Below are positions 1 through 64,000 of a stretch of DNA of 64,000 bases, one piece after another. Positions within the stretch are counted from its first letter, which is position 1, and each line of letters begins with the position of its first letter. Under the pieces are notes generated by a model. It did no database searches, was not told the origin of the DNA, and saw only the letters and a list, made by a program, of their open reading frames with translations. Source of the stretch: Brevundimonas naejangsanensis (GTDB taxonomy: Bacteria; Pseudomonadota; Alphaproteobacteria; Caulobacterales; Caulobacteraceae); NCBI RefSeq assembly GCF_003627995.1, contig NZ_CP032707.1:1664501-1728500 (forward strand), written 5' to 3'. The position numbers and the translations under genes are program-made.

Positions 1-332
1 GCCTGATCGTCACCCAGACGGGCGGGACGACGGCGGCCTACGCCGCCCTGGCCGTCGGCTTCTTCAACTCCATCATGTTCCCCAGCATCTTCACCCTGAC
101 GCTGGAGCGGTCCTCGGCGCCGGCGGCCTCGACCTCGGGCCTGCTGGTGTTCGGCATCATCGGCGGGGCCCTGCTGCCGCTGGCGGCGGCCCAGGTGGCC
201 GACCGCGCGGGCGACATGCACCTGGCCTTCTTCGTGCCGGTGGCGGGGTATGTGCTGCTGACGCTCTTCGCCGTGGCCTGCGCCCGCACCCAGGGCCGCG
301 AGACGGCCGAGGGCGCCGCCTCGCCGCACTGA
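1..332 (+). CDS. Sugar MFS transporter, FucP/GluP family (C-terminal part)
   Basis: Only the last roughly 110 codons are present; the gene begins before the window. The reading frame is open from base 3. The stretch GFFNSIMFPSIFTLTL is typical of the FucP/GluP branch of the major facilitator superfamily, proton-coupled importers of fucose, glucose or galactose in the inner membrane. Three hydrophobic segments are visible, followed by a short polar tail, as expected for the last helices of the family. A hairpin with a T-run follows directly. The substrate cannot be judged from the fragment. Confidence 0.75.
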   Translation, partial: LIVTQTGGTTAAYAALAVGFFNSIMFPSIFTLTLERSSAPAASTSGLLVFGIIGGALLPLAAAQVADRAGDMHLAFFVPVAGYVLLTLFAVACARTQGRETAEGAASPH

Positions 333-356
333 CGGCGTCGCGCTTCACGCCGAACG

Positions 357-388
357 GGCCGCGTCCGATCGTTCGGGCGCGGCCTTTT
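357..388 (+). terminator. Rho-independent terminator after the sugar transporter
   Basis: GGCCGCG (357-363) pairs with CGCGGCC (378-384). An inner CCGA/TCGG pair extends the stem, and TTTT follows. It lies 25 bases after the stop of the + strand transporter, between two convergent genes. Confidence 0.7.
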
Positions 389-397
389 CGTTGGGGG

Positions 398-2095
398 TCA
401 GGAAGCGCGGGTCGGGTCGGTCAGGGGCTCGCCGTAGTGGCGCTCGCCATGCAGGTTGGCGGCCAGGGGGGCGGTGGTGCGCTCGATCATGCGGTGCACG
501 ACCGGCTTGTCGGGTCCCTGATGCAGGGCGCGGATGCCCTCGCTGATCGCGGCGTCGGCGTGGGTGATGCGCTGGTTGTGGCGCACATAGTCCAGCCAGG
601 TCGGCGTCTGATACTTCTCGACCCAGACCTCGGGCTCGGCCAGGTCGCGCATCAGCCGCCACTGGCGCGCCCCGTCGCGGCGGCGGATGCGGCGGCGCTC
701 GTCCATCAGGGCCAGGAAGGCGTCGATATCCTCATCGCGGATGCGATAGGCGATGGAGACAATGACTGGCCCGCTGCGCGGCTCGATCGGCAGGCGGGTC
801 TCGGGTTCGGTCCAGCGTCGCAGCAGGTCCATGTTCAGGTTTTCGGTCGAGGGCAGGGGCACCTTGAGGCCGATCAGGACGCACAGCAGCAGCACCCCCG
901 CTGAAATCCCCAGGGCCAGGTCGACGCCATGGGCCTGGGCCAGGGCGCCCCACAGCCAGCTGCCGCCCGCCATGCCGCCGAAGGCCGCCATCTGATACAG
1001 CGCCAGGGCGCGGGCCACGACCCAGCGCGGCACCGACATCTGCACCGTGACGTTGAAGGTCGACAGGGTCAGCACCCAGCCCGCGCCGGCGACCATCAGG
1101 GCCGGCAGGGTCAGGACCAGCCAGGGGCTGTAGCCGACGCCCAGGGCGGCGACGGCGAAGGCCAGGGTGGCCGCGCGCACGATGGTCTCGGTCTCGAAGC
1201 GGGCGCGCAGCCGGCCGACGAACAGGGCGCCGCCCACGGCTCCGACGCCGAAGGCGCCCAGCAGCAGGCCGAACACCAGTGGGCCGCCGCCCACCGTATG
1301 GCGCGCCACCAGGGGCATCAGGGCCTGGACCGCGCTGGCCCCCACCCCGAACACCAGGGCGCGCAGCAGGACGGCGCTGACGCGCGGCGACAGGAAGGCG
1401 TAGCGCAGGCCTCCGGCCATGGCCGCCAGCAGGCCCTCGCGCGGCAGGGTCTGCTTGGGTCGCTCGGGCTTCCAGCGGAACAGCACGACCAGCAGGCCGA
1501 TGTAGCTGAAGGCGTTGACGGCGAAGGCCGCCGCCGCCCCCGCCGCCGCCACGATCAGGCCGCCGATGGCCGGGCCGACGCTGCGGGCCATGTTGAAGCC
1601 CATGGAGTTCAGGGTCACGGCCCCAGCCAGATCCTCGCGCGGGACCATGTCGCCGACCGAGGCCTGCCACGCCGGGCCGTTGAAGGCCGTGCCGCAGCCG
1701 ATCAGGAAGGTGAAGGTCAGCAGCACCCAGGGGGTGATCCACCCCATCCAGGTCATCGCCGCCAGCCCGGCCGAGACCAGCAGCATGAAAGTCTGGGCCG
1801 CCAGCATGATCTTGCGCCGGTCCACCGTGTCGGCCAGGGCCCCGGCCGCCAGCGACAGCAGCATGATCGGCAGGGTGACGGAGGCCTGCACCAGGGCCGT
1901 CATCTGAGCCGAGGCGATGGAGGTCATCATCCAGGCCGCGCCGACCGACTGGATCAGGCCGCCGAAATTGGTCACCAGGCTGGTGATCCACACCGCCCGG
2001 AAAATGGGATGCCGCAGCGGCGCCAAGGCCGAGGGGCGCTCAGGAGGTGCGGAAGGCGGCGTGGGAGAGGGGGAGGCGTCGGCGCTGGAACTCAT
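398..2095 (-). CDS. MFS exporter with fused C-terminal soluble domain (MFS_3 / EntS-like)
   Basis: About 565 residues. The first 410 residues form a 12-helix major facilitator domain resembling the MFS_3 (transmembrane secretion effector) and EntS group, which exports siderophores or drugs across the inner membrane. The last roughly 130 residues (from about 430) are soluble and look like a ferredoxin-like/ABM fold (VIVSIAYRI...DIDAFLALMDERR...WRLMRDLAEPEVWVEKY). The start at 2095 (MSSSADAS) was chosen over a longer open frame to 2164 because a Pro/Ser linker directly precedes the first helix and a GAGGA-like site lies upstream. It is transcribed alone, divergently from trhO. The substrate is unknown. 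Confidence 0.75.
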   Translation of the reverse strand: MSSSADASPSPTPPSAPPERPSALAPLRHPIFRAVWITSLVTNFGGLIQSVGAAWMMTSIASAQMTALVQASVTLPIMLLSLAAGALADTVDRRKIMLAAQTFMLLVSAGLAAMTWMGWITPWVLLTFTFLIGCGTAFNGPAWQASVGDMVPREDLAGAVTLNSMGFNMARSVGPAIGGLIVAAAGAAAAFAVNAFSYIGLLVVLFRWKPERPKQTLPREGLLAAMAGGLRYAFLSPRVSAVLLRALVFGVGASAVQALMPLVARHTVGGGPLVFGLLLGAFGVGAVGGALFVGRLRARFETETIVRAATLAFAVAALGVGYSPWLVLTLPALMVAGAGWVLTLSTFNVTVQMSVPRWVVARALALYQMAAFGGMAGGSWLWGALAQAHGVDLALGISAGVLLLCVLIGLKVPLPSTENLNMDLLRRWTEPETRLPIEPRSGPVIVSIAYRIRDEDIDAFLALMDERRRIRRRDGARQWRLMRDLAEPEVWVEKYQTPTWLDYVRHNQRITHADAAISEGIRALHQGPDKPVVHRMIERTTAPLAANLHGERHYGEPLTDPTRAS

Positions 2096-2259
2096 GCGTG
2101 GCGCGTCCTCGCATGGACGATGCGGGGTGAAGGGGAACCGACGACGACCATGGGGCCAATCCACACGTCTTCGGCGCCGGACGCAAGCAAGGACGGGGTC
2201 ACTCTCGGTTCCACATTATTGGCGTCGCGAGGCGCCGCGCCCGCCGCTATAGGAAGGCG

Positions 2260-3276
2260 GTGATCGACCCTGCCGTTCCCCCGATGCCGCCCTTCACCGT
2301 GGCCGCCCTCTACCGTTTCGCCCCGGTGGCCGATCCGGCGGCGCTGCGCCTGCACCTGCTGGACCTGTGCGGGACCGAGGTGCGCGGCACCCTGCTGGTG
2401 GCGCACGAGGGGATCAACGGCACAATCGCCGGGCCACAGGCCGCGATCGCTCGCGTCATCGACGGGGTGCGCGCCCTGGCGGGCTTCGACTGGCTGGAGC
2501 TGAAGTATTCGACGGCCTCGGTCATGCCCTTCCACCGCATGAAGGTGCGGGTGAAGGCCGAGATCGTCACCATGGGCCAGCCCGACATCGACCCGGTCGA
2601 GGGCGTCGGGACCTATGTCTCGCCCCAGGACTGGAACGCCCTGATCGCCGATCCCGACACCGTCGTCATCGACACCCGCAACGACTACGAGGGCGAAATC
2701 GGCGCGTTTGCGGGCGCGGTCCAGCCCAACACCCGCACCTTCCGCGAGTTCGCCGACTGGTTCCGCACAGAGGGCCGCGCCCTGCTGGACCGGCCGACGC
2801 CGCCCAAGGTGGCCATGTACTGCACCGGCGGCATCCGCTGCGAAAAGGCCACCGCCTTCCTCAAGGCCGAGGGGGTGCGCGACGTCCACCACCTGGAGGG
2901 CGGCATCCTCAAATACCTCGAGACGGTGCCTGAGCCGGAGAGCTTGTGGCGCGGCGAATGCTTCGTTTTCGACGAGCGGGTGGCCGTGGGGCACGGACTG
3001 GTCGAGGGCGACCACAGCCTGTGCCGGGGCTGCCGCATGCCGGTCAGTCCCGAAGGCCGACGCTCGACGCGCTATGTCGAGGGCGTGTCCTGCGACCGCT
3101 GCTGGGACGACCGCGACGCGGCCCAGCGCGAAGGCTACGCCGAACGGCATAAGCAGGTGGAGATCGCCCGCGCCCGGGGCGTGGCGCACGTGGGGGCGAC
3201 CTTAGCCAACCCTCTCCCGGCGGGAGAGGGCTTGAGCGCACGAGAGCACAGCGATCGTTCTGGCGCGAAAGGGTGA
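2260..3276 (+). CDS. trhO: tRNA uridine(34) hydroxylase, rhodanese family (TrhO/YceA)
   Basis: 338 residues. TrhO makes 5-hydroxyuridine at the wobble position of tRNAs in an oxygen-dependent reaction. An N-terminal acylphosphatase-like domain (about 10-100) is followed by a rhodanese domain whose catalytic cysteine is Cys188 in [10 protein letters not shown] Cx2C...Cx2C cluster typical of the family follows (CRGC...CDRC). The GTG start at 2260 sits 5 bases after an AGGA site; an ATG at 2284 is an alternative. The last roughly 25 residues (from NPLPAGEGL) are encoded by an intergenic palindromic repeat, so the C-terminus is longer than the conserved domain and probably disordered. Confidence 0.88.
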
Positions 3277-3401
3277 GGGGCTTGTCTCCTCAGTCGGCGT
3301 AAGCCGTAGCGCGACTTCTTCAAGCGCGAACCCTCACCCTTTCGCCTTGGCCAATCGCCTTCGGCTCTTGGAGGCTCAAGCCCTCTCTCATCGGGAGAGG
3401 G
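3210..3401. repeat. Composite palindromic repeat (BIME-like), copy A of family 1
   Basis: The element begins with the hairpin CCCTCTCCC..GGGAGAGGG followed by CTTGAGC and a GCGAAAGGGTGAGGG module. The same modules recur in inverted order at its right end, closing with CTCTCTCATCGGGAGAG. A second copy lies at 18582-18773. The left arm overlaps the end of trhO. Confidence 0.85.
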
Positions 3402-3454
3402 TCGCCGCCGTGGCCCGCCCGTGCCATCCTTCTGGCTCAGCCAGGAGGTCCGCC

Positions 3455-5071
3455 ATGTCCGCCTTTCGTCCCGTCGAGCGGCTCGACACCCATGAGGTGA
3501 CCAACCAGCCCCCGCCGCTGGAGGACGTCGACCTGTTCAGCGGCGACAAGGCCCTGGCCCAGGCCGTGCGGCATTGGGGCGGGGAGGGCCATTCCGAACG
3601 GCTGGAGGACCTGGGCCGTCGCTGCGGCTCGGCCGAGGTGATCGACTGGGGCGTCCAGGCCAATCGCGTCCCGCCGGTGCTGGACACCCACGACCGCTAC
3701 GGCCGCCGCATCGACGAGGTGACCTTTCATCCCGCCTATCACCAGCTGATGGACTTAGGGCTGGGGGCGGGGTTCGCGTCGAGCGCCTGGGACGGGACGC
3801 CGAACGGCCATCTGCTGCACGCCGCGATCCTGTTCCTGACGGGGCAGGCGGATTCGGGGACCAGCTGTCCCATGACCATGACCTACGCCTCGGTCGCGGC
3901 GCTTCAGGCGGATCCGGCGGCGGGCGAGCCGTGGATCAGAGGCGTCCTGTCAGGCCGTTACGACCCGGCCGTGCGCCCGGCGGGCGAGAAGGCGGGCGTG
4001 ACGATCGGCATGGCCATGACCGAGAAGCAGGGCGGCTCGGACGTGCGCGCCAACGCTGCCCGCGCCGAGCCGGTCGGCGAGGACGGCTGGTATTCCCTGA
4101 CCGGGCACAAGTGGTTCTGCTCGGCCCCGATGTGCGACGCCTTCCTGACCCTGGCCCAGGCGCCGGGCGGGCTGACCTGCTTCATCCTGCCGCGCTGGCT
4201 GCCGGACGGGACGCGCAATGCGGGGTTCCGCGTCATGCGGCTGAAGGACAAGATGGGCGACCGCTCCAACGCCTCGTCCGAGGTGGAGTATCACGGCGCG
4301 CTGGCCCAGCGGCTGGGCGAAGAGGGGCGCGGCGTGGCGACCATCATCCGCATGGTCCAGCACACGCGGCTGGACTGCGTGGTCGGCTCGGCGCTGCAGA
4401 TGCGCGGGGCGCTGGCCCAGGCGGTGTGGCACGCAGGCCACCGCACCGCCTTCCAGAAGCGGCTGATCGACCAGCCGATGATGGCCGCCGTCCTGACCGA
4501 TCTGGCGGTCGAGAGCGAGGCGGCGACGGCCTTGTCGATGCGGCTGGCGGCGACCTTCGACGCCGACGACGCCGTGGGGCGTCTGCTGACGCCGGTGGCC
4601 AAATACTGGGTCTGCAAGCGCGCGCCGAACATGATCTATGAGGCGATGGAGGCCTTGGGCGGCGCCGGATATGTCGAGACCGGCCCGATGGCGCGCCTGT
4701 TCCGCCAGTCGCCGCTGAACGCCATCTGGGAGGGCTCGGGCAACGTCATCGCCCTGGACGTTCTGCGCGCGGCGGGGCGGGAGGCGGAGGCCGTCGAGGC
4801 CCTGCATGACTGGCTCGCGTCGCAGGCGGGGAAATCCGCCGACTACGACCGTTTCATCGCCGGACTGCGGGCCGCTTCAAGCGAGGCGAGGGCGCGGCTG
4901 GCGGTCGAGCGGCTGGCCCTGGCGGCCCAGGCGGCGGCCCTGCTGGAGATGGGCAGCCCCTCGGCCGAGGCCTTCATCGCCCTGCGTCTGCGCCCGCGCG
5001 GCATGGCCTATGGGGCCTATGAGGCGCAGGTGGATCAGCGGGCGGTGCTGGACCGGGCGATGCCGATGTGA
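3455..5071 (+). CDS. aidB: Acyl-CoA dehydrogenase family protein, AidB-like
   Basis: 538 residues, matching the length of E. coli AidB (541). AidB is an FAD-binding acyl-CoA dehydrogenase homologue of the adaptive response to alkylation, with isovaleryl-CoA dehydrogenase activity and DNA binding. Visible family features are the N-terminal THEVTNQPPPL, the FAD/substrate segment GMAMTEKQGGSDVRAN, and the C-terminal YEAMEALGGAGYVE and NAIWEGSGNV. The ATG at 3455 was chosen because AGGAGG lies 6 bases upstream; the frame is open further upstream only through the palindromic repeat. No Ada gene is nearby, so a role in alkylation defence is inferred from the family only. Confidence 0.85.
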   Translation: MSAFRPVERLDTHEVTNQPPPLEDVDLFSGDKALAQAVRHWGGEGHSERLEDLGRRCGSAEVIDWGVQANRVPPVLDTHDRYGRRIDEVTFHPAYHQLMDLGLGAGFASSAWDGTPNGHLLHAAILFLTGQADSGTSCPMTMTYASVAALQADPAAGEPWIRGVLSGRYDPAVRPAGEKAGVTIGMAMTEKQGGSDVRANAARAEPVGEDGWYSLTGHKWFCSAPMCDAFLTLAQAPGGLTCFILPRWLPDGTRNAGFRVMRLKDKMGDRSNASSEVEYHGALAQRLGEEGRGVATIIRMVQHTRLDCVVGSALQMRGALAQAVWHAGHRTAFQKRLIDQPMMAAVLTDLAVESEAATALSMRLAATFDADDAVGRLLTPVAKYWVCKRAPNMIYEAMEALGGAGYVETGPMARLFRQSPLNAIWEGSGNVIALDVLRAAGREAEAVEALHDWLASQAGKSADYDRFIAGLRAASSEARARLAVERLALAAQAAALLEMGSPSAEAFIALRLRPRGMAYGAYEAQVDQRAVLDRAMPM

Positions 5072-5090
5072 GTGCTGTTCGCTGTCCGCT

Positions 5091-5240
5091 CCCTTCCCCC
5101 TCGATGGGGGAAGGGTCGGGGATGGGGGTGAGCACGCGACGCGGATGAATTGACGCATGAGGCGTCAGCGTCTCCTTGCTTCACACGATCAAGCCGCCTG
5201 CCGACATCCCCACCCAACCCTCCCCCATCGAGGGGGAGGG
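5091..5240. repeat. Composite palindromic repeat, copy A of family 2
   Basis: The left unit CCCTTCCCCC-TCGATGG-GGGAAGGG and the right unit CCCTCCCCCATCGAGGGGGAGGG are inverted relative to each other and separated by about 90 bases. The same pair occurs at 20284-20434. Confidence 0.8.
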
Positions 5241-5273
5241 CTCAGGGCGCGCGCAACTGATGTCTAGATAGGA

Positions 5274-5306
5274 CGAAGGCCTCGCGGGGGCTCCGCGAGG
5301 CCTTCG
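5274..5306 (-). terminator. Hairpin directly behind tRNA-Ala copy 1
   Basis: A 14-bp perfect stem (5274-5287 with 5293-5306) starts one base after the CCA end of the tRNA on the minus strand. The T-run is weak, so it may act as a processing or terminator stem. Confidence 0.55.
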
Positions 5307-5307
5307 A

Positions 5308-5383
5308 TGGTGGAGCTAAGCGGAGTCGAACCGCTGACCTCTTGAATGCCATTCAAGCGCTCTACCAACTGAGCTATAGCCCC
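5308..5383 (-). tRNA. tRNA-Ala (anticodon GGC), copy 1
   Basis: A 76-base cloverleaf with encoded CCA. Acceptor GGGGCTA pairs with TAGCTCC; the D arm is GCTC-AGTTGGTA-GAGC. The anticodon stem CTTGA/TCAAG encloses ATGGCAT, giving anticodon GGC. The T arm is AGCGG-TTCGACT-CCGCT. It is identical to the copy at 5475-5550. Confidence 0.96.
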
Positions 5384-5441
5384 AGGCCGTTCGGCTTGGT
5401 TATGTGACCGACCGTTTTCGGGCTCAAGCGCCTGGAAAGGA

Positions 5442-5473
5442 CGAAGGCCCCGCGGCGTTCCGCGAGGCCTTCG
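5442..5473 (-). terminator. Hairpin directly behind tRNA-Ala copy 2
   Basis: A 14-bp stem with one mismatch (5442-5455 with 5460-5473) is placed exactly as behind copy 1. It lies between the two tRNAs, so it may be a processing stem if they are co-transcribed. Confidence 0.5.
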
Positions 5474-5474
5474 A

Positions 5475-5550
5475 TGGTGGAGCTAAGCGGAGTCGAACCG
5501 CTGACCTCTTGAATGCCATTCAAGCGCTCTACCAACTGAGCTATAGCCCC
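5475..5550 (-). tRNA. tRNA-Ala (anticodon GGC), copy 2
   Basis: The sequence is identical over all 76 bases to copy 1, including the encoded CCA. On the minus strand this is the promoter-proximal copy of the tandem pair, with 91 bases between the two. Confidence 0.96.
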
Positions 5551-5607
5551 GAACCTTTCGGTCGGTCCCGCCGGGGAGTGAGAATGTCGCCCCCCGGCGA
5601 GGCGCGG

Positions 5608-5636
5608 AAACTAGGTCAGGCCGTTTTGAAGATCAA
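5608..5636 (-). promoter_or_regulatory. Candidate promoter for the tRNA-Ala pair
   Basis: On the minus strand TTGATC (-35) and TAGTTT (-10) are separated by 17 bases. The implied start is about 50 bases before tRNA copy 2. The assignment is by consensus only. Confidence 0.4.
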
Positions 5637-5683
5637 GCGGGTCTGGCAGTTTTTTTTCCGCTTATTTTTCCGACTCTTGGTCC

Positions 5684-6154
5684 TTAGTCATCGTCGCGCG
5701 ACGGCTTGGCCAGCTCTTCGTCGAGGCCGTCGTCGTCCTCGTCCTCGATGAAGGGCACGGAATCGTCGTCGTCGTCGTCGAGGACGTCGTCGTCATCGTC
5801 GCCGTCGGCCGAGCCCATGCCGGCGTCGTCCGCGCCCGGCTCGCCGTCGTCGTCGTCCGGGGTCAGGATCGGCTCGTGGCCTTCCTGGTCGATTTCGGGG
5901 GTGGAGCCTTCGGCGTCCTCCTCGTCCTCGTCGCTGTCGACCGACTTGTCGGCGACCTGATCTTCGGCCTCCTCGTCGTCAGCGGCATAGCCGGCGCCGC
6001 GGCGCACGCGGCGGCTGCGGACGGCTTCTTCCATCGGATCGAACTCGGTTTCGCACTTCGGGCAACGGGCCGGGCGACGGTTCAGATCATAGAATTTGGC
6101 CTGGCAGTTCGGGCAGAGCTGCTTTTGGCCCAGTTCGGGATTGGCCACGGGCAT
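5684..6154 (-). CDS. TIGR02300 family protein: zinc ribbon with long acidic tail
   Basis: 156 residues. The N-terminus carries a zinc ribbon (Cys14-x2-Cys17 and Cys31-x2-Cys34) around the signature FYDLNRRP that defines this alphaproteobacterial family. After residue about 60 it is almost entirely Asp/Glu with some Ser, ending in alternating acidic blocks. The function is unknown; the ribbon suggests nucleic-acid or protein binding, and the acidic tail suggests a histone-mimic or chaperone-like surface, which is speculation. The start at 6154 was chosen because GEL-type N-termini of the family begin MP.AxPELGxK; upstream sequence in the frame is the reverse of aroA. It is divergent from aroA with 130 bases between starts. 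Confidence 0.85.
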
Positions 6155-6284
6155 AAACCTTCGGCGGGGGTTGATTGAAACGCGGGAAATCGGGCGGCTC
6201 CCTTGCCACCCGCCGGGGCCGCTGTCAAAAGCCTTCTTTTCCGCGCCTGCCGCGGCTTTCCTGACATTCGGAGCCTGCATCAGG

Positions 6285-7613
6285 GTGAGCACTCCCCAGA
6301 CCCTTACCGCGTCTCGTGTTTCCGGCCTCAAGGGGCGGGTCCGCGCGCCGGGCGACAAGTCGATGTCGCACCGCGCGCTGATCTTCGGCGGCATGGCCGA
6401 AGGCGTGACCGAAATCGAGGGTCTGCTGGAGGGCGACGACATCCTGGCCACCGGCCGCGCCATGCAGGCCTTCGGCGCCTCGGTAGAGCGGATCGGCGAG
6501 GGGCGCTGGCGGGTCGAGGGGGCTGGGACGCTGCGCTCGCCCGACGCGGTCATCGACTGCGGCAACGCCGGAACCGGGGTGCGCCTGCTGATGGGCGCGG
6601 CGGCGGGCTATGACCTGAGCGCGACCTTCGACGGCGACGCCTCCCTGCGCAAGCGGCCGATGAAGCGCGTCACCGGGCCCCTGGCCGAAATGGGCGCGCG
6701 CTTCGACTGGAACGCGGCCGAGGACCGGGTGCCCCTGACCCTGCACGGCGGCGGGCTGAAAGGGCTGACCTTCGTTCAGAGCGTCGCCTCGGCCCAGATC
6801 AAGTCGGCCATTCTGCTGGCCGGGCTGAACGCGGACGGCGAAACCATCGTGGTCGAGCCCGAGAAGAGCCGCGATCATACCGAGCGGATGCTGCGCGCCT
6901 TCGGCGCCGAGGTCGAGGTGACGGAAGAGGGCTCCGGCTGGCGTATCCGCCTGCCGGGCGGCCAGACGCTGAAGGGAACCCACGTGGCCGTGCCGGGCGA
7001 TCCGTCCTCGGCGGCCTTCCCCCTGGCGGCGGCCCTGGTGGCGCCGGGCTCGGAGGTGACGGTCGAAGGCGTGATGCTGAATCCGCTGCGCACCGGCCTG
7101 TTCCAGACCTGGATCGACATGGGCGCGGACCTGACCATCGCCAACCGCCGCCAGGCCGGGGGCGAGGAGGTCGGCGACGTCACCGCCCGTCATTCGGCGC
7201 TGAAGGGGATCGTGGTCCCGGAAGACCGCGCCGCCTCCATGATCGACGAATACCCGATCCTGGCCGCCACGGCCGCCTTCGCCGAGGGCCGCACCGTCAT
7301 GCGCGGCATCGGCGAGATGCGCGTCAAGGAAAGCGACCGCATCGCCCTGATGGTCGCGGGCCTGTCGGCCTGCGGCGTCCAGGTGGAGGAGGAGCCGGAA
7401 GGCTTCATCGTCACCGGCGGCCCGGTGAAGGGCGGCGCGACCGTCGCGACCGCCCACGACCACCGTATCGCCATGAGCCACCTGGTCCTGGGCCTGGCCG
7501 CCGAACAGCCCGTCTCGGTCCGCGACCCCGAGATGATCGCCACCAGCTTCCCCGGCTTCGTCGAACTGATGAACGGGCTTGGGGCGGATATCGTCGCGGG
7601 AGGCGCGGCATGA
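6285..7613 (+). CDS. aroA: 3-phosphoshikimate 1-carboxyvinyltransferase (EPSP synthase), class II type
   Basis: 442 residues. The cytoplasmic shikimate-pathway enzyme transfers the enolpyruvyl group of PEP to shikimate-3-phosphate. GDKSMSHR (residues 23-30), SAQIK, and SRDHTE are the motifs that mark class II (CP4-like) enzymes; the segment GNAGTGVR keeps Gly where CP4 has Ala. A GTG start at 6285 gives the right N-terminus; GGAG lies about 11 bases upstream. The stop overlaps the cmk start (ATGA), so translation is coupled, an arrangement also seen in relatives. Confidence 0.93.
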
Positions 7614-8254
7614 ACCTGGTGATCGCCGTCGACGGCCCCGCCGCCTCGGGCAAGGGCACCATCGCCGCGCGCCTGGCCGCCCACTACGGCCTGCCGTATC
7701 TGGACACCGGCCTGCTGTATCGCGCCGTGGGTCTGGCGGTGCTGGACGCGGGCGGGGACCTCGGCGACGCCGAGGCCGCGGCCGAGGCGGCGCGGGCGCT
7801 GGACCTGACGACCCTGAGCGACAATCCGCGCCTGACCGGGCGCGGCGCGGGCGAGGCGGCCAGCCGCGTGGCCAGCTATCCGGGCGTGCGCGCGGCCTTG
7901 CTCAAGCTGCAGCAGGACTTCGCCGCGCAAGCCGGCGGGGCGGTGCTGGACGGCCGCGACATCGGCACGGTGATCGCGCCCGAAGCCCCGGCCAAGCTCT
8001 ATGTCGCCGCCACGCCCGAGGTGCGGGCCGAGCGCCGCTGGAAGCAGCTGACCGCGCGCGGCGAGGTCATCGCCTTCGAGGACATGCTGGAGGATATCCG
8101 CCGCCGCGACGCCCGCGACGCCGGCCGCGACGACGCCCCGATGGTCCAGGCCGAGGACGCCGTCTTGCTGGACACGACCGATCTGGGTATAGAAGCTGCC
8201 TTCGATGCGGCCCGCCGTATCGTCGAGGCGGCGCGAGCCAGGGCCGGGATCTGA
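7610..8254 (+). CDS. cmk: (d)CMP kinase
   Basis: 214 residues, the usual length. It phosphorylates CMP and dCMP with ATP in pyrimidine nucleotide recycling. The Walker A loop GPAASGKGT is at residues 9-17. [23 protein letters not shown] and the arginine-rich [15 protein letters not shown] lid are the family landmarks. It overlaps aroA by four bases and precedes rpsA, the classical cmk-rpsA order. The 183 bases before rpsA probably hold a separate rpsA promoter, but no clear consensus was found. Confidence 0.95.
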
Positions 8255-8437
8255 TCCCGCCGGGCGAATCCAACGCTCCGATCCCCTCGACGGCCGCGGG
8301 CGTCCTGGCTTCTGTTTCCGCGCCTTGCAGCGCGTCTCGCCTCGCCTCGTGACGACCTGACTTCCCCTTTTGCACCCCATTCGCGCATGTCCGCTCGGCC
8401 GTGCGCGTTTCGCCTTCCATCAACCTCAAGAGTTTCC

Positions 8438-10135
<1,698 letters not shown>

Positions 10136-10158
10136 GTTTCCTCACCCGACGGGAAACG

Positions 10159-10190
10159 GGGCGGCCGGAGCGATCCGGCCGCCCTTTTTC
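10159..10190 (+). terminator. Rho-independent terminator of rpsA
   Basis: GGGCGGCCGG (10159-10168) pairs perfectly with CCGGCCGCCC (10175-10184) around the loop AGCGAT, then TTTTTC. Confidence 0.9.
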
Positions 10191-10413
10191 TTTGGGCGCC
10201 CGTCGGCCCTCTCGTGATGGGAGAGGGGCGTGATTGTCTTGGCGGGCGCAGCGCCGGCCGGCGTTTTTTCTTCCGCTCGAGGCCCTCCGGCGGCGAAACC
10301 TGTCGCCCTCGAAAGCAAGAAACCTTCACGGCGATACGTTTTGTCTCTTTCTTCCTGCGGCGACAGACGGTTAGGGTGTCTCCCCGGACGGTGAAGCCAA
10401 GGCGGGGGCCTGA
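10191..10413. other. Intergenic region before ihfB
   Basis: It holds a single short hairpin, CCCTCTC (10207-10213) with GAGAGGG (10221-10227), resembling one arm of repeat family 1. No gene or clear promoter consensus was seen; the ihfB promoter should lie in its second half. Confidence 0.5.
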
Positions 10414-10704
10414 ATGATCAAGTCTGAACTGATCGAGAAGCTGGCGGCGGAGAATCTGCATCTCACCCATGCGGAGGTGGAGCGGGTCGTGAACGTGATC
10501 CTGGGCCGCATGACCGAAGCCCTGTCGGACGGCGGTCGGGTCGAGCTGCGTGGCTTCGGCGCCTTCTCGGTGCGCAGCCGCCCGGCGCGGACGGGGCGCA
10601 ACCCCCGCACCGGCGAGACGGTCGAGGTTCCGGCCAAGGCCGTGCCCTTTTTCAAGAGCGGCAAGGAACTGCGCGAGCGCCTGAACGCGTCCGGCGACGC
10701 CTGA
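10414..10704 (+). CDS. ihfB: Integration host factor subunit beta
   Basis: 96 residues. IHF-beta pairs with IHF-alpha to bend DNA sharply at specific sites, helping replication, recombination and sigma-54 transcription. [11 protein letters not shown] opens the dimerisation helices. [23 protein letters not shown] forms the beta-arm carrying the intercalating proline. Its position shortly after rpsA is conserved in proteobacteria. Confidence 0.94.
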
Positions 10705-10727
10705 CAGCCACGAGAGAGACCGACGCC

Positions 10728-11141
10728 ATGAGCCTGCTGACCGAGTTTCGGGAATTCGCCGCGCGCGGCAACGTCGTCGACCTGGCGGTCGGCGTCATCA
10801 TCGGCGCCTCGTTCGGCAAGATCGTCACCAGCCTGGTGGACCAGGTGGTGATGCCGCCGATCGGCCTGCTGCTGGGCAAGGTGGACTTCGCCCATCTGGA
10901 ATGGGTGCTGAAGCCGGCCGACGCCGCCGCCGGGGTCGAGAAGGTGGCTATCCAGTACGGCGCCTTCATCAACACCCTGATCCAGTTCCTGATCGTGGCC
11001 TTCGTCGTCTTCCTGGTGGTCAAGATGATCAACAAGCTGCGCCGCGATCAGGCGGCCGCGCCGGACGCCGGCGCGCCGACGCCGACCGAGGCCCTGCTGG
11101 CCGAGATCCGCGACGAACTGAAGGCGCGCCCGCGCGCCTGA
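10728..11141 (+). CDS. mscL: Large-conductance mechanosensitive channel MscL
   Basis: 137 residues, the usual size for this pentameric inner-membrane safety valve that opens at high membrane tension. The amphipathic N-terminal helix ([21 protein letters not shown]) leads into TM1 with the pore-lining Gly-rich segment. TM2 ([17 protein letters not shown]) and a charged C-terminal helix follow. It is 23 bases after ihfB with a GAGAGA site upstream. Confidence 0.95.
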
Positions 11142-11399
11142 CGGCCTGTCCGGCGGCTCGAACGGGCGCCGGCCGGATCGACATTCAGGCGCTTCCTCAC
11201 GACGAAAAACGACGCTTGTGGAGGCTTCCCGCAAGAAGCGTGACGGGAGGTCGTGGCGTGCAATAGGCGAGCGATTGCGCCCCCTCCGCGGCGGCATCAC
11301 GGCCCTGCGTCGTCCTTAACGCTTGTTTGCAATGGCTTGGCGTGCTGTTTCTCGGTCTTGGGGCGCCCGTCGGGGGCGCAAGATAAGTGGAGCTTGCCG

Positions 11400-13169
11400 T
11401 TGAGCACGACGGATGGAGGGGGCGCGCTGTCGGCGACGCCTCGCAAGACCTTTCTGGGTCACCCGCGGGGGCTGGTGATCCTGTTCTTCACGGAGATGTG
11501 GGAACGCTTCTCCTACTACGGAATGCGGGCGCTGCTGGTCATGTACCTGACCCAGCACTTCCTGTTCGGTCCGGCCGAGGCGCAGGGCATCTACGCCGCC
11601 TACGCCGCCCTGGTTTACCTGATGCCCGTGCTGGGCGGCATGATCGCCGACAAGTATCTGGGCGCGCGCAAGGCCGTGGTCATCGGCGCCGTCCTGCTGG
11701 TGGCCGGTCACTTCACCATGGCGTTCGAGGGTTCGGGCGGTAAGGAAAGCCTGACCATCGGCGAGAGCACCTATCAGATCGAGGTCGTCGGCCGCGATCA
11801 GAACCGCACCATGTTCGCCGTCAGCGGCGACGAGCGGGTCCAGATCTCCATCACCCCGGAAGGCGTGTCCAAGGTCGGCGCCGAGCCGGCGGCCGCTCAG
11901 GCCGCCGACGCCGCCGTGGTCGCGGCGGCGAGCGAGGGCTTCCCGGCCTTCACCCCCGCGGGCGGCTACAAGGTCGAGACCAAGCGCGACACCGCCTTCG
12001 GCGAGCCGGTCCTGTTCCTGGCCCTGTCGCTGATCATCATGGGCGTGGGCTTCCTGAAGGCCAACATCTCGACCGTGGTGGGCGCCCTCTATGAAGAGAA
12101 CGATCCCCGTCGCGACGGCGGCTTCACCATCTTCTACGTCGGCATCAACCTGGGTTCGCTGCTGGCCACGGCGGCCTGCTCCTACCTGGGTTTCACCTAC
12201 GGCTGGTCCTACGGCTTCGGCCTGGCGGGCTTCGGCATGCTGATGGGCCTGCTGACCTTCCTGATGGGCGCGCCTTGGCTGGAAGGCCGCGGCGGACCGC
12301 CGGTTCCGCTCAAGGGCCGCACCATCGTCGGCGTGCCGGTCGAGGCCTTCTTCTGGATCGCGGGCATCGTCGCCGTCGTTCCGGTGTGGCTGCTGATGCA
12401 GCGCCACGAGATCGTCCAGACGGTGCTGATCCCCATCGCCGTTCTGACCTTCGCCGGCGTGGTCGGCTTCACCGTGTTCAAGCTGAAGGGCGCCGAGCGC
12501 TCCCGGATGCTGGTCGCCCAGGTGCTGATCTTCTTCTCGGTGCTGTTCTGGGCCCTGTTCGAGCAGGCCGGGTCGTCCCTGACCCTGTTCGCCGACCAGT
12601 CGACGGAAATGCCGAGCTGGTTCAACGCCGGCTACACCCAGATGTTCAACCCGGGCATCATCGTCATCGGCGGCCCGATCATGGCGGCCCTTTGGGTCTG
12701 GCTGGGCAAGCGCAACCGCGAACCCTCGACCCCGGTCAAGTTCTCGGCGGCCCTGGTCTTCGTCGGCGCGGGCTTCCTGCTGCTGTCGTGGGCGGCGGCG
12801 AACAACTTCAACGAGTCGTTCCGCGTCCCGCTGATGATCCTGTTCCTGACCTACGCCTTCCACACCATCGGCGAGCTGTGCCTGTCGCCGGTCGGCCTGT
12901 CGATGATCACCAAGCTCTCGGTGGCGCGCGTGGTCGGCTTGATGATGGGCGTGTGGTTCCTGTCGTCGTCGGTGGCCCACATCGTCGCCGGCTGGATTGC
13001 CGCCGCCACCGCCACGGACACCGTGGCCGGCGTGGTGACCAACCCGCAACTGGCGCTGCAGACCTATGGCTCGATCTTCGGGACCATCGGCTGGACCGGC
13101 GTCGGCGTGGGCGTGGTCCTGCTGGCCCTGTCGCCCATCCTCAAGAAGGGCATGGCGGGCATCCACTGA
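11400..13169 (+). CDS. Peptide MFS transporter, POT/PTR2 family
   Basis: About 589 residues. It is a proton-coupled oligopeptide importer of the inner membrane. The POT signature FFTEMWERFSYYGMRALLVMYL (TM1) contains the ExxERF proton site. GVGFLKANISTVVGALY and the C-terminal AFHTIGELCLSPVGLSM are also diagnostic. Residues about 108-200, between TM3 and TM4, form a soluble insertion of roughly 90 residues that is predicted periplasmic and absent from E. coli DtpA. The TTG start at 11400 was chosen because GGAG lies 7 bases upstream and no ATG fits. A terminator follows. Confidence 0.88.
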   Translation: MSTTDGGGALSATPRKTFLGHPRGLVILFFTEMWERFSYYGMRALLVMYLTQHFLFGPAEAQGIYAAYAALVYLMPVLGGMIADKYLGARKAVVIGAVLLVAGHFTMAFEGSGGKESLTIGESTYQIEVVGRDQNRTMFAVSGDERVQISITPEGVSKVGAEPAAAQAADAAVVAAASEGFPAFTPAGGYKVETKRDTAFGEPVLFLALSLIIMGVGFLKANISTVVGALYEENDPRRDGGFTIFYVGINLGSLLATAACSYLGFTYGWSYGFGLAGFGMLMGLLTFLMGAPWLEGRGGPPVPLKGRTIVGVPVEAFFWIAGIVAVVPVWLLMQRHEIVQTVLIPIAVLTFAGVVGFTVFKLKGAERSRMLVAQVLIFFSVLFWALFEQAGSSLTLFADQSTEMPSWFNAGYTQMFNPGIIVIGGPIMAALWVWLGKRNREPSTPVKFSAALVFVGAGFLLLSWAAANNFNESFRVPLMILFLTYAFHTIGELCLSPVGLSMITKLSVARVVGLMMGVWFLSSSVAHIVAGWIAAATATDTVAGVVTNPQLALQTYGSIFGTIGWTGVGVGVVLLALSPILKKGMAGIH

Positions 13170-13196
13170 TCGCCTGATCGGTTGCTGACAAGGAAG

Positions 13197-13228
13197 GGGC
13201 GGCGTCTCGCAGGAGGCGCCGCCCTTTT
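13197..13228 (+). terminator. Rho-independent terminator of the peptide transporter
   Basis: GGGCGGCG (13197-13204) pairs with CGCCGCCC (13217-13224), then TTTT. It lies between convergent genes. Confidence 0.85.
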
Positions 13229-13281
13229 CAGTTGTTGTCGGAGGAATGGCCCCGGTTGGTTCCGGTGCGCGGTTTGAAGCC

Positions 13282-15333
13282 TCAGAAGGTCTTGCGCAGG
13301 CGGATCTGATAGAAGGTGCGCGGGTCGATGTAGCGGTTCTCGACGAAGGCGACGGCGCGCGTCTCGCGGTCGGCGAAGATGGTGCGCTCGATGGTGAAGT
13401 CGTCCCACAGGGTGACCTGGCCGCGGATCGACAGGGTCGGCGTCGGCTTATACTCCGCCCACAGATCGTAATAGTCGTGGCCGCGCCAGACCCGGGTCTC
13501 GTCGGGCTGGAAGTTCTTCTCGCCCAGCAGGGGGAACCAGGCGACGCCCCATTGCAGCTTCCAGCTGGTGATGTCCTGCCGGAAGCTGAGGCTGGCGTGG
13601 GTGGGGCGAACGCCGGAGATCGGGCGCGATTCGCCGGTGGTCGGATCGGTGACGCGGGTGTGGTTCCAGGTGTTCTTGAAGCTGAACTTGCCGCCGGAAA
13701 TTCCTACGGTGTCGGTGGGGATGGTCACGTTCAGGGCCAGCTGGTCCAGCGTCCCGTCGCCGATATTGCCGATCCCGGTGGTCTGCTCGTCCAGCGGCAG
13801 CAGATCGATGACGTCCGAAATCTCGTCGTGGCGCAGGCCGACGCTGACGATGCCTTCGCCCCAGAAACGCTGCTCGAAGGTCAGTTCGCCGATCCAGCGC
13901 TGCTCGGGCTGCAGGTCGACGTTGCCGCCGAAGACATTGTCGTTGGCCAGTTCGGCCGAGGCGGCGAAGTCGCCGAAGTCCAGCTGCCCCACGGTCCGCT
14001 CCAGGCGCAGGCGAAGCTGGGTGTTGGCCGTCGGCGTCCAGGTCGTCAGCAGGCGCGGCTTGGCGTAGAAGAAGCTCTTCTCGTGCTCGGCGTCGCCGGC
14101 CTGGCTGATGGTCGAGGATTCCAGCCGCAGGCCGCCCTCCAGAGTCCATTGGGGCGTGAGGCGCCAGGTCGCCTTGCCAAACAGCTCGCCGCGCGTCTCT
14201 TCGACCTTGACCGAGGCGGACTGCACGGGCTGGGGCACGCCGCCGATCAGATAGCTCTGGTCGACCTTGAGCATGTTGTAGGCGATCTCGCCGCCGCCCT
14301 CGAACTCCACGGCCGCCGAGCGCTCGAAGCGCAGCAGGCCGCGCAGGATGGTCTCGGACGACTGGCCCTCGCCGCCGAAGCGCTTCTCGGCCGCCTCGAC
14401 GCCGCCGTCGCGGTCGCGCAGGACCGCCACCTCATCGAAGTCCTCGAACTCGTGGATGAAGCGGCTTTCCAGCTTCAGCCGGGGCGACAGCGGCCGGGTG
14501 AAGACGACGCCCAGTTCGCCGCTCTTGGTGTCGTTGTCCGCCAGGGTCTCGCGCAGGACGTCGGGGGCGGTCTGGCGGTTGATCCCGTGCCAGTCGTTGA
14601 TCCCGTAGCGGGCCGTCAGGTCGATCTTGCCGCCCATCAGCGGGCCGGCGTAGTTGCCGCGGATCGAATTCCCGCCGCCGTAGCCGTCGCTGTAGTAGTC
14701 TTCGGCGCGCAGCAGTTCGCCGTTCGGGCCGACCCGGCGCAGCGGCCCGGCGCCGTTGGAATCGCTCATGGAGATGCCGTCGCCGAGGGTCACGCCCCAG
14801 GTGCGGTCGCCCTTGCGCTCGGTGAACTGGTAGGAGCCGCCGTAGAGGTCCTGGCCCCCCTCGAACAGATTGGCGTTGAAGCTGGCGATGTGCTCGCGGC
14901 TGACCGTGTTCTTGAGGATGACGTTGGCCACGACGGAATAGCCCTGCATCTCGATGCCCGGGGCGCCGCCGCGAATCAGCTCGATGCGCTCGACCTGGCT
15001 GGCCACGGTGCGGCCCAGGACGTTGGAGCCGGTGTCGTTCTTGGAGGCCGGGCGGGCGCCGTTGATCAGGACGTTGCCGACCGCGCCCTCGAAGCCGCGC
15101 GCCCCGTCGCCGTCGTTGATCGAGAAGCCCGGCACCCGGTTGACCATGTCCAGCGCCGTGTTCGGCCGGGCGTCGGCGAAGAAGTCGGGGGTGAAGACCA
15201 GCACGGCCTGGTCGCCGGCGGCGGCGGCCTGGCGAGCGGGCGCGGCGGGCGCCTCGGCGGCCAGGGCCACGGCCGGCGCGGCGGCGGCCAGCATCAGGGC
15301 GGTGGTCGCCAGCAGGGCGCGCTTGGTGTTCAT
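13282..15333 (-). CDS. TonB-dependent outer-membrane receptor
   Basis: 683 residues. A signal peptide (MNTKRALLATTALMLAAAAP...ALA) is followed by a plug domain with ALDMVNRVPGFSI, VLINGARP and VERIELIRGGAPGIEMQGYSVVANVIL. A 22-strand barrel follows, ending in the aromatic-terminated LRKTF needed for BAM insertion. The plug lacks the usual VVVTA TonB box near the N-terminus. The ligand is unknown; neighbouring genes give no hint. It is divergent from the TraB/GumN gene. Confidence 0.88.
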   Translation of the reverse strand: MNTKRALLATTALMLAAAAPAVALAAEAPAAPARQAAAAGDQAVLVFTPDFFADARPNTALDMVNRVPGFSINDGDGARGFEGAVGNVLINGARPASKNDTGSNVLGRTVASQVERIELIRGGAPGIEMQGYSVVANVILKNTVSREHIASFNANLFEGGQDLYGGSYQFTERKGDRTWGVTLGDGISMSDSNGAGPLRRVGPNGELLRAEDYYSDGYGGGNSIRGNYAGPLMGGKIDLTARYGINDWHGINRQTAPDVLRETLADNDTKSGELGVVFTRPLSPRLKLESRFIHEFEDFDEVAVLRDRDGGVEAAEKRFGGEGQSSETILRGLLRFERSAAVEFEGGGEIAYNMLKVDQSYLIGGVPQPVQSASVKVEETRGELFGKATWRLTPQWTLEGGLRLESSTISQAGDAEHEKSFFYAKPRLLTTWTPTANTQLRLRLERTVGQLDFGDFAASAELANDNVFGGNVDLQPEQRWIGELTFEQRFWGEGIVSVGLRHDEISDVIDLLPLDEQTTGIGNIGDGTLDQLALNVTIPTDTVGISGGKFSFKNTWNHTRVTDPTTGESRPISGVRPTHASLSFRQDITSWKLQWGVAWFPLLGEKNFQPDETRVWRGHDYYDLWAEYKPTPTLSIRGQVTLWDDFTIERTIFADRETRAVAFVENRYIDPRTFYQIRLRKTF

Positions 15334-15437
15334 CTCGTCCTCTCCCTCGGTGTCGGCAGAGGTGTGGCGGCGTATACGGACGATCGCCAGTTACAAGCGG
15401 GACAGGTGTATTAAATTGCGGACATCATTACGGAATA

Positions 15438-15449
15438 GTCACGTGTGAC
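15438..15449. promoter_or_regulatory. Perfect palindrome in the divergent promoter region
   Basis: GTCAC-GT-GTGAC is a perfect 5-bp dyad in the 143 bases shared by the TonB receptor and the TraB/GumN gene, 28 bases before the latter's ATG. It may be an operator. Confidence 0.3.
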
Positions 15450-15476
15450 GACTTTTCGGGACGCTAGGGTGCGGGC

Positions 15477-16460
15477 ATGAAAGCTCGTCTTCTGCCGGTC
15501 GCCCTGTCCGCGTTTCTCGTCGTCTCGGCGGCGACCGCGACGGCGGCCTACGCCGCTCAGGACCAGGCCGAGGCGGCGACCCGCGTGGACGAGGTGGTCG
15601 TCGCCGCGCGGCGGGCGGGCGCGCCCATGTGGACGGTGCGGCGCGACGGCGAGGGGGTGATGATCCTGGTCGGCGCCATTGAGGAGGCGCCGCGCGGGTT
15701 CGAATGGCGAGCCCAGGCGTTGGAGGACGCCGCCGCCCGTTCCGACCGCATCCTGTTCCCGCAGCGGGGCCGCGCCTCGCCCGCCGACGTCCTGCGTCTG
15801 ATCTGGCGCATCCGCACCATCGGCTGGCTGCCGCAGGGCGCGACGACGGCCGACTATCTGAGCGCCGAGGATCAGGCGCGGCTGGACGTCCTGATGGCGG
15901 GCGAGAAAAACGACCAGTGGCGACGTTACAGCATGCTGATGCTGGCCATAGACCTGATCCAGGGCAAGGCGGGCGAAAAGGACGCCCGGCCGGTCGGGGC
16001 CGCCGACGCCGTGCGCCGCGCCGCCCGAAAGGCGCGCGTGCCGATCCGCTCCATCGGCGTTGTGCGCGGGGCCGACGTTGTGGAAAGCCTGATCACCGCC
16101 CCGCCTGAAACTCATCGCGAATGCCTGCGCGCCGCCATGTCGGCCGCCGAACTGGGGCCGGACGCCGTGCGCCTGCGCGCCGAGGCCTGGCGCGGGCTGC
16201 GGGTGGCCGAGGCGCTGGCCTCGCCGGTCGATCAGGCCGTGGACCGCTGCTGGCCCTGGGGCGACCCGCAGATCGGGCAGCAGTTGCGTATGGAGTGGAC
16301 CGACGCGGTCGCCCAGGCCCTGACCCAGCCCGGCCTGAGCCTGGCGGTCGCCCCCTTGCGCACCCTTGCCGAGCCCGGCGGCGTCCTGGACGCCCTGGAG
16401 GCCCAGGGCTTCGAGCTGGACGGTCCGGAATGGAAGCCCGCCACGCACGAAGGCGGTTGA
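15477..16460 (+). CDS. TraB/GumN family protein, exported
   Basis: 327 residues. A signal peptide ends at about AYA-AQ (residue 26). The rest resembles the TraB/GumN fold (PF01963), which is related to EreA/ChaN-like enzymes with unclear activity. Recognisable parts are MWTVRRDGEGVMILVGAIEEAP in place of the usual LWxV.dgd.tvyLlGtiH, and a C-terminal FELDGPEWKPA. The family's usual GT.H motif reads GAIEE here, so a metal-binding histidine is missing and the protein may be catalytically inactive. It is probably periplasmic. It ends 30 bases before selD and may share its transcript. Confidence 0.65.
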   Translation: MKARLLPVALSAFLVVSAATATAAYAAQDQAEAATRVDEVVVAARRAGAPMWTVRRDGEGVMILVGAIEEAPRGFEWRAQALEDAAARSDRILFPQRGRASPADVLRLIWRIRTIGWLPQGATTADYLSAEDQARLDVLMAGEKNDQWRRYSMLMLAIDLIQGKAGEKDARPVGAADAVRRAARKARVPIRSIGVVRGADVVESLITAPPETHRECLRAAMSAAELGPDAVRLRAEAWRGLRVAEALASPVDQAVDRCWPWGDPQIGQQLRMEWTDAVAQALTQPGLSLAVAPLRTLAEPGGVLDALEAQGFELDGPEWKPATHEGG

Positions 16461-16490
16461 CGCGCGGCGTGCTAAGGAGGACGCGGGGGC

Positions 16491-17546
16491 ATGAGCGACA
16501 TCGAACCCCGACTGACCTCCCTGGCCCACGGCGGCGGCTGCGGCTGCAAGATCGCGCCCGACGTGCTGCAGTCCATCCTGGCCTCGACCCCGCGCACGGC
16601 GGCCTTCGCCGATCTGATGGTGGGAACCGAGACCTCGGACGACGCGGCGGTCTGGCGGCTGAACGACCAGCAGGCCCTGGTGGCCACGACCGACTTCTTC
16701 ATGCCGATGGTCGACGACCCGTTCGACTTCGGCCGGATCGCGGCGGCCAACGCCCTGTCCGACGTCTACGCCATGGGGGCGACGCCGATCTTCGCCCTGG
16801 CCATCGTGGGGATGCCGGTCGGCAAGCTGTCGCCGCAGACCATAGGCCGGGTGCTGGAAGGCGGCGCGTCCGTCTGCGCCGAGGCGGGCGTGCCCGTGGC
16901 GGGCGGCCATTCGATCGACAGCCTGGAGCCGATCTACGGCCTGGTCGCCCTTGGCCTGACGCACCCGGACCGGGTGCTGACCAATCGCGGGGCGCGGGCG
17001 GGCGACGCGCTGATCCTGACCAAGGGGTTGGGCGTCGGCGTGTTGAGCGCCGCCTACAAGCAGGGACGGCTGGAGGCGGGCGGCTATGAGGCCCTGATCG
17101 GCTCGACCACCCGACTGAACACGCCGGGGCCAAAGCTGGCGGCGATGGACGGCGTCCACGCCGTCACCGACGTGACCGGCTTCGGCTTGCTGGGCCACGC
17201 GCTGGAGATGGCGCGCGGCGCGGGCCTGACGGTCGAGATCGACGCCGACGCGCCCGTCTTACTCGACGGGGCGCCCGCCCTGGCCAAGGCCGGGGTGCGG
17301 ACGGGCGCCTCGGTGCGCAACTGGGCGGCCTATGGCGGGGCGGTGACGCTGGACGCCGAGCTGCCCGAATGGCGGCGCGACCTGCTGACCGATCCCCAGA
17401 CCTCGGGCGGCCTCTTGATCGCCGTCGCGCCCGAGGCGGCGGAGGCGGTGATGGCGCTGGTTCAGGATCTGGGCTTCGCCTCGGCGCGCCGCGTCGGCCG
17501 GGTGCGCGAGGGCGAGCCTGCGGTGATCGTGAAGGCGGGGGCCTGA
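16491..17546 (+). CDS. selD: Selenide, water dikinase
   Basis: 351 residues. It makes selenophosphate from selenide and ATP, the selenium donor for selenocysteine and 2-selenouridine. The glycine-rich N-terminus HGGGCGCK carries Cys17 and Lys20, the catalytic pair of E. coli SelD, so this is the cysteine form and no Sec codon is present. [29 protein letters not shown] is the ATP/Mg site with conserved Asp residues. The stop overlaps the mnmH start (TGATG), so the two are translationally coupled. Confidence 0.95.
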
Positions 17547-18607
17547 TGGTGCGGCTGACGGCGGACGTTTCGCTTGCGGCTCTGGCCCGCTACGACGCCG
17601 TCATCGACGTGCGCAGTCCCGGCGAGTTCGCCGAGGACCACCTGCCCGGCGCGATCAACCTGCCGGTGCTGGACGACGCCCAGCGCGCCGAGGTGGGGAC
17701 CCTCTACGTCCAGACCTCGAAATTCCTGGCCCGTCGCCTGGGCGCGGCCCTGGTGGCGCGCAACATCGCCGCGCATCTGGACGGGGCGCTGGGGCACCGC
17801 GACGGCAGCTTCCAGCCCCTGGTCTATTGCTGGCGCGGGGGGCAGCGCTCCACGGCCATGACCACGGTGATGGATCAGGTCGGCTGGCCCGTCACGCGGC
17901 TGGAGGGCGGCTATCAGACCTGGCGCCGGACGGTGGCCGCCGCCCTGCATGAGCTGGAGACGGCGCCGCCGCTGAAGCTGGTCCTGCTGGACGGCCTGAC
18001 CGGCAGCGGCAAGACGGCGGTCCTGGCCCGCCTGGCCGACCACGGCGTCCAGAGCTTGGACCTGGAGGGGTTGGCGGCGCATCGCGGCTCCCTGTTCGGG
18101 CGCACGGGCGTGGAGCAGCCGTCGCAGAAGCTGTTCGAAAGCCGTCTGTACGCCGCCCTGTCCGCCCTCGACCTGAGCCGTCCCGTGGTTGTCGAGGCCG
18201 AGGCCAGCCGCATTGGCCGCCTGACCGTGCCGCCAGCGCTGTGGGCGGCGATGAAGGCGGCGCCCGCATTACGCCTGTCGGCCCCGTTCGAGGCGCGGGT
18301 CGAGCGGGTGCTGCGCGACTATCAGGCGGCGACCGACGATGCGGCCGTGCGCGACGCCCTGCTGGCGCGGATGCCCCGCCACCATAGCCGCGAGCGGATC
18401 GCGGAGTGGCGCGCCCTGTCGCAGGCGGGCGACCTGCGCGCCCTGGCGACGGCCCTGATGCGCGATCACTACGACCCGGCCTACCGCCGCGCCTCGGCTG
18501 GAGCGCGCGACCTAGGCGAGATCGCGATGGACGGCGGCGCCGAGGCCGATCTGGACCAGGCGGCGGAAGCGATAACTGCCTCCCTCTCCCGATGGGAGAG
18601 GGCTTGA
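17546..18607 (+). CDS. mnmH: tRNA 2-selenouridine synthase
   Basis: 353 residues. MnmH (SelU, YbbB) replaces sulfur by selenium at wobble 2-thiouridine using selenophosphate, via a geranylated intermediate. The N-terminal rhodanese domain carries catalytic Cys95 in YCWRGGQRS. A P-loop GLTGSGKT lies at residues 150-157. The partner SelD is encoded immediately upstream. The last few residues (LSRWERA) fall inside a palindromic repeat, which supplies the stop codon. Confidence 0.93.
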   Translation: MVRLTADVSLAALARYDAVIDVRSPGEFAEDHLPGAINLPVLDDAQRAEVGTLYVQTSKFLARRLGAALVARNIAAHLDGALGHRDGSFQPLVYCWRGGQRSTAMTTVMDQVGWPVTRLEGGYQTWRRTVAAALHELETAPPLKLVLLDGLTGSGKTAVLARLADHGVQSLDLEGLAAHRGSLFGRTGVEQPSQKLFESRLYAALSALDLSRPVVVEAEASRIGRLTVPPALWAAMKAAPALRLSAPFEARVERVLRDYQAATDDAAVRDALLARMPRHHSRERIAEWRALSQAGDLRALATALMRDHYDPAYRRASAGARDLGEIAMDGGAEADLDQAAEAITASLSRWERA

Positions 18608-18773
18608 GCGCACGAGAGCGCAGCGATCGTTCTTGCGCGAAAGGGTGAGGGTTCGAGGGTGAAGAGGTCGCGCCACGGCTGACGCCGACGGACAGGACAA
18701 GCCCCTCACCCTTTCGCCTTAACCAATCGCCTTCGGCTCCTGGAGGCTCAAGCCCTCTCCCGCCGGGAGAGGG
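18582..18773. repeat. Composite palindromic repeat, copy B of family 1
   Basis: Same modules and layout as the element at 3210-3401: CCCTCTCCCGATGGGAGAGGG, CTTGAGCGCACGAGAG, GCGAAAGGGTGAGGG, a roughly 60-base centre, then inverted modules ending CTCTCCCGCCGGGAGAG. The left arm overlaps the end of mnmH. Confidence 0.85.
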
Positions 18774-18778
18774 TGTGG

Positions 18779-20209
18779 TTAGACCGCCGTGCCGCCGACC
18801 GTCAGGCCGCCGATCTTGAGGCTGGGCTGGCCGATGCCGACGGGGACGCCTTGCCCGGCCTTGCCGCAGGTGCCGACGCCGGGGTCGAAGGCGAAGTCGT
18901 CGCCGATCATCTGGATCTGGGTCAGGGCCGTGGCGCCGTCGCCGATCAGGGTGGCGCCGCGCACAGGCGCGGTGATCTTGCCGTCCTCGATCAGATAGGC
19001 CTCGGTGCACTGGAAGACGAATTTGCCGTTGGTGATGTCCACCTGGCCGCCGCCGAAGTTGGCGGCGTAGAGGCCGCGCTTGGTCGAGGCGATCATGTCG
19101 GCCTGCGAATCCTTGCCGCCTTCCATGAAGGTGTTGGTCATGCGCGGCATCGGCGTATGGGCGAAGGACTGGCGCCGGCCGTTGCCGGTGGCGTTCGCGC
19201 CCAGCTGGCGCGCCGACAGCCGGTCGTGCATCAGGCCGACCATGATGCCGTCCTCGATCAGCACGGTGCGCGAGGTCGGGGTGCCTTCGTCGTCGAACGA
19301 CAGGGAGCCGCGACGCCCGGCGATGGAGCCGTCATCCACGACCGTCACGCACGGCGCGGCGACGCGCTTGCCCATCATGCCGGTGAAGACCGACGAGCCC
19401 TTGCGGTGGAAGTCGCCCTCGAAGCCGTGGCCGACCGCCTCGTGCAGCAGGACGCCGGGCCAGCCGGCGCCCAGAACCACGTCCATCTCGCCCGCCGGGC
19501 AGTCGACGGCCTCCAGATTGACCAGGGCCTGACGCAGGGCCTCGTCGACCTGGGCCTGCCAGCGTTCGGGGGCGATCCATTCCTCGAAGCCCGCGCGGCC
19601 GCCGGCGCCGGAGGAGGCGCTTTCGCGCTTGCCGTCCTTCTCGACGGTGACGGAGACGTTCAGCCGCACCAGCGGGCGCAGGTCGCTGAGCAGCCGCCCG
19701 TCGCCGCGCAGGATGTCGATGGCGCGGCGCTCGCCGACCAGGGAGGCCGAGACCTGCACCACGCGCGGGTCGCGGGCGCGGGCCCAAGCGTCGATCTCGG
19801 CCAGAAGGGCGATCTTGTCCGAGAAGGCCGGGGACAGCAGCGGATCGACCGGATCATAGAGGCGCTGGTTGGTGGCGCGCGGCGCCTCGGCGGCGGTTCC
19901 GTCATAGCCGCGCTTGGCCAGGGCGGCGCTGTCGGCGGCGCGGCGCATGGCGGCGGCGGAAATCTCGTTGGCGTGGGCGTAGCCGGCGGTCTCGCCCGCC
20001 ACCACGCGCAGGCCGAAGCCCTCGACCGCGTCGTAGGAAGCGCTCTTCAGCCGTCCGTCGTCGAAGACCAGGGATTCGCTCTCGGTCTTTTCGAGGAACA
20101 GCTCGCCGTCGTCGGCGCCCGCCAGGGCGGTCTGCAGGATCGACAGGGCCTCGTCCGGGGCTACGCCCGCGGCGTCGAGGATGGGGGAGGGGGAGGCGAC
20201 GGTGCTCAT
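18779..20209 (-). CDS. tldD: Metalloprotease TldD
   Basis: 476 residues. TldD pairs with TldE/PmbA as a zinc protease that unfolds and degrades small peptides, matures microcin B17 and removes CcdA. The zinc motif HEAVGH is at residues 256-261, followed by GFEGD. The C-terminal GDDFAFDPGVGTCGKAGQGVPVGIGQPSLKIGGLTVGGT is the highly conserved end of the family. No tldE partner is in the window. ATG at 20209 gives a full-length protein. Confidence 0.94.
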   Translation of the reverse strand: MSTVASPSPILDAAGVAPDEALSILQTALAGADDGELFLEKTESESLVFDDGRLKSASYDAVEGFGLRVVAGETAGYAHANEISAAAMRRAADSAALAKRGYDGTAAEAPRATNQRLYDPVDPLLSPAFSDKIALLAEIDAWARARDPRVVQVSASLVGERRAIDILRGDGRLLSDLRPLVRLNVSVTVEKDGKRESASSGAGGRAGFEEWIAPERWQAQVDEALRQALVNLEAVDCPAGEMDVVLGAGWPGVLLHEAVGHGFEGDFHRKGSSVFTGMMGKRVAAPCVTVVDDGSIAGRRGSLSFDDEGTPTSRTVLIEDGIMVGLMHDRLSARQLGANATGNGRRQSFAHTPMPRMTNTFMEGGKDSQADMIASTKRGLYAANFGGGQVDITNGKFVFQCTEAYLIEDGKITAPVRGATLIGDGATALTQIQMIGDDFAFDPGVGTCGKAGQGVPVGIGQPSLKIGGLTVGGTAV

Positions 20210-20283
20210 GGACGCTAGATAGGGGCTGAGGGGCCCGGCGTCACGGCTTGGAAGGGCGGAGGGGCGGGCTTGGCGCGAAAAAA

Positions 20284-20434
20284 CCCTCCCCCTCGATGGG
20301 GGAGGGCTGGGTGGGGGTGCAGGCAGACGGCTCGCAAGGGAGCGAAAGAGACGCCGACGCGTCTCCGGCGCTTGATCGTCGCCCGCCGTAGCTTCACCCC
20401 CAGCCCCGACCCTTCCCCCATCGAGGGGGAAGGG
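20284..20434. repeat. Composite palindromic repeat, copy B of family 2
   Basis: CCCTCCCCCTCGATGGGGGAGGG at the left and CCCTTCCCCCATCGAGGGGG at the right, in the inverted arrangement of the element at 5091-5240. It fills most of the gap between tldD and the DUF2807 gene. Confidence 0.8.
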
Positions 20435-20448
20435 AGCGGTCTTGCCGT

Positions 20449-21225
20449 TTAGTCCTGGGTCACGTCGCCCGAGCCGCGGATGTCCATGTTGAGCTGGGAC
20501 GGGCGGCGCGTCAGCCGCACGTCGCCGCTGCCGGTGACGGCGATGTCGGCCTTGCCGGTGGGGCCGACGCGGGCGTCGCCCGAGCCGCTGACCCGCACCG
20601 TGGCGTCCGAGACGATCAGTTCGTCCAGGCGGGCGTCGCCGGCGCCGGACACGTCCAGCGTCACCGTCTCGGACCGGCCCTGGACCTTGACGTCCGAGGC
20701 CCCGGTCAGGGTCAGGTCCAGCGTCGGCTGGTCATAGCCGCGGATGTTCAGGTCGGTCGCGCCCGACAGGTCGAAGCGGTTCACCGAGGGCGCCTTGATG
20801 ACGATCTTCAGCGCGTCGGTCTCGCTCCAGCCGTGGATGCCGGTGCGGGTCCAGCGGATGTAGCTGCGATGGCCCCGGGGGGCGTCCTCCATCGTCAGCC
20901 GGCCGTTGGCGAAGCGGACGCGGTCCACGACCGTCTTGGGGCCGGTGACGATGACGCCCGGCGCGTCGGCCTGCTGGTCGTAGGTGACGTCGGCGGGCAG
21001 GTCGATGGACAGCCGCTGGTCGCCGGTCCAGGCCAGGGTGCGGGTGACCTCGGGCGAAGCCTGGCTCCGTTCGATGGTGAAGCCGTCGCCGCGCTCCCCT
21101 TCGGTGAAGACCCAGGTCCGGTCATGGCGGATCAGGTCGCGACCGCCGACGGCGAAGGCGCCTCCGATGCCGACGATGGCCAGCACCAGGCCCGCGGCGG
21201 AGATGATGAACAGATTGCGGATCAT
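20449..21225 (-). CDS. Exported GIN-domain (DUF2807) protein
   Basis: 258 residues. An N-terminal hydrophobic anchor or signal (residues about 4-25) precedes an all-beta region with repeated short units such as LSGATDLNIRGY, LTGASDVKVQG, VSGAGDARLDEL and VSGSGDARVG. These are the hallmark of the GIN/head domain, a right-handed beta-helix-like fold on the outside of the membrane. It is the last gene of a PadR-DUF1700-DUF2807 operon. The function is unknown; comparable operons respond to envelope conditions. Confidence 0.82.
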   Translation of the reverse strand: MIRNLFIISAAGLVLAIVGIGGAFAVGGRDLIRHDRTWVFTEGERGDGFTIERSQASPEVTRTLAWTGDQRLSIDLPADVTYDQQADAPGVIVTGPKTVVDRVRFANGRLTMEDAPRGHRSYIRWTRTGIHGWSETDALKIVIKAPSVNRFDLSGATDLNIRGYDQPTLDLTLTGASDVKVQGRSETVTLDVSGAGDARLDELIVSDATVRVSGSGDARVGPTGKADIAVTGSGDVRLTRRPSQLNMDIRGSGDVTQD

Positions 21226-21249
21226 GTCTTTAGTCCTCCCCTTCTTGTC

Positions 21250-21816
21250 TCAGGCCTGGGGTTCCAGGGCGGGTTTGATCACCCGGTAGTGCAGGCGGGC
21301 GTACCAGACGGTGGCGTCGATCAGCCACTTGGTCAGCAGGGCCATGGTTCCGACCATGAAGATGCCCATCCCCATCAAGCCGACGCCCAGCAGGGCCGCC
21401 GCCAGGGCGCCGCCGGGGGCGCCGACGAAGGGCCCGGCCACCAGGACGAAGCCGCCCGCGATGAAGACCGCGATGCCCGCCACCAGGATGGACAGCACCG
21501 TGCCGAAGACGGGCAGGGCGATGGGCAGCAGGATCAGGATGTCGATCGCGCCCAGGCCGAGGATGCCGAACACGGCCGCCGCCGCGGAGGAGGCGGACGG
21601 CTCCTGACGCCAGCGCTGGGCGCCGGCCTCGGCCTTCAGTTCGCGGGCCAGGCGGTCGGGGTCGCCCAGGGCGGCCGCCACCTCGGCCTCGCTGCGTCCG
21701 GCGGCGGCGCCGTCGGCGAAGTGGGCTTCATAGTCGTTGACGATCTCATTGGCGGTCGTCGCGGGCAGGCCCACCAGGCCGCGTCGCAAGCGCGCCAGGA
21801 ATTCCGCGCGGGTCAT
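21250..21816 (-). CDS. DUF1700 membrane protein
   Basis: 188 residues. The N-terminal soluble part (MTRAEFLARLRRGLVGLP...EIVNDYEAHFADGAAAGRSEAEVAAALGDPDRLARELKAE) is the DUF1700 signature shared with HAAS-type sensing domains. Several hydrophobic helices follow (about residues 75-165). Its start overlaps the PadR stop by four bases. Such proteins are often partners of a PadR repressor, probably membrane sensors, but no biochemical role is established. Confidence 0.85.
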   Translation of the reverse strand: MTRAEFLARLRRGLVGLPATTANEIVNDYEAHFADGAAAGRSEAEVAAALGDPDRLARELKAEAGAQRWRQEPSASSAAAAVFGILGLGAIDILILLPIALPVFGTVLSILVAGIAVFIAGGFVLVAGPFVGAPGGALAAALLGVGLMGMGIFMVGTMALLTKWLIDATVWYARLHYRVIKPALEPQA

Positions 21817-22241
21817 TGGTCCTCTCCCCTGTCAGCATGGTCGGTCGTGTCGGCTTCGGCGCTGTGGTCGGCCAGGGCCGGAGTCTCGGCCGGAGCTCCG
21901 GCTGTGACGACGTCCTCGGCTTCGCCGGCGATCAAGGCCTCGACGGCGCGGGCGAAAGCCCGCCATTCGGTGGTCTGGCCGTCAAGGGCGCGACGGCCCC
22001 CGGCGGTCAGCCGATAGTATTTGCGCGACGGACCGCTGGATGATTCGACCAGATAGGTCTCGACCAGGCCGTCGGTCTGCATTCTCCGCATCAGCGGATA
22101 GATGGTGCCTTCCCCCATGCCTATGGCGTCGGACAGGCGGGAGGCGATTTCATAGGCGTAGCTGTCGCGCCGGGCGAGCAGCGCCAGGACGCATAGCCCC
22201 AGCACGCCTTTCTTCAACTGGATGTCGATGGTGTCGGGCAT
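21813..22241 (-). CDS. PadR family transcriptional repressor
   Basis: 142 residues. A winged helix-turn-helix occupies residues about 8-85 (LKKGVLGLCVLALLARRDSYAYEIASRL...EGTIYPLMRRMQTDGLVETYL), with the PadR signature SGPSRKYYRLTAGGRRAL in the wing. The acidic C-terminus is short, as in subfamily 2. The start at 22241 has GAGAGGGGA upstream; a longer frame to 22376 runs through the operator and is rejected. It heads the operon with DUF1700 and DUF2807 and likely represses it. Confidence 0.88.
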   Translation of the reverse strand: MPDTIDIQLKKGVLGLCVLALLARRDSYAYEIASRLSDAIGMGEGTIYPLMRRMQTDGLVETYLVESSSGPSRKYYRLTAGGRRALDGQTTEWRAFARAVEALIAGEAEDVVTAGAPAETPALADHSAEADTTDHADRGEDQ

Positions 22242-22272
22242 GGCGTCCCCTCTCGTGATGGAGAAAAGGTAT

Positions 22273-22288
22273 CGCAAGGTATCTTGCG
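22273..22288 (-). promoter_or_regulatory. Candidate PadR operator
   Basis: CGCAAG-GTAT-CTTGCG is a perfect 6-bp dyad 32 bases before the padR-type start. AAGGTA occurs three times in this stretch (22266, 22276, 22293). The position fits autorepression. Confidence 0.45.
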
Positions 22289-22492
22289 TCACAAGGTAGC
22301 TATCTAAACATGACACCGATTTAATTGACCGCTTTTTGTCGCGCGGCCGCCCTAGCTGCGCTTGATCGCTTGGCAAGGGCGATCCGAGCCGATAAGGACC
22401 GGCCCTGACACGCCGAGGTCCGTCTGGACCCGGCGGCGCTTGCGAATTGCTCGCAGGCGTCTGCTGTAGAACGGTTTATGAGGACTTCTCGA

Positions 22493-25116
<2,624 letters not shown>

Positions 25117-25138
25117 TCCGTATAGGATGAACCGGAGA

Positions 25139-25173
25139 GGCCGCCCTTCCGCAACCGGAGGGGCGGCCTTTGC
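25139..25173 (+). terminator. Terminator/attenuator hairpin between ctaD and ctaB
   Basis: GGCCGCCC (25139-25146) pairs with GGGCGGCC (25161-25168) and the stem continues inward for five more pairs around CAAC. TTTGCTCTTT follows. The only good ribosome-binding sequence for ctaB (GGAGGGG, 25157-25163) is inside the 3' arm. Confidence 0.65.
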
Positions 25174-25178
25174 TCTTT

Positions 25179-26147
25179 ATGACCATGACCGACCGCCAAG
25201 CTCCCCTCGTCACGACGGCCCAACCGGAAGACTTCTTCCAGCTGTTGAAGCCGCGCGTCATGTCGCTGGTGGTGTTCACCGCCGTCACCGGACTGGTGGT
25301 GGCGCCCGGGCGGCTGGACTGGATCAACGCCATCGTCGCCGTGCTGTGCATCGCCATGGGCGCGGGCGCGGCCGGGGCGCTCAACATGGCGATCGAGGGC
25401 GAGACCGACGCCCTGATGCGGCGCACCCGGGGCCGACCCGTCGCGGCCGGGCGGGTGCGCAAGAACGACGCCATGGCCTTCGGCATGGTGCTGTCGGTCT
25501 TCTCGGTGATGCTTCTGGGGATGACCACCAACTGGCTGGCGGGCGGGCTGCTCGGCCTGACCATCGTCTATTACGCCTGGCTCTACACCCTGGTGCTGAA
25601 GCGCCGGACGCCCCAGAACATCGTTATCGGCGGGGCGGCGGGCGCCTTTCCGCCGGTGATCGGCTGGGCCGCCGTGACCGGCGACGCGCCGTGGCAGGCC
25701 TGGCTGCTGTTCCTGATCATCTTCCTGTGGACGCCGCCGCACAGCTGGGCCCTGGCCCTCTATTCGGCCGGGGACTACGCCAAGGCGGGCATTCCGATGA
25801 TGCCGGTGGCGCGCGGCGCCAAGTCGACCCGCCTGCAGATCCTGCTCTACAGCCTGGTCTTCGTGCCGGTGGCGATCGCGCCGGCCTTCACCGGCCTGGG
25901 CGGGCCGGTCTATCTGGTGGTGTCCGTGGCCGGCGGCCTGTTCTTCCTGGCCCTGGCGGCGCGGCTGTGGCGCTCGCGCGCGGGCGACCAGCCGGACAAG
26001 GCCGAGGCCGTGGGGCGAGAGGCCGCATTGTATGATGTGCGCGCCGAGGCCAAACCGGCCCGTAACCTGTTCGCCTTCTCGATCTTGTACCTGATGGCGT
26101 TGTTCTCGGCCCTCCTGGTCGAGCAGCTGCCGGGCGTGGGAGTCTGA
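25179..26147 (+). CDS. ctaB: Protoheme IX farnesyltransferase (heme O synthase)
   Basis: About 322 residues. It adds a farnesyl group to heme b, giving heme O for heme A synthesis. The UbiA-family motif NMAIEGETDALMRRTRGRP carries the Asn/Asp metal site and RT..RP pattern. Nine hydrophobic helices are expected. ATG 25179 was chosen; a TTG at 25170 is better spaced from GGAGGGG and would add three residues. It continues the oxidase run, with four bases between its stop and the next gene. Confidence 0.93.
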   Translation: MTMTDRQAPLVTTAQPEDFFQLLKPRVMSLVVFTAVTGLVVAPGRLDWINAIVAVLCIAMGAGAAGALNMAIEGETDALMRRTRGRPVAAGRVRKNDAMAFGMVLSVFSVMLLGMTTNWLAGGLLGLTIVYYAWLYTLVLKRRTPQNIVIGGAAGAFPPVIGWAAVTGDAPWQAWLLFLIIFLWTPPHSWALALYSAGDYAKAGIPMMPVARGAKSTRLQILLYSLVFVPVAIAPAFTGLGGPVYLVVSVAGGLFFLALAARLWRSRAGDQPDKAEAVGREAALYDVRAEAKPARNLFAFSILYLMALFSALLVEQLPGVGV

Positions 26148-26151
26148 AACC

Positions 26152-26415
26152 GTGTCCCAAATGAAATACATCAAGCTGAGCGATGAACAGGTTCGTGCGC
26201 GCAAGCGCCGGAACGTGGCCATCGCCTTGGGCCTTCTGGGCTTCATCGCGCTGATCTATCTGGTGACCATGTCGCGCATGCACGCCAACAACCGGGCGCG
26301 CGTGGCGGCCGAGAGCGCGGCCCTGGCCACGCTGGAGCGGGCCGACCCGGCCCTGCCGCCGCCGGTCCAGCCGGACGCCGGCGCGCCGCAGACGACGGAG
26401 ACCGTCCAGCCGTGA
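26152..26415 (+). CDS. Small single-helix membrane protein of the oxidase operon
   Basis: 87 residues. A basic N-terminus (EQVRARKRRN) precedes one transmembrane helix (VAIALGLLGFIALIYLVTM, residues about 23-41). A Pro/Ala-rich soluble tail follows. Small proteins of this shape between ctaB and ctaG are common in alphaproteobacterial oxidase operons and are presumed assembly helpers (CoxF-like); the exact role is unknown. The start is GTG 26152, or ATG 26161 three codons later. Its stop overlaps the ctaG start (GTGA). Confidence 0.75.
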   Translation: MSQMKYIKLSDEQVRARKRRNVAIALGLLGFIALIYLVTMSRMHANNRARVAAESAALATLERADPALPPPVQPDAGAPQTTETVQP

Positions 26416-26975
26416 AGAACAAGAACAAGGTCGCCCTGCTGTGCGCGGCCCTGGTGATCGGCATGACGGGCGCGGCCTTCGCGGCCGTGCCCCTGTATCG
26501 CATCTTCTGCCAGGTCACCGGCTTCGACGGCACGGTGAAGAAGGCCGAGGCCGCGCCGACCGAGGTGCTGGATCGGGAAGTCCTGATCCGCTTCGATACC
26601 AATGTCCGCGACTTGCCCATGACCTTCAAGGCCGAGCAGCTGAGCCAGAAGGTCCACATCGGCGAGACGGGCATGGCCTATTTCGCCGTGACCAACACCT
26701 CGAACGAGCCGATCCACGCCACGGCGGCCTACAACGTCGTTCCCGAGCGTGCGGGCCCCTACTTCCAGAAGCTGCAGTGCTTCTGCTTCGAGGGCCAGGA
26801 AATCGCCCCCGGCGAGACCCGCTCCTTCCCGGTGCAGTATTTCGTGGCGCCCGAACTGGCGACCGACGCCGAGGTCAAGGGCGTGCGCCAGATCACCCTC
26901 AGCTACACCTTCTTTCCGACCAAGGGCTTCCAGCAGGCCGCCGCGGGCGACTCCGCTGTTGGCAAAGCCGGATAG
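26412..26975 (+). CDS. ctaG: Cytochrome c oxidase assembly protein CtaG (Cox11)
   Basis: 187 residues. Cox11 delivers copper to the CuB site of subunit I from the periplasmic side. One N-terminal helix (VALLCAALVIGMTGAAFA) anchors it. The immunoglobulin-like domain contains the copper motif QCFCFEGQ and the family stretches VPLYRIFCQVTGFDG and LSYTFFP. The GTG start overlaps the previous stop. Confidence 0.95.
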   Translation: MKNKNKVALLCAALVIGMTGAAFAAVPLYRIFCQVTGFDGTVKKAEAAPTEVLDREVLIRFDTNVRDLPMTFKAEQLSQKVHIGETGMAYFAVTNTSNEPIHATAAYNVVPERAGPYFQKLQCFCFEGQEIAPGETRSFPVQYFVAPELATDAEVKGVRQITLSYTFFPTKGFQQAAAGDSAVGKAG

Positions 26976-27029
26976 CCGGGGCTATAGCCCTCAACAACGA
27001 CTCTCGCCTTAATTTCAGAGACCCTGGGA

Positions 27030-27908
27030 ATGGCCGACGCTCACGCGAAACCGCAACACGACTACCACCTCGTCGACCCTAGCCCGTGGCCGCTGGCCGG
27101 GGCGTTTTCCGCCGCCGTCATGTTCGTCGGCGCCGTCATGTGGATGAAGGGCCTGTTCGGCCTGGAAGCCGGCACCAAGTGGCTGTTCTTCGTCGGCCTG
27201 GCCGGCGTGCTGTTCACCATGTACGCGTGGTGGTCGGATGTCGTGAAGGAAAGCCGCAAGGGCGACCACACCCCGGTCGTGGGCATCGGCCTGCGCTACG
27301 GCATGGTGCTGTTCATCGCGTCGGAGGTGATGTTCTTCGTCTCCTTCTTCTGGATGTTCTTCGACATGGCGATCTTCAATGAATCGCGTGCGATCATCCC
27401 GGAAGTCGGCAACTGGATGGACACCGCCGCCGCCTGGAAGACCTGGCCCCCGACGGGCGTCGAGCTGCTGGATCCCTGGAGCCTGCCGCTGCTGAACACG
27501 GTCATCCTGCTGCTGTCGGGCACGACCCTGACCTGGGCCCACCACGCCCTGATGGTCGGCGACCGCAAGGGCGCCAAGCTGGGCCTGCTGATCACCGTCC
27601 TGCTGGGCGTGCTGTTCACCGGCGTCCAGGCCTACGAATATTACCACATCCTGCACGCGCACCTGTTCTTCAGCGAAGCGGCCGCCCAGTCGAAGCTGTA
27701 CGGCTCGATCTTCTTCATGACGACGGGCTTCCACGGCTTCCACGTCCTGATCGGCACCATCTTCCTGGCCGTCTGCCTGCTGCGCCTCTACGCCGGCCAG
27801 ATGTCGCCGCAGAAGCATTTCGGCCTCGAGGCGGCTGCCTGGTACTGGCACTTCGTCGACGTGGTGTGGCTGTTCCTCTTCGTCTTCATGTACGTCACCT
27901 TCGGTTGA
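27030..27908 (+). CDS. ctaE: Cytochrome c oxidase subunit III
   Basis: 292 residues. Subunit III stabilises proton uptake in the aa3 oxidase. The N-terminal HDYHLVDPSPWPLAGAF and the C-terminal GFHGFHVLIGTIFL and WYWHFVDVVWLFLFV are highly conserved. Seven helices are expected. A 54-base gap after ctaG includes its GGGA site. The stop overlaps a TTG start of the DUF983 gene. Confidence 0.96.
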   Translation: MADAHAKPQHDYHLVDPSPWPLAGAFSAAVMFVGAVMWMKGLFGLEAGTKWLFFVGLAGVLFTMYAWWSDVVKESRKGDHTPVVGIGLRYGMVLFIASEVMFFVSFFWMFFDMAIFNESRAIIPEVGNWMDTAAAWKTWPPTGVELLDPWSLPLLNTVILLLSGTTLTWAHHALMVGDRKGAKLGLLITVLLGVLFTGVQAYEYYHILHAHLFFSEAAAQSKLYGSIFFMTTGFHGFHVLIGTIFLAVCLLRLYAGQMSPQKHFGLEAAAWYWHFVDVVWLFLFVFMYVTFG

Positions 27909-28348
27909 TCGAAGTCGACGCAAAAGCTGAACGACAGTCGGCGCGGGGCCCCAAGCCCCGCGCCGATTTGCATGCCGCCCAGGCCATTCGCGCCGGGCTT
28001 CTGGGGCGGTGCCCCGCCTGCGGCCGGGGGGCCCTGTTTGAAGGCTTCCTGACGCGCCGGGCCCGGTGCGAGGCCTGCGGCTTCGACCTAGGCGCGGTCG
28101 ACACCGGCGACGGCGCGGCCACCTTCATCATGCAGATCGCCGGCTTCCTGGTCGGCTTCTCGGCCCTGGCGGTCGAGATCGCCTGGCGTCCGCCGCTGTG
28201 GCTGCACCTGGTCGTCTGGCTGCCCTTGGTCGCGCTTCTGGCCGTCGCCCTGATGCGGCCGGGCAAGGGGCTGATGACCGCCCTTCAGATCCTGCGCCTG
28301 CGCCAGGATCCGACCGCCCGCCCCGATGGTTCCTCCAAGGCCCGATGA
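27905..28348 (+). CDS. DUF983 family membrane protein
   Basis: 147 residues. A zinc-ribbon-like CPACGRG...CEACG precedes two membrane helices (about residues 65-110). DUF983 proteins are alphaproteobacterial and sit repeatedly in oxidase operons. The role is unknown, with oxidase or heme maturation inferred from context. The TTG start at 27905 overlaps the ctaE stop (TTGA) and no better in-frame start precedes the ribbon; TTG 27968 is an alternative. The stop overlaps the SURF1 start. Confidence 0.8.
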   Translation: MIEVDAKAERQSARGPKPRADLHAAQAIRAGLLGRCPACGRGALFEGFLTRRARCEACGFDLGAVDTGDGAATFIMQIAGFLVGFSALAVEIAWRPPLWLHLVVWLPLVALLAVALMRPGKGLMTALQILRLRQDPTARPDGSSKAR

Positions 28349-29073
28349 CCCAGTCCGCCACCCCCCGTTTCCCCATCGTCCTGACCGTGGCGGCCGCCGC
28401 CGTCCTGGGGCTGCTGCTGACGCTGGGCGTCTGGCAGGCCCAGCGCCTGACGTGGAAGGAGGGCCTGATCGCCCAGGCCGAGGCCGTGGCCCAGCTTCCG
28501 CCGGTTCCTCTGGCGGAGGCGCTGAGGGCGGCCGACCCCGAGTTCCGCCGCGTGCTGCTGACCTGCCGCGGCCTGGGCGCCGCCCCCTTCGTCGAACTGC
28601 AGACCATCGAGGACGGCGACGCGGGCGTGCGCCTGATCTCCGCCTGCCCGGTCGAGGGGCAGGGGACCGTCCTGGTCGACCGGGGTTTCGTGCCGACCGG
28701 GACGACCGAGCGTCCGGCGGTGGACGCGGCTGATTCCATGCCGGTCGTGGTGGCGGGCGTGCTGCGCCGCGCCCCGGCGCCCGGCGCCATGACCCCGCCG
28801 CCGTCAGGCCGCCTGTTCTACGGCCGCGACATGGCCGCCATGGCGAAGGCGCTGGATGTCGAGGGGCCGGTGTCGCCCTTCACCCTCTACGCCACCACCG
28901 CGACCAATCCCGACTGGTCGGCCTTGCGGCCCGTGGCCCCGCCGACGGCCTTCGCCAACAATCACCTGGGCTACGCCCTGACCTGGTTCGGCCTCGCCGC
29001 CGTCCTGATCGTCTTCTACATAGTGATGCTGCGCCGCCGCCTGAGCCGCGCCGACAGCCCCAAGGATCGCTGA
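28345..29073 (+). CDS. SURF1 family cytochrome oxidase biogenesis protein
   Basis: 242 residues. SURF1 helps insert heme A into subunit I. It has the family layout: an N-terminal helix (FPIVLTVAAAAVLGLLLTLGVWQAQRL with the GxWQ..R signature), a periplasmic domain with VLVDRGFVP, and a C-terminal helix preceded by NNHLGYALTWFGLA. It overlaps the DUF983 stop by ATGA. Confidence 0.93.
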   Translation: MTQSATPRFPIVLTVAAAAVLGLLLTLGVWQAQRLTWKEGLIAQAEAVAQLPPVPLAEALRAADPEFRRVLLTCRGLGAAPFVELQTIEDGDAGVRLISACPVEGQGTVLVDRGFVPTGTTERPAVDAADSMPVVVAGVLRRAPAPGAMTPPPSGRLFYGRDMAAMAKALDVEGPVSPFTLYATTATNPDWSALRPVAPPTAFANNHLGYALTWFGLAAVLIVFYIVMLRRRLSRADSPKDR

Positions 29074-29074
29074 C

Positions 29075-30343
29075 CTGACTGCTCGCCTTCACACTCTGTC
29101 CAACGGCGTCCGCGTCGTGTGCGACCCCATGCCCGGCCTGCGCACCATCGCCGTCACCGTGGCCGTCAACGGCGGCGCCCGCATGGAGGACGAGAGCCGG
29201 TCCGGCTGGTCGCACCTGCTGGAGCACCTGGTGTTCAAGGGCGCGGGCGACATGGGCGCGCGCGACATCGTCGAGCGCGTCGAGGCCGAGGGCGGCTCGA
29301 TCAACGCCGCCACCGGCTATGAACGGACCAGCTTCGACGTCCGCGCCCTGAAGGGCAGCCTGCCGCTGGCCATGCAGGTGCTGTCCGACCTGGTGTTCCG
29401 CCCGACCTTGGCGCCCGACGAGATCGAGCGCGAGAAGGACGTGGTGGCCCAGGAGATCGCCGAGGCCTTCGACACCCCTGACGACCATGTGTTCGAGATG
29501 GCCCAGACCCAGGCCTTCGCCGGCCACGGGCTGGGGCGGCCGATCCTGGGCTCGATCGCCAGCCTGGCGCCCGCCGACCGCGCGGCCGTCAGCGACTGGC
29601 GCGCCCGCCTCTATTCGCCCGACCGCATGGTGGTGGCCGTCTCGGGGGCGGTCGAGGAGGGCGAACTGCTGGCCCTGGCCGAGAGCTGGTTTGGCCAGGC
29701 GGCGGCCACCCCCAGCGCAGGCTCGTCGCCCGCCGCCTTCGCCGGGGGCGAGGCGCGGCTGGCGCGCAAGATCGAGCAGGCCAATCTGGTCTTCCAGCTG
29801 CCCAGCCTGGGCGCGCGCGATCCACGCCTGCCAGTGCTGCGCCTGTTCACGGAAATCCTGGGCGGGGGCATGGCCTCGCGCCTGTTCCAGAGCGCGCGCG
29901 AGGACCGCGGCCTGGCCTACGCCATCGACGCCTATCACGAGACCTATGACGACCTGGGCGTGCTCGGCGTCTATGCCGGGGCGGCGGCCGAGCGGTCGCG
30001 GGAGCTGGCCGACCTGTGCGCCGCCGAAATCCTCGACCTGGCCGAGAAGGGGCCGACGGACCAGGAGCTGGCGCGCGCCAAGGCGGTGCTGAACGCCGGC
30101 CTGTGGATGGCCGACGAGAGCCCGGCCAGCCGCTCGGGGCGCCTGGCGGGCCAGACCCTGGTGTTCGGCGCGCCCGTCTCGTCCGAGGACAGCGCCGCGC
30201 GCATCGACGCCCAGACGGCGGCCGACCTGCGCGAGGTGGGTCGCGACCTGGCGGCGTCGGGCCGCTCCGCGACCGCGGTTCTGGGGCCCCGCGCGGCGGG
30301 CGGCGCCGGTCGCGCCTTCCGCGAGCGCATGGCCGGCCGCTGA
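29075..30343 (+). CDS. M16 family zinc peptidase
   Basis: 422 residues. It resembles processing-peptidase-like M16B enzymes of bacteria. The inverted zinc motif HLLEH is at residues 47-51, with the distal Glu in EKDVVAQEIAE. The second half is the non-catalytic M16 domain. Family N-termini begin with LHTLSNGVRVV, which lies upstream of the first GTG (29117). The only suitable start is CTG 29075, with AAGGA 8 bases before it, so a rare CTG start is proposed. It follows SURF1 after one base. Substrates are unknown. Confidence 0.87.
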   Translation: MTARLHTLSNGVRVVCDPMPGLRTIAVTVAVNGGARMEDESRSGWSHLLEHLVFKGAGDMGARDIVERVEAEGGSINAATGYERTSFDVRALKGSLPLAMQVLSDLVFRPTLAPDEIEREKDVVAQEIAEAFDTPDDHVFEMAQTQAFAGHGLGRPILGSIASLAPADRAAVSDWRARLYSPDRMVVAVSGAVEEGELLALAESWFGQAAATPSAGSSPAAFAGGEARLARKIEQANLVFQLPSLGARDPRLPVLRLFTEILGGGMASRLFQSAREDRGLAYAIDAYHETYDDLGVLGVYAGAAAERSRELADLCAAEILDLAEKGPTDQELARAKAVLNAGLWMADESPASRSGRLAGQTLVFGAPVSSEDSAARIDAQTAADLREVGRDLAASGRSATAVLGPRAAGGAGRAFRERMAGR

Positions 30344-30390
30344 GGCGGTCCCTGCTGACGCCGGGGCCGCATCGCGCTATCGTTCCATCC

Positions 30391-31011
30391 ATGGCCTTGT
30401 TCGACTGGATGGCCGAGGCGACCGGACCGGTCCTGAACGGGCAGGGGGTCGTGCTGCGCCCGCCGCGCCCGTCCGACTACATGGCGTGGGCGGCGCTGCG
30501 CGAGGAGTCGCGCGACTATCTGCAGCCGTGGGAGCCCGTCTGGGCCGAGGACGACCTGAGCCGCGCCGCCTTCCGCCGCCGGCTGGGCGTCTATGCGCGC
30601 GAGATGGAGCTGGGCACGGCCTGGCCGCTGTTCGTCTTCGATCCGGCCGACGAGGCCCTCCTGGGGGCCATCACCCTGTCCAACATCCGGCGCGGCGTGG
30701 CCGAGACCGGGACGCTCGGCTACTGGGTCGGCCGCCCCCACGCCGGGCGGGGCGTCGGCACGGCGGCGGCGCGGACCATGCTGGCCTACGCCTTCGGCGA
30801 ACTGAAGCTGCATCGGGTCGAGGCGGCCTGCCTGCCGACCAACCACGCCTCGCGCCGCGTGCTGGAGAAGGCGGGGTTTCGTCAGGAGGGGATGGCCCGA
30901 GCTTATTTGAAAATTAACGGCCGATGGGCAGACCATCTGTTGTTTGGCGTTCTCGACGAGGAGTTCGCTGCGGTCGCCTCCCGTCCAGCCAGAGTATCGG
31001 ACCCGCTTTGA
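30391..31011 (+). CDS. GNAT family N-acetyltransferase, RimJ-like
   Basis: 206 residues. The acetyl-CoA site reads GYWVGRPHAGRGVGTAAARTML. The RimJ/RimL signatures HRVEAACLPTNHASRRVLEKAGFRQEGMARAYLKINGRW are complete. RimJ-type enzymes acetylate the N-terminus of ribosomal or other proteins; the actual substrate is unknown. Its stop overlaps the TTG start of the phosphodiesterase gene. Confidence 0.9.
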   Translation: MALFDWMAEATGPVLNGQGVVLRPPRPSDYMAWAALREESRDYLQPWEPVWAEDDLSRAAFRRRLGVYAREMELGTAWPLFVFDPADEALLGAITLSNIRRGVAETGTLGYWVGRPHAGRGVGTAAARTMLAYAFGELKLHRVEAACLPTNHASRRVLEKAGFRQEGMARAYLKINGRWADHLLFGVLDEEFAAVASRPARVSDPL

Positions 31012-32681
31012 GCACACGATCCAGAGCGCTGACGTGGGATCCCACCACGGCCATCGAAGCCCTTGCCGCGGCCGACGCCGCCCTGTGGATATGGACCCCC
31101 GCCGAGGACCAGATCCGCTTCACCGGGGCGACCCGTCCGCTGGGCCTGGGGCCGCTGGCGCCCCAATGTTCGGGCGCGGCCTTCACCGCCCTGGCCATGC
31201 CCCAGGACCGCGCCCTGGCCGACCGCCTGCTCAAGCCCCAGGCCGAGGGGACCGAGATCGCCGTGCGCCTGCGCATGCGCGGCTGCGAGACCTGCCTGTG
31301 GCGCGGCGTCTGGCTGGAGGACGGGCTGCGCGCGGCGGGCATCGTCGCCCTGGAGACCAAGTTCGCGGGCGCCGATCGGGACACGCTGACGGGCCTGCTG
31401 GACCGGCGCACCTTCCTGGTCCGCGTGGCCGAGACCCTGGCGGCGGCCGGGGACTATGAGATGGTGGTGGCCGACCTGGACCGGCTGCGCCGCCTCAACG
31501 AAGCCCTGGGCCATGAGCGCGCCGACCTGGTGCTGTCGGCCCTGGGCTCGCGCCTCTCGGCGGCCTTTTCCGAGGATTGCATCCCCGCGCGCATCGGCGA
31601 GGACGAGTTCGCCGTCCTGATCCGGCGCGGCGGCAGCGGGGCGGGCGGCAGCGAGCGGCTGCGCGAGGCGCTGGAGCAGCCCCTGCGCCTGGCCGGTTTC
31701 GACATCTATCCGACCCTGTCGATCGGGGCGGTGACGGCAGAGGGCGGCCCCGATGCGCCTGACGCCGCCGAACTGCTGCGGCGGGTCGAGCTGGCGGTCG
31801 AACAGGCCAAGCAGGCCGGGCGGGGCGGAGCGGCGGCCTATGGCCGGGCTCTGGAGAGCGACAGCTTGTCGCGCCTGGCGCTGGAGGCGGACCTGCGCAA
31901 TGCCTTCCTGCGCGGCGAGATCGAGCCCTTCTTCCAGCCCATCGTCAACCTGGACACCGGGGCGGTGGCGGGATTCGAGGCCCTGGCGCGCTGGCGCCAT
32001 CCCCGACGCGGCCTGGTGCCGCCGGACGAGTTCCTGACCCTGGCCGACGAAATGGGCCTGATGAACGACCTGGGCCTGTTGATGATGACCCAGGCCTCGC
32101 GCCAGCTGGCCGAGTGGCTGCAGCGCCACCCCAGCGCCGGGCGGCTGTTCTGCAGCGTCAACCTGTCGGTGGGCGAGATCGAGCGCGCCCATCTGGTCGA
32201 GGACGTGGCCCGCATCATCAAGGAAGCCGGCCTGCCGCGCGGCGCCCTGAAGCTGGAGGTCACCGAGGGCGACATCATGCGCGATACGGCGCGCGCCGCC
32301 GAGGTGCTCAAGGCGCTACGCGAGGCGGGGGCCAGCCTGGCGCTGGACGACTTCGGCACCGGCTTCTCGTCCCTGTCCTACCTGGCCAAGCTGCCCTTCG
32401 ACACCCTGAAGATCGACCGCTATTTCGTGCTGACGATGGACAAGGACGAGGGCTCGGCCAAGATCGTCAAATCCGTCGTCAACCTGGGCCGCGACCTGTC
32501 GCTGGAGGTGGTGGCCGAGGGGGTGGAGAACGCCCACCTGGCCCAGCTGCTGCTCGACGACGGCTGCCACTACGGCCAGGGCTTCGGCTATGCGCCCGCC
32601 CTGCCGGCCCAGGAGGCCGAGGTCTATCTCAACGAATCCCTCGCCGACGGCGCGGCCCCGATCAAGGCGCGCTCGGCGTAA
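31008..32681 (+). CDS. pdeA: c-di-GMP phosphodiesterase with degenerate GGDEF (PdeA-like)
   Basis: 557 residues. An N-terminal PAS-like region (about 1-120) is followed by a cyclase-like domain with GEDEF at residues 197-201 in place of GGDEF. A full EAL domain follows (EAL at 324-326, with NLSVG, EVTEGD, DDFGTG, LKIDRYF). In Caulobacter crescentus PdeA (CC3396), the GEDEF domain binds GTP and activates the EAL domain, and the protein is destroyed by ClpXP with CpdR at the swarmer-stalked transition. The architecture, GEDEF motif and position after the oxidase operon support orthology. TTG 31008 overlaps the GNAT stop. Confidence 0.85.
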   Translation: MSTRSRALTWDPTTAIEALAAADAALWIWTPAEDQIRFTGATRPLGLGPLAPQCSGAAFTALAMPQDRALADRLLKPQAEGTEIAVRLRMRGCETCLWRGVWLEDGLRAAGIVALETKFAGADRDTLTGLLDRRTFLVRVAETLAAAGDYEMVVADLDRLRRLNEALGHERADLVLSALGSRLSAAFSEDCIPARIGEDEFAVLIRRGGSGAGGSERLREALEQPLRLAGFDIYPTLSIGAVTAEGGPDAPDAAELLRRVELAVEQAKQAGRGGAAAYGRALESDSLSRLALEADLRNAFLRGEIEPFFQPIVNLDTGAVAGFEALARWRHPRRGLVPPDEFLTLADEMGLMNDLGLLMMTQASRQLAEWLQRHPSAGRLFCSVNLSVGEIERAHLVEDVARIIKEAGLPRGALKLEVTEGDIMRDTARAAEVLKALREAGASLALDDFGTGFSSLSYLAKLPFDTLKIDRYFVLTMDKDEGSAKIVKSVVNLGRDLSLEVVAEGVENAHLAQLLLDDGCHYGQGFGYAPALPAQEAEVYLNESLADGAAPIKARSA

Positions 32682-32711
32682 AGCATCCGTCTCCCATCAG
32701 AAGAGGGATTC

Positions 32712-33281
32712 TTACGCCCGGCCGCTCTGGCTCGACAGGCGGGCGGCGTCGACGCCCAGGGCGGCCAGGGCGCGGCTCCATTTGGTGTCGTAGTCGGCGT
32801 CGAAGATCAGGGCCGGATCGGCGTCGGCGGTCAGCCAGACGTTCTCGTTGAGCTCATCCTCCAGCTGGCCTTCGCCCCAGCCGGCGTAGCCGAGCAGCAG
32901 GATGGACTGGCTGGGGCCGTCCTCGCGGTCGGCCATGGCCGCCAGGGCGTCGCGGGTGCCGGTCATGGCCAGGCCGTCGCCGAAGGTCAGGGTGGCCTCG
33001 TCGCTGGTCCAGTCGGCCGTGTGCAGGACGAAGCCGCGCTCGCGCTCGACCGGGCCGCCGATCAGCACCGAGCGGTCGCCGGCGGCGTCGGGATGGGGCG
33101 TGTCCAGCTTTTCCAGCACTTCGGACAGGGAGACGCCCGGCACGGGCTGGTCCAGCCGCAGCCCCATGGCGTGCTCGTCGTCATGGGCGCAGATCAGGAT
33201 CACGGCGTGGCGGAATCGATCGTCGTCGATTCCGGGCATCGCCACCAGAAGACGCCCGGTCAGGGAGGAGAAGGCGGTCAT
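32712..33281 (-). CDS. YqgE/AlgH family protein
   Basis: 189 residues, the family's usual length. MTAFSSLTGRLLVAMPGIDDDRFRHAVILICAHDDEHAMGLRLDQP and FLGYAGWGEGQLEDEL-type segments are diagnostic. The cytoplasmic function is unknown, with early links to alginate regulation in Pseudomonas. The start at 33281 was chosen because the longer frame (33323) adds non-conserved residues. It converges with pdeA. Confidence 0.92.
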   Translation of the reverse strand: MTAFSSLTGRLLVAMPGIDDDRFRHAVILICAHDDEHAMGLRLDQPVPGVSLSEVLEKLDTPHPDAAGDRSVLIGGPVERERGFVLHTADWTSDEATLTFGDGLAMTGTRDALAAMADREDGPSQSILLLGYAGWGEGQLEDELNENVWLTADADPALIFDADYDTKWSRALAALGVDAARLSSQSGRA

Positions 33282-33416
33282 GTCCCTATCATCGGATCGG
33301 AAGGGGGCGGGCGCAAGACACACTCTGAGGAGGCGCGCTTGGCGATCCCGGCGCGGGTCTCTATCTGAGTCTCATCGTCCTGGATCGTCCGGGCCGAACT
33401 CCCGGAGACCCCCGAC

Positions 33417-33905
33417 ATGACCATCAAGATCGGCGACCGCATCCCCGACGCCACCCTGACGACCATGACGCCCGAAGGCCCCAAGCCGGTCAGCACGGCC
33501 GAGCTGTTCGGCGGCAAGACGGTCGCCCTGTTCGCCGTGCCGGGCGCCTTCACCCCGACCTGCTCGGCGCGCCACCTGCCCGGTTATAAGGACAACCGCG
33601 CCGACCTGGCCGCCAAGGGCGTGGACACGGTCGCCTGCGTCGCCGTCAACGACGCCTTCGTCATGGGCGCCTGGGCCGAGGCCAGCCAGGTGAGCGGCTC
33701 GGACGACATCGTCATGCTGGCCGACGGCAACGGCGACTTCACCCGCAAGCTGGGCCTCAGCCTGGACGCCACCGGCTTCGGCATGGGCGAGCGCTCGCAG
33801 CGCTACTCCATGCTGGTCAAGGACGGGGTGGTGGACCAGCTCAACGTCGAGCAGGGCGGCGAGTTCAAGGTGTCCTCGGCCGAACACCTGCTGGCCCAGC
33901 TGTAA
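33417..33905 (+). CDS. Peroxiredoxin, Prx5 (glutaredoxin/thioredoxin-dependent) type
   Basis: 162 residues. It reduces hydrogen peroxide and organic peroxides through peroxidatic Cys49 in VPGAFTPTCSARHLPG. KGVDTVACVAVNDAFVMGAW is a second family signature. There is no fused glutaredoxin domain. GGAGA lies upstream of ATG 33417. It is monocistronic and divergent from YqgE. Confidence 0.94.
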   Translation: MTIKIGDRIPDATLTTMTPEGPKPVSTAELFGGKTVALFAVPGAFTPTCSARHLPGYKDNRADLAAKGVDTVACVAVNDAFVMGAWAEASQVSGSDDIVMLADGNGDFTRKLGLSLDATGFGMGERSQRYSMLVKDGVVDQLNVEQGGEFKVSSAEHLLAQL

Positions 33906-33946
33906 TGTCAGGCGTCGCCCTGTCCTTGGCCTGTTTCGGCTGACGC

Positions 33947-34366
33947 ATGGGCGACGTCTTCACCCCGGAGCAGCGCAGCGCCGTCATGCGGCGGGTGAAG
34001 GGGCGCGACACCGCGCCCGAACTCAAGGTCCGGCGTCTGTTGCGCGGCGCCGGGATCGGCTATCGGCTGGGCGGCTGCGGCCTGCCCGGTCGACCCGATG
34101 TGGTGATGAAGGGACGGCGCATCGCCCTGTTCGTCCACGGCTGTTTCTGGCACGGCCATGACTGCCCGCGCGGGTCGCGAAAGCCCCGCGCCAACGCCGA
34201 CTACTGGGCCGCCAAGATCGACCGCAACCGCACGCGCGACGCCCGCGTCGCCGCCGAGCTGGAGGCGGCGGGCTGGCGGGTCCTGACCCTGTGGGAATGC
34301 GAACTGGCCGACCCCGCCTGGGGCGCGCGGCTGCTGGCCCGGGTGCGCGGCGAGCCGCGTCCCTAG
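33947..34366 (+). CDS. vsr: Very short patch repair endonuclease (Vsr)
   Basis: 139 residues. Vsr nicks at T:G mismatches that arise by deamination of 5-methylcytosine in methyltransferase target sites. MRRVKGRDTAPELKVRRLL, GRPDVV and FVHGCFWHGHDC are all conserved. Asp51 and His69 sit at the catalytic positions of the E. coli enzyme. No cytosine-5 methyltransferase gene is adjacent, which is unusual for vsr. It overlaps nothing and converges with the hybrid kinase. Confidence 0.92.
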   Translation: MGDVFTPEQRSAVMRRVKGRDTAPELKVRRLLRGAGIGYRLGGCGLPGRPDVVMKGRRIALFVHGCFWHGHDCPRGSRKPRANADYWAAKIDRNRTRDARVAAELEAAGWRVLTLWECELADPAWGARLLARVRGEPRP

Positions 34367-34373
34367 CGGCCGA

Positions 34374-36320
34374 TCAGGCGGCGGCCTCGGCGTCGGCGTC
34401 GGCGGCGGCGGCGTCGTCCAGGGCCTGGCCCAGGGCGGTCAGCAGCACGGCGGGCGTCAGCGGCTTGGCGACGAAGTGGTTCATTCCGGCGGCCAGGCAG
34501 GCGGCGATGTCCTCGGGCGCGGTGTCGGCGGTGACGGCGATGACCGGCGTCCGGGCGTTCGGGCCGTCGCCCGCGCGCAGGCGACGCGTGGTCTCGCGCC
34601 CGTCCAGTTCGGGCATCCGCACATCCATGAAGATCACGTCGAAAGCACCGGTCTCGCAGGCCTGGAGCGCGGCCATGCCGTTCTCGGCCATGGCGATTTC
34701 GCACTCGATGGATTGCAGGATCACCTGGATGGCGCGGCGGTTGATGGCGTGGTCGTCGACCACCAGCACCCGCAGGGCGCGCTCGGCTTCCTCGCCCGCT
34801 TCGGCCCCCGTTTCGACTTCGTTCGCCTCGGCCTCTTCCGTCCCGGCCGGGGCGACGGCAGCCGCCGTCTCGACATCGGACGGAGGGGCGGCGACCGGCG
34901 CGGCCTTGTCCTCGGGGGGCGGGATCAGGGCCCTAGCCGCCGCGCCGAACTGGCGGGGCAGGACGGCCGGAGCCGCGGCGGGCGCAGGCTCGGACGCCAC
35001 GCCGCCGGGCAGGGTCAGCGCCACGGTGAAGACCGAGCCCTGGCCCGCCTGGCTGCGCACCGTCAGCCGCCCGCCCATCAGCTCGATCAGGTCGCGGCTG
35101 ATGGCCAGGCCCAGACCCGAGCCGCCGTAGCGGGCGGCGACGCCGTCGGCCGTCTGGTCGAAGGGGGTGAAGAGGCGGTCCATCTGGCCCGTGGTCATGC
35201 CCGGCCCGGTGTCGGCGACGTCGATCAGCAGGACATGAAGCCCCGCCTCGTCCTGCCAGGAGCGCAGCTGGACGGTGATCGCCCCCGCCTCGGTGAATTT
35301 GACGGCGTTGGAGATGAGGTTGTTCAGCACCTGGCGCAGGCGCATGGCGTCGCCCCGCACCATGCGCGGCATATGGCGCGAACCGTCCAGGCGCAGGCGC
35401 AGGCCCTTGGCCCCGATCGGCCCCTGCCACAGGCGGAAGGTATGGTTGAGCAGGTCGCGCAGGTCGAAGTCGCGCGCCTCGACCTTCAGCCGCCCGGCGT
35501 CGAGACGCGCATGGTCCAGCAGGTCGTCCAGCAGGTCCTTCATCATCAGCCCGGCGTCCTCGATCATGGCGACCTGCTGGCGGGCCGTGGAGGAGGGGGC
35601 GGCGACGCGGTCCAGTTCATGGGCGCCGGTCAGGATGGCGCTGATCGGGGTGCGCAGGTCATGGGCGACGGCGGCCAGCAGGCCGCTGCGTCCGGCCATG
35701 ACGGTCTCGGCCTGGCGACGCTTGTCGTCGGCCTCCTTCAGGGCGCGGGCCTCGGCCACGCCCGCGACGTACAGGCGGCTGCGAGTGGTCAGGCAGAAGA
35801 AGATGAAGGCCACCACGCCGACGGCCACGGGCAGGATGAAGCGTCCCTCGATCCCCGCGCTGACCAGAAACAGCGGCGTCAGCGCCAGCACCGCCACCTG
35901 GGGCAGGACGGTCCAGATGAAGACTCGCATATTGCCCGTCGAGGCGATCACCGAATTGATCGCGCCCGCCGACAGCAGGGTGGTGGCGACGATGCCGCCG
36001 GGCACGCCGCCCATGGTCCACAGGGGCACGGCGATGCCGGCGTAGGCGGTGGTGTTGGCGGCCAGGACCAGGTCGCTCAGGAAGCGGCGCCAGCCTTTGG
36101 GCTCCGCCGTCTGGCCGCGGATGACGGGCAGGAAGGCCGCGGCCTCGGCCAGTTGCAGCAGCAGGTAGATCGCCAGCCAGCCCAGGCAGATCGGCAGGCC
36201 CAGGATGGGGCTGAACAGCAGGGCGCAGGCCGGGCCCACGACGAGCCGTTGCGGCAGCATCTTGTGCCGCTGGCGGATGGCTAAGGCCCATCCGGTCCGG
36301 GATGCGTCGGTCTGCGTCAT
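34374..36320 (-). CDS. Membrane hybrid histidine kinase
   Basis: 648 residues. About six N-terminal hydrophobic helices (residues 25-190) give a membrane input module without a recognisable periplasmic sensor domain. HisKA has VAHDLRTP (His about 219). The HATPase has NNLISNAVKFTEAG, DTGPGM and GSGLGLAISRDLIELMGG. A proline/alanine-rich linker leads to a C-terminal receiver with VVDDH, phosphoacceptor in FMDVRMPELDG (about 566) and AKPL. The ligand and partner are unknown. It ends 8 bases from the vsr stop. Confidence 0.92.
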   Translation of the reverse strand: MTQTDASRTGWALAIRQRHKMLPQRLVVGPACALLFSPILGLPICLGWLAIYLLLQLAEAAAFLPVIRGQTAEPKGWRRFLSDLVLAANTTAYAGIAVPLWTMGGVPGGIVATTLLSAGAINSVIASTGNMRVFIWTVLPQVAVLALTPLFLVSAGIEGRFILPVAVGVVAFIFFCLTTRSRLYVAGVAEARALKEADDKRRQAETVMAGRSGLLAAVAHDLRTPISAILTGAHELDRVAAPSSTARQQVAMIEDAGLMMKDLLDDLLDHARLDAGRLKVEARDFDLRDLLNHTFRLWQGPIGAKGLRLRLDGSRHMPRMVRGDAMRLRQVLNNLISNAVKFTEAGAITVQLRSWQDEAGLHVLLIDVADTGPGMTTGQMDRLFTPFDQTADGVAARYGGSGLGLAISRDLIELMGGRLTVRSQAGQGSVFTVALTLPGGVASEPAPAAAPAVLPRQFGAAARALIPPPEDKAAPVAAPPSDVETAAAVAPAGTEEAEANEVETGAEAGEEAERALRVLVVDDHAINRRAIQVILQSIECEIAMAENGMAALQACETGAFDVIFMDVRMPELDGRETTRRLRAGDGPNARTPVIAVTADTAPEDIAACLAAGMNHFVAKPLTPAVLLTALGQALDDAAAADADAEAAA

Positions 36321-36386
36321 GCGGCGATCCGAACGGGCGAGGGTCGCCCTTCGGCCGCATCATGGCCGCGGAGACCTAATGCTCCG

Positions 36387-37424
36387 TCAACGCGCCGAGG
36401 CGGCGGCCTCGGCCACGCTGGAAAATCCGTCGGCGCGCAGGCGGGAGGCCAGATCGCGCTTGATCCGGCCGACCAGGCCCGGCCCTTCGTAGATCAGGGC
36501 GGAATAGACCTGCACCGCCGAGGCGCCCGCGCGGATGCGTTCATAGGCGTCGGCGCCGTCGGCGATGCCGCCGACCGCGATCAGCGGCAGCCGCCCGGAC
36601 GAGGCCTCGGCGGCGGCTTGGAGGGCGCGCAGGGCGATGGGCTTCAGCGGCGCGCCGGACAGGCCCCCGGCTTCGCCCGCGAAGGGCGAGCGCAGGGAGG
36701 CGGGCCGCTCCAGCGTGGTGTTGGACACGATCAGGGCGTCGACGCCGTGGGCCAGGGACGCCTCGACGATCATGCCGATCTCCTCGCCGATCAGGTCGGG
36801 CGCGATCTTCAGGAAGACGGGCGCGCCGTCGGCCGGGCGGGCCTCATGGATGCGGCCCAGCAGGTCGTCCAGCGCCTCGCGCCCCTGCAGGGCGCGCAGG
36901 CCCGGCGTGTTGGGCGAGGAGATGTTGACGGTGAAATAGTCGGCCAGGCCCGCCAGGCGCTTCAGCCCCGCCACATAGTCGGCGGCCTTGTCCTCGGTAT
37001 CCTTGTTGGCGCCCAGGTTGGCGCCGATGGCCGTGCGCTTGGGGCGGCGCGCCAGGCGGGCGGCGAACGGCTCCAGCCCTTCGTTGTTGAAGCCCATCCG
37101 GTTGATGATGGCCCGGTCCTCGGACAGGCGGAACAGGCGCGGCCTGGGGTTGCCCGGTTGGGCGCGCGGCGTGACCGAGCCGCACTCCACCGCGCCGAAG
37201 CCCAGGCGCGACAGGCCCTCCAGGGCTTCGCCGTTCTTGTCCAGGCCGGCGGCCAGGCCGACGGGGTTGGACATCTCCAGCCCCGCGATGCGGGTCTTCA
37301 GGATCGGGTCGTCGGCGCCCGGCGCGGGCAGGGGCGTGACCTGCAGGGCGCGGATAGCCAGGCGGTGGGCCGTCTCGGGATCCAGTTGGCGCAGCGCCCA
37401 GGCGCCGAAGTCGGTCAGGCTCAT
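36387..37424 (-). CDS. pyrD: Dihydroorotate dehydrogenase (quinone), class 2
   Basis: 345 residues. It oxidises dihydroorotate to orotate at the inner membrane, passing electrons to quinone. An amphipathic N-terminus (MSLTDFGAWALRQLDPETAHRLAI) binds the membrane, as in class 2. GLAAGLDKNGEA, NRMGFNNEG, NISSPNTPGLR (catalytic Ser region) and VGGIADGADAYERIRAGASAVQVYSAL (FMN phosphate) are present. It is 2 bases downstream of the DUF952 gene on the same strand. Confidence 0.96.
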   Translation of the reverse strand: MSLTDFGAWALRQLDPETAHRLAIRALQVTPLPAPGADDPILKTRIAGLEMSNPVGLAAGLDKNGEALEGLSRLGFGAVECGSVTPRAQPGNPRPRLFRLSEDRAIINRMGFNNEGLEPFAARLARRPKRTAIGANLGANKDTEDKAADYVAGLKRLAGLADYFTVNISSPNTPGLRALQGREALDDLLGRIHEARPADGAPVFLKIAPDLIGEEIGMIVEASLAHGVDALIVSNTTLERPASLRSPFAGEAGGLSGAPLKPIALRALQAAAEASSGRLPLIAVGGIADGADAYERIRAGASAVQVYSALIYEGPGLVGRIKRDLASRLRADGFSSVAEAAASAR

Positions 37425-37426
37425 GC

Positions 37427-37780
37427 TCAGGCGGTCTCTTCCAGGATCATGCGGCCGTCGGCCGTCACCGACAGGCCCCGCGCGCCCCGCGTCGCCGAAG
37501 TCGGCAGGGGGCCGTAGATGTGGGGGAACAGGGCGCCGCCGCGCGACGGCTCCCAGATCAGGTCCTCGCCCAGGGCCGTCAGGTCGACCTCGACCAGCAT
37601 CAGCTCGGTCTGGCCGGCGTAATGCTTGGCCGCCGTGGCTTCCAGCTGATCGGCGGCGGACAGGTGGATGTAGCCGTCGGCCAGGTCCACGGCCGAGCCG
37701 TCGTAGCGGCCCTCGGCCAGGGCGGCGCGCCAGTCGGCGCGGCTCAGGATCTTGAAGGCGACGTCGGGCAGGTCGGTCAT
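37427..37780 (-). CDS. DUF952 domain protein
   Basis: 117 residues. DGYIHLSAADQLEATAAKHYAGQTELMLVEVDLTALG and FPHIYGPLP are typical of DUF952. The family resembles glutathione S-transferase-fused domains and is of unknown function. The start overlaps the upstream phosphatase stop by four bases, so it lies in an operon with the phosphatase and pyrD. Confidence 0.85.
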   Translation of the reverse strand: MTDLPDVAFKILSRADWRAALAEGRYDGSAVDLADGYIHLSAADQLEATAAKHYAGQTELMLVEVDLTALGEDLIWEPSRGGALFPHIYGPLPTSATRGARGLSVTADGRMILEETA

Positions 37781-38274
37781 GCTTGCAGGGCCTCGGGCGT
37801 CAGCCAGCCTTCATAGGAGGGGCGTCCGGCGACATCGACGCGGAACACCGCCGCCGCCGCCGTGGGAAAGCCGCCGCTCAGCTTGTCGAGGACGGAAGGG
37901 GAGGCGGCGCTCTCGATCAGATAGTCGACCGCCAGCTGATGCACCCCGGGATTATGCGCGATCAGCAGCAGGCAGCCCGCTTCGTCCTCGGCCGCCTCGA
38001 CGGCGCGGCGCAGGGTGTCGGCGGAGGCGTTGTAGAGGGCGTCGGCGACGCGCAGGTCGACGTCGCCGAAAAACTCGCTGACCGCGTCCCAGGTGTCGCG
38101 CGTGCGGCGCGCGCCCGAGACCAGGGCCATGTCCGGCTTCAGCCCTCGCTCGGCCAGGGCGCGGCCCATGGCGGCCGCGTCGCGGCGGCCGCGCTCGCTC
38201 AGGGCTCGGTCCACGTCGCCGCCCGGCGCCGAGGCCTCGGCCTTGGCGTGACGCATCAGGATCAGTCGCTGCAT
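37777..38274 (-). CDS. SixA-like histidine phosphatase
   Basis: 165 residues. The RHA(K) signature LMRHAKAE provides the catalytic histidine, and SGARRTRDTW and IAHNPG complete the site of the histidine phosphatase branch. E. coli SixA dephosphorylates phosphohistidines in phosphotransferase proteins; the substrate here is unknown. It heads the operon with DUF952 and pyrD. Confidence 0.88.
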   Translation of the reverse strand: MQRLILMRHAKAEASAPGGDVDRALSERGRRDAAAMGRALAERGLKPDMALVSGARRTRDTWDAVSEFFGDVDLRVADALYNASADTLRRAVEAAEDEAGCLLLIAHNPGVHQLAVDYLIESAASPSVLDKLSGGFPTAAAAVFRVDVAGRPSYEGWLTPEALQA

Positions 38275-38284
38275 GGGGCTGGCT

Positions 38285-39058
38285 TTAAGGCTGTTTGCGC
38301 GCGGCGCCCATAGGCGGCGCGTGATCGGGCGCGTGATCGCGCGCGGCGGGCGAGGGGGTCAGGGACGGGCGCCCGGCCAGGACCGCCTGGGCCAGGCCGT
38401 TGGGCCGCACCCGGGCGTAGGCCCGGCGCGAGGCCTCCAGCATGATCAGGCCGGCGGCGCCGGGGAACAGCTTGGGGCCGATCTGCTCCAGTCCGTCGGC
38501 CAGGGGCAGCATCGGCCGCCAGGGCGGGACATAGAGGGCCTGGGACCAGGCGGCGGGCTCCAGCCCGACTTCGCGCACCAGCCGTTCCAGCTGGCCGCGG
38601 GTGAAGGGACGGCCGTGGCCGAAGGGGGTGGTCTCGGCCCGCGCCCACATGCCGCCGCGCGCCGCCGCCGCCAGGATGATGCGCCCCGCCGGAGCCAGGA
38701 CGCGTACCGCCTCGGCCAGCAGGCCTTGCGGATCGTCCGCCTCCTCCAGCGCATGGACCAGCAGGATGCGGTCGAAGGTCCCCGCCGCGAAGGGCAGGCG
38801 CCGGTCGTCGACCAGGACGGTGCGGTTGCGCCCCGCCGCCGCCCACTGCTCGGCCCCCTGTCCGCCCGGCATGGCGGCGACTGCCCGGCGCGCGCCGACG
38901 AAGCCGTCCAGCCAGGGCGTGGCGTAGCCCAGGCCCAGCACGTCGCAGCCGTTGGCCGCGCCCCAGGCGTCCTCGAGCCGCCGCGCCAGCATGCGCCGCG
39001 CCAGCGCCCCCGTCGGTTCGCCGTAGAAAGTCCGTAGATCGTCGATGCTGCGGCGCAT
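38285..39058 (-). CDS. Class I SAM-dependent methyltransferase
   Basis: 257 residues. VLGLGYATPWLD stands in for the glycine-rich SAM loop, and FDRILLVHALEEADDPQGLLAEAVRVLAPAGRIILAAAARGGMWAR matches motifs II-III of Methyltransf_11. MWARAETTPFGHGRPFTRGQLERLVREVGLEP is typical of an alphaproteobacterial family often encoded divergently from gloB. The substrate is unknown. Confidence 0.88.
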   Translation of the reverse strand: MRRSIDDLRTFYGEPTGALARRMLARRLEDAWGAANGCDVLGLGYATPWLDGFVGARRAVAAMPGGQGAEQWAAAGRNRTVLVDDRRLPFAAGTFDRILLVHALEEADDPQGLLAEAVRVLAPAGRIILAAAARGGMWARAETTPFGHGRPFTRGQLERLVREVGLEPAAWSQALYVPPWRPMLPLADGLEQIGPKLFPGAAGLIMLEASRRAYARVRPNGLAQAVLAGRPSLTPSPAARDHAPDHAPPMGAARKQP

Positions 39059-39138
39059 GGGGCCAGTATGGCTGATTTTGCGCGGAATGTCGGCCTTTCA
39101 CGCCCAATCTCCGTTCATCCCGGCGGACGCTGCACACG

Positions 39139-39255
39139 CGTCATTCTCGGCCTTGTGCTGAGAATCCAGATGCGCGACCTCGAGATTTGGGACGCCGCGC
39201 AAACCCATCGCGCGTGGAGTCTCTGGATCCCCGGCACAAGGCCGGGGGTGACGGC
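39139..39255. repeat. Imperfect inverted repeat, third intergenic family
   Basis: CGTCATTCTCGGCCTTGTGC at the left is mirrored by CCGGCACAAGGCCGGGGGTGACG at the right, with GAATCCAGA/TCTCTGGATCC inside. It occupies most of the gap between the methyltransferase and gloB. Similar units occur between genes in many alphaproteobacteria. Confidence 0.65.
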
Positions 39256-39332
39256 AGGAAGGAGCGGGCGGCGGAGGCGTTGGCGCCTTTCCTTCTGGCC
39301 CTGCTAGGATGCCGCCAGATCGGAGACCGCCC

Positions 39333-40064
39333 ATGACCTTGACCGTTCGCCAGTTCCCCTGCCTGTCCGACAACTACGGCTACCTGATCCGCGACGAGGC
39401 GACGGGTCTGGTCGCGACTATCGACACGCCGGACGCCGAGGCGATCCTGGACGATCTGGAGGCCTCGGGCTGGGGGCGGCTGGACCTGATCCTGAACACC
39501 CACTGGCACCCCGACCACACCGGCGGCAACGAACGGCTGAAGGCCGAGACGGGCTGCGACATCGCCGGGCCGGAGGAGGTGCGCCGTGCCGCGCCGCTGG
39601 ATCACGTCCTGGTCGACGGCGAGGCGGTGCGCCTGGGCCAGACGGCCTTCGACGTGGTGCTGTCGCCGGGCCACACCTTGGGTCATGTGGTCTATCACGC
39701 GGCCGAGGCGAGGCTGGCCTTCGTCGGCGACGTCATCTTCGCCCTGGGCTGCGGGAGGCTGTTCGAGGGCACGCCGCAGCAGATGTGGGACAGCCTGAAC
39801 CGCATCGCCGCCTGGCCCGAGGCGACGACGCTCTACTGCGCCCACGAATACACCGCCGCCAACGCGCGCTTCGCCCTGTCCCTGCCCGACGCCGACGCGG
39901 CGCTGAAGGCGCACGCCGAGGCCGTGTTCGCCGCGCGCGACCGGGGCGAGCCGACCGTGCCGACCACCGTCGGCGCCGAGCGCCGCTTCAACCCCTTCCT
40001 GCGCGCCCGCGACGTCGCCGACTTCGCCGCGCGGCGGGCGGCCAAGGACGCCTTCAGGGGATAG
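39333..40064 (+). CDS. gloB: Hydroxyacylglutathione hydrolase (glyoxalase II)
   Basis: 243 residues. It hydrolyses S-lactoylglutathione in methylglyoxal detoxification. The metal motif THWHPDHTGGN, HTLGHVVYH and GDVIFALGCGRLFEGTPQQMW are complete, and the C-terminal HAGH domain is present (CAHEYT, PTVPTTVGAERRFNPFLR). ATG 39333 follows GGAGA by 6 bases; ATG 39309 is upstream without a site. Confidence 0.95.
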   Translation: MTLTVRQFPCLSDNYGYLIRDEATGLVATIDTPDAEAILDDLEASGWGRLDLILNTHWHPDHTGGNERLKAETGCDIAGPEEVRRAAPLDHVLVDGEAVRLGQTAFDVVLSPGHTLGHVVYHAAEARLAFVGDVIFALGCGRLFEGTPQQMWDSLNRIAAWPEATTLYCAHEYTAANARFALSLPDADAALKAHAEAVFAARDRGEPTVPTTVGAERRFNPFLRARDVADFAARRAAKDAFRG

Positions 40065-40070
40065 GGCCGC

Positions 40071-41729
40071 TCAGGCGGCGGACCGGGCGTTGATCACGTC
40101 GAAGATCGCCGCGAAGAGCTTGTCGACCTCGATGGGCTTGGCCACCAGGCCGTCCATGCCCGCCTGTCGATACTCCGCGAGCTGATGATCCATGGCGTTG
40201 GCCGTCAGGGCGAGGATCGGCGTGCGCGCCTGCCCCCGGTCCAGTTCGCGCCGCCGGATGATCGAGGTGGCCGTCGGGCCGTCCATCTCGGGCATCTGCA
40301 CGTCCATCAGGATCAGGTCCCAGGGCTGGTCCTCCCAGGCCGACACGGCCGCCCGGCCATCGGGGACGATGACCGGCGCGATGCCCGCCTGTCGCAGCAG
40401 GGTGTCGATGACGAGCTGATTGGCGCGATTGTCCTCGGCCACCAGCAGGCGCACCGACGCGGCGTGCGCGGCCTCCACAGCCTCCTCGGCCAGGTCCGGC
40501 AGGGGCGGCACCTCGCCGACGTGTTCGAGGGGCAGGCGCACGGTGAAGGTCGCACCGGCCCCGACCGGGGTGTCGCAGGCGGCGATGTCGCCGCCCATCA
40601 GCCGCACCAGGTCCTGACAGATGGCCAGGCCCAGCCCCGTGCCGCCGTGGCGGCGGGTGACGGCGAGGTCGCCTTGCTCGAACTTGCTGAAAAGCCGGTC
40701 GCGGATCTCGGGGGATATCCCCATGCCGGTGTCCCTGACCGCGATGATCAGGCGGCCGTCCTCGCGGTCGACGGCGACCTCGACCCGGCCGCGCTCGGTG
40801 AATTTGACGGCGTTCGAGATCAGGTTGTTGAGCACCTGGCGCAGCCGCAGGGGATCGCCGACGTAGGCGCCCTGGGCCTGGGGCGCGATGCGGGCCTCGA
40901 ACGTCAGCCCTTTTTGCGCAGCCAGGGCCGAGAAGGTCTCGCAGGCGCCCTCGATCAGCGCGCCGAGGTCGAACTCCAGCATCTCGATCTCGAGCTTGCC
41001 GGCTTCGATCTTGGACAGGTCGAGCATGTCGTTGAGCGTGCCCAGCAGGCTCTCGCCCGACCGGCGGATGATGTCGAGCCGCTCCGCCTGCTTGGGCGAC
41101 AGAGGGTCGCGGGCCATGGCCTGCGCCATGCCCAGAACGCCGTTCAGCGGCGTGCGGACCTCATGGCTCATGGCGGCCAGGAAGGCCGATTTGGCGGCGT
41201 TGGCGGCGATGGCGTCGCTGACGGCCTGATTCAGCGCGGCCTCGGTCGCCACGCGGTCCGAGATGTCGCGGATGATGGCCGTGTAGATCATGCCGCTGCG
41301 CGTCGTCACCTTCGACAGGCCGACCTCGATCGGCGTCAGGCGGCCGTCCTTGGTCAGGCCGGTGATGTCCTGGCGATTGCCCATGCGGCGGCTGAGGATG
41401 GCCCCCGCGGCGAAGCCCTGGACGCGCTGCCGGTGCGCCTGGCGGCTGTCGTGCGGGATGAGCATGTCGATGGACTGGCCCAGGGCCTCGGAGGCCGAAT
41501 AGCCGAAGATGGCCTCGGCCCCCTTGCTGAACAGCAGGATCCGCTGATCCTGGTCCGCGACGATGATCCCCTCGGACGAGATGTTCAGGATGCTGCTGAG
41601 GATGTCCTCCAGGGTTTCGGGCAGGCCGGCCTGAACCGCCAGGCTCCGGGTCAGGGCGCTCCGGGCGTGGCGCCAGCGCGAGCGGGCGTCGCGGGCGCCC
41701 GCTCTGCCGAGGTGATGGCCATGTGTCAT
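40071..41729 (-). CDS. Soluble PAS hybrid histidine kinase
   Basis: About 552 residues. There is no membrane helix. A PAS domain (ILNISSEGIIVADQDQRILLFSKGAEAIFGYSASEALG...) with PAC (IIRDISDR) leads to HisKA (AAMSHEVRTPLNGVLGMAQAM). The HATPase has NNLISNAVKFTERG, DTGMGI and GTGLGLAICQDLVRLMGG. A C-terminal receiver has VAEDN, LILMDVQMPEMDG and AKP. The start at 41729 was chosen for its GGAGGGG site; a TTG at 41789 would add 20 residues. The gene is next to the HTH-BLUF gene on the same strand, but a functional link is not shown. Confidence 0.9.
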   Translation of the reverse strand: MTHGHHLGRAGARDARSRWRHARSALTRSLAVQAGLPETLEDILSSILNISSEGIIVADQDQRILLFSKGAEAIFGYSASEALGQSIDMLIPHDSRQAHRQRVQGFAAGAILSRRMGNRQDITGLTKDGRLTPIEVGLSKVTTRSGMIYTAIIRDISDRVATEAALNQAVSDAIAANAAKSAFLAAMSHEVRTPLNGVLGMAQAMARDPLSPKQAERLDIIRRSGESLLGTLNDMLDLSKIEAGKLEIEMLEFDLGALIEGACETFSALAAQKGLTFEARIAPQAQGAYVGDPLRLRQVLNNLISNAVKFTERGRVEVAVDREDGRLIIAVRDTGMGISPEIRDRLFSKFEQGDLAVTRRHGGTGLGLAICQDLVRLMGGDIAACDTPVGAGATFTVRLPLEHVGEVPPLPDLAEEAVEAAHAASVRLLVAEDNRANQLVIDTLLRQAGIAPVIVPDGRAAVSAWEDQPWDLILMDVQMPEMDGPTATSIIRRRELDRGQARTPILALTANAMDHQLAEYRQAGMDGLVAKPIEVDKLFAAIFDVINARSAA

Positions 41730-41902
41730 GGGCGAGCCCCTCCGACCGGTTTCCTCTGCGGACGGATCCAGCGCTCCGTCCGCCGTCAAGCTTACTGGGA
41801 TTTCGTCGGTTTGAGAGCTTTGTTCGGCTGATTTTCGAAATTAAATTGTTCTAAATCAAAAGATTATCTGTCCAGTAATGAAAGTTGGCCTCCTGCTGTC
41901 TT

Positions 41903-42739
41903 TCAATGCGCCTGAGGGGCAATGGCGCTTGCCGGCGGATGTGGTCCGCCGCTGCAGGTGGAGTCCATGCAGGTCGCCGCCAAGGGGCAGGCGCCGGGTG
42001 CGCCGCGGGCGTTGCGCGGCGCCATCCGCTGAAGATCCTGCGCCAGGCCGAGCAGGCCCGCCGCCGCGTTCGGCGTCAGCGCGGCCGGTTGGAACTCGCC
42101 CTGAAAGGCGGGTTCGCCCGCCGTCAGCTGGATGTCCGAAGGGAACAGGCCGCAGCAGAAGCTGAATTCCGGGAACTGGCGCCGCGTGATGGAGCGATCC
42201 TCCAGCAGGCGAAGGTCCCGGTGTTGGGGATAGCAGCTGATGGCGCGATAGGCCTGGTGCACGCTGGCCCGGTCGCCTTCGAGGGCCTGCAGCAGGTGGC
42301 CTTCCCGGGCGAAGATGATGCCCGTGATGCCGAGGCCGGCGTGCAGGGCCAGGGCTTCGGAGTGGATGTAGGCCAGCATCGGGCGCAGGCTGCCCTCGCC
42401 GGTTCTCTCGATCCGGCTGTGGTAGATCAGGCGGTGCAGGTCGGCGTCCGCGTCGGGCGCGGCGCGGCGCGGCGCGGGCTGGGCCTCGGCCGCATCGCGA
42501 AGAACCCCGACCTGGCCGCCGCCGTCGCCGGCGAACCGGACGCCCAGGGCCGCGAAGGCCTCCTGGATGGCGCGCAGGGTGCGGGCATTGGCGTCCACGG
42601 GGCCGCGGATGCGTTCCAGCCGCTTGATGGTCTCCAGGCTGAGGCTTGATCGCCGCGCCAGTTCGGCTTGCTCGATTCTGGAGAGCGCGCGCGCCGCGCG
42701 AATCTGTTCGCCGGTCAGGGTTAGTATGTTGAAGGACAT
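41903..42739 (-). CDS. XRE-type helix-turn-helix fused to a BLUF blue-light domain
   Basis: 278 residues. Residues about 8-71 are an XRE-like DNA-binding domain (LTGEQIRAARALSRIEQAELARR...TIKRLE, then ANARTLRAIQEAFAALGVRF). After a linker, residues 101-195 match BLUF flavin photoreceptors: LHRLIYHSR, ITGIIFAREGHLLQALEG, and the RDLRLLEDRSITRRQFPEF end. The photochemical Tyr (106) and Gln (151) are conserved. The flavin-contacting Asn of AppA is His133 here, and the semi-conserved Trp is Phe192. A Cys-containing tail of about 80 residues follows. No enzymatic output domain exists. The likely role is a light- or redox-modulated transcription factor; this is inference from the architecture. Confidence 0.82.
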   Translation of the reverse strand: MSFNILTLTGEQIRAARALSRIEQAELARRSSLSLETIKRLERIRGPVDANARTLRAIQEAFAALGVRFAGDGGGQVGVLRDAAEAQPAPRRAAPDADADLHRLIYHSRIERTGEGSLRPMLAYIHSEALALHAGLGITGIIFAREGHLLQALEGDRASVHQAYRAISCYPQHRDLRLLEDRSITRRQFPEFSFCCGLFPSDIQLTAGEPAFQGEFQPAALTPNAAAGLLGLAQDLQRMAPRNARGAPGACPLAATCMDSTCSGGPHPPASAIAPQAH

Positions 42740-42995
42740 GTTGCTATCGAAACTATTTTATTGCACTCAAGGTGTAATTATATGCATTTGTGGCGACAAA
42801 ACTTCTACATTTTGTAGCTTGTTGCGAACAAATGAGATTGTCGATGCTGTTGCCCCTCCTCTCGACATTAACTCTATGTTGTCACGATTTGAGTCGTAAC
42901 TTCGATTATTGATCTTCATTCGCGAAGTTAGGTGCTTTCTGCCTAGGCGATATTTGGATCGAGCGTTGCAGTGACGCTGTTAGGAGGTGAAGGCA
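42740..42995. promoter_or_regulatory. AT-rich divergent regulatory region between HTH-BLUF gene and cheB
   Basis: 256 bases, conspicuously richer in A/T than the surroundings and without an ORF. It holds three adjacent dyads: TTTGT-GGCG-ACAAA (42787-42800), CTACA-TTT-TGTAG (42805-42817) and TTGTT-GCG-AACAA (42819-42831). An 8-bp inverted repeat TAACTTCG/CGAAGTTA (42897-42904, 42923-42930) and a sigma-54-like element follow. The dyads are 48-92 bases before the HTH-BLUF start. Confidence 0.5.
42955..42970 (+). promoter_or_regulatory. Candidate sigma-54 promoter of cheB
   Basis: TGGATCG-AGCG-TTGCA has GG and GC separated by exactly 10 bases and matches TTGCW fully, but two of the TGGCACG bases differ. 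The implied start lies just before the AGGAGG of cheB. Confidence 0.3.
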
Positions 42996-44072
42996 ATGGG
43001 GAACGCCTCACAGGCGATCAAAGTGATGATCGTCGACGATTCCGCGGTGGTGCGCGGGGTCGTCCGGCGTCTGCTGGAGGCGGAGCCTGGGCTTGAGGTG
43101 GCGGCGACCGCGACGAACGGCGAGGCGGCACTGCGCGAATTGGGACAACGCACGGTGGACGTCGTCCTGCTGGACGTCGAGATGCCGATCATGGGCGGGC
43201 TGGAGGCGCTGCGGCGGATCGTGGTCGACCACCCGGCGGTCAAGGTGGTCATGGTGTCGACCCTGACGCGGCGAAACGCCGAGATCAGTCTGGAGGCCCT
43301 GCGGATCGGCGCCGCCGACTATGTGACCAAGCCCGAGGCCGGCATCGCCGCCGCCGCCGAGTTCGGCCGCGACCTGATCGCCAGGGTGAAGGCGCTGGCC
43401 GCGTCGCGCGGCCCCCGGCCGACGGTCCCGGCCGCGTCGCCGCGCCGGATCGGCGGTCTCGGGCTTCGTGACGGAGGCGGTCGGCCGCGCCTGGTGCGCG
43501 CGCTGGGCATCGGCGCCTCGACCGGCGGGCCGCCCGCCCTGCTCGGACTGTTCCGGGCCCTGCAGGGCGGCAGCGGCCGGCAGCCCATCCTGGTGGCCCA
43601 GCATATGCCCGCCACCTTCACCGCCCTGCTGGCCGAACAGATCGAGCGCGCGGCGGGGCGGCCCTGCGCCGAGGGGCGGGACGGCGAGCCGGTCCTGCCG
43701 GGCCGCATCTATGTCGCGCCGGGCGGCTGGCACATGACGGTGGAGAACGGGCCGACCTCGCCGATCATCCGCCTGGACCAGACCGCGCCCGAGCATTTCT
43801 GCCGTCCGGCGGTGGACCCCATGCTGCGCAGCCTGGCGACCGTCTATGGCGACGGGGCCCTGGCGGCGATCCTGACGGGGATGGGGGCCGACGGGGCGGC
43901 GGGCTGCGAGGCGGTGGCGCGCGCCGGCGGCCGCTTCATCGCCCAGGACCAGGCCACCAGCGCGGTCTGGGGCATGCCGGCGGCGGCGGCGGCGACGGGG
44001 CTGGCCGAGGCCGTCCTGCCGCTGGACGAGATCGGGCCGTGGCTGCGGCGCACGACGGAGGCGGGGGCGTGA
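42996..44072 (+). CDS. cheB: Chemotaxis protein-glutamate methylesterase CheB
   Basis: 358 residues. CheB removes methyl groups from chemoreceptors when phosphorylated by CheA. The receiver has VDDSAVVRG, phosphoacceptor Asp in LLDVEMPIMGG, and TKPE. The esterase has GIGASTGGPPALLGLF (catalytic Ser), AQHMPATFT (His) and TGMGADGAAG (Asp). ATG 42996 follows AGGAGG by 8 bases. It overlaps cheR by GTGA. Confidence 0.95.
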   Translation: MGNASQAIKVMIVDDSAVVRGVVRRLLEAEPGLEVAATATNGEAALRELGQRTVDVVLLDVEMPIMGGLEALRRIVVDHPAVKVVMVSTLTRRNAEISLEALRIGAADYVTKPEAGIAAAAEFGRDLIARVKALAASRGPRPTVPAASPRRIGGLGLRDGGGRPRLVRALGIGASTGGPPALLGLFRALQGGSGRQPILVAQHMPATFTALLAEQIERAAGRPCAEGRDGEPVLPGRIYVAPGGWHMTVENGPTSPIIRLDQTAPEHFCRPAVDPMLRSLATVYGDGALAAILTGMGADGAAGCEAVARAGGRFIAQDQATSAVWGMPAAAAATGLAEAVLPLDEIGPWLRRTTEAGA

Positions 44073-44905
44073 CCGGGCCGGATTTCGAGCATTTCTGCCG
44101 TTTGGTGAAGGATCGCTCGGGCCTCGTCCTGACCCCGCACAAGGGCTACCTGGTCGAGAGCCGGCTGAACCAGGTGGCGCGCGCCGAGGGGCTGTCGGGG
44201 GTGCCGCAGCTGCTGGAGCGGCTGCGCCTGGGCGGGCCGTCGGTCGAGCCGCTGCTGGTCCGCTGCGTCGAGGCGATGGCGACGCATGAGTCCTTCTTCT
44301 TCCGTGACGGCACGCCGTTCGACCTGCTGGCCGGGCGGGTGCTGCCGCGGCTGGTCGAGGCGCGGGCGGCGACGCGGACGCTGCGGATCTGGTGCGCCGC
44401 CTGCTCCAGCGGCCAGGAGCCCTATTCCATCGCCATCCTGCTGAAGGAGATGGGCGCGCGGCTGGCCGGCTGGCGGCTGGAGATCACGGCCACCGATCTG
44501 TCGCGGTCGATCTTGAAGAAGGCCGAGGCGGGCCTCTACAGCGACTTCGAGGTTCGGCGCGGCCTGACCGACGCCCGGCGCGAGCGCTGGTTCGTGCGCG
44601 AGGAGCAGGGCTGGCGGGTCAGCCCGGACCTGCGCGCCCTGGTCGGCTTTCGCCCGCACAACCTGCTGGACGGCGGCTTTCCGGGCGGATTCGACGTGAT
44701 CTTCTGCCGCAACGTCCTGATCTATTTCGACGTCGAGCAGAAGCGGACGGTGCTGCAAGGGATGGCGCGCGCCCTGGCCGAGGACGGCGCCCTGTTCCTG
44801 GGCAGCGCCGAGACGGTGCTGGGCGTCACCGACGCCTTCGAACTGACGCCGGGCGCGGCGGGCCTGTTCCGCCGCCCTGTCGGCGAGCGCGCCCGCATCG
44901 CCTGA
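44069..44905 (+). CDS. cheR: Chemotaxis protein methyltransferase CheR
   Basis: 278 residues. CheR methylates glutamates of chemoreceptors with SAM. DFEHFCRLVKDRSGLVLTPHKGYLVESRL forms the N-terminal helical domain. MATHESFFFRD, WCAACSSGQEPYSIA (SAM loop), ATDLS and DVIFCRNVLIYF are the catalytic motifs. A GTG start overlaps the cheB stop. It converges with the receptor gene. Confidence 0.95.
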   Translation: MTGPDFEHFCRLVKDRSGLVLTPHKGYLVESRLNQVARAEGLSGVPQLLERLRLGGPSVEPLLVRCVEAMATHESFFFRDGTPFDLLAGRVLPRLVEARAATRTLRIWCAACSSGQEPYSIAILLKEMGARLAGWRLEITATDLSRSILKKAEAGLYSDFEVRRGLTDARRERWFVREEQGWRVSPDLRALVGFRPHNLLDGGFPGGFDVIFCRNVLIYFDVEQKRTVLQGMARALAEDGALFLGSAETVLGVTDAFELTPGAAGLFRRPVGERARIA

Positions 44906-44928
44906 GCGACGCGGACGGCGGCGCGGCC

Positions 44929-46524
44929 CTAGGCCCGCATGAAGGCTTCGATCTCGGCGCGCAGCACGTCCAGCTCGCGCGCCTTGTCCGTCAGGTTCGC
45001 CGTCGCCGCCAGCATGTCGGTGGCGGCCTGGGCGTTGTCCGAGGCGGCGGCGGTCACGGCGACGATGTTGGCCGAGACCTCGCGCGTGCCCATGGCCGCT
45101 TCCTGGACGTTGCGGGTGATCTCCTGCGTCGCGGCGCCCTGTTCCTCGACCGCGCTGGCGATGGCGGAGGAGGCTTCGCTGGCGCGCTCGATGGTGCGGC
45201 GGATGCTCTCGATGGCGCTGACGGCGGCCTGGCTGGCCTTCTGGATCGAGCTGACCTGATCGGCGATCTGCTTGGTGGCGCGGGCCGTCTGGTCGGCCAG
45301 GTTCTTCACCTCCGAGGCGACGACGGCGAAGCCCTTGCCCGCCTCGCCCGCGCGGGCGGACTCGATGGTGGCGTTCAGGGCCAGCAGCTTGGTCTGGGCG
45401 GCGATCTCCTGGATCAGGCCGACGACCTCGCCGACCCGCTCGGCCGAGTCGGCCAGGCCGCGCATGGTCTCGTCGGTGGACAGGGCCTCCTCGACCGCGT
45501 GGCGCGAGATGCTGCTGGACTGCTCGACCTGGCGGGTGATCTCCTGGATCGAGGCCGACAGCTCCTCGGCCGCGGCGGCCACGGTCTGGACGTTGGACGA
45601 GGCCTCGTCGGAGGCGACGGCCACGGCCGAGGCCTGGCTGTTGGTCTCCTCGGCGCTGCCGGCCATGCCTTCCGCCATGCGGCTCAGGGCGGCGGCGGCC
45701 CCGGCGACGTCCTGGCTGAAGTCGTTGACGCGGTCGATGAAGCGCACCTGTTCGGTCACGACCGCCCAGGTCAGCATCAGGCCCGAGATTGCGCCCTCGG
45801 GCGTTCGCACGGCGGCGATGTTGAGGTCCAGCCTGTGCTCGCCCAGCTGGATCAGCGCCCGGTGCGGCAGGCGCGACGGATCGGCCAGCAGGCGGCGCTG
45901 GTGCTCGGGATGCTTGTGGAAGATGTCGATCGACTGGCCGATCATCTGGTCGACCGCGACCGGCAGAAGGTGCTGCAGTGGGCGCAGGGTCTCGACCGAG
46001 CGCCGGTTCACATAGGTCAGCCGCAGCTCCTCCGGCTCGCACAGCATGACGTTCAGGGGCATGTCGTCCAGCATCCGCAACAGGCGCTGGTTGTCCCGCT
46101 CGGCCTTGACGCGCGCGGTCTGCAGCGACCAGGTCGTCATGGCGGCGACATAGCGCCCCTTGCTGTCCGTCACCGCGCTGACCAGCAGCTCCAGGTGCTC
46201 GCCGCCGATCTCGATGGTCGCGCGGTGCGGCAGGTTGGCCGGGTCGGCCAGCATCCGGCGCTGGTGGGCGGGGTTCTTGTGAAAGACGTCGATGGAGGCG
46301 CCGACCAGCTGGTCCGCGCGGATCGGCAGGACGTGTTCGATCGTGCGCAGCGTCGCCAGGGTGGCCTTGTTGGCGTAGGCGATGCGGAAGTCGACCAGGT
46401 CGCAGATCATGACGTTGACGGGGGCGTCGTCCAGAAGACGCCGGAAGTCGGGCGTCCAGGCGGCGGGCGCCTTGCCGTCTTGGTCGAGGGGGCGGGCGCT
46501 GCGCGCCGCTGTGCCGCTGGTCAT
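44929..46524 (-). CDS. Soluble chemoreceptor with two tandem PAS domains
   Basis: 531 residues with no membrane helix, signal peptide or HAMP domain. Two PAS domains (about residues 26-135 and 150-262) are clearly an internal duplication: both contain the pattern MxxxLxxLPxxxxQxxGxSIDxFHKxPxHQRRxLADP and LPHRAxI. The methyl-accepting signalling domain follows, with the hairpin tip [37 protein letters not shown]. The likely input is a cytoplasmic redox or small-molecule cue. It is the first gene upstream of... in transcription order it is last after cheA and cheW, 57 bases from cheW. Confidence 0.92.
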
Positions 46525-46581
46525 GATCGGTCTCCGTGGATGAGGGGGCGCGCCGCTGGCGCGGGGACGGGATGGTCGAAG

Positions 46582-47064
46582 TCAGGCGGCGGGGCCGTCG
46601 CCGGGCGGCGGGTCGTCCAGCGCCAGGACGGCCTGGGTGCGCAGCACCAGCATCAGCCGGTCCTCCAGCCGATAGAGGCCGTCGCACAGGCGTCGCCAGG
46701 CGGGCGACAGGGTCGACGGGGTGGGTTCGTGCGCCGAGGGCGGCAGCCACAGCACGTCGCCGACGTCGTCGACCATCAGGGCGTAAAGCTCGCCCGAGGC
46801 CTGTTCGACGATGACGGAGACGCCGCCGTCTTCCTGAAGGGCGGCCGGGGGCGGCAGGCCCAGGCGGCGGCGCATGTCCACGGCGGTGACGATGCGCCCG
46901 CGCAGGTTCAGGGAGCCGGCGATCTCGGGCGGGGCCAGGGGGATGCGGCTGATCGCGGTCTGGGCGATCACGTCCTGCACCTCCAGCACCGGCACGCCGA
47001 AGGTCTGGCCGCCGATCTGGACCGAGACCAGTCCGGCCTCGGCGGTCGCGTCCGGGGCGCTCAT
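46582..47064 (-). CDS. cheW: Chemotaxis coupling protein CheW
   Basis: 160 residues. CheW links receptors to CheA. LVSVQIGGQTFGVPVLEVQDVIAQTAISRIPLAPPEIAGSLNLRGRIVTAVDMRRRLGL is the diagnostic N-terminal half, and YALMVDDVGDVL follows. The start at 47064 overlaps the cheA stop (ATGA) and excludes the arginine-rich upstream frame. Confidence 0.93.
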   Translation of the reverse strand: MSAPDATAEAGLVSVQIGGQTFGVPVLEVQDVIAQTAISRIPLAPPEIAGSLNLRGRIVTAVDMRRRLGLPPPAALQEDGGVSVIVEQASGELYALMVDDVGDVLWLPPSAHEPTPSTLSPAWRRLCDGLYRLEDRLMLVLRTQAVLALDDPPPGDGPAA

Positions 47065-49898
47065 GCCGCCGCGCTCTCGGGCGTCAGGGCGTCGGACACG
47101 GCGTCCAGCAGCAGGGCGGCGTCCAGCGCCGGGCCGCCGTCGGGCCCGTCGAGCCGGCCCAGGCTCAGCAGCGGGGTCGCGCGCCATCGGTCGGCGCCGG
47201 CCAGGATGCGGGCGAAGGCGCGCGCGCGGCCGGGTTGCAGATCGGCCAGGATCAGGTCGAAGTCCTCGCCGGCGTCGTGGCGGGCCAGGGCCCCCTCGGC
47301 GTCCGGGACCACGGTCACGACGTAGCCGGTCTGGGCGAGCAGCGGGCGCAACAGCATCTGGGAAAAGGGACTGGCGTCGATGATCAGCAGGCGTTTCACG
47401 GCGGCGACCGCGCCCGCCTCGGCCGTGGCCGCGACGTCGAAGGCCCGGCGACGATAGGCGTCGACGTCGATCAGGTCGGCGGCCTGGTCGAGCACGATCA
47501 GGCTGCCCAGGGTCAGCCCGCCCGCCCGGCCGATCTCGGGCGGGGCGCAGGCGTCGACGATGTCCACGATCTCTTCGATCAGCAGGCCCAGGCTCTGCTC
47601 GCCGCGCGCGAGCACCAGCAGGGGGCGGCGGCCGGGGCCGGACCAGTCCGGGGCGCGCCCGTCGGCCCCCAGGATCGGCATCAGACGGCCGCGATAGCGC
47701 ATGACGGCGCGGCCTTCGACCCGTTCGACCTGGGCGGACTCGATCTCTTCGATGCGCGATACGGCGGCCAGGGGGGCCGCCCGCAGGGTCGGGTCCGAGG
47801 CGCGGAACAGCAGCATGGCCTCCTCCTTCGGCGGCGGCGCCTCGGCCGTTCGGGACGCGTCCGCGTCGGGCTCCGCTAGGCGGCCGGCGACTTGTTCGAC
47901 GCCCGCGGCGCGCGCGGCGCCCTTGGGGTCCAGGATCAGGATGACCGCCCCGTCGCCGAGGATGGTCGCGCCCGAGTAGAGGTTGAGGTGGCGCAGCACC
48001 CCGGCCACCGGCTTGACCACGATCTCCTCGATGTCGAAGACGCGGTCGACAATGACGCCGAAGGCGCAGGCGCCGAAATGGGTGACGACGATGCAGGTCT
48101 CGCTGGTCGCGGCGGGCGGGCCGTCGTCGTCCAGCTTGAGCAGCCGCCGCAGCGACACCAGCGGCAGCAGCCGCTCGCGCAGGCGCAGGACGGGGGCGCC
48201 GTCGATCTGTTCGATGCTGCGGCCCGAGGCGTCGCCGGCGTTGACCAGCTCCATGATCGACGACTGGGGCAGGGCGAAACGCACGCCGCCCGCCTCGACG
48301 ATCAGGGCCGAGACGATGGCCAGGGTCAGGGGGATGCGGACGGTGAAGCAGGCCCCCTGGCCCTCCTTGGACGTCAGTTCGATCACGCCGCCGATCTGTT
48401 CGATGTTGGCGCGGACCACGTCCATGCCGACGCCGCGGCCGGAGACGCTGGTGACCTGGGAGGCGGTCGAGAAACCGGCGCGGAAGATCAGCTGCATCGC
48501 CTCGGCGTCGCTGATCTGCTCGGCCTCCGCGGGGCTCAGCAGGCCGAGGGACGCCGCCTTGGCCCGCAGGCGGGCCACCGACAGGCCGCGGCCGTCGTCG
48601 GCCACCTCGATGACGATGGCCCCGCCTTCGTGGCGCGCCGACAGGGTGATGCGCCCGACCTCGCGCTTGCCGACGGCGCGGCGCTGCTCCGGCGTCTCCA
48701 GGCCGTGGTCGGCGGCGTTGCGGATCATGTGGGTCAGCGGGTCGCGGATCAGCTCCATGACCTGCCGGTCCAGCTCGGTCTCCTGGCCGGACATGCGCAG
48801 CTCGATGCGCTTGCCCAGTTCGTTCTCCAGGTCGCGCACCAGACGCGGCAGCTTGGCCCAGGCGCCGCCGATCGGCTGCATCCGCGAGACCATGACCTTT
48901 TCCTGGATCTCGCTGGTCACCTGGTTGAGGCGATGCAGCGGGGCCTTGAACGGGCTTTCCGGCTCCTGGCGCAGGGTCTGGATCATCTGGTTGCGGATCA
49001 GCACCAGTTCGCTGACCGAGCGCATCAGCTGCTCCAGGACTTCGACGTTGATGCGGATGGTGGCGGCCGACTTGCCCGCGCCGGCCGGCGTTGATGGCGC
49101 GGCTTCGGTCGGCGGCGGCGCGGGGGGCGGCGGCGGCGCAGCGGCGCCGGCGCAGGCGCGCAGCTCGGCCACGTCGTCGGGGGCGGCTCCCAGGGCGTCC
49201 AGGGCGGCGGCGACGGCCTCGAACAGGGGCGCGCGCATCTCGTCCGGCAGTCGGACGTGGGCGATGTCCTCTAGCGCTCGGGCCAGGGCCGAGGCGTCGC
49301 CGCCCCGCGCCGCGCCCAGCAGGCCCTGCAGCAACGCCGCCTGCAGCAGGACGGGGTCGGCCCCGCCCAGCCAGGGCTCGGTCAGCAGCGCCGGGGCGGC
49401 GGCCTCGGCGGCCGCGTCCAGCACGGCGTCGCCGCCTAGGCGCTCGATGAGAGGGCGCTCGACCAAGGGGCGCTCGATCGGTGCGCTCTCAGGCAGGTGC
49501 GGCGCCGGGCGCGGCGCGGCGGCTGCGGCGCAGGCGGCCTCCAGGCGGGTGATGAGCGCGGCGTCCTCGCCCGCCGGCTCCTCGCCGGTGGCGTCCAGAG
49601 CGTCGATCAGGCCGCGGATCACGTCCACCGACTCCAGGATGGTGGTGACGGCGGCGGCGCTGACGGACACGGAGCCGTCGCGAAATCCGCCCAGCACCTC
49701 TTCCGCCGCGTGGGCGATGCGCTGCAGCCGCACGAGGCCGATGAAGCCACAGGCGCCCTTGATGGTGTGCATCAGGCGGAAGACGCCGGCCAGAGGCTCG
49801 GGATCGCGCGGATTGCGCTCGAAGCGCACCAACTCGCTGTCGAGCGCCTCGAGCCCTTCGCGCGTCTCGGCGATGAAGTCGCTCAGAACCTCGTCCAC
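47061..49898 (-). CDS. cheA: Hybrid chemotaxis histidine kinase CheA with two CheW-like domains and a receiver
   Basis: 945 residues. The HPt domain has His44 in FRLMHTIKGACGF. After a long Ala/Pro-rich linker come the dimerisation helices (VEVLEQLMRSVSELVLIRNQM), the kinase domain (HMIRNAADHG, DDGRGL, SGRGVGMDVVRANIEQIGG) and a CheW-like P5 domain (about 550-690). A second CheW-like domain (about 700-815) and a C-terminal receiver follow. In the receiver one acidic-pocket Asp is Ala (LIIDAS) and the usual KP lysine is absent, though the phosphoacceptor Asp (LILADLQ) remains. It has no P2 CheY-docking domain of the E. coli type. It is transcribed first, then cheW and the receptor. Confidence 0.93.
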   Translation of the reverse strand: MDEVLSDFIAETREGLEALDSELVRFERNPRDPEPLAGVFRLMHTIKGACGFIGLVRLQRIAHAAEEVLGGFRDGSVSVSAAAVTTILESVDVIRGLIDALDATGEEPAGEDAALITRLEAACAAAAAPRPAPHLPESAPIERPLVERPLIERLGGDAVLDAAAEAAAPALLTEPWLGGADPVLLQAALLQGLLGAARGGDASALARALEDIAHVRLPDEMRAPLFEAVAAALDALGAAPDDVAELRACAGAAAPPPPPAPPPTEAAPSTPAGAGKSAATIRINVEVLEQLMRSVSELVLIRNQMIQTLRQEPESPFKAPLHRLNQVTSEIQEKVMVSRMQPIGGAWAKLPRLVRDLENELGKRIELRMSGQETELDRQVMELIRDPLTHMIRNAADHGLETPEQRRAVGKREVGRITLSARHEGGAIVIEVADDGRGLSVARLRAKAASLGLLSPAEAEQISDAEAMQLIFRAGFSTASQVTSVSGRGVGMDVVRANIEQIGGVIELTSKEGQGACFTVRIPLTLAIVSALIVEAGGVRFALPQSSIMELVNAGDASGRSIEQIDGAPVLRLRERLLPLVSLRRLLKLDDDGPPAATSETCIVVTHFGACAFGVIVDRVFDIEEIVVKPVAGVLRHLNLYSGATILGDGAVILILDPKGAARAAGVEQVAGRLAEPDADASRTAEAPPPKEEAMLLFRASDPTLRAAPLAAVSRIEEIESAQVERVEGRAVMRYRGRLMPILGADGRAPDWSGPGRRPLLVLARGEQSLGLLIEEIVDIVDACAPPEIGRAGGLTLGSLIVLDQAADLIDVDAYRRRAFDVAATAEAGAVAAVKRLLIIDASPFSQMLLRPLLAQTGYVVTVVPDAEGALARHDAGEDFDLILADLQPGRARAFARILAGADRWRATPLLSLGRLDGPDGGPALDAALLLDAVSDALTPESAAA

Positions 49899-50196
49899 GG
49901 CCCCTCCTGCCCAGCGAACGAATGCATGGAATAGGGTCGTTATCTAAGATTCGTTTTGATTGATACAGTTAGTCGTCAAGGAGCGGTGCAAATTTGTAAC
50001 AATAAAATAATTTAGATATCAATCTAGATGTGTATTACGTGCATCAAATACATAGATTTGTGTATATAAATACGCCTAGGGTGTATTTTTAAGAGTCGCC
50101 ATAAGGCGTTTTGGTCTTTGATTTAAATCAATATCCAGAATTTGTTGACGGTATCGCGCTTCGATGAGCTCCACTGATCACGGGGGTGAGGGAAGT
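49899..50196. promoter_or_regulatory. AT-rich divergent regulatory region between cheA and cheY
   Basis: 298 bases with strong A/T bias and no ORF. Palindromes CAAATTTG (49989-49996) and TTGTAACAA (49994-50002) overlap. GTGTAT occurs at 50030, 50057 and 50080, and ATACA/TGTAT pairs around them. The arrangement suggests operators or a nucleoid-protein site serving both promoters. No standard promoter is certain. Confidence 0.5.
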
Positions 50197-50583
50197 ATGG
50201 CTGTCGACAAGTCGATGAAGATCCTGGTCGTCGACGACTACAAGACGATGGTGCGGATCGTGAGAGGGCTGCTGAACCAGCTCGGATTCCATAATGTGGA
50301 CGAGGCGACCGACGGGCCCACCGCCCTGTCGATGATCGGCGCCGGGGGCTACGGCCTGGTCCTGTCGGACTGGAACATGGCGCCGATGACGGGCTTCGAA
50401 CTGTTGAAGGCGGTGCGCGCCGATCCGAAGACCAAGTCTCTGCCCTTCGTCCTGGTGACCGCCGAGGCCAAGATCGAGAACGTCATCGCGGCGCGCCAGG
50501 CGGGGGTGAACAACTACATAATCAAGCCCTTCACCCACGCCGTGCTGAAGCAGAAGCTGACCGCCGTCCTGGGCGAGTTCTGA
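50197..50583 (+). CDS. cheY: Chemotaxis response regulator CheY
   Basis: 128 residues, a single receiver domain. VVDDYKTMVRIVRGLLNQLGF holds the acidic pocket, LSDWNMAPMTGFELL the phosphoacceptor Asp, VTAEAK the switch Thr and IIKPFT the Lys. ATG 50197 follows GAGGGAAG; ATG 50164 is a less likely start. It is divergent from cheA and followed after two bases by the CheZ-like gene. Confidence 0.94.
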   Translation: MAVDKSMKILVVDDYKTMVRIVRGLLNQLGFHNVDEATDGPTALSMIGAGGYGLVLSDWNMAPMTGFELLKAVRADPKTKSLPFVLVTAEAKIENVIAARQAGVNNYIIKPFTHAVLKQKLTAVLGEF

Positions 50584-50585
50584 CG

Positions 50586-50942
50586 ATGGCCGAAGCGGAC
50601 GGGCTCGATGAGGCGATCGCCGCGATCCGGCAGGATCTGTCGGCGGCGGCGGAGCGGTTGATGGCGGCGGCGGAGGCCGGGCTGGTCGACGTCGGCCGGG
50701 CGCGCGACGGCGACGGCGACGCCCTGTCGCGGATCGAGGCGGGGTGGCTCGGCGTGCTGGAAGCCTGCGCGTTCGAGGACCTGATCGGCCAGCGGCTGAC
50801 CGGGCTGCGCTCCGCCTGCGTCCCGGCGCCTCTCGGCGGGGCCGTCGAGACGCGGGATGCCCTGCTGAACGGCCCCGCAGCGCCCGGCCTGGGGCTCGAT
50901 CAGGCGCAGGTCGACGCCTGGCTCGCGGGCGGCGACGGCTGA
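50586..50942 (+). CDS. Short CheZ-like CheY phosphatase
   Basis: 118 residues, about half the length of E. coli CheZ. The helical core contains EACAFEDLIGQRLTGL, which matches the CheZ active-site pattern FQDLTGQ and keeps its Asp and Gln. The C-terminal LLNGPAAPGLGLDQAQVDAWLA resembles the CheY-binding tail of alphaproteobacterial CheZ homologues. The position two bases after cheY supports a CheY-P phosphatase role. The assignment rests on short motifs. Confidence 0.62.
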   Translation: MAEADGLDEAIAAIRQDLSAAAERLMAAAEAGLVDVGRARDGDGDALSRIEAGWLGVLEACAFEDLIGQRLTGLRSACVPAPLGGAVETRDALLNGPAAPGLGLDQAQVDAWLAGGDG

Positions 50943-50949
50943 AGGTCCT

Positions 50950-51045
50950 AAGCCGCGGAAGTCGGCGGGCTTTAGCCCGTGGCGCTCAGCTTGTCGTAGA
51001 GAGTCTTGCACGGAATCTTCAACATCCCCGCCCAGGGCGTGCGCG
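50950..51045 (-). pseudogene. Remnant C-terminus of an NtrC-family response regulator
   Basis: On the minus strand, MLKIPCKTLYDKL (ending at about 50985) matches the Fis-type DNA-binding helix ending of DctD/NtrC regulators (LKIPRKTLYDKL). A stop (50972-50974) follows after SATG. One frame over, ERHGLKPADFRGL continues the family consensus, so a single-base frameshift has occurred. Nothing of the rest of the gene is present. Confidence 0.6.
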
Positions 51046-51052
51046 AAGCGAT

Positions 51053-51586
51053 CAATTTCTGCCCAGCGGCCTGTCGTACGCCGCGAATGTCGGCGACGGC
51101 GCCAACACCGGCCTGGAGATCGAGGCGAACTGGCGGCCCCTGCAGAACCTCGAGTTTCGCGGCAACGCCCTGCTGGCCCATCCTCGACTGGTCCGACGGA
51201 ACGAAGCCGCCGCGCAGGTCAAGGAAGACGCCGGCCTGCCGGGCGTGCCGGCCGTGTCCGCCAACCTGAACGTCCATTGGCGACGACCCGTCACGGACCG
51301 ACTGGACCTGGCGGTCGACGGCTGGGCGGCCTACGTCGGGCCGTCGCGGCTGACCTTCGACGGCGAAGGGCGGCACCGCATGGGCGACTATGCGACCGCC
51401 CGCCTGACCATGGCGCTGGAGACCACGGCCTGGCGCGCCGAGGCCTTCGTGACCAATCCGCTGAACACGGAGGCGAACACCTTCGCCTTCGGCTACCCCT
51501 TCCGCCTGCCTGAAGCGCTGACTACCACGCCGCTGCAGCCGCGAACCATCGGCCTGCGCGTATCCGTCACGCCGTTCTGCGGCTAG
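51053..51586 (+). pseudogene. Truncated TonB-dependent receptor, C-terminal barrel only
   Basis: About 177 codons in one frame encode outer-membrane barrel strands: YAANVGDGANTGLEIEANWRP, AEAFVTNPLNTEANTFAFGYPF and the TPLQPRTIGLRVSV end, all typical of TonB-dependent receptors. There is no signal peptide, plug or start codon context, and homology begins abruptly beside the regulator remnant. It is not expected to make a functional receptor. Confidence 0.8.
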
Positions 51587-51654
51587 GCGCCGGGCGTCCC
51601 GCGCGAGCGCATCGCGTCGCCTTCGGTTGACCTCGGCCGCGCACGGTCCTATCG

Positions 51655-51846
51655 CCACGGTCGCGTCAGGTTCCCCGCAAGGGGATTGAAAGGGAACGGA
51701 GTTCGAAGCTCCGGCTGTTCCCGCAACTGTAAGCGGCTAGCCCGCGCGTCATACGCCACTGGCGGTCCGAACGGCCACGGCCCGAAAGACCCCTGGGAAG
51801 GCGACGCGCACCGGCCTTGATCCGCGAGCCAGGAGACCTGCCTGTC
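51655..51846 (+). ncRNA. Cobalamin riboswitch
   Basis: Landmarks in order: GGTTCCCCGCAAGGGG with GAAAGGGAA (51669-51696), CTGTTCCCGCAACTGTAAGCGG (core, 51715-51736), GCCACTGG (51755-51762), CTGGGAAGGCGACGCGC (51793-51809), and the B12 box GCGAGCCAGGAGACCTGCC (51824-51842). It is 147 bases before the btuB-like start, so ligand binding should reduce receptor synthesis. Confidence 0.93.
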
Positions 51847-51993
51847 GCCGTCGTTCTCCGCGCGGTCGGGATGTGCCGGGCGGTCGAGGCAACTCGTGTG
51901 ACGACAGTCGTAAACCCAGCCGCGTCAGCGGCCGCCTTCGCTCATGCCGGGCGCGGGTCGGTCCGGCGCGGCGTCGTCATATGGAGAACCGGA

Positions 51994-53937
51994 ATGAACC
52001 GGACCGCCTTCGCCGCCCTGGCCGCCGCCAGCCTCCTGGCCGCCGCTCCCGCCTTCGCCGAAATTGACCAGCAGGCCGCCGCGCCCGACGTGGCGGGCCG
52101 CGCCGCCGCTACGGCGGTGGCCGACGTCGTCGTCACCGCCAACCGCACGGCCCAGCCGATCGAGCGCGTCGGCGCCTCGGTCGCCGTCCTGACCCAGGCC
52201 GCCATCGAGGCGCGCCAGACCCCGGCCGTGGCCGAACTCCTGGCCCAGACGCCGGGCGTCAACTACACCCGCAACGGCGGCCCTGGCGCGGCCAGCAGCC
52301 TGCACATCCGCGGCGCCGAGGGGCACCACGCCGTCGTCCTGATCGACGGGGTCAAGCTGAACGACCCGTCCTCGACCCAGGGCGGCTTCAACTTCGGCAA
52401 TCTGCTGGTCGGGGACGCGGCGCGCATCGAGGTGCTGCGCGGCGCCCAGTCGACCCTGTGGGGCAGCCAGGCCATCGGCGGCGTGGTCAACATCGTCACC
52501 GCCGCGCCGACCGAGGCGCTGCAAGGCAGCCTCGACGCCGAGGCCGGCGCGCGCGGCGCGACCTATGTGCGCGGCGGGATCGGCGGCGCCGACGAGCGCC
52601 TGAGCTGGCGCCTGGCGGCCAGCCGTTACTCGACGGACGGCTTCTCGGCCTATGCGACCGGGACCGAGGACGACGGCTACGCCAACACCGGCCTGTCGGC
52701 GCGGCTGAACCTGAAGCTCACCGACGCGGTGTCCCTGGACCTTCGCTCGGTCTGGTCCAGCGGCCGCGCCGACTTCGACGCCTGGAACGGCGACAGCCGC
52801 GACTACGGCAAGACCCAGGAACTGGTCGCCTACGCCGGGCTGAACATCGACCTGCTGGACGGCCGCTTCCGCAACCGCATCGGCTATGCGACGACCGACA
52901 CCGACCGCCGCAATTTCAACCCGGACAACACGGTCCAGACTCTGACCTTCGACGCCGAGGGGCGGAACCGTCGCTGGGAGTATCAGGGCGCCTTCGCCGT
53001 GACCGAGGCGCTGAACACGACCTTCGGCCTCGAGCATGAAAAGTCCGAGATGAAGACCCGTTCGCCCGCCGACTGGGACCCGAACCCGGCCTTCGGGCGC
53101 GGCGAGGCCGAACTGAGCAGCGCCTACGTCCAGGCGCAGTGGACGGCGCTGCCGGGCCTGACCCTGACCGGCGGGCTGCGCTACGACGACCACGCTCAAT
53201 ACGGCGACCACCTGCTGGGCCAGGTCGCGGCGGCTTGGGCGCTTAACGACGGCGACACCATTCTGCGCGCCAGCTGGGGTCAGGGCTTCCGCGCGCCGGG
53301 CCTCTATGAACTCTACAGCGAATACGGCAACCCGGCCTTGCAGCCGGAAGAATTCGACAGCTGGGAGATCGGCGTCGAACAGCGCTTGTTCGACCGCGCC
53401 GTGGTCTCGGCGACCTATTTCAACCGTCGGGCGGACAACGAAATCCGTTATGAATACTGCCAGTCGGGCGATACGCATCCGATCTGCGCCCAGCTCTACG
53501 GCGGCTACTACCAGAACCTCCAGAAGACCGAGGCCCAGGGCGTCGAACTGGCCGGTCGCCTCGATGTCACCGACCGCCTGAACCTCAGCGCCAACTACAC
53601 CTGGACCGACGCGAAGAACGCCTCGGGCGGCGCCGACGGCAAGCGGCTGACGCGCCGCCCCGAGCACATGGGCAACCTGGCCGTCGACTACGCCTGGGCT
53701 TCGGGGCTGAAGACGGGCGCCTCGGTCCGCTATGTCGGCGAGACGTTCGACGACCCCGCCAATACGGCCAAGGTCGACGCCTACGCCCTGGTCGATCTGC
53801 GCGCCTCCTATCCGATCGACGACCATCTGGAGGTCTATGGCCGGGTCGAGAACCTCTTCGACGAAGCATATCAGACGGTGCGGAACTACGGCGCGGCCGG
53901 GCGCGGCGCCTTCGGCGGCGTGCGCGTCCGGTTCTGA
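51994..53937 (+). CDS. btuB: TonB-dependent vitamin B12 receptor (BtuB-like)
   Basis: 647 residues. A signal peptide (MNRTAFAALAAASLLAAAPAFA) is followed by the TonB box ADVVVTAN and the plug with LLAQTPGVNYTRNGGPGAASSLHIRG and VLRGAQSTLWGSQAIGGVVNIVT. A 22-strand barrel ends in GGVRVRF. The cobalamin riboswitch in its leader strongly supports corrinoid import. ATG 51994 has GGAG 7 bases upstream; the longer frame runs through the leader. No btuCDF genes are in the window. Confidence 0.93.
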   Translation: MNRTAFAALAAASLLAAAPAFAEIDQQAAAPDVAGRAAATAVADVVVTANRTAQPIERVGASVAVLTQAAIEARQTPAVAELLAQTPGVNYTRNGGPGAASSLHIRGAEGHHAVVLIDGVKLNDPSSTQGGFNFGNLLVGDAARIEVLRGAQSTLWGSQAIGGVVNIVTAAPTEALQGSLDAEAGARGATYVRGGIGGADERLSWRLAASRYSTDGFSAYATGTEDDGYANTGLSARLNLKLTDAVSLDLRSVWSSGRADFDAWNGDSRDYGKTQELVAYAGLNIDLLDGRFRNRIGYATTDTDRRNFNPDNTVQTLTFDAEGRNRRWEYQGAFAVTEALNTTFGLEHEKSEMKTRSPADWDPNPAFGRGEAELSSAYVQAQWTALPGLTLTGGLRYDDHAQYGDHLLGQVAAAWALNDGDTILRASWGQGFRAPGLYELYSEYGNPALQPEEFDSWEIGVEQRLFDRAVVSATYFNRRADNEIRYEYCQSGDTHPICAQLYGGYYQNLQKTEAQGVELAGRLDVTDRLNLSANYTWTDAKNASGGADGKRLTRRPEHMGNLAVDYAWASGLKTGASVRYVGETFDDPANTAKVDAYALVDLRASYPIDDHLEVYGRVENLFDEAYQTVRNYGAAGRGAFGGVRVRF

Positions 53938-53950
53938 TCCGGCAGGGCGC

Positions 53951-53981
53951 TTGACCTTCCATTGATGGGAAGGTTTAGAAG
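53951..53981 (+). promoter_or_regulatory. CueR-type promoter/operator of copA
   Basis: TTGACC (-35) overlaps the dyad ACCTTCC-N7-GGAAGGT (53954-53974), followed by TTTAGAA. The layout closely matches the E. coli copA promoter, in which a long spacer is corrected by CueR. It begins 14 bases after the btuB stop. Confidence 0.85.
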
Positions 53982-54013
53982 GGGCGGGCTTCCACGTTCC
54001 AGAGGAGACCGTC

Positions 54014-56497
54014 ATGCCCGCCCCTGCCTTGAGAACCCTGGACCTGCCGGTGCTGGGGATGACCTGCGCCTCCTGCGTCGGCCGGGTCGAAAAGGCGATC
54101 CGCGCCGTCCCCGGCGTGGCCGAGGCGCGGGTCAACCTGGCCGCCGGCCGCGCCCAGGCGGTCCTGACGCCCGAGGGCTCGGCCGCCGCCGTGGTCGAGG
54201 CGGTGCGCGCGACGGGCTATGAGCCGCTGACGGAGGAGCGCGCCTATCGCGTCCGCGACATGAACTGCGCCTCCTGCGTCGGCCGGGTCGAGAAGGCCCT
54301 GGCCGCCGTGCCGGGCGTGCTGTCGGCCAGCGTCAACCTGGCGACCGAGCGGGCCACGGTGCGCGTCGTGCCGGGCGCGGCGCGGTTCCGGGACCTGGCC
54401 GCCGCCGTCGAACAGGCCGGCTATCGGCTGGAGGCGCCCGAGGACGCCGGGCTGGACGCCGGCGACCGCGAACAGGCCGCGCGCGACGCCGAGATCCGCG
54501 CCCTGGGCCGCGCGGTCCTGGTCGCGGGGGTGGCGACCCTGCCGCTGATCGTGCTGGAGATGGGCTCGCACTTCATTCCGGGCGTGCACCACTGGATCGC
54601 CGAGACCCTCGGCCAGTTCGGCTGGCGGGCGATCAGTTTCGTCCTGGCGACCTTCGTCCTGTTCGGGCCCGGGCGGATCTTCTTCCGCTCCGGCGTGCCG
54701 GCCCTGCTGCGGGGCGCGCCGGAGATGAATTCCCTGGTGGTGCTGGGCGCGACGGCGGCCTGGGCCTTCTCGACGGTCGCGACCTTCGCGCCCCACTGGC
54801 TGCCGCAGGGCACGGCCAACATCTATTTCGAGGCGGCGGCGGTGATCGTCACCCTGATCCTGCTGGGGCGCTGGATCGAGGCGCGGGCCAAGGGGCGCAC
54901 CGGCCAGGCCATTCGCCGCCTGATGTCGCTGCAGGCCAAGACCGCCCGCGTGGTGCGCGACGGGATCGAGCAGGACGTGGCCGCCGATGCGGTCGAGGTC
55001 GGCGATCTGGTCGTGGTGCGCCCCGGCGAGCGGGTGCCCGTCGACGGCGTGGTCATGGACGGCGCCTCCTTCGTCGACGAATCCATGCTGACCGGCGAGC
55101 CGATCCCGGTCGAGAAGATCGCCGGGGCCGAGGTCACGGGCGGCACGCTCAACACCACCGGCGCCTTCCGCTTCGAGGCGCGCCAGGTCGGCGCCCAGAC
55201 GGTGCTGGCCCAGATCGTGCGCATGGTCGAGGCGGCGCAGGGCGCCAAGCTGCCGATCCAGGCCCTGGTCGACCGGGTGACGGGCTGGTTCGTGCCGGCC
55301 GTCATGGCCGTCGCGGCCCTGACCTTCGTCGCGTGGTTCCTGTTCGGGCCCGATCCCGCGCTCGGCATGGCGCTGGTCAATGCGGTGGCGGTGCTGATCA
55401 TCGCCTGCCCCTGCGCCATGGGGCTGGCGACGCCGACCTCCATCATGGTGGGCGTGGGGCGCGCGGCCGAGCTGGGCGTGTTGTTCAGGAAGGGCGAGGC
55501 GCTTCAGGCCCTGCGGGACGTTCAGGTCGTCGCCTTCGACAAGACCGGCACCCTGACCGAGGGGCGCCCCGAACTGACCGACCTGGCCGTGGCCGAGGGC
55601 TTCGACGAAGGCGTCGTCCTGGCCCAGGTCGCGGCGCTGGAAAGCCGCTCGGAGCATCCGGTGGCGCGCGCCCTGGTCGCGGCCGCCCAGGCGCGCGGCC
55701 TCGGCGTCGCCGCGCCGCAGGACTTCGATTCCATTCCCGGCAAGGGGGTGACCGGCCGGGTCGAGGGCGCGCGCGTCGCCGTGGGCGCCGACCGCTACAT
55801 GACCGAGCTGGGCTGCGACGTCGCCGTCTTCGCCGAGACGGCGGCCCGCCTGGGCGACGAGGGCAAGACGCCGCTCTACGCCGCCGTGGACGGCCGCCTG
55901 GCCGCGATCATCGCCGTGGCCGATCCGATCAAGCCGACGACGGCCGAGGCCATCCGCGCCCTGCACGGCCTGGGGCTGAAGGTGGCGGTCATCAGCGGCG
56001 ACAACCGCCGCACCGCCGCCGCCGTCGCCCGCCGCCTGGGCATCGACGAGGTTCACGCCGAGGTCCTGCCCGACGGCAAGGTCGACGTCCTCCAGGCCAT
56101 GAAGGCGGGCGAGCGCAGGGTCGCTTTCGTCGGCGACGGGGTGAACGACGCCCCGGCCCTGGCGGCGGCCGACGTCGGCCTGGCGGTCGGCGGCGGCTCG
56201 GACGTGGCGATCGAGAGCGCCGACGTGATCCTGACCGGCGGCGACCTGCGCGGGGCGGTCAGCGCCTTTGGCCTGTCGCGCGCCACCATGGCCAACATCC
56301 GCCAGAACCTGGCCTGGGCCTTCGGCTACAACGTCCTGCTGATCCCGGTGGCGGCGGGGGTGCTGTATCCGGTCTTCGGCGTCCTGCTGTCGCCCATGCT
56401 GGCGGCCGGGGCCATGGCCCTGTCCAGCATCAGCGTGGTGCTGAACGCCCTGCGTCTGCGGGCGTTCAGGCCGCACATCGAGGGAGCCGCGCGATGA
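54014..56497 (+). CDS. copA: Copper-exporting P1B-type ATPase
   Basis: 827 residues. It pumps Cu(I) out of the cytoplasm. Two N-terminal heavy-metal domains carry MTCASC and MNCASC. Eight membrane helices include the CPC site ([12 protein letters not shown], about residue 464). DKTGT (about 508) is the phosphorylation site; SEHPVARAL and [16 protein letters not shown] follow. Actuator TGEP is present. GAGGAG lies before ATG 54014. It is co-transcribed with cueR, whose start overlaps the stop. Confidence 0.96.
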
Positions 56498-56892
56498 ACA
56501 TCGGCAAGGCGGCCCAGGCGACCGGCGTCTCGGCCAAGATGATCCGCTATTACGAGGCCCAGGGCCTGATCCGCCCGGCGGAGCGGACCGAGGGCAATTA
56601 TCGCGACTTTTCCGAGCGCGACCTGAACGACCTGCGCTTCATCCGCCGGGCGCGGAGCCTGGGCTTCTCCATCGAGGAGATCACCCGCCTCTTGTCCCTG
56701 TGGCGCGACGACGCCCGGCCCAGCCGCGAGGTCAAGGCCCTGGCGGAAAAGCACGTCGCCTACCTGGACGCCCGCATCCGCGAGATGCGCGAAATGGCCG
56801 ACACCCTGCGCCACCTGGCCCATTGCTGCGCCGGGGACGACCGTCCCGACTGTCCGATCCTGTCGGACCTGGCCGGCGGCCGCGCTTCCTAG
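56494..56892 (+). CDS. cueR: Copper-responsive MerR-family activator CueR
   Basis: 132 residues. The MerR HTH reads [27 protein letters not shown] dimerisation helix follows, then the metal loop [14 protein letters not shown], whose Cys-x7-Cys spacing matches E. coli CueR. The ATGA overlap with copA and the matching promoter upstream of copA support copper control of this two-gene unit. Confidence 0.94.
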
Positions 56893-56972
56893 GCCCGATG
56901 TGACGACGGCGACGGCCCAGAGGCCGCCGCCGCTTCACGCTGCAGGCAGGGGAGGGCGCCTGGCGTGGAACC

Positions 56973-57545
56973 TTAGCTGAGCACCACGATGACGACGCGC
57001 CGGTTCTGGGCGCGGCCTTCGCGGGTGTCGTTCGACGCCACCGGCTTGGATTCGCCGTAGGAGATCGTCGACATGCGGTTCAGGGCGATGCCCTGGTCAC
57101 TGAGGTAGCGGCGCACGGCTTCTGCACGAGCCATGCCCAGCTGTTCATTGCGGGCTTCGCTGCCGGTCGCGTCCGTGTGGCCCTGGATCTCCAGGTAGAC
57201 GTTGTGGTTCTCGGCCTTCAGGCGCTGGACCAGTTCGCTCAGCCGTTGCTCGGCCTCGGGCGACAGGGCGTGGCGGTTGACCGGGAACTTCACCGAGTCG
57301 TCGGAGAGCACGACCTCATACAGGAACTTGCCCTCGGCCAGCTTGTGGGCCGCATTGGCGCGGGCCAGAGCCTCGCCGGCGGTGCCTTCGACCTGCGAGA
57401 GGTGGGCGTCGACCTGGCTCACGCGATTGTCGACGACGGCGAGATTATCGCGCACGAAGCGATGGCTTGCACACCCGCTCGCGGCCAGGCCGGCCAGCAC
57501 GATCACGGTGCTTGCGACAGCCGCTCTAGATGTCAGTTTGATCAA
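56973..57545 (-). CDS. OmpA-family peptidoglycan-binding lipoprotein
   Basis: 190 residues. The signal peptide ends in LAASGC, with the lipidated Cys about residue 25. A coiled-coil-like segment (VDNRVSQVDAHLSQVEGTAGEALARANAAHKLAEG) precedes the OmpA_C domain with EIQGHTDATGSEARNEQLGMARAEAVRRYL and RAQNRRVVIV. It should tether the outer membrane to the wall. TTG 57545 with AAGGAG 7 bases upstream was chosen; the longer frame has no lipobox at its N-terminus. Confidence 0.88.
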   Translation of the reverse strand: MIKLTSRAAVASTVIVLAGLAASGCASHRFVRDNLAVVDNRVSQVDAHLSQVEGTAGEALARANAAHKLAEGKFLYEVVLSDDSVKFPVNRHALSPEAEQRLSELVQRLKAENHNVYLEIQGHTDATGSEARNEQLGMARAEAVRRYLSDQGIALNRMSTISYGESKPVASNDTREGRAQNRRVVIVVLS

Positions 57546-57844
57546 GTTCAGTCTCCTTCGTGCCCGGCCCAACTCCGGGAAGTTACGCGCCTTCGTCCCC
57601 CTTCGGAGGAGCGGCGCAGCAAAGACGCACGACGGCGGGAAAGGTTCAGCTCGACGGTAAAAATAATTCGACAATCAGCGTTTCTGGACGGCGGCGCGGG
57701 TTTTGGGGGCGGCGCCATCATCCTGACGCGGACGGATGGTCTTGCTCGCGATCGAATACTGGGAAAGCGTGTCTTTATCAGGAGCCCCGACGCCATGCCG
57801 CCAGTCGCGCGTGAAGCTCGGAGCCAAGCCGGAGAACCGACGGA

Positions 57845-58669
57845 TTGAACGCGAGCCGGCGCAAGACGAGGAACCGCGTGGCGACGGCGGCGGCCAGCGT
57901 GACGGCGCACCTTCTGGTTCTGGCCGCCTTGCTGCTGGCGCCGGTCGAGCGCCCGACCTATCCGCCCGAAAATCCGCCGGTCGAGGTGATGCTGATCGCG
58001 CCGCCGCCCGCCCCGTCGCAGCCCGCGCCGTCGGACGCGCCAGCGGGCGGATCGGAGCCCGCGCCTGAGCCCAGCGCCGCTGCGGCCGCGGCCGTGGCGG
58101 CCAAAACGCCCGAGCCGGCCCGGCGAACCGCGCCCGCCGTTTCGTCGCGGCCCAGCCGGCCGGCGCCCCGCTCGCCCACGGTCGAGCCCATCCCCGTCGC
58201 CGCCCCCGAGCCCAGCGTCTCCTACGTCTTCCTCGGCGAGGGCGCCCTGGCCGGCGCGCTGACGGCGGGGCAGGGGGCGGGGGCGGGCGGCGGCTCGGGC
58301 GGCGGCAGCGGCTCCGGCGTCGGCGGCGGCTCGGGCGGCGGCTGCGACATGGCCAAGCGGCTGCAGGACGCCTTGCGCAACGACCCCCGCATCAACAGCG
58401 CCCTGGCTCAGGCCTATCGCGCTTCGGGCGCGTCGGGCCGGGCCATCCTGATGTGGAACGGCGACTGGATGCAGAGCCCCGGCGAAGAGGGCAAGGGTCT
58501 GGCCGGCGTCCGCCAGGCCATCGCGGTGACGGTCGGCTTCTCGCCGCGCGCCTGCCGCGCCGAGACGGTGAACGGCTATGTCCTGCTGACCCTCAGCGAT
58601 CAGCCGGGGGCGCCGCGCGTGGCCCTGGGCGGCGGCCGCTGGCGCTGGTCGGACCTGCTGTCGCTCTAG
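57845..58669 (+). CDS. TonB-like envelope protein with Pro/Ala and Gly/Ser linkers
   Basis: 274 residues. A cytoplasmic basic start and one helix (VATAAASVTAHLLVLAALLLAP) are followed by a Pro/Ala-rich stretch (about 35-120) and a Gly/Ser linker (about 140-165). The C-terminal domain has two cysteines (GGGCDMAKRL and RACRAE). The layout is that of TonB or TolA-type proteins, but the C-terminal domain is not the standard TonB fold by eye. TTG 57845 has GGAGA upstream; GTG 57881 is an alternative. The function is unknown. Confidence 0.6.
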   Translation: MNASRRKTRNRVATAAASVTAHLLVLAALLLAPVERPTYPPENPPVEVMLIAPPPAPSQPAPSDAPAGGSEPAPEPSAAAAAAVAAKTPEPARRTAPAVSSRPSRPAPRSPTVEPIPVAAPEPSVSYVFLGEGALAGALTAGQGAGAGGGSGGGSGSGVGGGSGGGCDMAKRLQDALRNDPRINSALAQAYRASGASGRAILMWNGDWMQSPGEEGKGLAGVRQAIAVTVGFSPRACRAETVNGYVLLTLSDQPGAPRVALGGGRWRWSDLLSL

Positions 58670-59469
58670 CCGCCCTGCAAGCCGCGCCAGGCGAGGCCCA
58701 GCGGGCCGTAGAGCCAGGTCAGCCAGGCGCCGATGGCCAGGAAGACGCCGAAGGGCAGGCGGTCGGTTCCCGCCATCGGGCGGCGCAGCAGCGCCCTGGC
58801 CGCGACCAGGCTCAGCCCTGATGCCGAGGCCCACAGCAGGACGCTGGGCAGGCCGATCCAGCCCACCCAGGCGCCGATCGCGCCCAGCAGCAAGGGGTCG
58901 CCGCCCCCCAGGCCGTCCCGTCCGCGCAGGCGTCTATAAAGGAAGGCCAGCAGCCACAGGCCGCCGAAACCCGCCGCCGCCCCGATCAGCGGCGTCGTCA
59001 GCGGGCCGACCAGCGACCACTCGAGCCCGCTGCGGATGTTCGCCGGGTCCAGCGCCACGGCGGCGAACAGGCCGCTGAGAAACAGCGGCAGGGTCAGGGC
59101 GTCGGGCAGCCAGAAATGCTCGGCGTCGATCACGGCGATCAACAACAGCTGCCAGCCGAGCACGGCGCCCGCCAGGGCCCAGGCGGGCTCCGGAAACCGC
59201 AGCGCGGCCCAGACGCCGATCGCGGCGGCGGCCAGCTCGATCAGGGGATAGCGCAGGGGAATGGCCGCGCCGCAGTCGGCGCAGCGGCCCCGCGACAGCG
59301 CCCAGCTGAGCACGGGGATCATCCGCCAGGGCTTCAGCGCGCGTCCGCAGCCGGCGCAGCGCGAGCGGCCGACCACGATCGCCTCGCCGCGCGGCAGCCG
59401 CAGGCTGACCAGGCCCAGGAAGCTGCCGACGATCAGGCCCAGCCCTCCCGTCCACGCCGCCAGCATCAT
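58666..59469 (-). CDS. Prepilin peptidase / N-methyltransferase (A24 family)
   Basis: 267 residues. It cleaves and methylates type IV prepilins or pseudopilins at the inner membrane. The N-terminal methylase domain has the paired CAGC and CADC motifs. The aspartate protease residues lie in AVIDAEHFWLPD and GGGDPLLLGAIGAW. Eight helices are expected. ATG 59469 follows GGAGAG; a second ATG is the next codon. No pilin gene is nearby, so the substrate is unknown. Confidence 0.92.
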   Translation of the reverse strand: MMLAAWTGGLGLIVGSFLGLVSLRLPRGEAIVVGRSRCAGCGRALKPWRMIPVLSWALSRGRCADCGAAIPLRYPLIELAAAAIGVWAALRFPEPAWALAGAVLGWQLLLIAVIDAEHFWLPDALTLPLFLSGLFAAVALDPANIRSGLEWSLVGPLTTPLIGAAAGFGGLWLLAFLYRRLRGRDGLGGGDPLLLGAIGAWVGWIGLPSVLLWASASGLSLVAARALLRRPMAGTDRLPFGVFLAIGAWLTWLYGPLGLAWRGLQGG

Positions 59470-59643
59470 TCCGTCTCTCCCGCCATTTTCACCCCTCCTA
59501 TTGCGACGCCGGGGCGACTGAGCGCAATCAAAATGCCGCTTCTCGTTCAGGCTGTGTCGCGCGCCGGCGACACTTGCGGGAATCGGCGCGGGGCGCGACG
59601 CAGGGGGCTGGACGCGGACCCGGTCCGATGGATAGTCGAAATC

Positions 59644-60120
59644 GTGAGACAAGCTTCGCAGATCGACAGCCTGACCCCGCGCGAACTGGAGGTTCTTCGC
59701 CTGGCCGCCGACCGCCTGGGCGACAAGGAGATCGCGCAGCGGCTGAACCTGTCGCCGCGCACGGTCCAGAACCACCTGCACCGCGCCTATGAAAAGCTGG
59801 GCGTTTCCAACCGCCTCCAGGCCGCCCGGCGGCTGAGTGAATGCTACTCAGGGGAAACGGCGCCCCTGTCGGCCGTCGCGGGAACCGCGTCAGGTGCCGG
59901 CGTCGCCGAGGATGTCGAGACGTCTCACGGGGGCGGGAAGGCGCCGGGGGGCGCGCTCTATCGGCGCTATGTCGCGCTGAAGGAGTGGCGTCGTCCGCGC
60001 AAGCTGGGCGGGTCGGTGTTGTGGCTGATCCTGCTCTGGGCGCTGGCCTGGATGATGATCGCGGTCGTCGGCGCCAGCCTGATCAATCCCGTCCTGGAGA
60101 TGATCGACCGCCTGCGGTGA
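59644..60120 (+). CDS. Membrane-anchored LuxR-type regulator
   Basis: 158 residues. The N-terminus is a LuxR/GerE helix-turn-helix (DSLTPRELEVLRLAADRLGDKEIAQRLNLSPRTVQNHLHRAYEKLGVSNRLQAARRL). A linker leads to one C-terminal helix (VLWLILLWALAWMMIAVVGASLI). There is no receiver or ligand domain, so the DNA-binding domain would be tethered to the inner membrane with the C-terminus outside. GTG 59644 fits the domain boundary; ATG 59533 would add 37 non-conserved residues. Targets are unknown. Confidence 0.82.
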   Translation: MRQASQIDSLTPRELEVLRLAADRLGDKEIAQRLNLSPRTVQNHLHRAYEKLGVSNRLQAARRLSECYSGETAPLSAVAGTASGAGVAEDVETSHGGGKAPGGALYRRYVALKEWRRPRKLGGSVLWLILLWALAWMMIAVVGASLINPVLEMIDRLR

Positions 60121-60212
60121 CGCCTTCGCCGCGGGAGTTGCGCATGATTGACTATAGGTAGGACAGTTCCTGGGTGGCCGGGCCGCGCCATGGGCTGCAA
60201 GCTGGACGTTCG

Positions 60213-60689
60213 ATGTTTTCCACTCAGGTCATTTTGATCGCCTTGAACGTCGTCGCCTTCTGTCTGTTGTGGTGGCGAGGACGGCTGCTTGATCGCTTGG
60301 CGGTGGTGCTGCTGGTCCTGGGGACGGCAGGTTCCTTCGCTTTCGGCGGCGTGATCTGGAAGGGCGCTTATGTAGGCGTCTTCCTCGTGGACGCTCTTTG
60401 TTTCGTCGGTCTCTGGATTCTGGCGGAGCGGGCGAACCGCTGGTGGATCGTCCTGACGGCAGGCTTCCAGTTGATCGGCACCCTGGCTCATTTCGCGCCC
60501 TTTCTGGCCCACGAGCGGCTGGCCTGGGCACAGGTCACGCTGATGTGGGCCATCTGGGTTCTCGTCGGCCTGACCGCATTTTTCGGCGTCTGGGAGGTTG
60601 AGGCCGACCGGCGCTTCGCCCTGGAGGGGCGTCATGGCTCAAAACTGGTCGTTGGAGGCGGCGCGGGCGCTGCTGCGGCAATGGAATAG
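60213..60689 (+). CDS. Small multi-helix membrane protein, unknown
   Basis: 158 residues. Five hydrophobic segments alternate with short charged loops (MFSTQVILIALNVVAFCLLWW, RLAVVLLVLGTAG, YVGVFLVDALCFVGLWILAER, WIVLTAGFQLIGTLAHF, VTLMWAIWVLVGLTAFFGVW). No family was recognised. The last 56 bases overlap the next gene in another frame, so they are probably coupled. The sequence is somewhat less GC-biased than its neighbours. Confidence 0.65.
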   Translation: MFSTQVILIALNVVAFCLLWWRGRLLDRLAVVLLVLGTAGSFAFGGVIWKGAYVGVFLVDALCFVGLWILAERANRWWIVLTAGFQLIGTLAHFAPFLAHERLAWAQVTLMWAIWVLVGLTAFFGVWEVEADRRFALEGRHGSKLVVGGGAGAAAAME

Positions 60690-60960
60690 CCGCGCGATCG
60701 AAACCTCGGTGCGCACCGGCGGCCTGGCGGCCGACCTGAACGCGGTCGAGGCCTGGCTGCTGGATCAGCGGCCGGAATCCCTGGCCGAGGCCGAGCGGCT
60801 GCTGGAGCTGATCGTCTCGCACGAGGCGGGCGGCGGCCGGGGGCTGGAGCAGTTGTGCCGGGTGGGCGGCGCCGTGCGCAACGACGTCGATCCGCACCGC
60901 AGCCGGGTCGAGCACAGCTTCGCCCCGCAGGCCTCGGGGCCCCTGGCCGGGCGCGCCTGA
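60634..60960 (+). CDS. Small soluble protein, unknown
   Basis: 108 residues. It is mostly helical by composition (LEAARALLRQWNSRAIE, LNAVEAWLLDQRPESLAEAERLLELIV) with a charged C-terminus. GGAGG lies 7 bases before ATG 60634, which supports translation despite the 56-base overlap with the preceding membrane-protein gene. No family was recognised. Confidence 0.6.
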   Translation: MAQNWSLEAARALLRQWNSRAIETSVRTGGLAADLNAVEAWLLDQRPESLAEAERLLELIVSHEAGGGRGLEQLCRVGGAVRNDVDPHRSRVEHSFAPQASGPLAGRA

Positions 60961-61077
60961 AAGTCACCGAGCGCTGACCTAAGGGAAGGGTTTTAACGGC
61001 GCCGTTCGGCTGGTAGATCGCGGGCCTGTCCGCGACGAAGCTTTACGCCGTCGCTCCGCCAAGCGGTTTTTCCTCCC

Positions 61078-63468
61078 ATGTTTCTCGCTTTCCGCGCCGC
61101 GTCTCTCGCGTCCGCCTCTCTGTCCGTGCTCGCTTTCGCCGCACCTGCCCTCGCCGAAACCGGCTTGGCCGAGGCGCCCGCCGAGGCCGGACCGACCCAG
61201 GTGTCCGAGATCGTGGTGACGGCCGAGCGGCGCGAGGCGCCCCTGGCGGCGACGCCCCTGTCGCTGACGGTCGCCGCCCAGCCCCTGCTGAACGATGCGG
61301 GCGTGCGCGACATCAAGGATCTGCAGATTCTGACGCCGGGCCTGATCGTGGCCTCGACCTCGAACCAGACCTTCACCACCGCCCGCATCCGCGGCGTCGG
61401 CACGGTGGGCGACAATCCGGGGCTGGAAAGCTCGGTCGGCGTCATGATCGACGGCGTCTATCGGCCCCGCAACGGGGTGGCCCTGGGCGACCTGGGCGAG
61501 GTCGAGCGCGTAGAGGTGCTGAAGGGGCCGCAGGCGACCCTGTTCGGCAAGAACGCCTCCGCCGGCGTCATCAACGTCGTCACCGCCGCCCCGTCGTTCG
61601 ACGCGCGCATGGCGGGCGAGGCGACGTTCGGCGACTATGGCGTGCGCGGCGGCTCCGCCTCCCTGACCGGCCCGCTCGTGGACGAGGTCCTGGCCGGGCG
61701 CCTCTATGTCGCGGCGCGTCGCCGCGACGGCCTCTATGAGGTGAAGACGGGAGAGGGGCCGCGCACCTCGACCGACGACCAGACCGAACACTACGACACC
61801 GTGCGCGGCCAGCTGCTGTGGCGCGCCACGCCGAACCTGACCGCGCGCCTGACCGCCGACTGGACCGAGCGGGACGAGCGCTGCTGCGTCGGCGTGCAGC
61901 TGGCGACCGGAAGCACGGCGCCGCTGCTGGCGACCTTCGCGCCCGACGGCGGGGTGGCGGCGACGCCGAAGCCGTGGGACCGCGTGGCCTATTCCAACCG
62001 CGACACCAGCACCCGCATCCGCGACAAGGGCCTGGCCCTGCACCTGAGCGCCGACCTGGGCTGGGCGAGGCTGGAAAGCACCTCGGCCGTGCGCGACTGG
62101 CGCGGCGTGATCAGCCAGGACTGGGACTTCACCTCGGCCGACCTGGCCTATCGCCCCGACGACGGCAGCTGGTCCAACCGCTTCCGCACCCTGACGCAGG
62201 AGGTCCGCCTGTCGGGCCAGCGCGGCCGCCTGGACTGGGCCGCCGGCGCCTTCCTGTCGGACGAGAAGCTGACGCGTCGCGACAGCCTGTTCTACGGCGC
62301 GGACTATGAAGGCTACGTCAGCCGCCTGCTGTCGCGCTCGGCGACGAATCCGCTGGGCGATCCGGCTTTCGTCTCGACCCTGACCGGTCTGCCGGTGGGG
62401 CAGAGCTTCGTCGAGGGCGAGGGGCAGCTGGACCGCTACTGGCAGACGGCCCGGAGCGCCGCCCTGTTCGCCCAGGCTTCCTACGCCGTGACCGACCGCC
62501 TGACCCTGACCGGGGGCCTGCGCCGCACCCACGAAACCAAGGACATGAGCGCGGCCTATGACAACACCGACGGCGGCCGCGCCTGCGCCGCCGCCCTGGC
62601 CAATGGCGTCATCAACGGCACCCTGTGCCTGCCGTGGTCGAACCCGGCCTTCAACGGCCTGAAGACGACCGAGACGGTCAAGGACGAGGCCTGGACCGGC
62701 CTAGCCCGCGCTGAATATCAGGCCGGCGAGGGCGTGCGCCTCTACGCCGGTTGGTCGCGCGGCCGCAAGAACGGCGGCTTCAACCTGGATCGCGGGCAGA
62801 CCAACCGCGTCCCCGACGCCTCGCGCGCCTTCGGGGCGGAAACCGCCGACGCCTGGGAAGCCGGGGTCAAGAGCGTGATGCTGGACCGCCGCCTGCTGGT
62901 GTCGGCCGCCGCCTTCCGCCAGACCTATGACGACTTCCAGCTGAACACCTTCCTGGGCACGACCTTCCTGGTCCGCTCCATCCCGGAGGTGCGGGCCAAG
63001 GGCGTCGAGGCGGACGTCATGCTTCTGCCGTTCGAGGGGCTGTCGCTGCAGGGCGGCGTGACCTACGCCCAGACCGAATACGGCGACGATCCCATCGCCG
63101 GCCTGCCGCTGCTGGCCGGGCGTCGTCTGAACTTCGCCCCGCTGTGGAGCGGATCGCTGGCCGGGACCTATGAACGGCCGGTGGGCGCGGGCCTGACCGG
63201 GCGCGTCACCCTGACGGCCAAGTATTCGTCCGAATACAACACCGGCTCGGACCTGGACCCGGCCAAGAGCCAGCCCGGCTTCTGGCTGGTCGACGGCCGC
63301 GTCGCCCTGGCCAGGGATGACGCCTGGAGCGTCGAGCTGTGGGGCAAGAACCTGTTCGACCAGGACTATCGCCAGGTGGCCTTCGGCGCGCCCTTCCAGT
63401 CGGGCACCCTCGGCGCCTTCCTCGGCGCGCCGCGCACGGTGGGCGTGACGTTGCGGGTGATGCGCTGA
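61078..63468 (+). CDS. TonB-dependent outer-membrane receptor, FecA-like group
   Basis: 796 residues. A signal peptide (ending ALAET) precedes the TonB box EIVVTAERRE and a plug with LQILTPGLIV, RIRGVGTVGDNPGLESSVGVMIDGVYRPRNG and VEVLKGPQATLFGKNASAGVINVVT. This is the sub-class common in Caulobacterales and Sphingomonadales for plant- or aromatic-derived molecules and siderophores. Extracellular loops include a Cys pair (ACAAALANGVINGTLC). It ends in VTLRVMR, without the usual terminal Phe. The ligand is unknown. Confidence 0.9.
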   Translation: MFLAFRAASLASASLSVLAFAAPALAETGLAEAPAEAGPTQVSEIVVTAERREAPLAATPLSLTVAAQPLLNDAGVRDIKDLQILTPGLIVASTSNQTFTTARIRGVGTVGDNPGLESSVGVMIDGVYRPRNGVALGDLGEVERVEVLKGPQATLFGKNASAGVINVVTAAPSFDARMAGEATFGDYGVRGGSASLTGPLVDEVLAGRLYVAARRRDGLYEVKTGEGPRTSTDDQTEHYDTVRGQLLWRATPNLTARLTADWTERDERCCVGVQLATGSTAPLLATFAPDGGVAATPKPWDRVAYSNRDTSTRIRDKGLALHLSADLGWARLESTSAVRDWRGVISQDWDFTSADLAYRPDDGSWSNRFRTLTQEVRLSGQRGRLDWAAGAFLSDEKLTRRDSLFYGADYEGYVSRLLSRSATNPLGDPAFVSTLTGLPVGQSFVEGEGQLDRYWQTARSAALFAQASYAVTDRLTLTGGLRRTHETKDMSAAYDNTDGGRACAAALANGVINGTLCLPWSNPAFNGLKTTETVKDEAWTGLARAEYQAGEGVRLYAGWSRGRKNGGFNLDRGQTNRVPDASRAFGAETADAWEAGVKSVMLDRRLLVSAAAFRQTYDDFQLNTFLGTTFLVRSIPEVRAKGVEADVMLLPFEGLSLQGGVTYAQTEYGDDPIAGLPLLAGRRLNFAPLWSGSLAGTYERPVGAGLTGRVTLTAKYSSEYNTGSDLDPAKSQPGFWLVDGRVALARDDAWSVELWGKNLFDQDYRQVAFGAPFQSGTLGAFLGAPRTVGVTLRVMR

Positions 63469-63602
63469 CTCGAGGCTGACGGATGAGGGGGTGCGGGACG
63501 TTCACCTCGCGCCCCTTATCTGACGAGGCGAGCCCCCTCATCCGGCCCTGAAGGGCCGCCTTCTCCCACAAGGGGAGAAGGAAAGGCGGGAGCGGCCTGG
63601 TC
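63469..63602. repeat. Intergenic hairpins between convergent genes
   Basis: GATGAGGGGG...CCCCCTCATCCGG flanks an inner region, followed by CCTTCTCCC-ACAA-GGGGAGAAGG (63559-63582), a near-perfect hairpin. It may be a further palindromic repeat family and a bidirectional terminator. Confidence 0.5.
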
Positions 63603-64000
63603 TCAGGTCTTGTCGCGGGCCGCGGCCTTGGCCGCGCGCTCGGCCTGGCCGCGCCAGCCGTAGCCTTCGCCGTGCTTGCCGACGCTGATGAAGGTGGCTT
63701 CCTCGGCCTTGTGGAAATACTGCTCGGCCACCATCCAGCCCTTGAACGGCCGCAGCACGCCCAGGCACATGATCGCCAGGACCGGGAAGGTCACCAGGGC
63801 GTGCACCCACAGCGGCGGGTGCAGGCTGAATTCGAAGATCATGAAGGCGACCATGCCGACCACGCCGACCGCGCACATGACGAAGAAGGCCGGGCCGTCC
63901 GCCGGATCGGCGAAGCCGTAGTCCAGGCCGCACTTCGAGCACGAGTCGCGCAATTGCAGATAGCCCTTGAACACCGGGCCTTCGCCGCAACGCGGACAAC
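63603..64000 (-). CDS. DUF983 family membrane protein (C-terminal part)
   Basis: The gene begins outside the window. A zinc-ribbon CPRCG...CSKCG is at the edge, followed by DPADGPAFFVMCAVGVVGMVAFMIFEF and a second helix VHALVTFPVLAIMCLGVLRPFKGWMVAEQY. The C-terminal tail is longer than in the oxidase-operon DUF983 protein at 27905-28348, to which it is related. Confidence 0.85.
   Translation of the reverse strand, partial: CPRCGEGPVFKGYLQLRDSCSKCGLDYGFADPADGPAFFVMCAVGVVGMVAFMIFEFSLHPPLWVHALVTFPVLAIMCLGVLRPFKGWMVAEQYFHKAEEATFISVGKHGEGYGWRGQAERAAKAAARDKT

Follow-up and report, generated by a model that had tools for sequence, protein, structure and literature searches.

The window, i.e., the whole 64,000-nt stretch of Brevundimonas naejangsanensis DNA analyzed here, contains a gene for a protein that carries an XRE-type helix-turn-helix (HTH) domain, a BLUF domain and a cysteine-bearing tail in a single chain (Table 1). 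This gene is oriented divergently to cheB-cheR, which is followed by the genes of a methyl-accepting chemotaxis protein (MCP), CheW, CheA and a CheY-type receiver, and a gene for a PAS-containing hybrid histidine kinase is located downstream of it. The PAS domain of the kinase is closest to the haem PAS of DosP and FixL, with its RQAH aligned to RPAH of DosP; a haem or oxygen sensor adjacent to the XRE-BLUF regulator is, on this resemblance, possible. A 118-aa ORF (50586-50942), located 3' of the cheY-type gene and occupying the corresponding place in L076, L042 and G308, has no Pfam match at E ≤ 0.001.

Table 1. Genes, protein domains and candidate regulatory sites at the XRE-BLUF locus (window positions)
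Feature	Positions	Strand	Remarks
PAS-HisKA-HATPase-receiver hybrid histidine kinase	40071..41789	-	PAS closest to DosP and FixL
XRE-BLUF-Cys protein	41903..42739	-	one chain, 278 aa
Weak third operator-like site	41905..41922	-	3' end of XRE-BLUF, upstream of hybrid kinase; 14.8 bits
Cys tail C251-x5-C257-x4-C262 (trio)	41954..41989	-	trio in 174/213 rows
BLUF domain + C-terminal helices	42017..42445	-	residues 99-241; Tyr106, His133, Gln151, Phe192, Phe194
Cys195-Cys196	42152..42157	-	end of last BLUF strand; C196 in 171/174 trio rows
XRE-type HTH domain	42494..42730	-	residues 4-82
Operator-like site TTACACCTTGAGTGCAAT	42760..42777	-	~20 nt before XRE-BLUF start, in the region common with cheB
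cheB	42987..44072	+	
cheR	44039..44905	+	
MCP with two PAS_8 stretches	44929..46524	-	
cheW	46582..47187	-	
cheA	47061..49898	-	
Second operator-like site	50069..50087	.	between cheA and cheY starts; 20.2 bits
cheY-type receiver	50164..50583	+	PF00072; CheY label by context

The sequence-only reading had described this protein as an XRE-type HTH fused directly to a BLUF domain. The fusion was confirmed by the uninterrupted ORF, by the domains themselves and by the existence of many relatives with both domains, which rules out two genes joined by a sequencing error. Of the profile matches that it had asked for, the one to BLUF was obtained (58.1 bits vs. a curated cut-off of 25), whereas HTH_3 stayed under its cut-off (13.6 vs. 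23 bits), as did HTH_31 (16.6 vs. 27 bits). The predicted structure of the HTH part is nevertheless a five-helix XRE-type fold, and the BLUF fold is predicted with high confidence. Tyr106 and Gln151 at the flavin position are both present, and the flavin-contacting Asn is absent, its place being taken by His133, in agreement with the same reading; all 24 of the 24 ordinary BLUF controls have Asn. The second BLUF protein of the genome (L001, G000:C1:975951-976229) has Phe in place of the photochemical Tyr and keeps Asn, Gln, Trp and Met.

Database searches, in which the 7995-7997 candidates with most words in common were scored and the best 120 of 204, 230 and 229 matches were retained, yielded 204 proteins matching the window protein at E ≤ 0.001, the best 120 of which cover 89-100% of the query. 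Where a source is named among the matches listed, it is Brevundimonas, Phenylobacterium, Caulobacter or a Caulobacteraceae bacterium, apart from single matches in Allosphingosinicella and in a Pseudomonadota MAG. At E ≤ 1e-30 the family profile matches 21 of 390 Caulobacteraceae genomes, 14 via both domains and seven via XRE or BLUF alone; the Cys type is found in nine of the 14 two-domain genomes (G000, G074, G165, G273, G281, G297, G299, G302, and G348). Among 385 genomes across the class, the window's own genome is the only one with a two-domain match at E ≤ 1e-25. A plasmid-borne family was rejected, as none of the 30 matching plasmid records does so over 80% of the protein. Two irregular copies were observed: in G166 (L036/L082) a second XRE-BLUF copy at the conserved che locus is split over two reading frames, and in G178 (L086) a tandem pair of XRE-BLUF genes, both without the Cys tail, adjoins cheB-cheR.

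The che arrangement of the window is also present in L076, L041 (= L098), L077, L079 and L082, some of them with one or two genes uncalled. In L042 the XRE-BLUF gene is located at the opposite (cheY) end of the che cluster, in L045 and L047 part of the cluster is visible, in L080 the cluster is more distant from XRE-BLUF and a recognizable operator-like site is absent, and in L100 the kinase gene alone, with no che gene, stands beside XRE-BLUF. The Cys-less L086 and L099 adjoin cheB/cheR, and the Cys site is therefore unnecessary for the che context; no che genes were found in about 16-17 kb around the Cys-less L078, L081, L083 and L085. An XRE-only gene occupies exactly the XRE-BLUF slot in L126, and in L121 and L048 such a gene is located three genes away from cheB. 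Within the genus, the near cheB (E ≤ 1e-60) was recorded in six of the eight XRE-BLUF genomes vs. 11 of the 123 others.

An 18-bp near-palindrome, positioned 19-26 nt before the start codon, is common to nine relatives. Motif discovery was performed on nine of 11 upstream regions (three of the sources being close kin), those of L080 and L086 having been excluded beforehand and scanned later. A 17-mer run (150 starts) reached 16.5 bits, with eight of nine sites near the start codon and the L042 site set by eye, and a second run (40 starts, other seed) reached 18.5 bits, as compared with 11.2-12.7 bits in 12 shuffled sets. The later scan yielded 20.3 bits for L086, before its second XRE-BLUF copy, and no site upstream of L080 (best 3.1 bits). 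When a matrix derived from six sites outside the window's clade was applied to the window, the own-promoter site ranked first (25.7 bits), the cheA-cheY site second and the pre-kinase site third; 20 block-shuffled windows peak at 9.6-16.0 bits, one of the 20 exceeding the score of the third site. L076 has an operator-like site at the same place as this weak site, and the cheA-cheY intergenic site is shared by the window, L076 and L041. In G308, whose DNA was unused for motif discovery, the identical 18-mer is located between cheA and cheY, and in G273 an operator-like site adjoins cheB. In L126, TTACACCTCAAGTGTATT lies immediately upstream of the start of the XRE-only gene.

Elsewhere in the 3.0-Mb genome, no other match to the 18-mer was found within three mismatches. 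The pattern WTRCNCYYNRRGYGYAWT, which was drawn up with the three window sites already known and was fitted to those three, matches only them in this genome (reversed control, 0). Across the genus it matches 14 of 131 genomes, namely five of eight with XRE-BLUF vs. nine of 123 without (p 0.0003), an enrichment that becomes 2/5 vs. 9/123 (p 0.058) upon removal of the three source genomes. Of its matches elsewhere, those of L133 and L134 fall inside called genes, and those of L130 and L132 are intergenic and without che kin. An operator-like site precedes an unlinked MCP-like gene of G165 (L131, 5808-5825), a hint at a wider regulon. A CTACA/TGTAG repeat near 42805 was rejected as an operator, not being apparent by eye upstream of relatives. 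Taken together, the findings support an autoregulated regulator that acts locally on the chemotaxis locus, and the one-chain XRE-BLUF transcription factor envisaged by the sequence-only reading is well supported by the domains, the predicted fold, the conserved HTH and the operator-like site before its own gene.

What such a regulator might sense is suggested by the distribution of its cysteines, which, like the chemotaxis locus, had escaped the sequence-only reading. C196, C251, C257 and C262 are each present in 120 of the best 120 of 204 relatives; because ranking could by itself produce such uniformity, the searches were renewed with the family alignment and with divergent members that have no Cys tail. 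In the alignment of 213 rows (197 proteins and 16 genome-mined sequences, some of them duplicates, fragment L082_3 being left out), where the counts rest on related sequences and on best-120 match lists, all four cysteines occur in 171 rows, three in three, one in four and none in 35. C196 accompanies the trio closely (171/174 trio rows vs. 4/39 rows without trio). The three trio rows lacking C196 form one clade and all have Cys at position 203, which is seen in one further row of the 213; one ligand swap is thus possible in this clade. The trio was rejected as a general BLUF feature, being found in none of 13 parsed short BLUFs and none of 25 BLUF control matches. The adjacent C195 is probably ancestral, since short BLUFs carry WxMC too (11 of 13). 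None of the fold matches listed covers the Cys tail as a domain of its own. Additional HTH/linker cysteines at alignment columns 31, 72 and 80 occur in 79, 72 and 80 of the 174 trio rows, respectively, and are absent from the window protein. This pattern suggests that C196 and C251/C257/C262 form either a thiol site or one for a metal (Fe-S or Zn), and that light sensing is optional.

The light-sensing residues behave differently from the four cysteines. Changes were counted on a tree of 141 rows (116 trio bearers and 25 rows without trio; clustered at 82%, without W_10, P0016 and P0180, and with the trait columns masked), built by a quick method and containing many open forks, on which the trio itself needs four changes. 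Among the 116 trio bearers, C196 requires one change (three rows without it), vs. at least six for Gln (38 rows without), nine for Tyr (15), four for Asn (57) and four for Trp (33); in the 25 rows without trio, Gln is missing in two, Tyr in four and Asn in five. Independent-pairs tests (trio vs. C196 or Gln; Gln vs. Asn) had too few pairs for significance. Most of the nearest relatives of the window protein among the matches listed keep Tyr and Gln, the exceptions seen being P0048 (Trp), P0074 (Ala) and L076, which is 67% identical to the window protein and in which Tyr is replaced by Cys and Gln by His. Gln and Tyr are described in a review as essential for BLUF photoactivation, which is inhibited when either is removed (PMC3915823). 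According to the same review, introducing a positive charge at Asn31 of Slr1694 with the aim of raising the flavin potential lowered the efficiency of electron transfer; with its spacing of 18 to Gln, His133 corresponds to the position that follows Asn31, and by analogy we infer that His or Lys at position 133 may affect electron transfer in a similar way. To judge from the alignment, close relatives have often lost light-sensing residues and hardly ever the cysteines. The repeated loss of Gln and Tyr among Cys-bearing members, L076 included, makes the family lean to light being dispensable, even with Tyr106 and Gln151 kept in the window protein. The earlier proposal of modified photochemistry or a light-blind redox sensor has partial support.

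A true blue-light transcription factor, in which Tyr106-Gln151 photochemistry tuned by His133 and Phe192 switches XRE binding and the cysteines serve as a structural Zn clamp, appears rather unlikely, despite the Tyr/Gln pair of the window protein and its close relatives. Tyr, Asn and Gln are all kept in 30 of the 42 rows without all four Cys, and the wider XRE-BLUF family therefore looks photoactive; against this reading, Ser, Gly, Glu or His takes the place of Gln in 66 of the 171 four-Cys rows, including the lineages L045 and L042 with che context. A disulfide or thiol switch for oxidants in place of a metal site would agree with the location of the four cysteines in the tail and near the point where the BLUF core ends, and thiol redox control of a partner is familiar from AppA. 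We nevertheless regard it as improbable, as the strict C-x5-C-x4-C spacing, the confident order of the model (mean pLDDT 90-91 for residues 241-260) and what looks like a swap from C196 to position 203 in one clade all fit a metal site better. Least probable of all is a BLUF domain of the Cys clade that has lost flavin to become a dimerization scaffold, with control by protein level as in XRE-only paralogues: the drift of photochemical residues and the XRE-only paralogue with the same site in the same slot (L126) speak for it, and the confidently predicted BLUF fold, the retention of His173 in 165 of 174 trio rows and the changes at position 133, most of which introduce Lys (50 of the 171 four-Cys rows) or His (41) and look like tuning, speak against it.

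The reading that we favor, and consider on balance probable, is an autoregulated one-component regulator of the chemotaxis locus with redox or metal sensing via flavin and the Cys4 site, perhaps with light as well. The XRE HTH, presumably as a dimer, would bind sites of the TTACACCTTGAGTGCAAT type in front of its own gene and in the cheA-cheY interval. It probably acts as a repressor, given that the operator-like site lies some 20 nt upstream of the start codon. Flavin would be held by the BLUF domain, the end of its last strand being joined to the site formed by C196 and C251/C257/C262, which may bind Fe-S or Zn or serve as a thiol switch. The redox, O2, NO or metal state of this site, with flavin as a partner, would then set DNA binding. 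That the family holds on to the cysteines and loses light residues points to a redox, metal or gas signal via the Cys4 site on the flavin domain, with light as an input that is optional or lost; blue light may still enter via Tyr106/Gln151 in the window protein, and is not what the family conserves. More tentatively, and at somewhat less than even chances, a BLUF light receptor may have been repurposed as a flavin plus Fe-S (Cys4) redox/gas sensor on an XRE HTH that governs the whole che locus via its own dedicated operator, some lineages having retained the light input and others having given it up.

A comparison with known systems revealed partial similarities. The short BLUF photoreceptors PixD/Slr1694, Tll0078 and BlsA have no HTH and no Cys tail, and the window protein differs from them by His for Asn and Phe for Trp. 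The E. coli BluF/BluR system, as described (PMC3509220), likewise directs a BLUF signal to a repressor adjoining a divergent target operon; it nevertheless comprises two proteins, with MerR-like DNA binding in BluR and BLUF fused to EAL in BluF, so that the earlier citation of BluR as a DNA-binding BLUF fusion was mistaken. The window protein, with an XRE-like HTH and BLUF in one chain, is not of the BluR type (MerR HTH, no BLUF). RtrA, RtrB and CdxA of Caulobacter and phage TgrL are likewise XRE regulators in Caulobacteraceae with a radiation of paralogues; they are described as having no recognizable C-terminal domain, unlike the window protein, and target hfiA and gafYZ (PMC10688885). Kinship with phage TgrL found no support in a search at E ≤ 1e-5, which yielded four Rhodobacter phages and not phiCbK. 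Fe-S regulators of the Rrf2 family (IscR, NsrR) resemble the window protein by analogy only, in three closely spaced cysteines, which NsrR is described as combining with Asp8 from the other monomer (PMC5411485); an Rrf2 domain is absent among Pfam matches of the window protein up to E 1. PhrB-type photolyases are described as photoproteins that carry an Fe-S cluster in addition to flavin (PMC3204975, PMC12082625), and their family is unrelated to the window protein, whose Fe-S cluster is putative. EL222 similarly joins a light sensor and an HTH in one chain (PMC4844311), with a LOV fold and LOV photochemistry as the difference. A 2014 survey assigns 64% of BLUF proteins to short and 34% to EAL-linked forms and describes HTH proteins as quite frequent among LOV and BLUF proteins combined (PMC4844311). 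Within the literature collection covered, exact searches found no paper on an XRE-BLUF or HTH-BLUF protein.

In this family, nature provides BLUF regulators that consist of one chain and have candidate operators, as well as a series of proteins that lose light-sensing residues and yet hold on to a new Cys site. Such a series makes it testable whether BLUF domains can be light-independent redox sensors, a question that is tied here to the transcription of chemotaxis genes.
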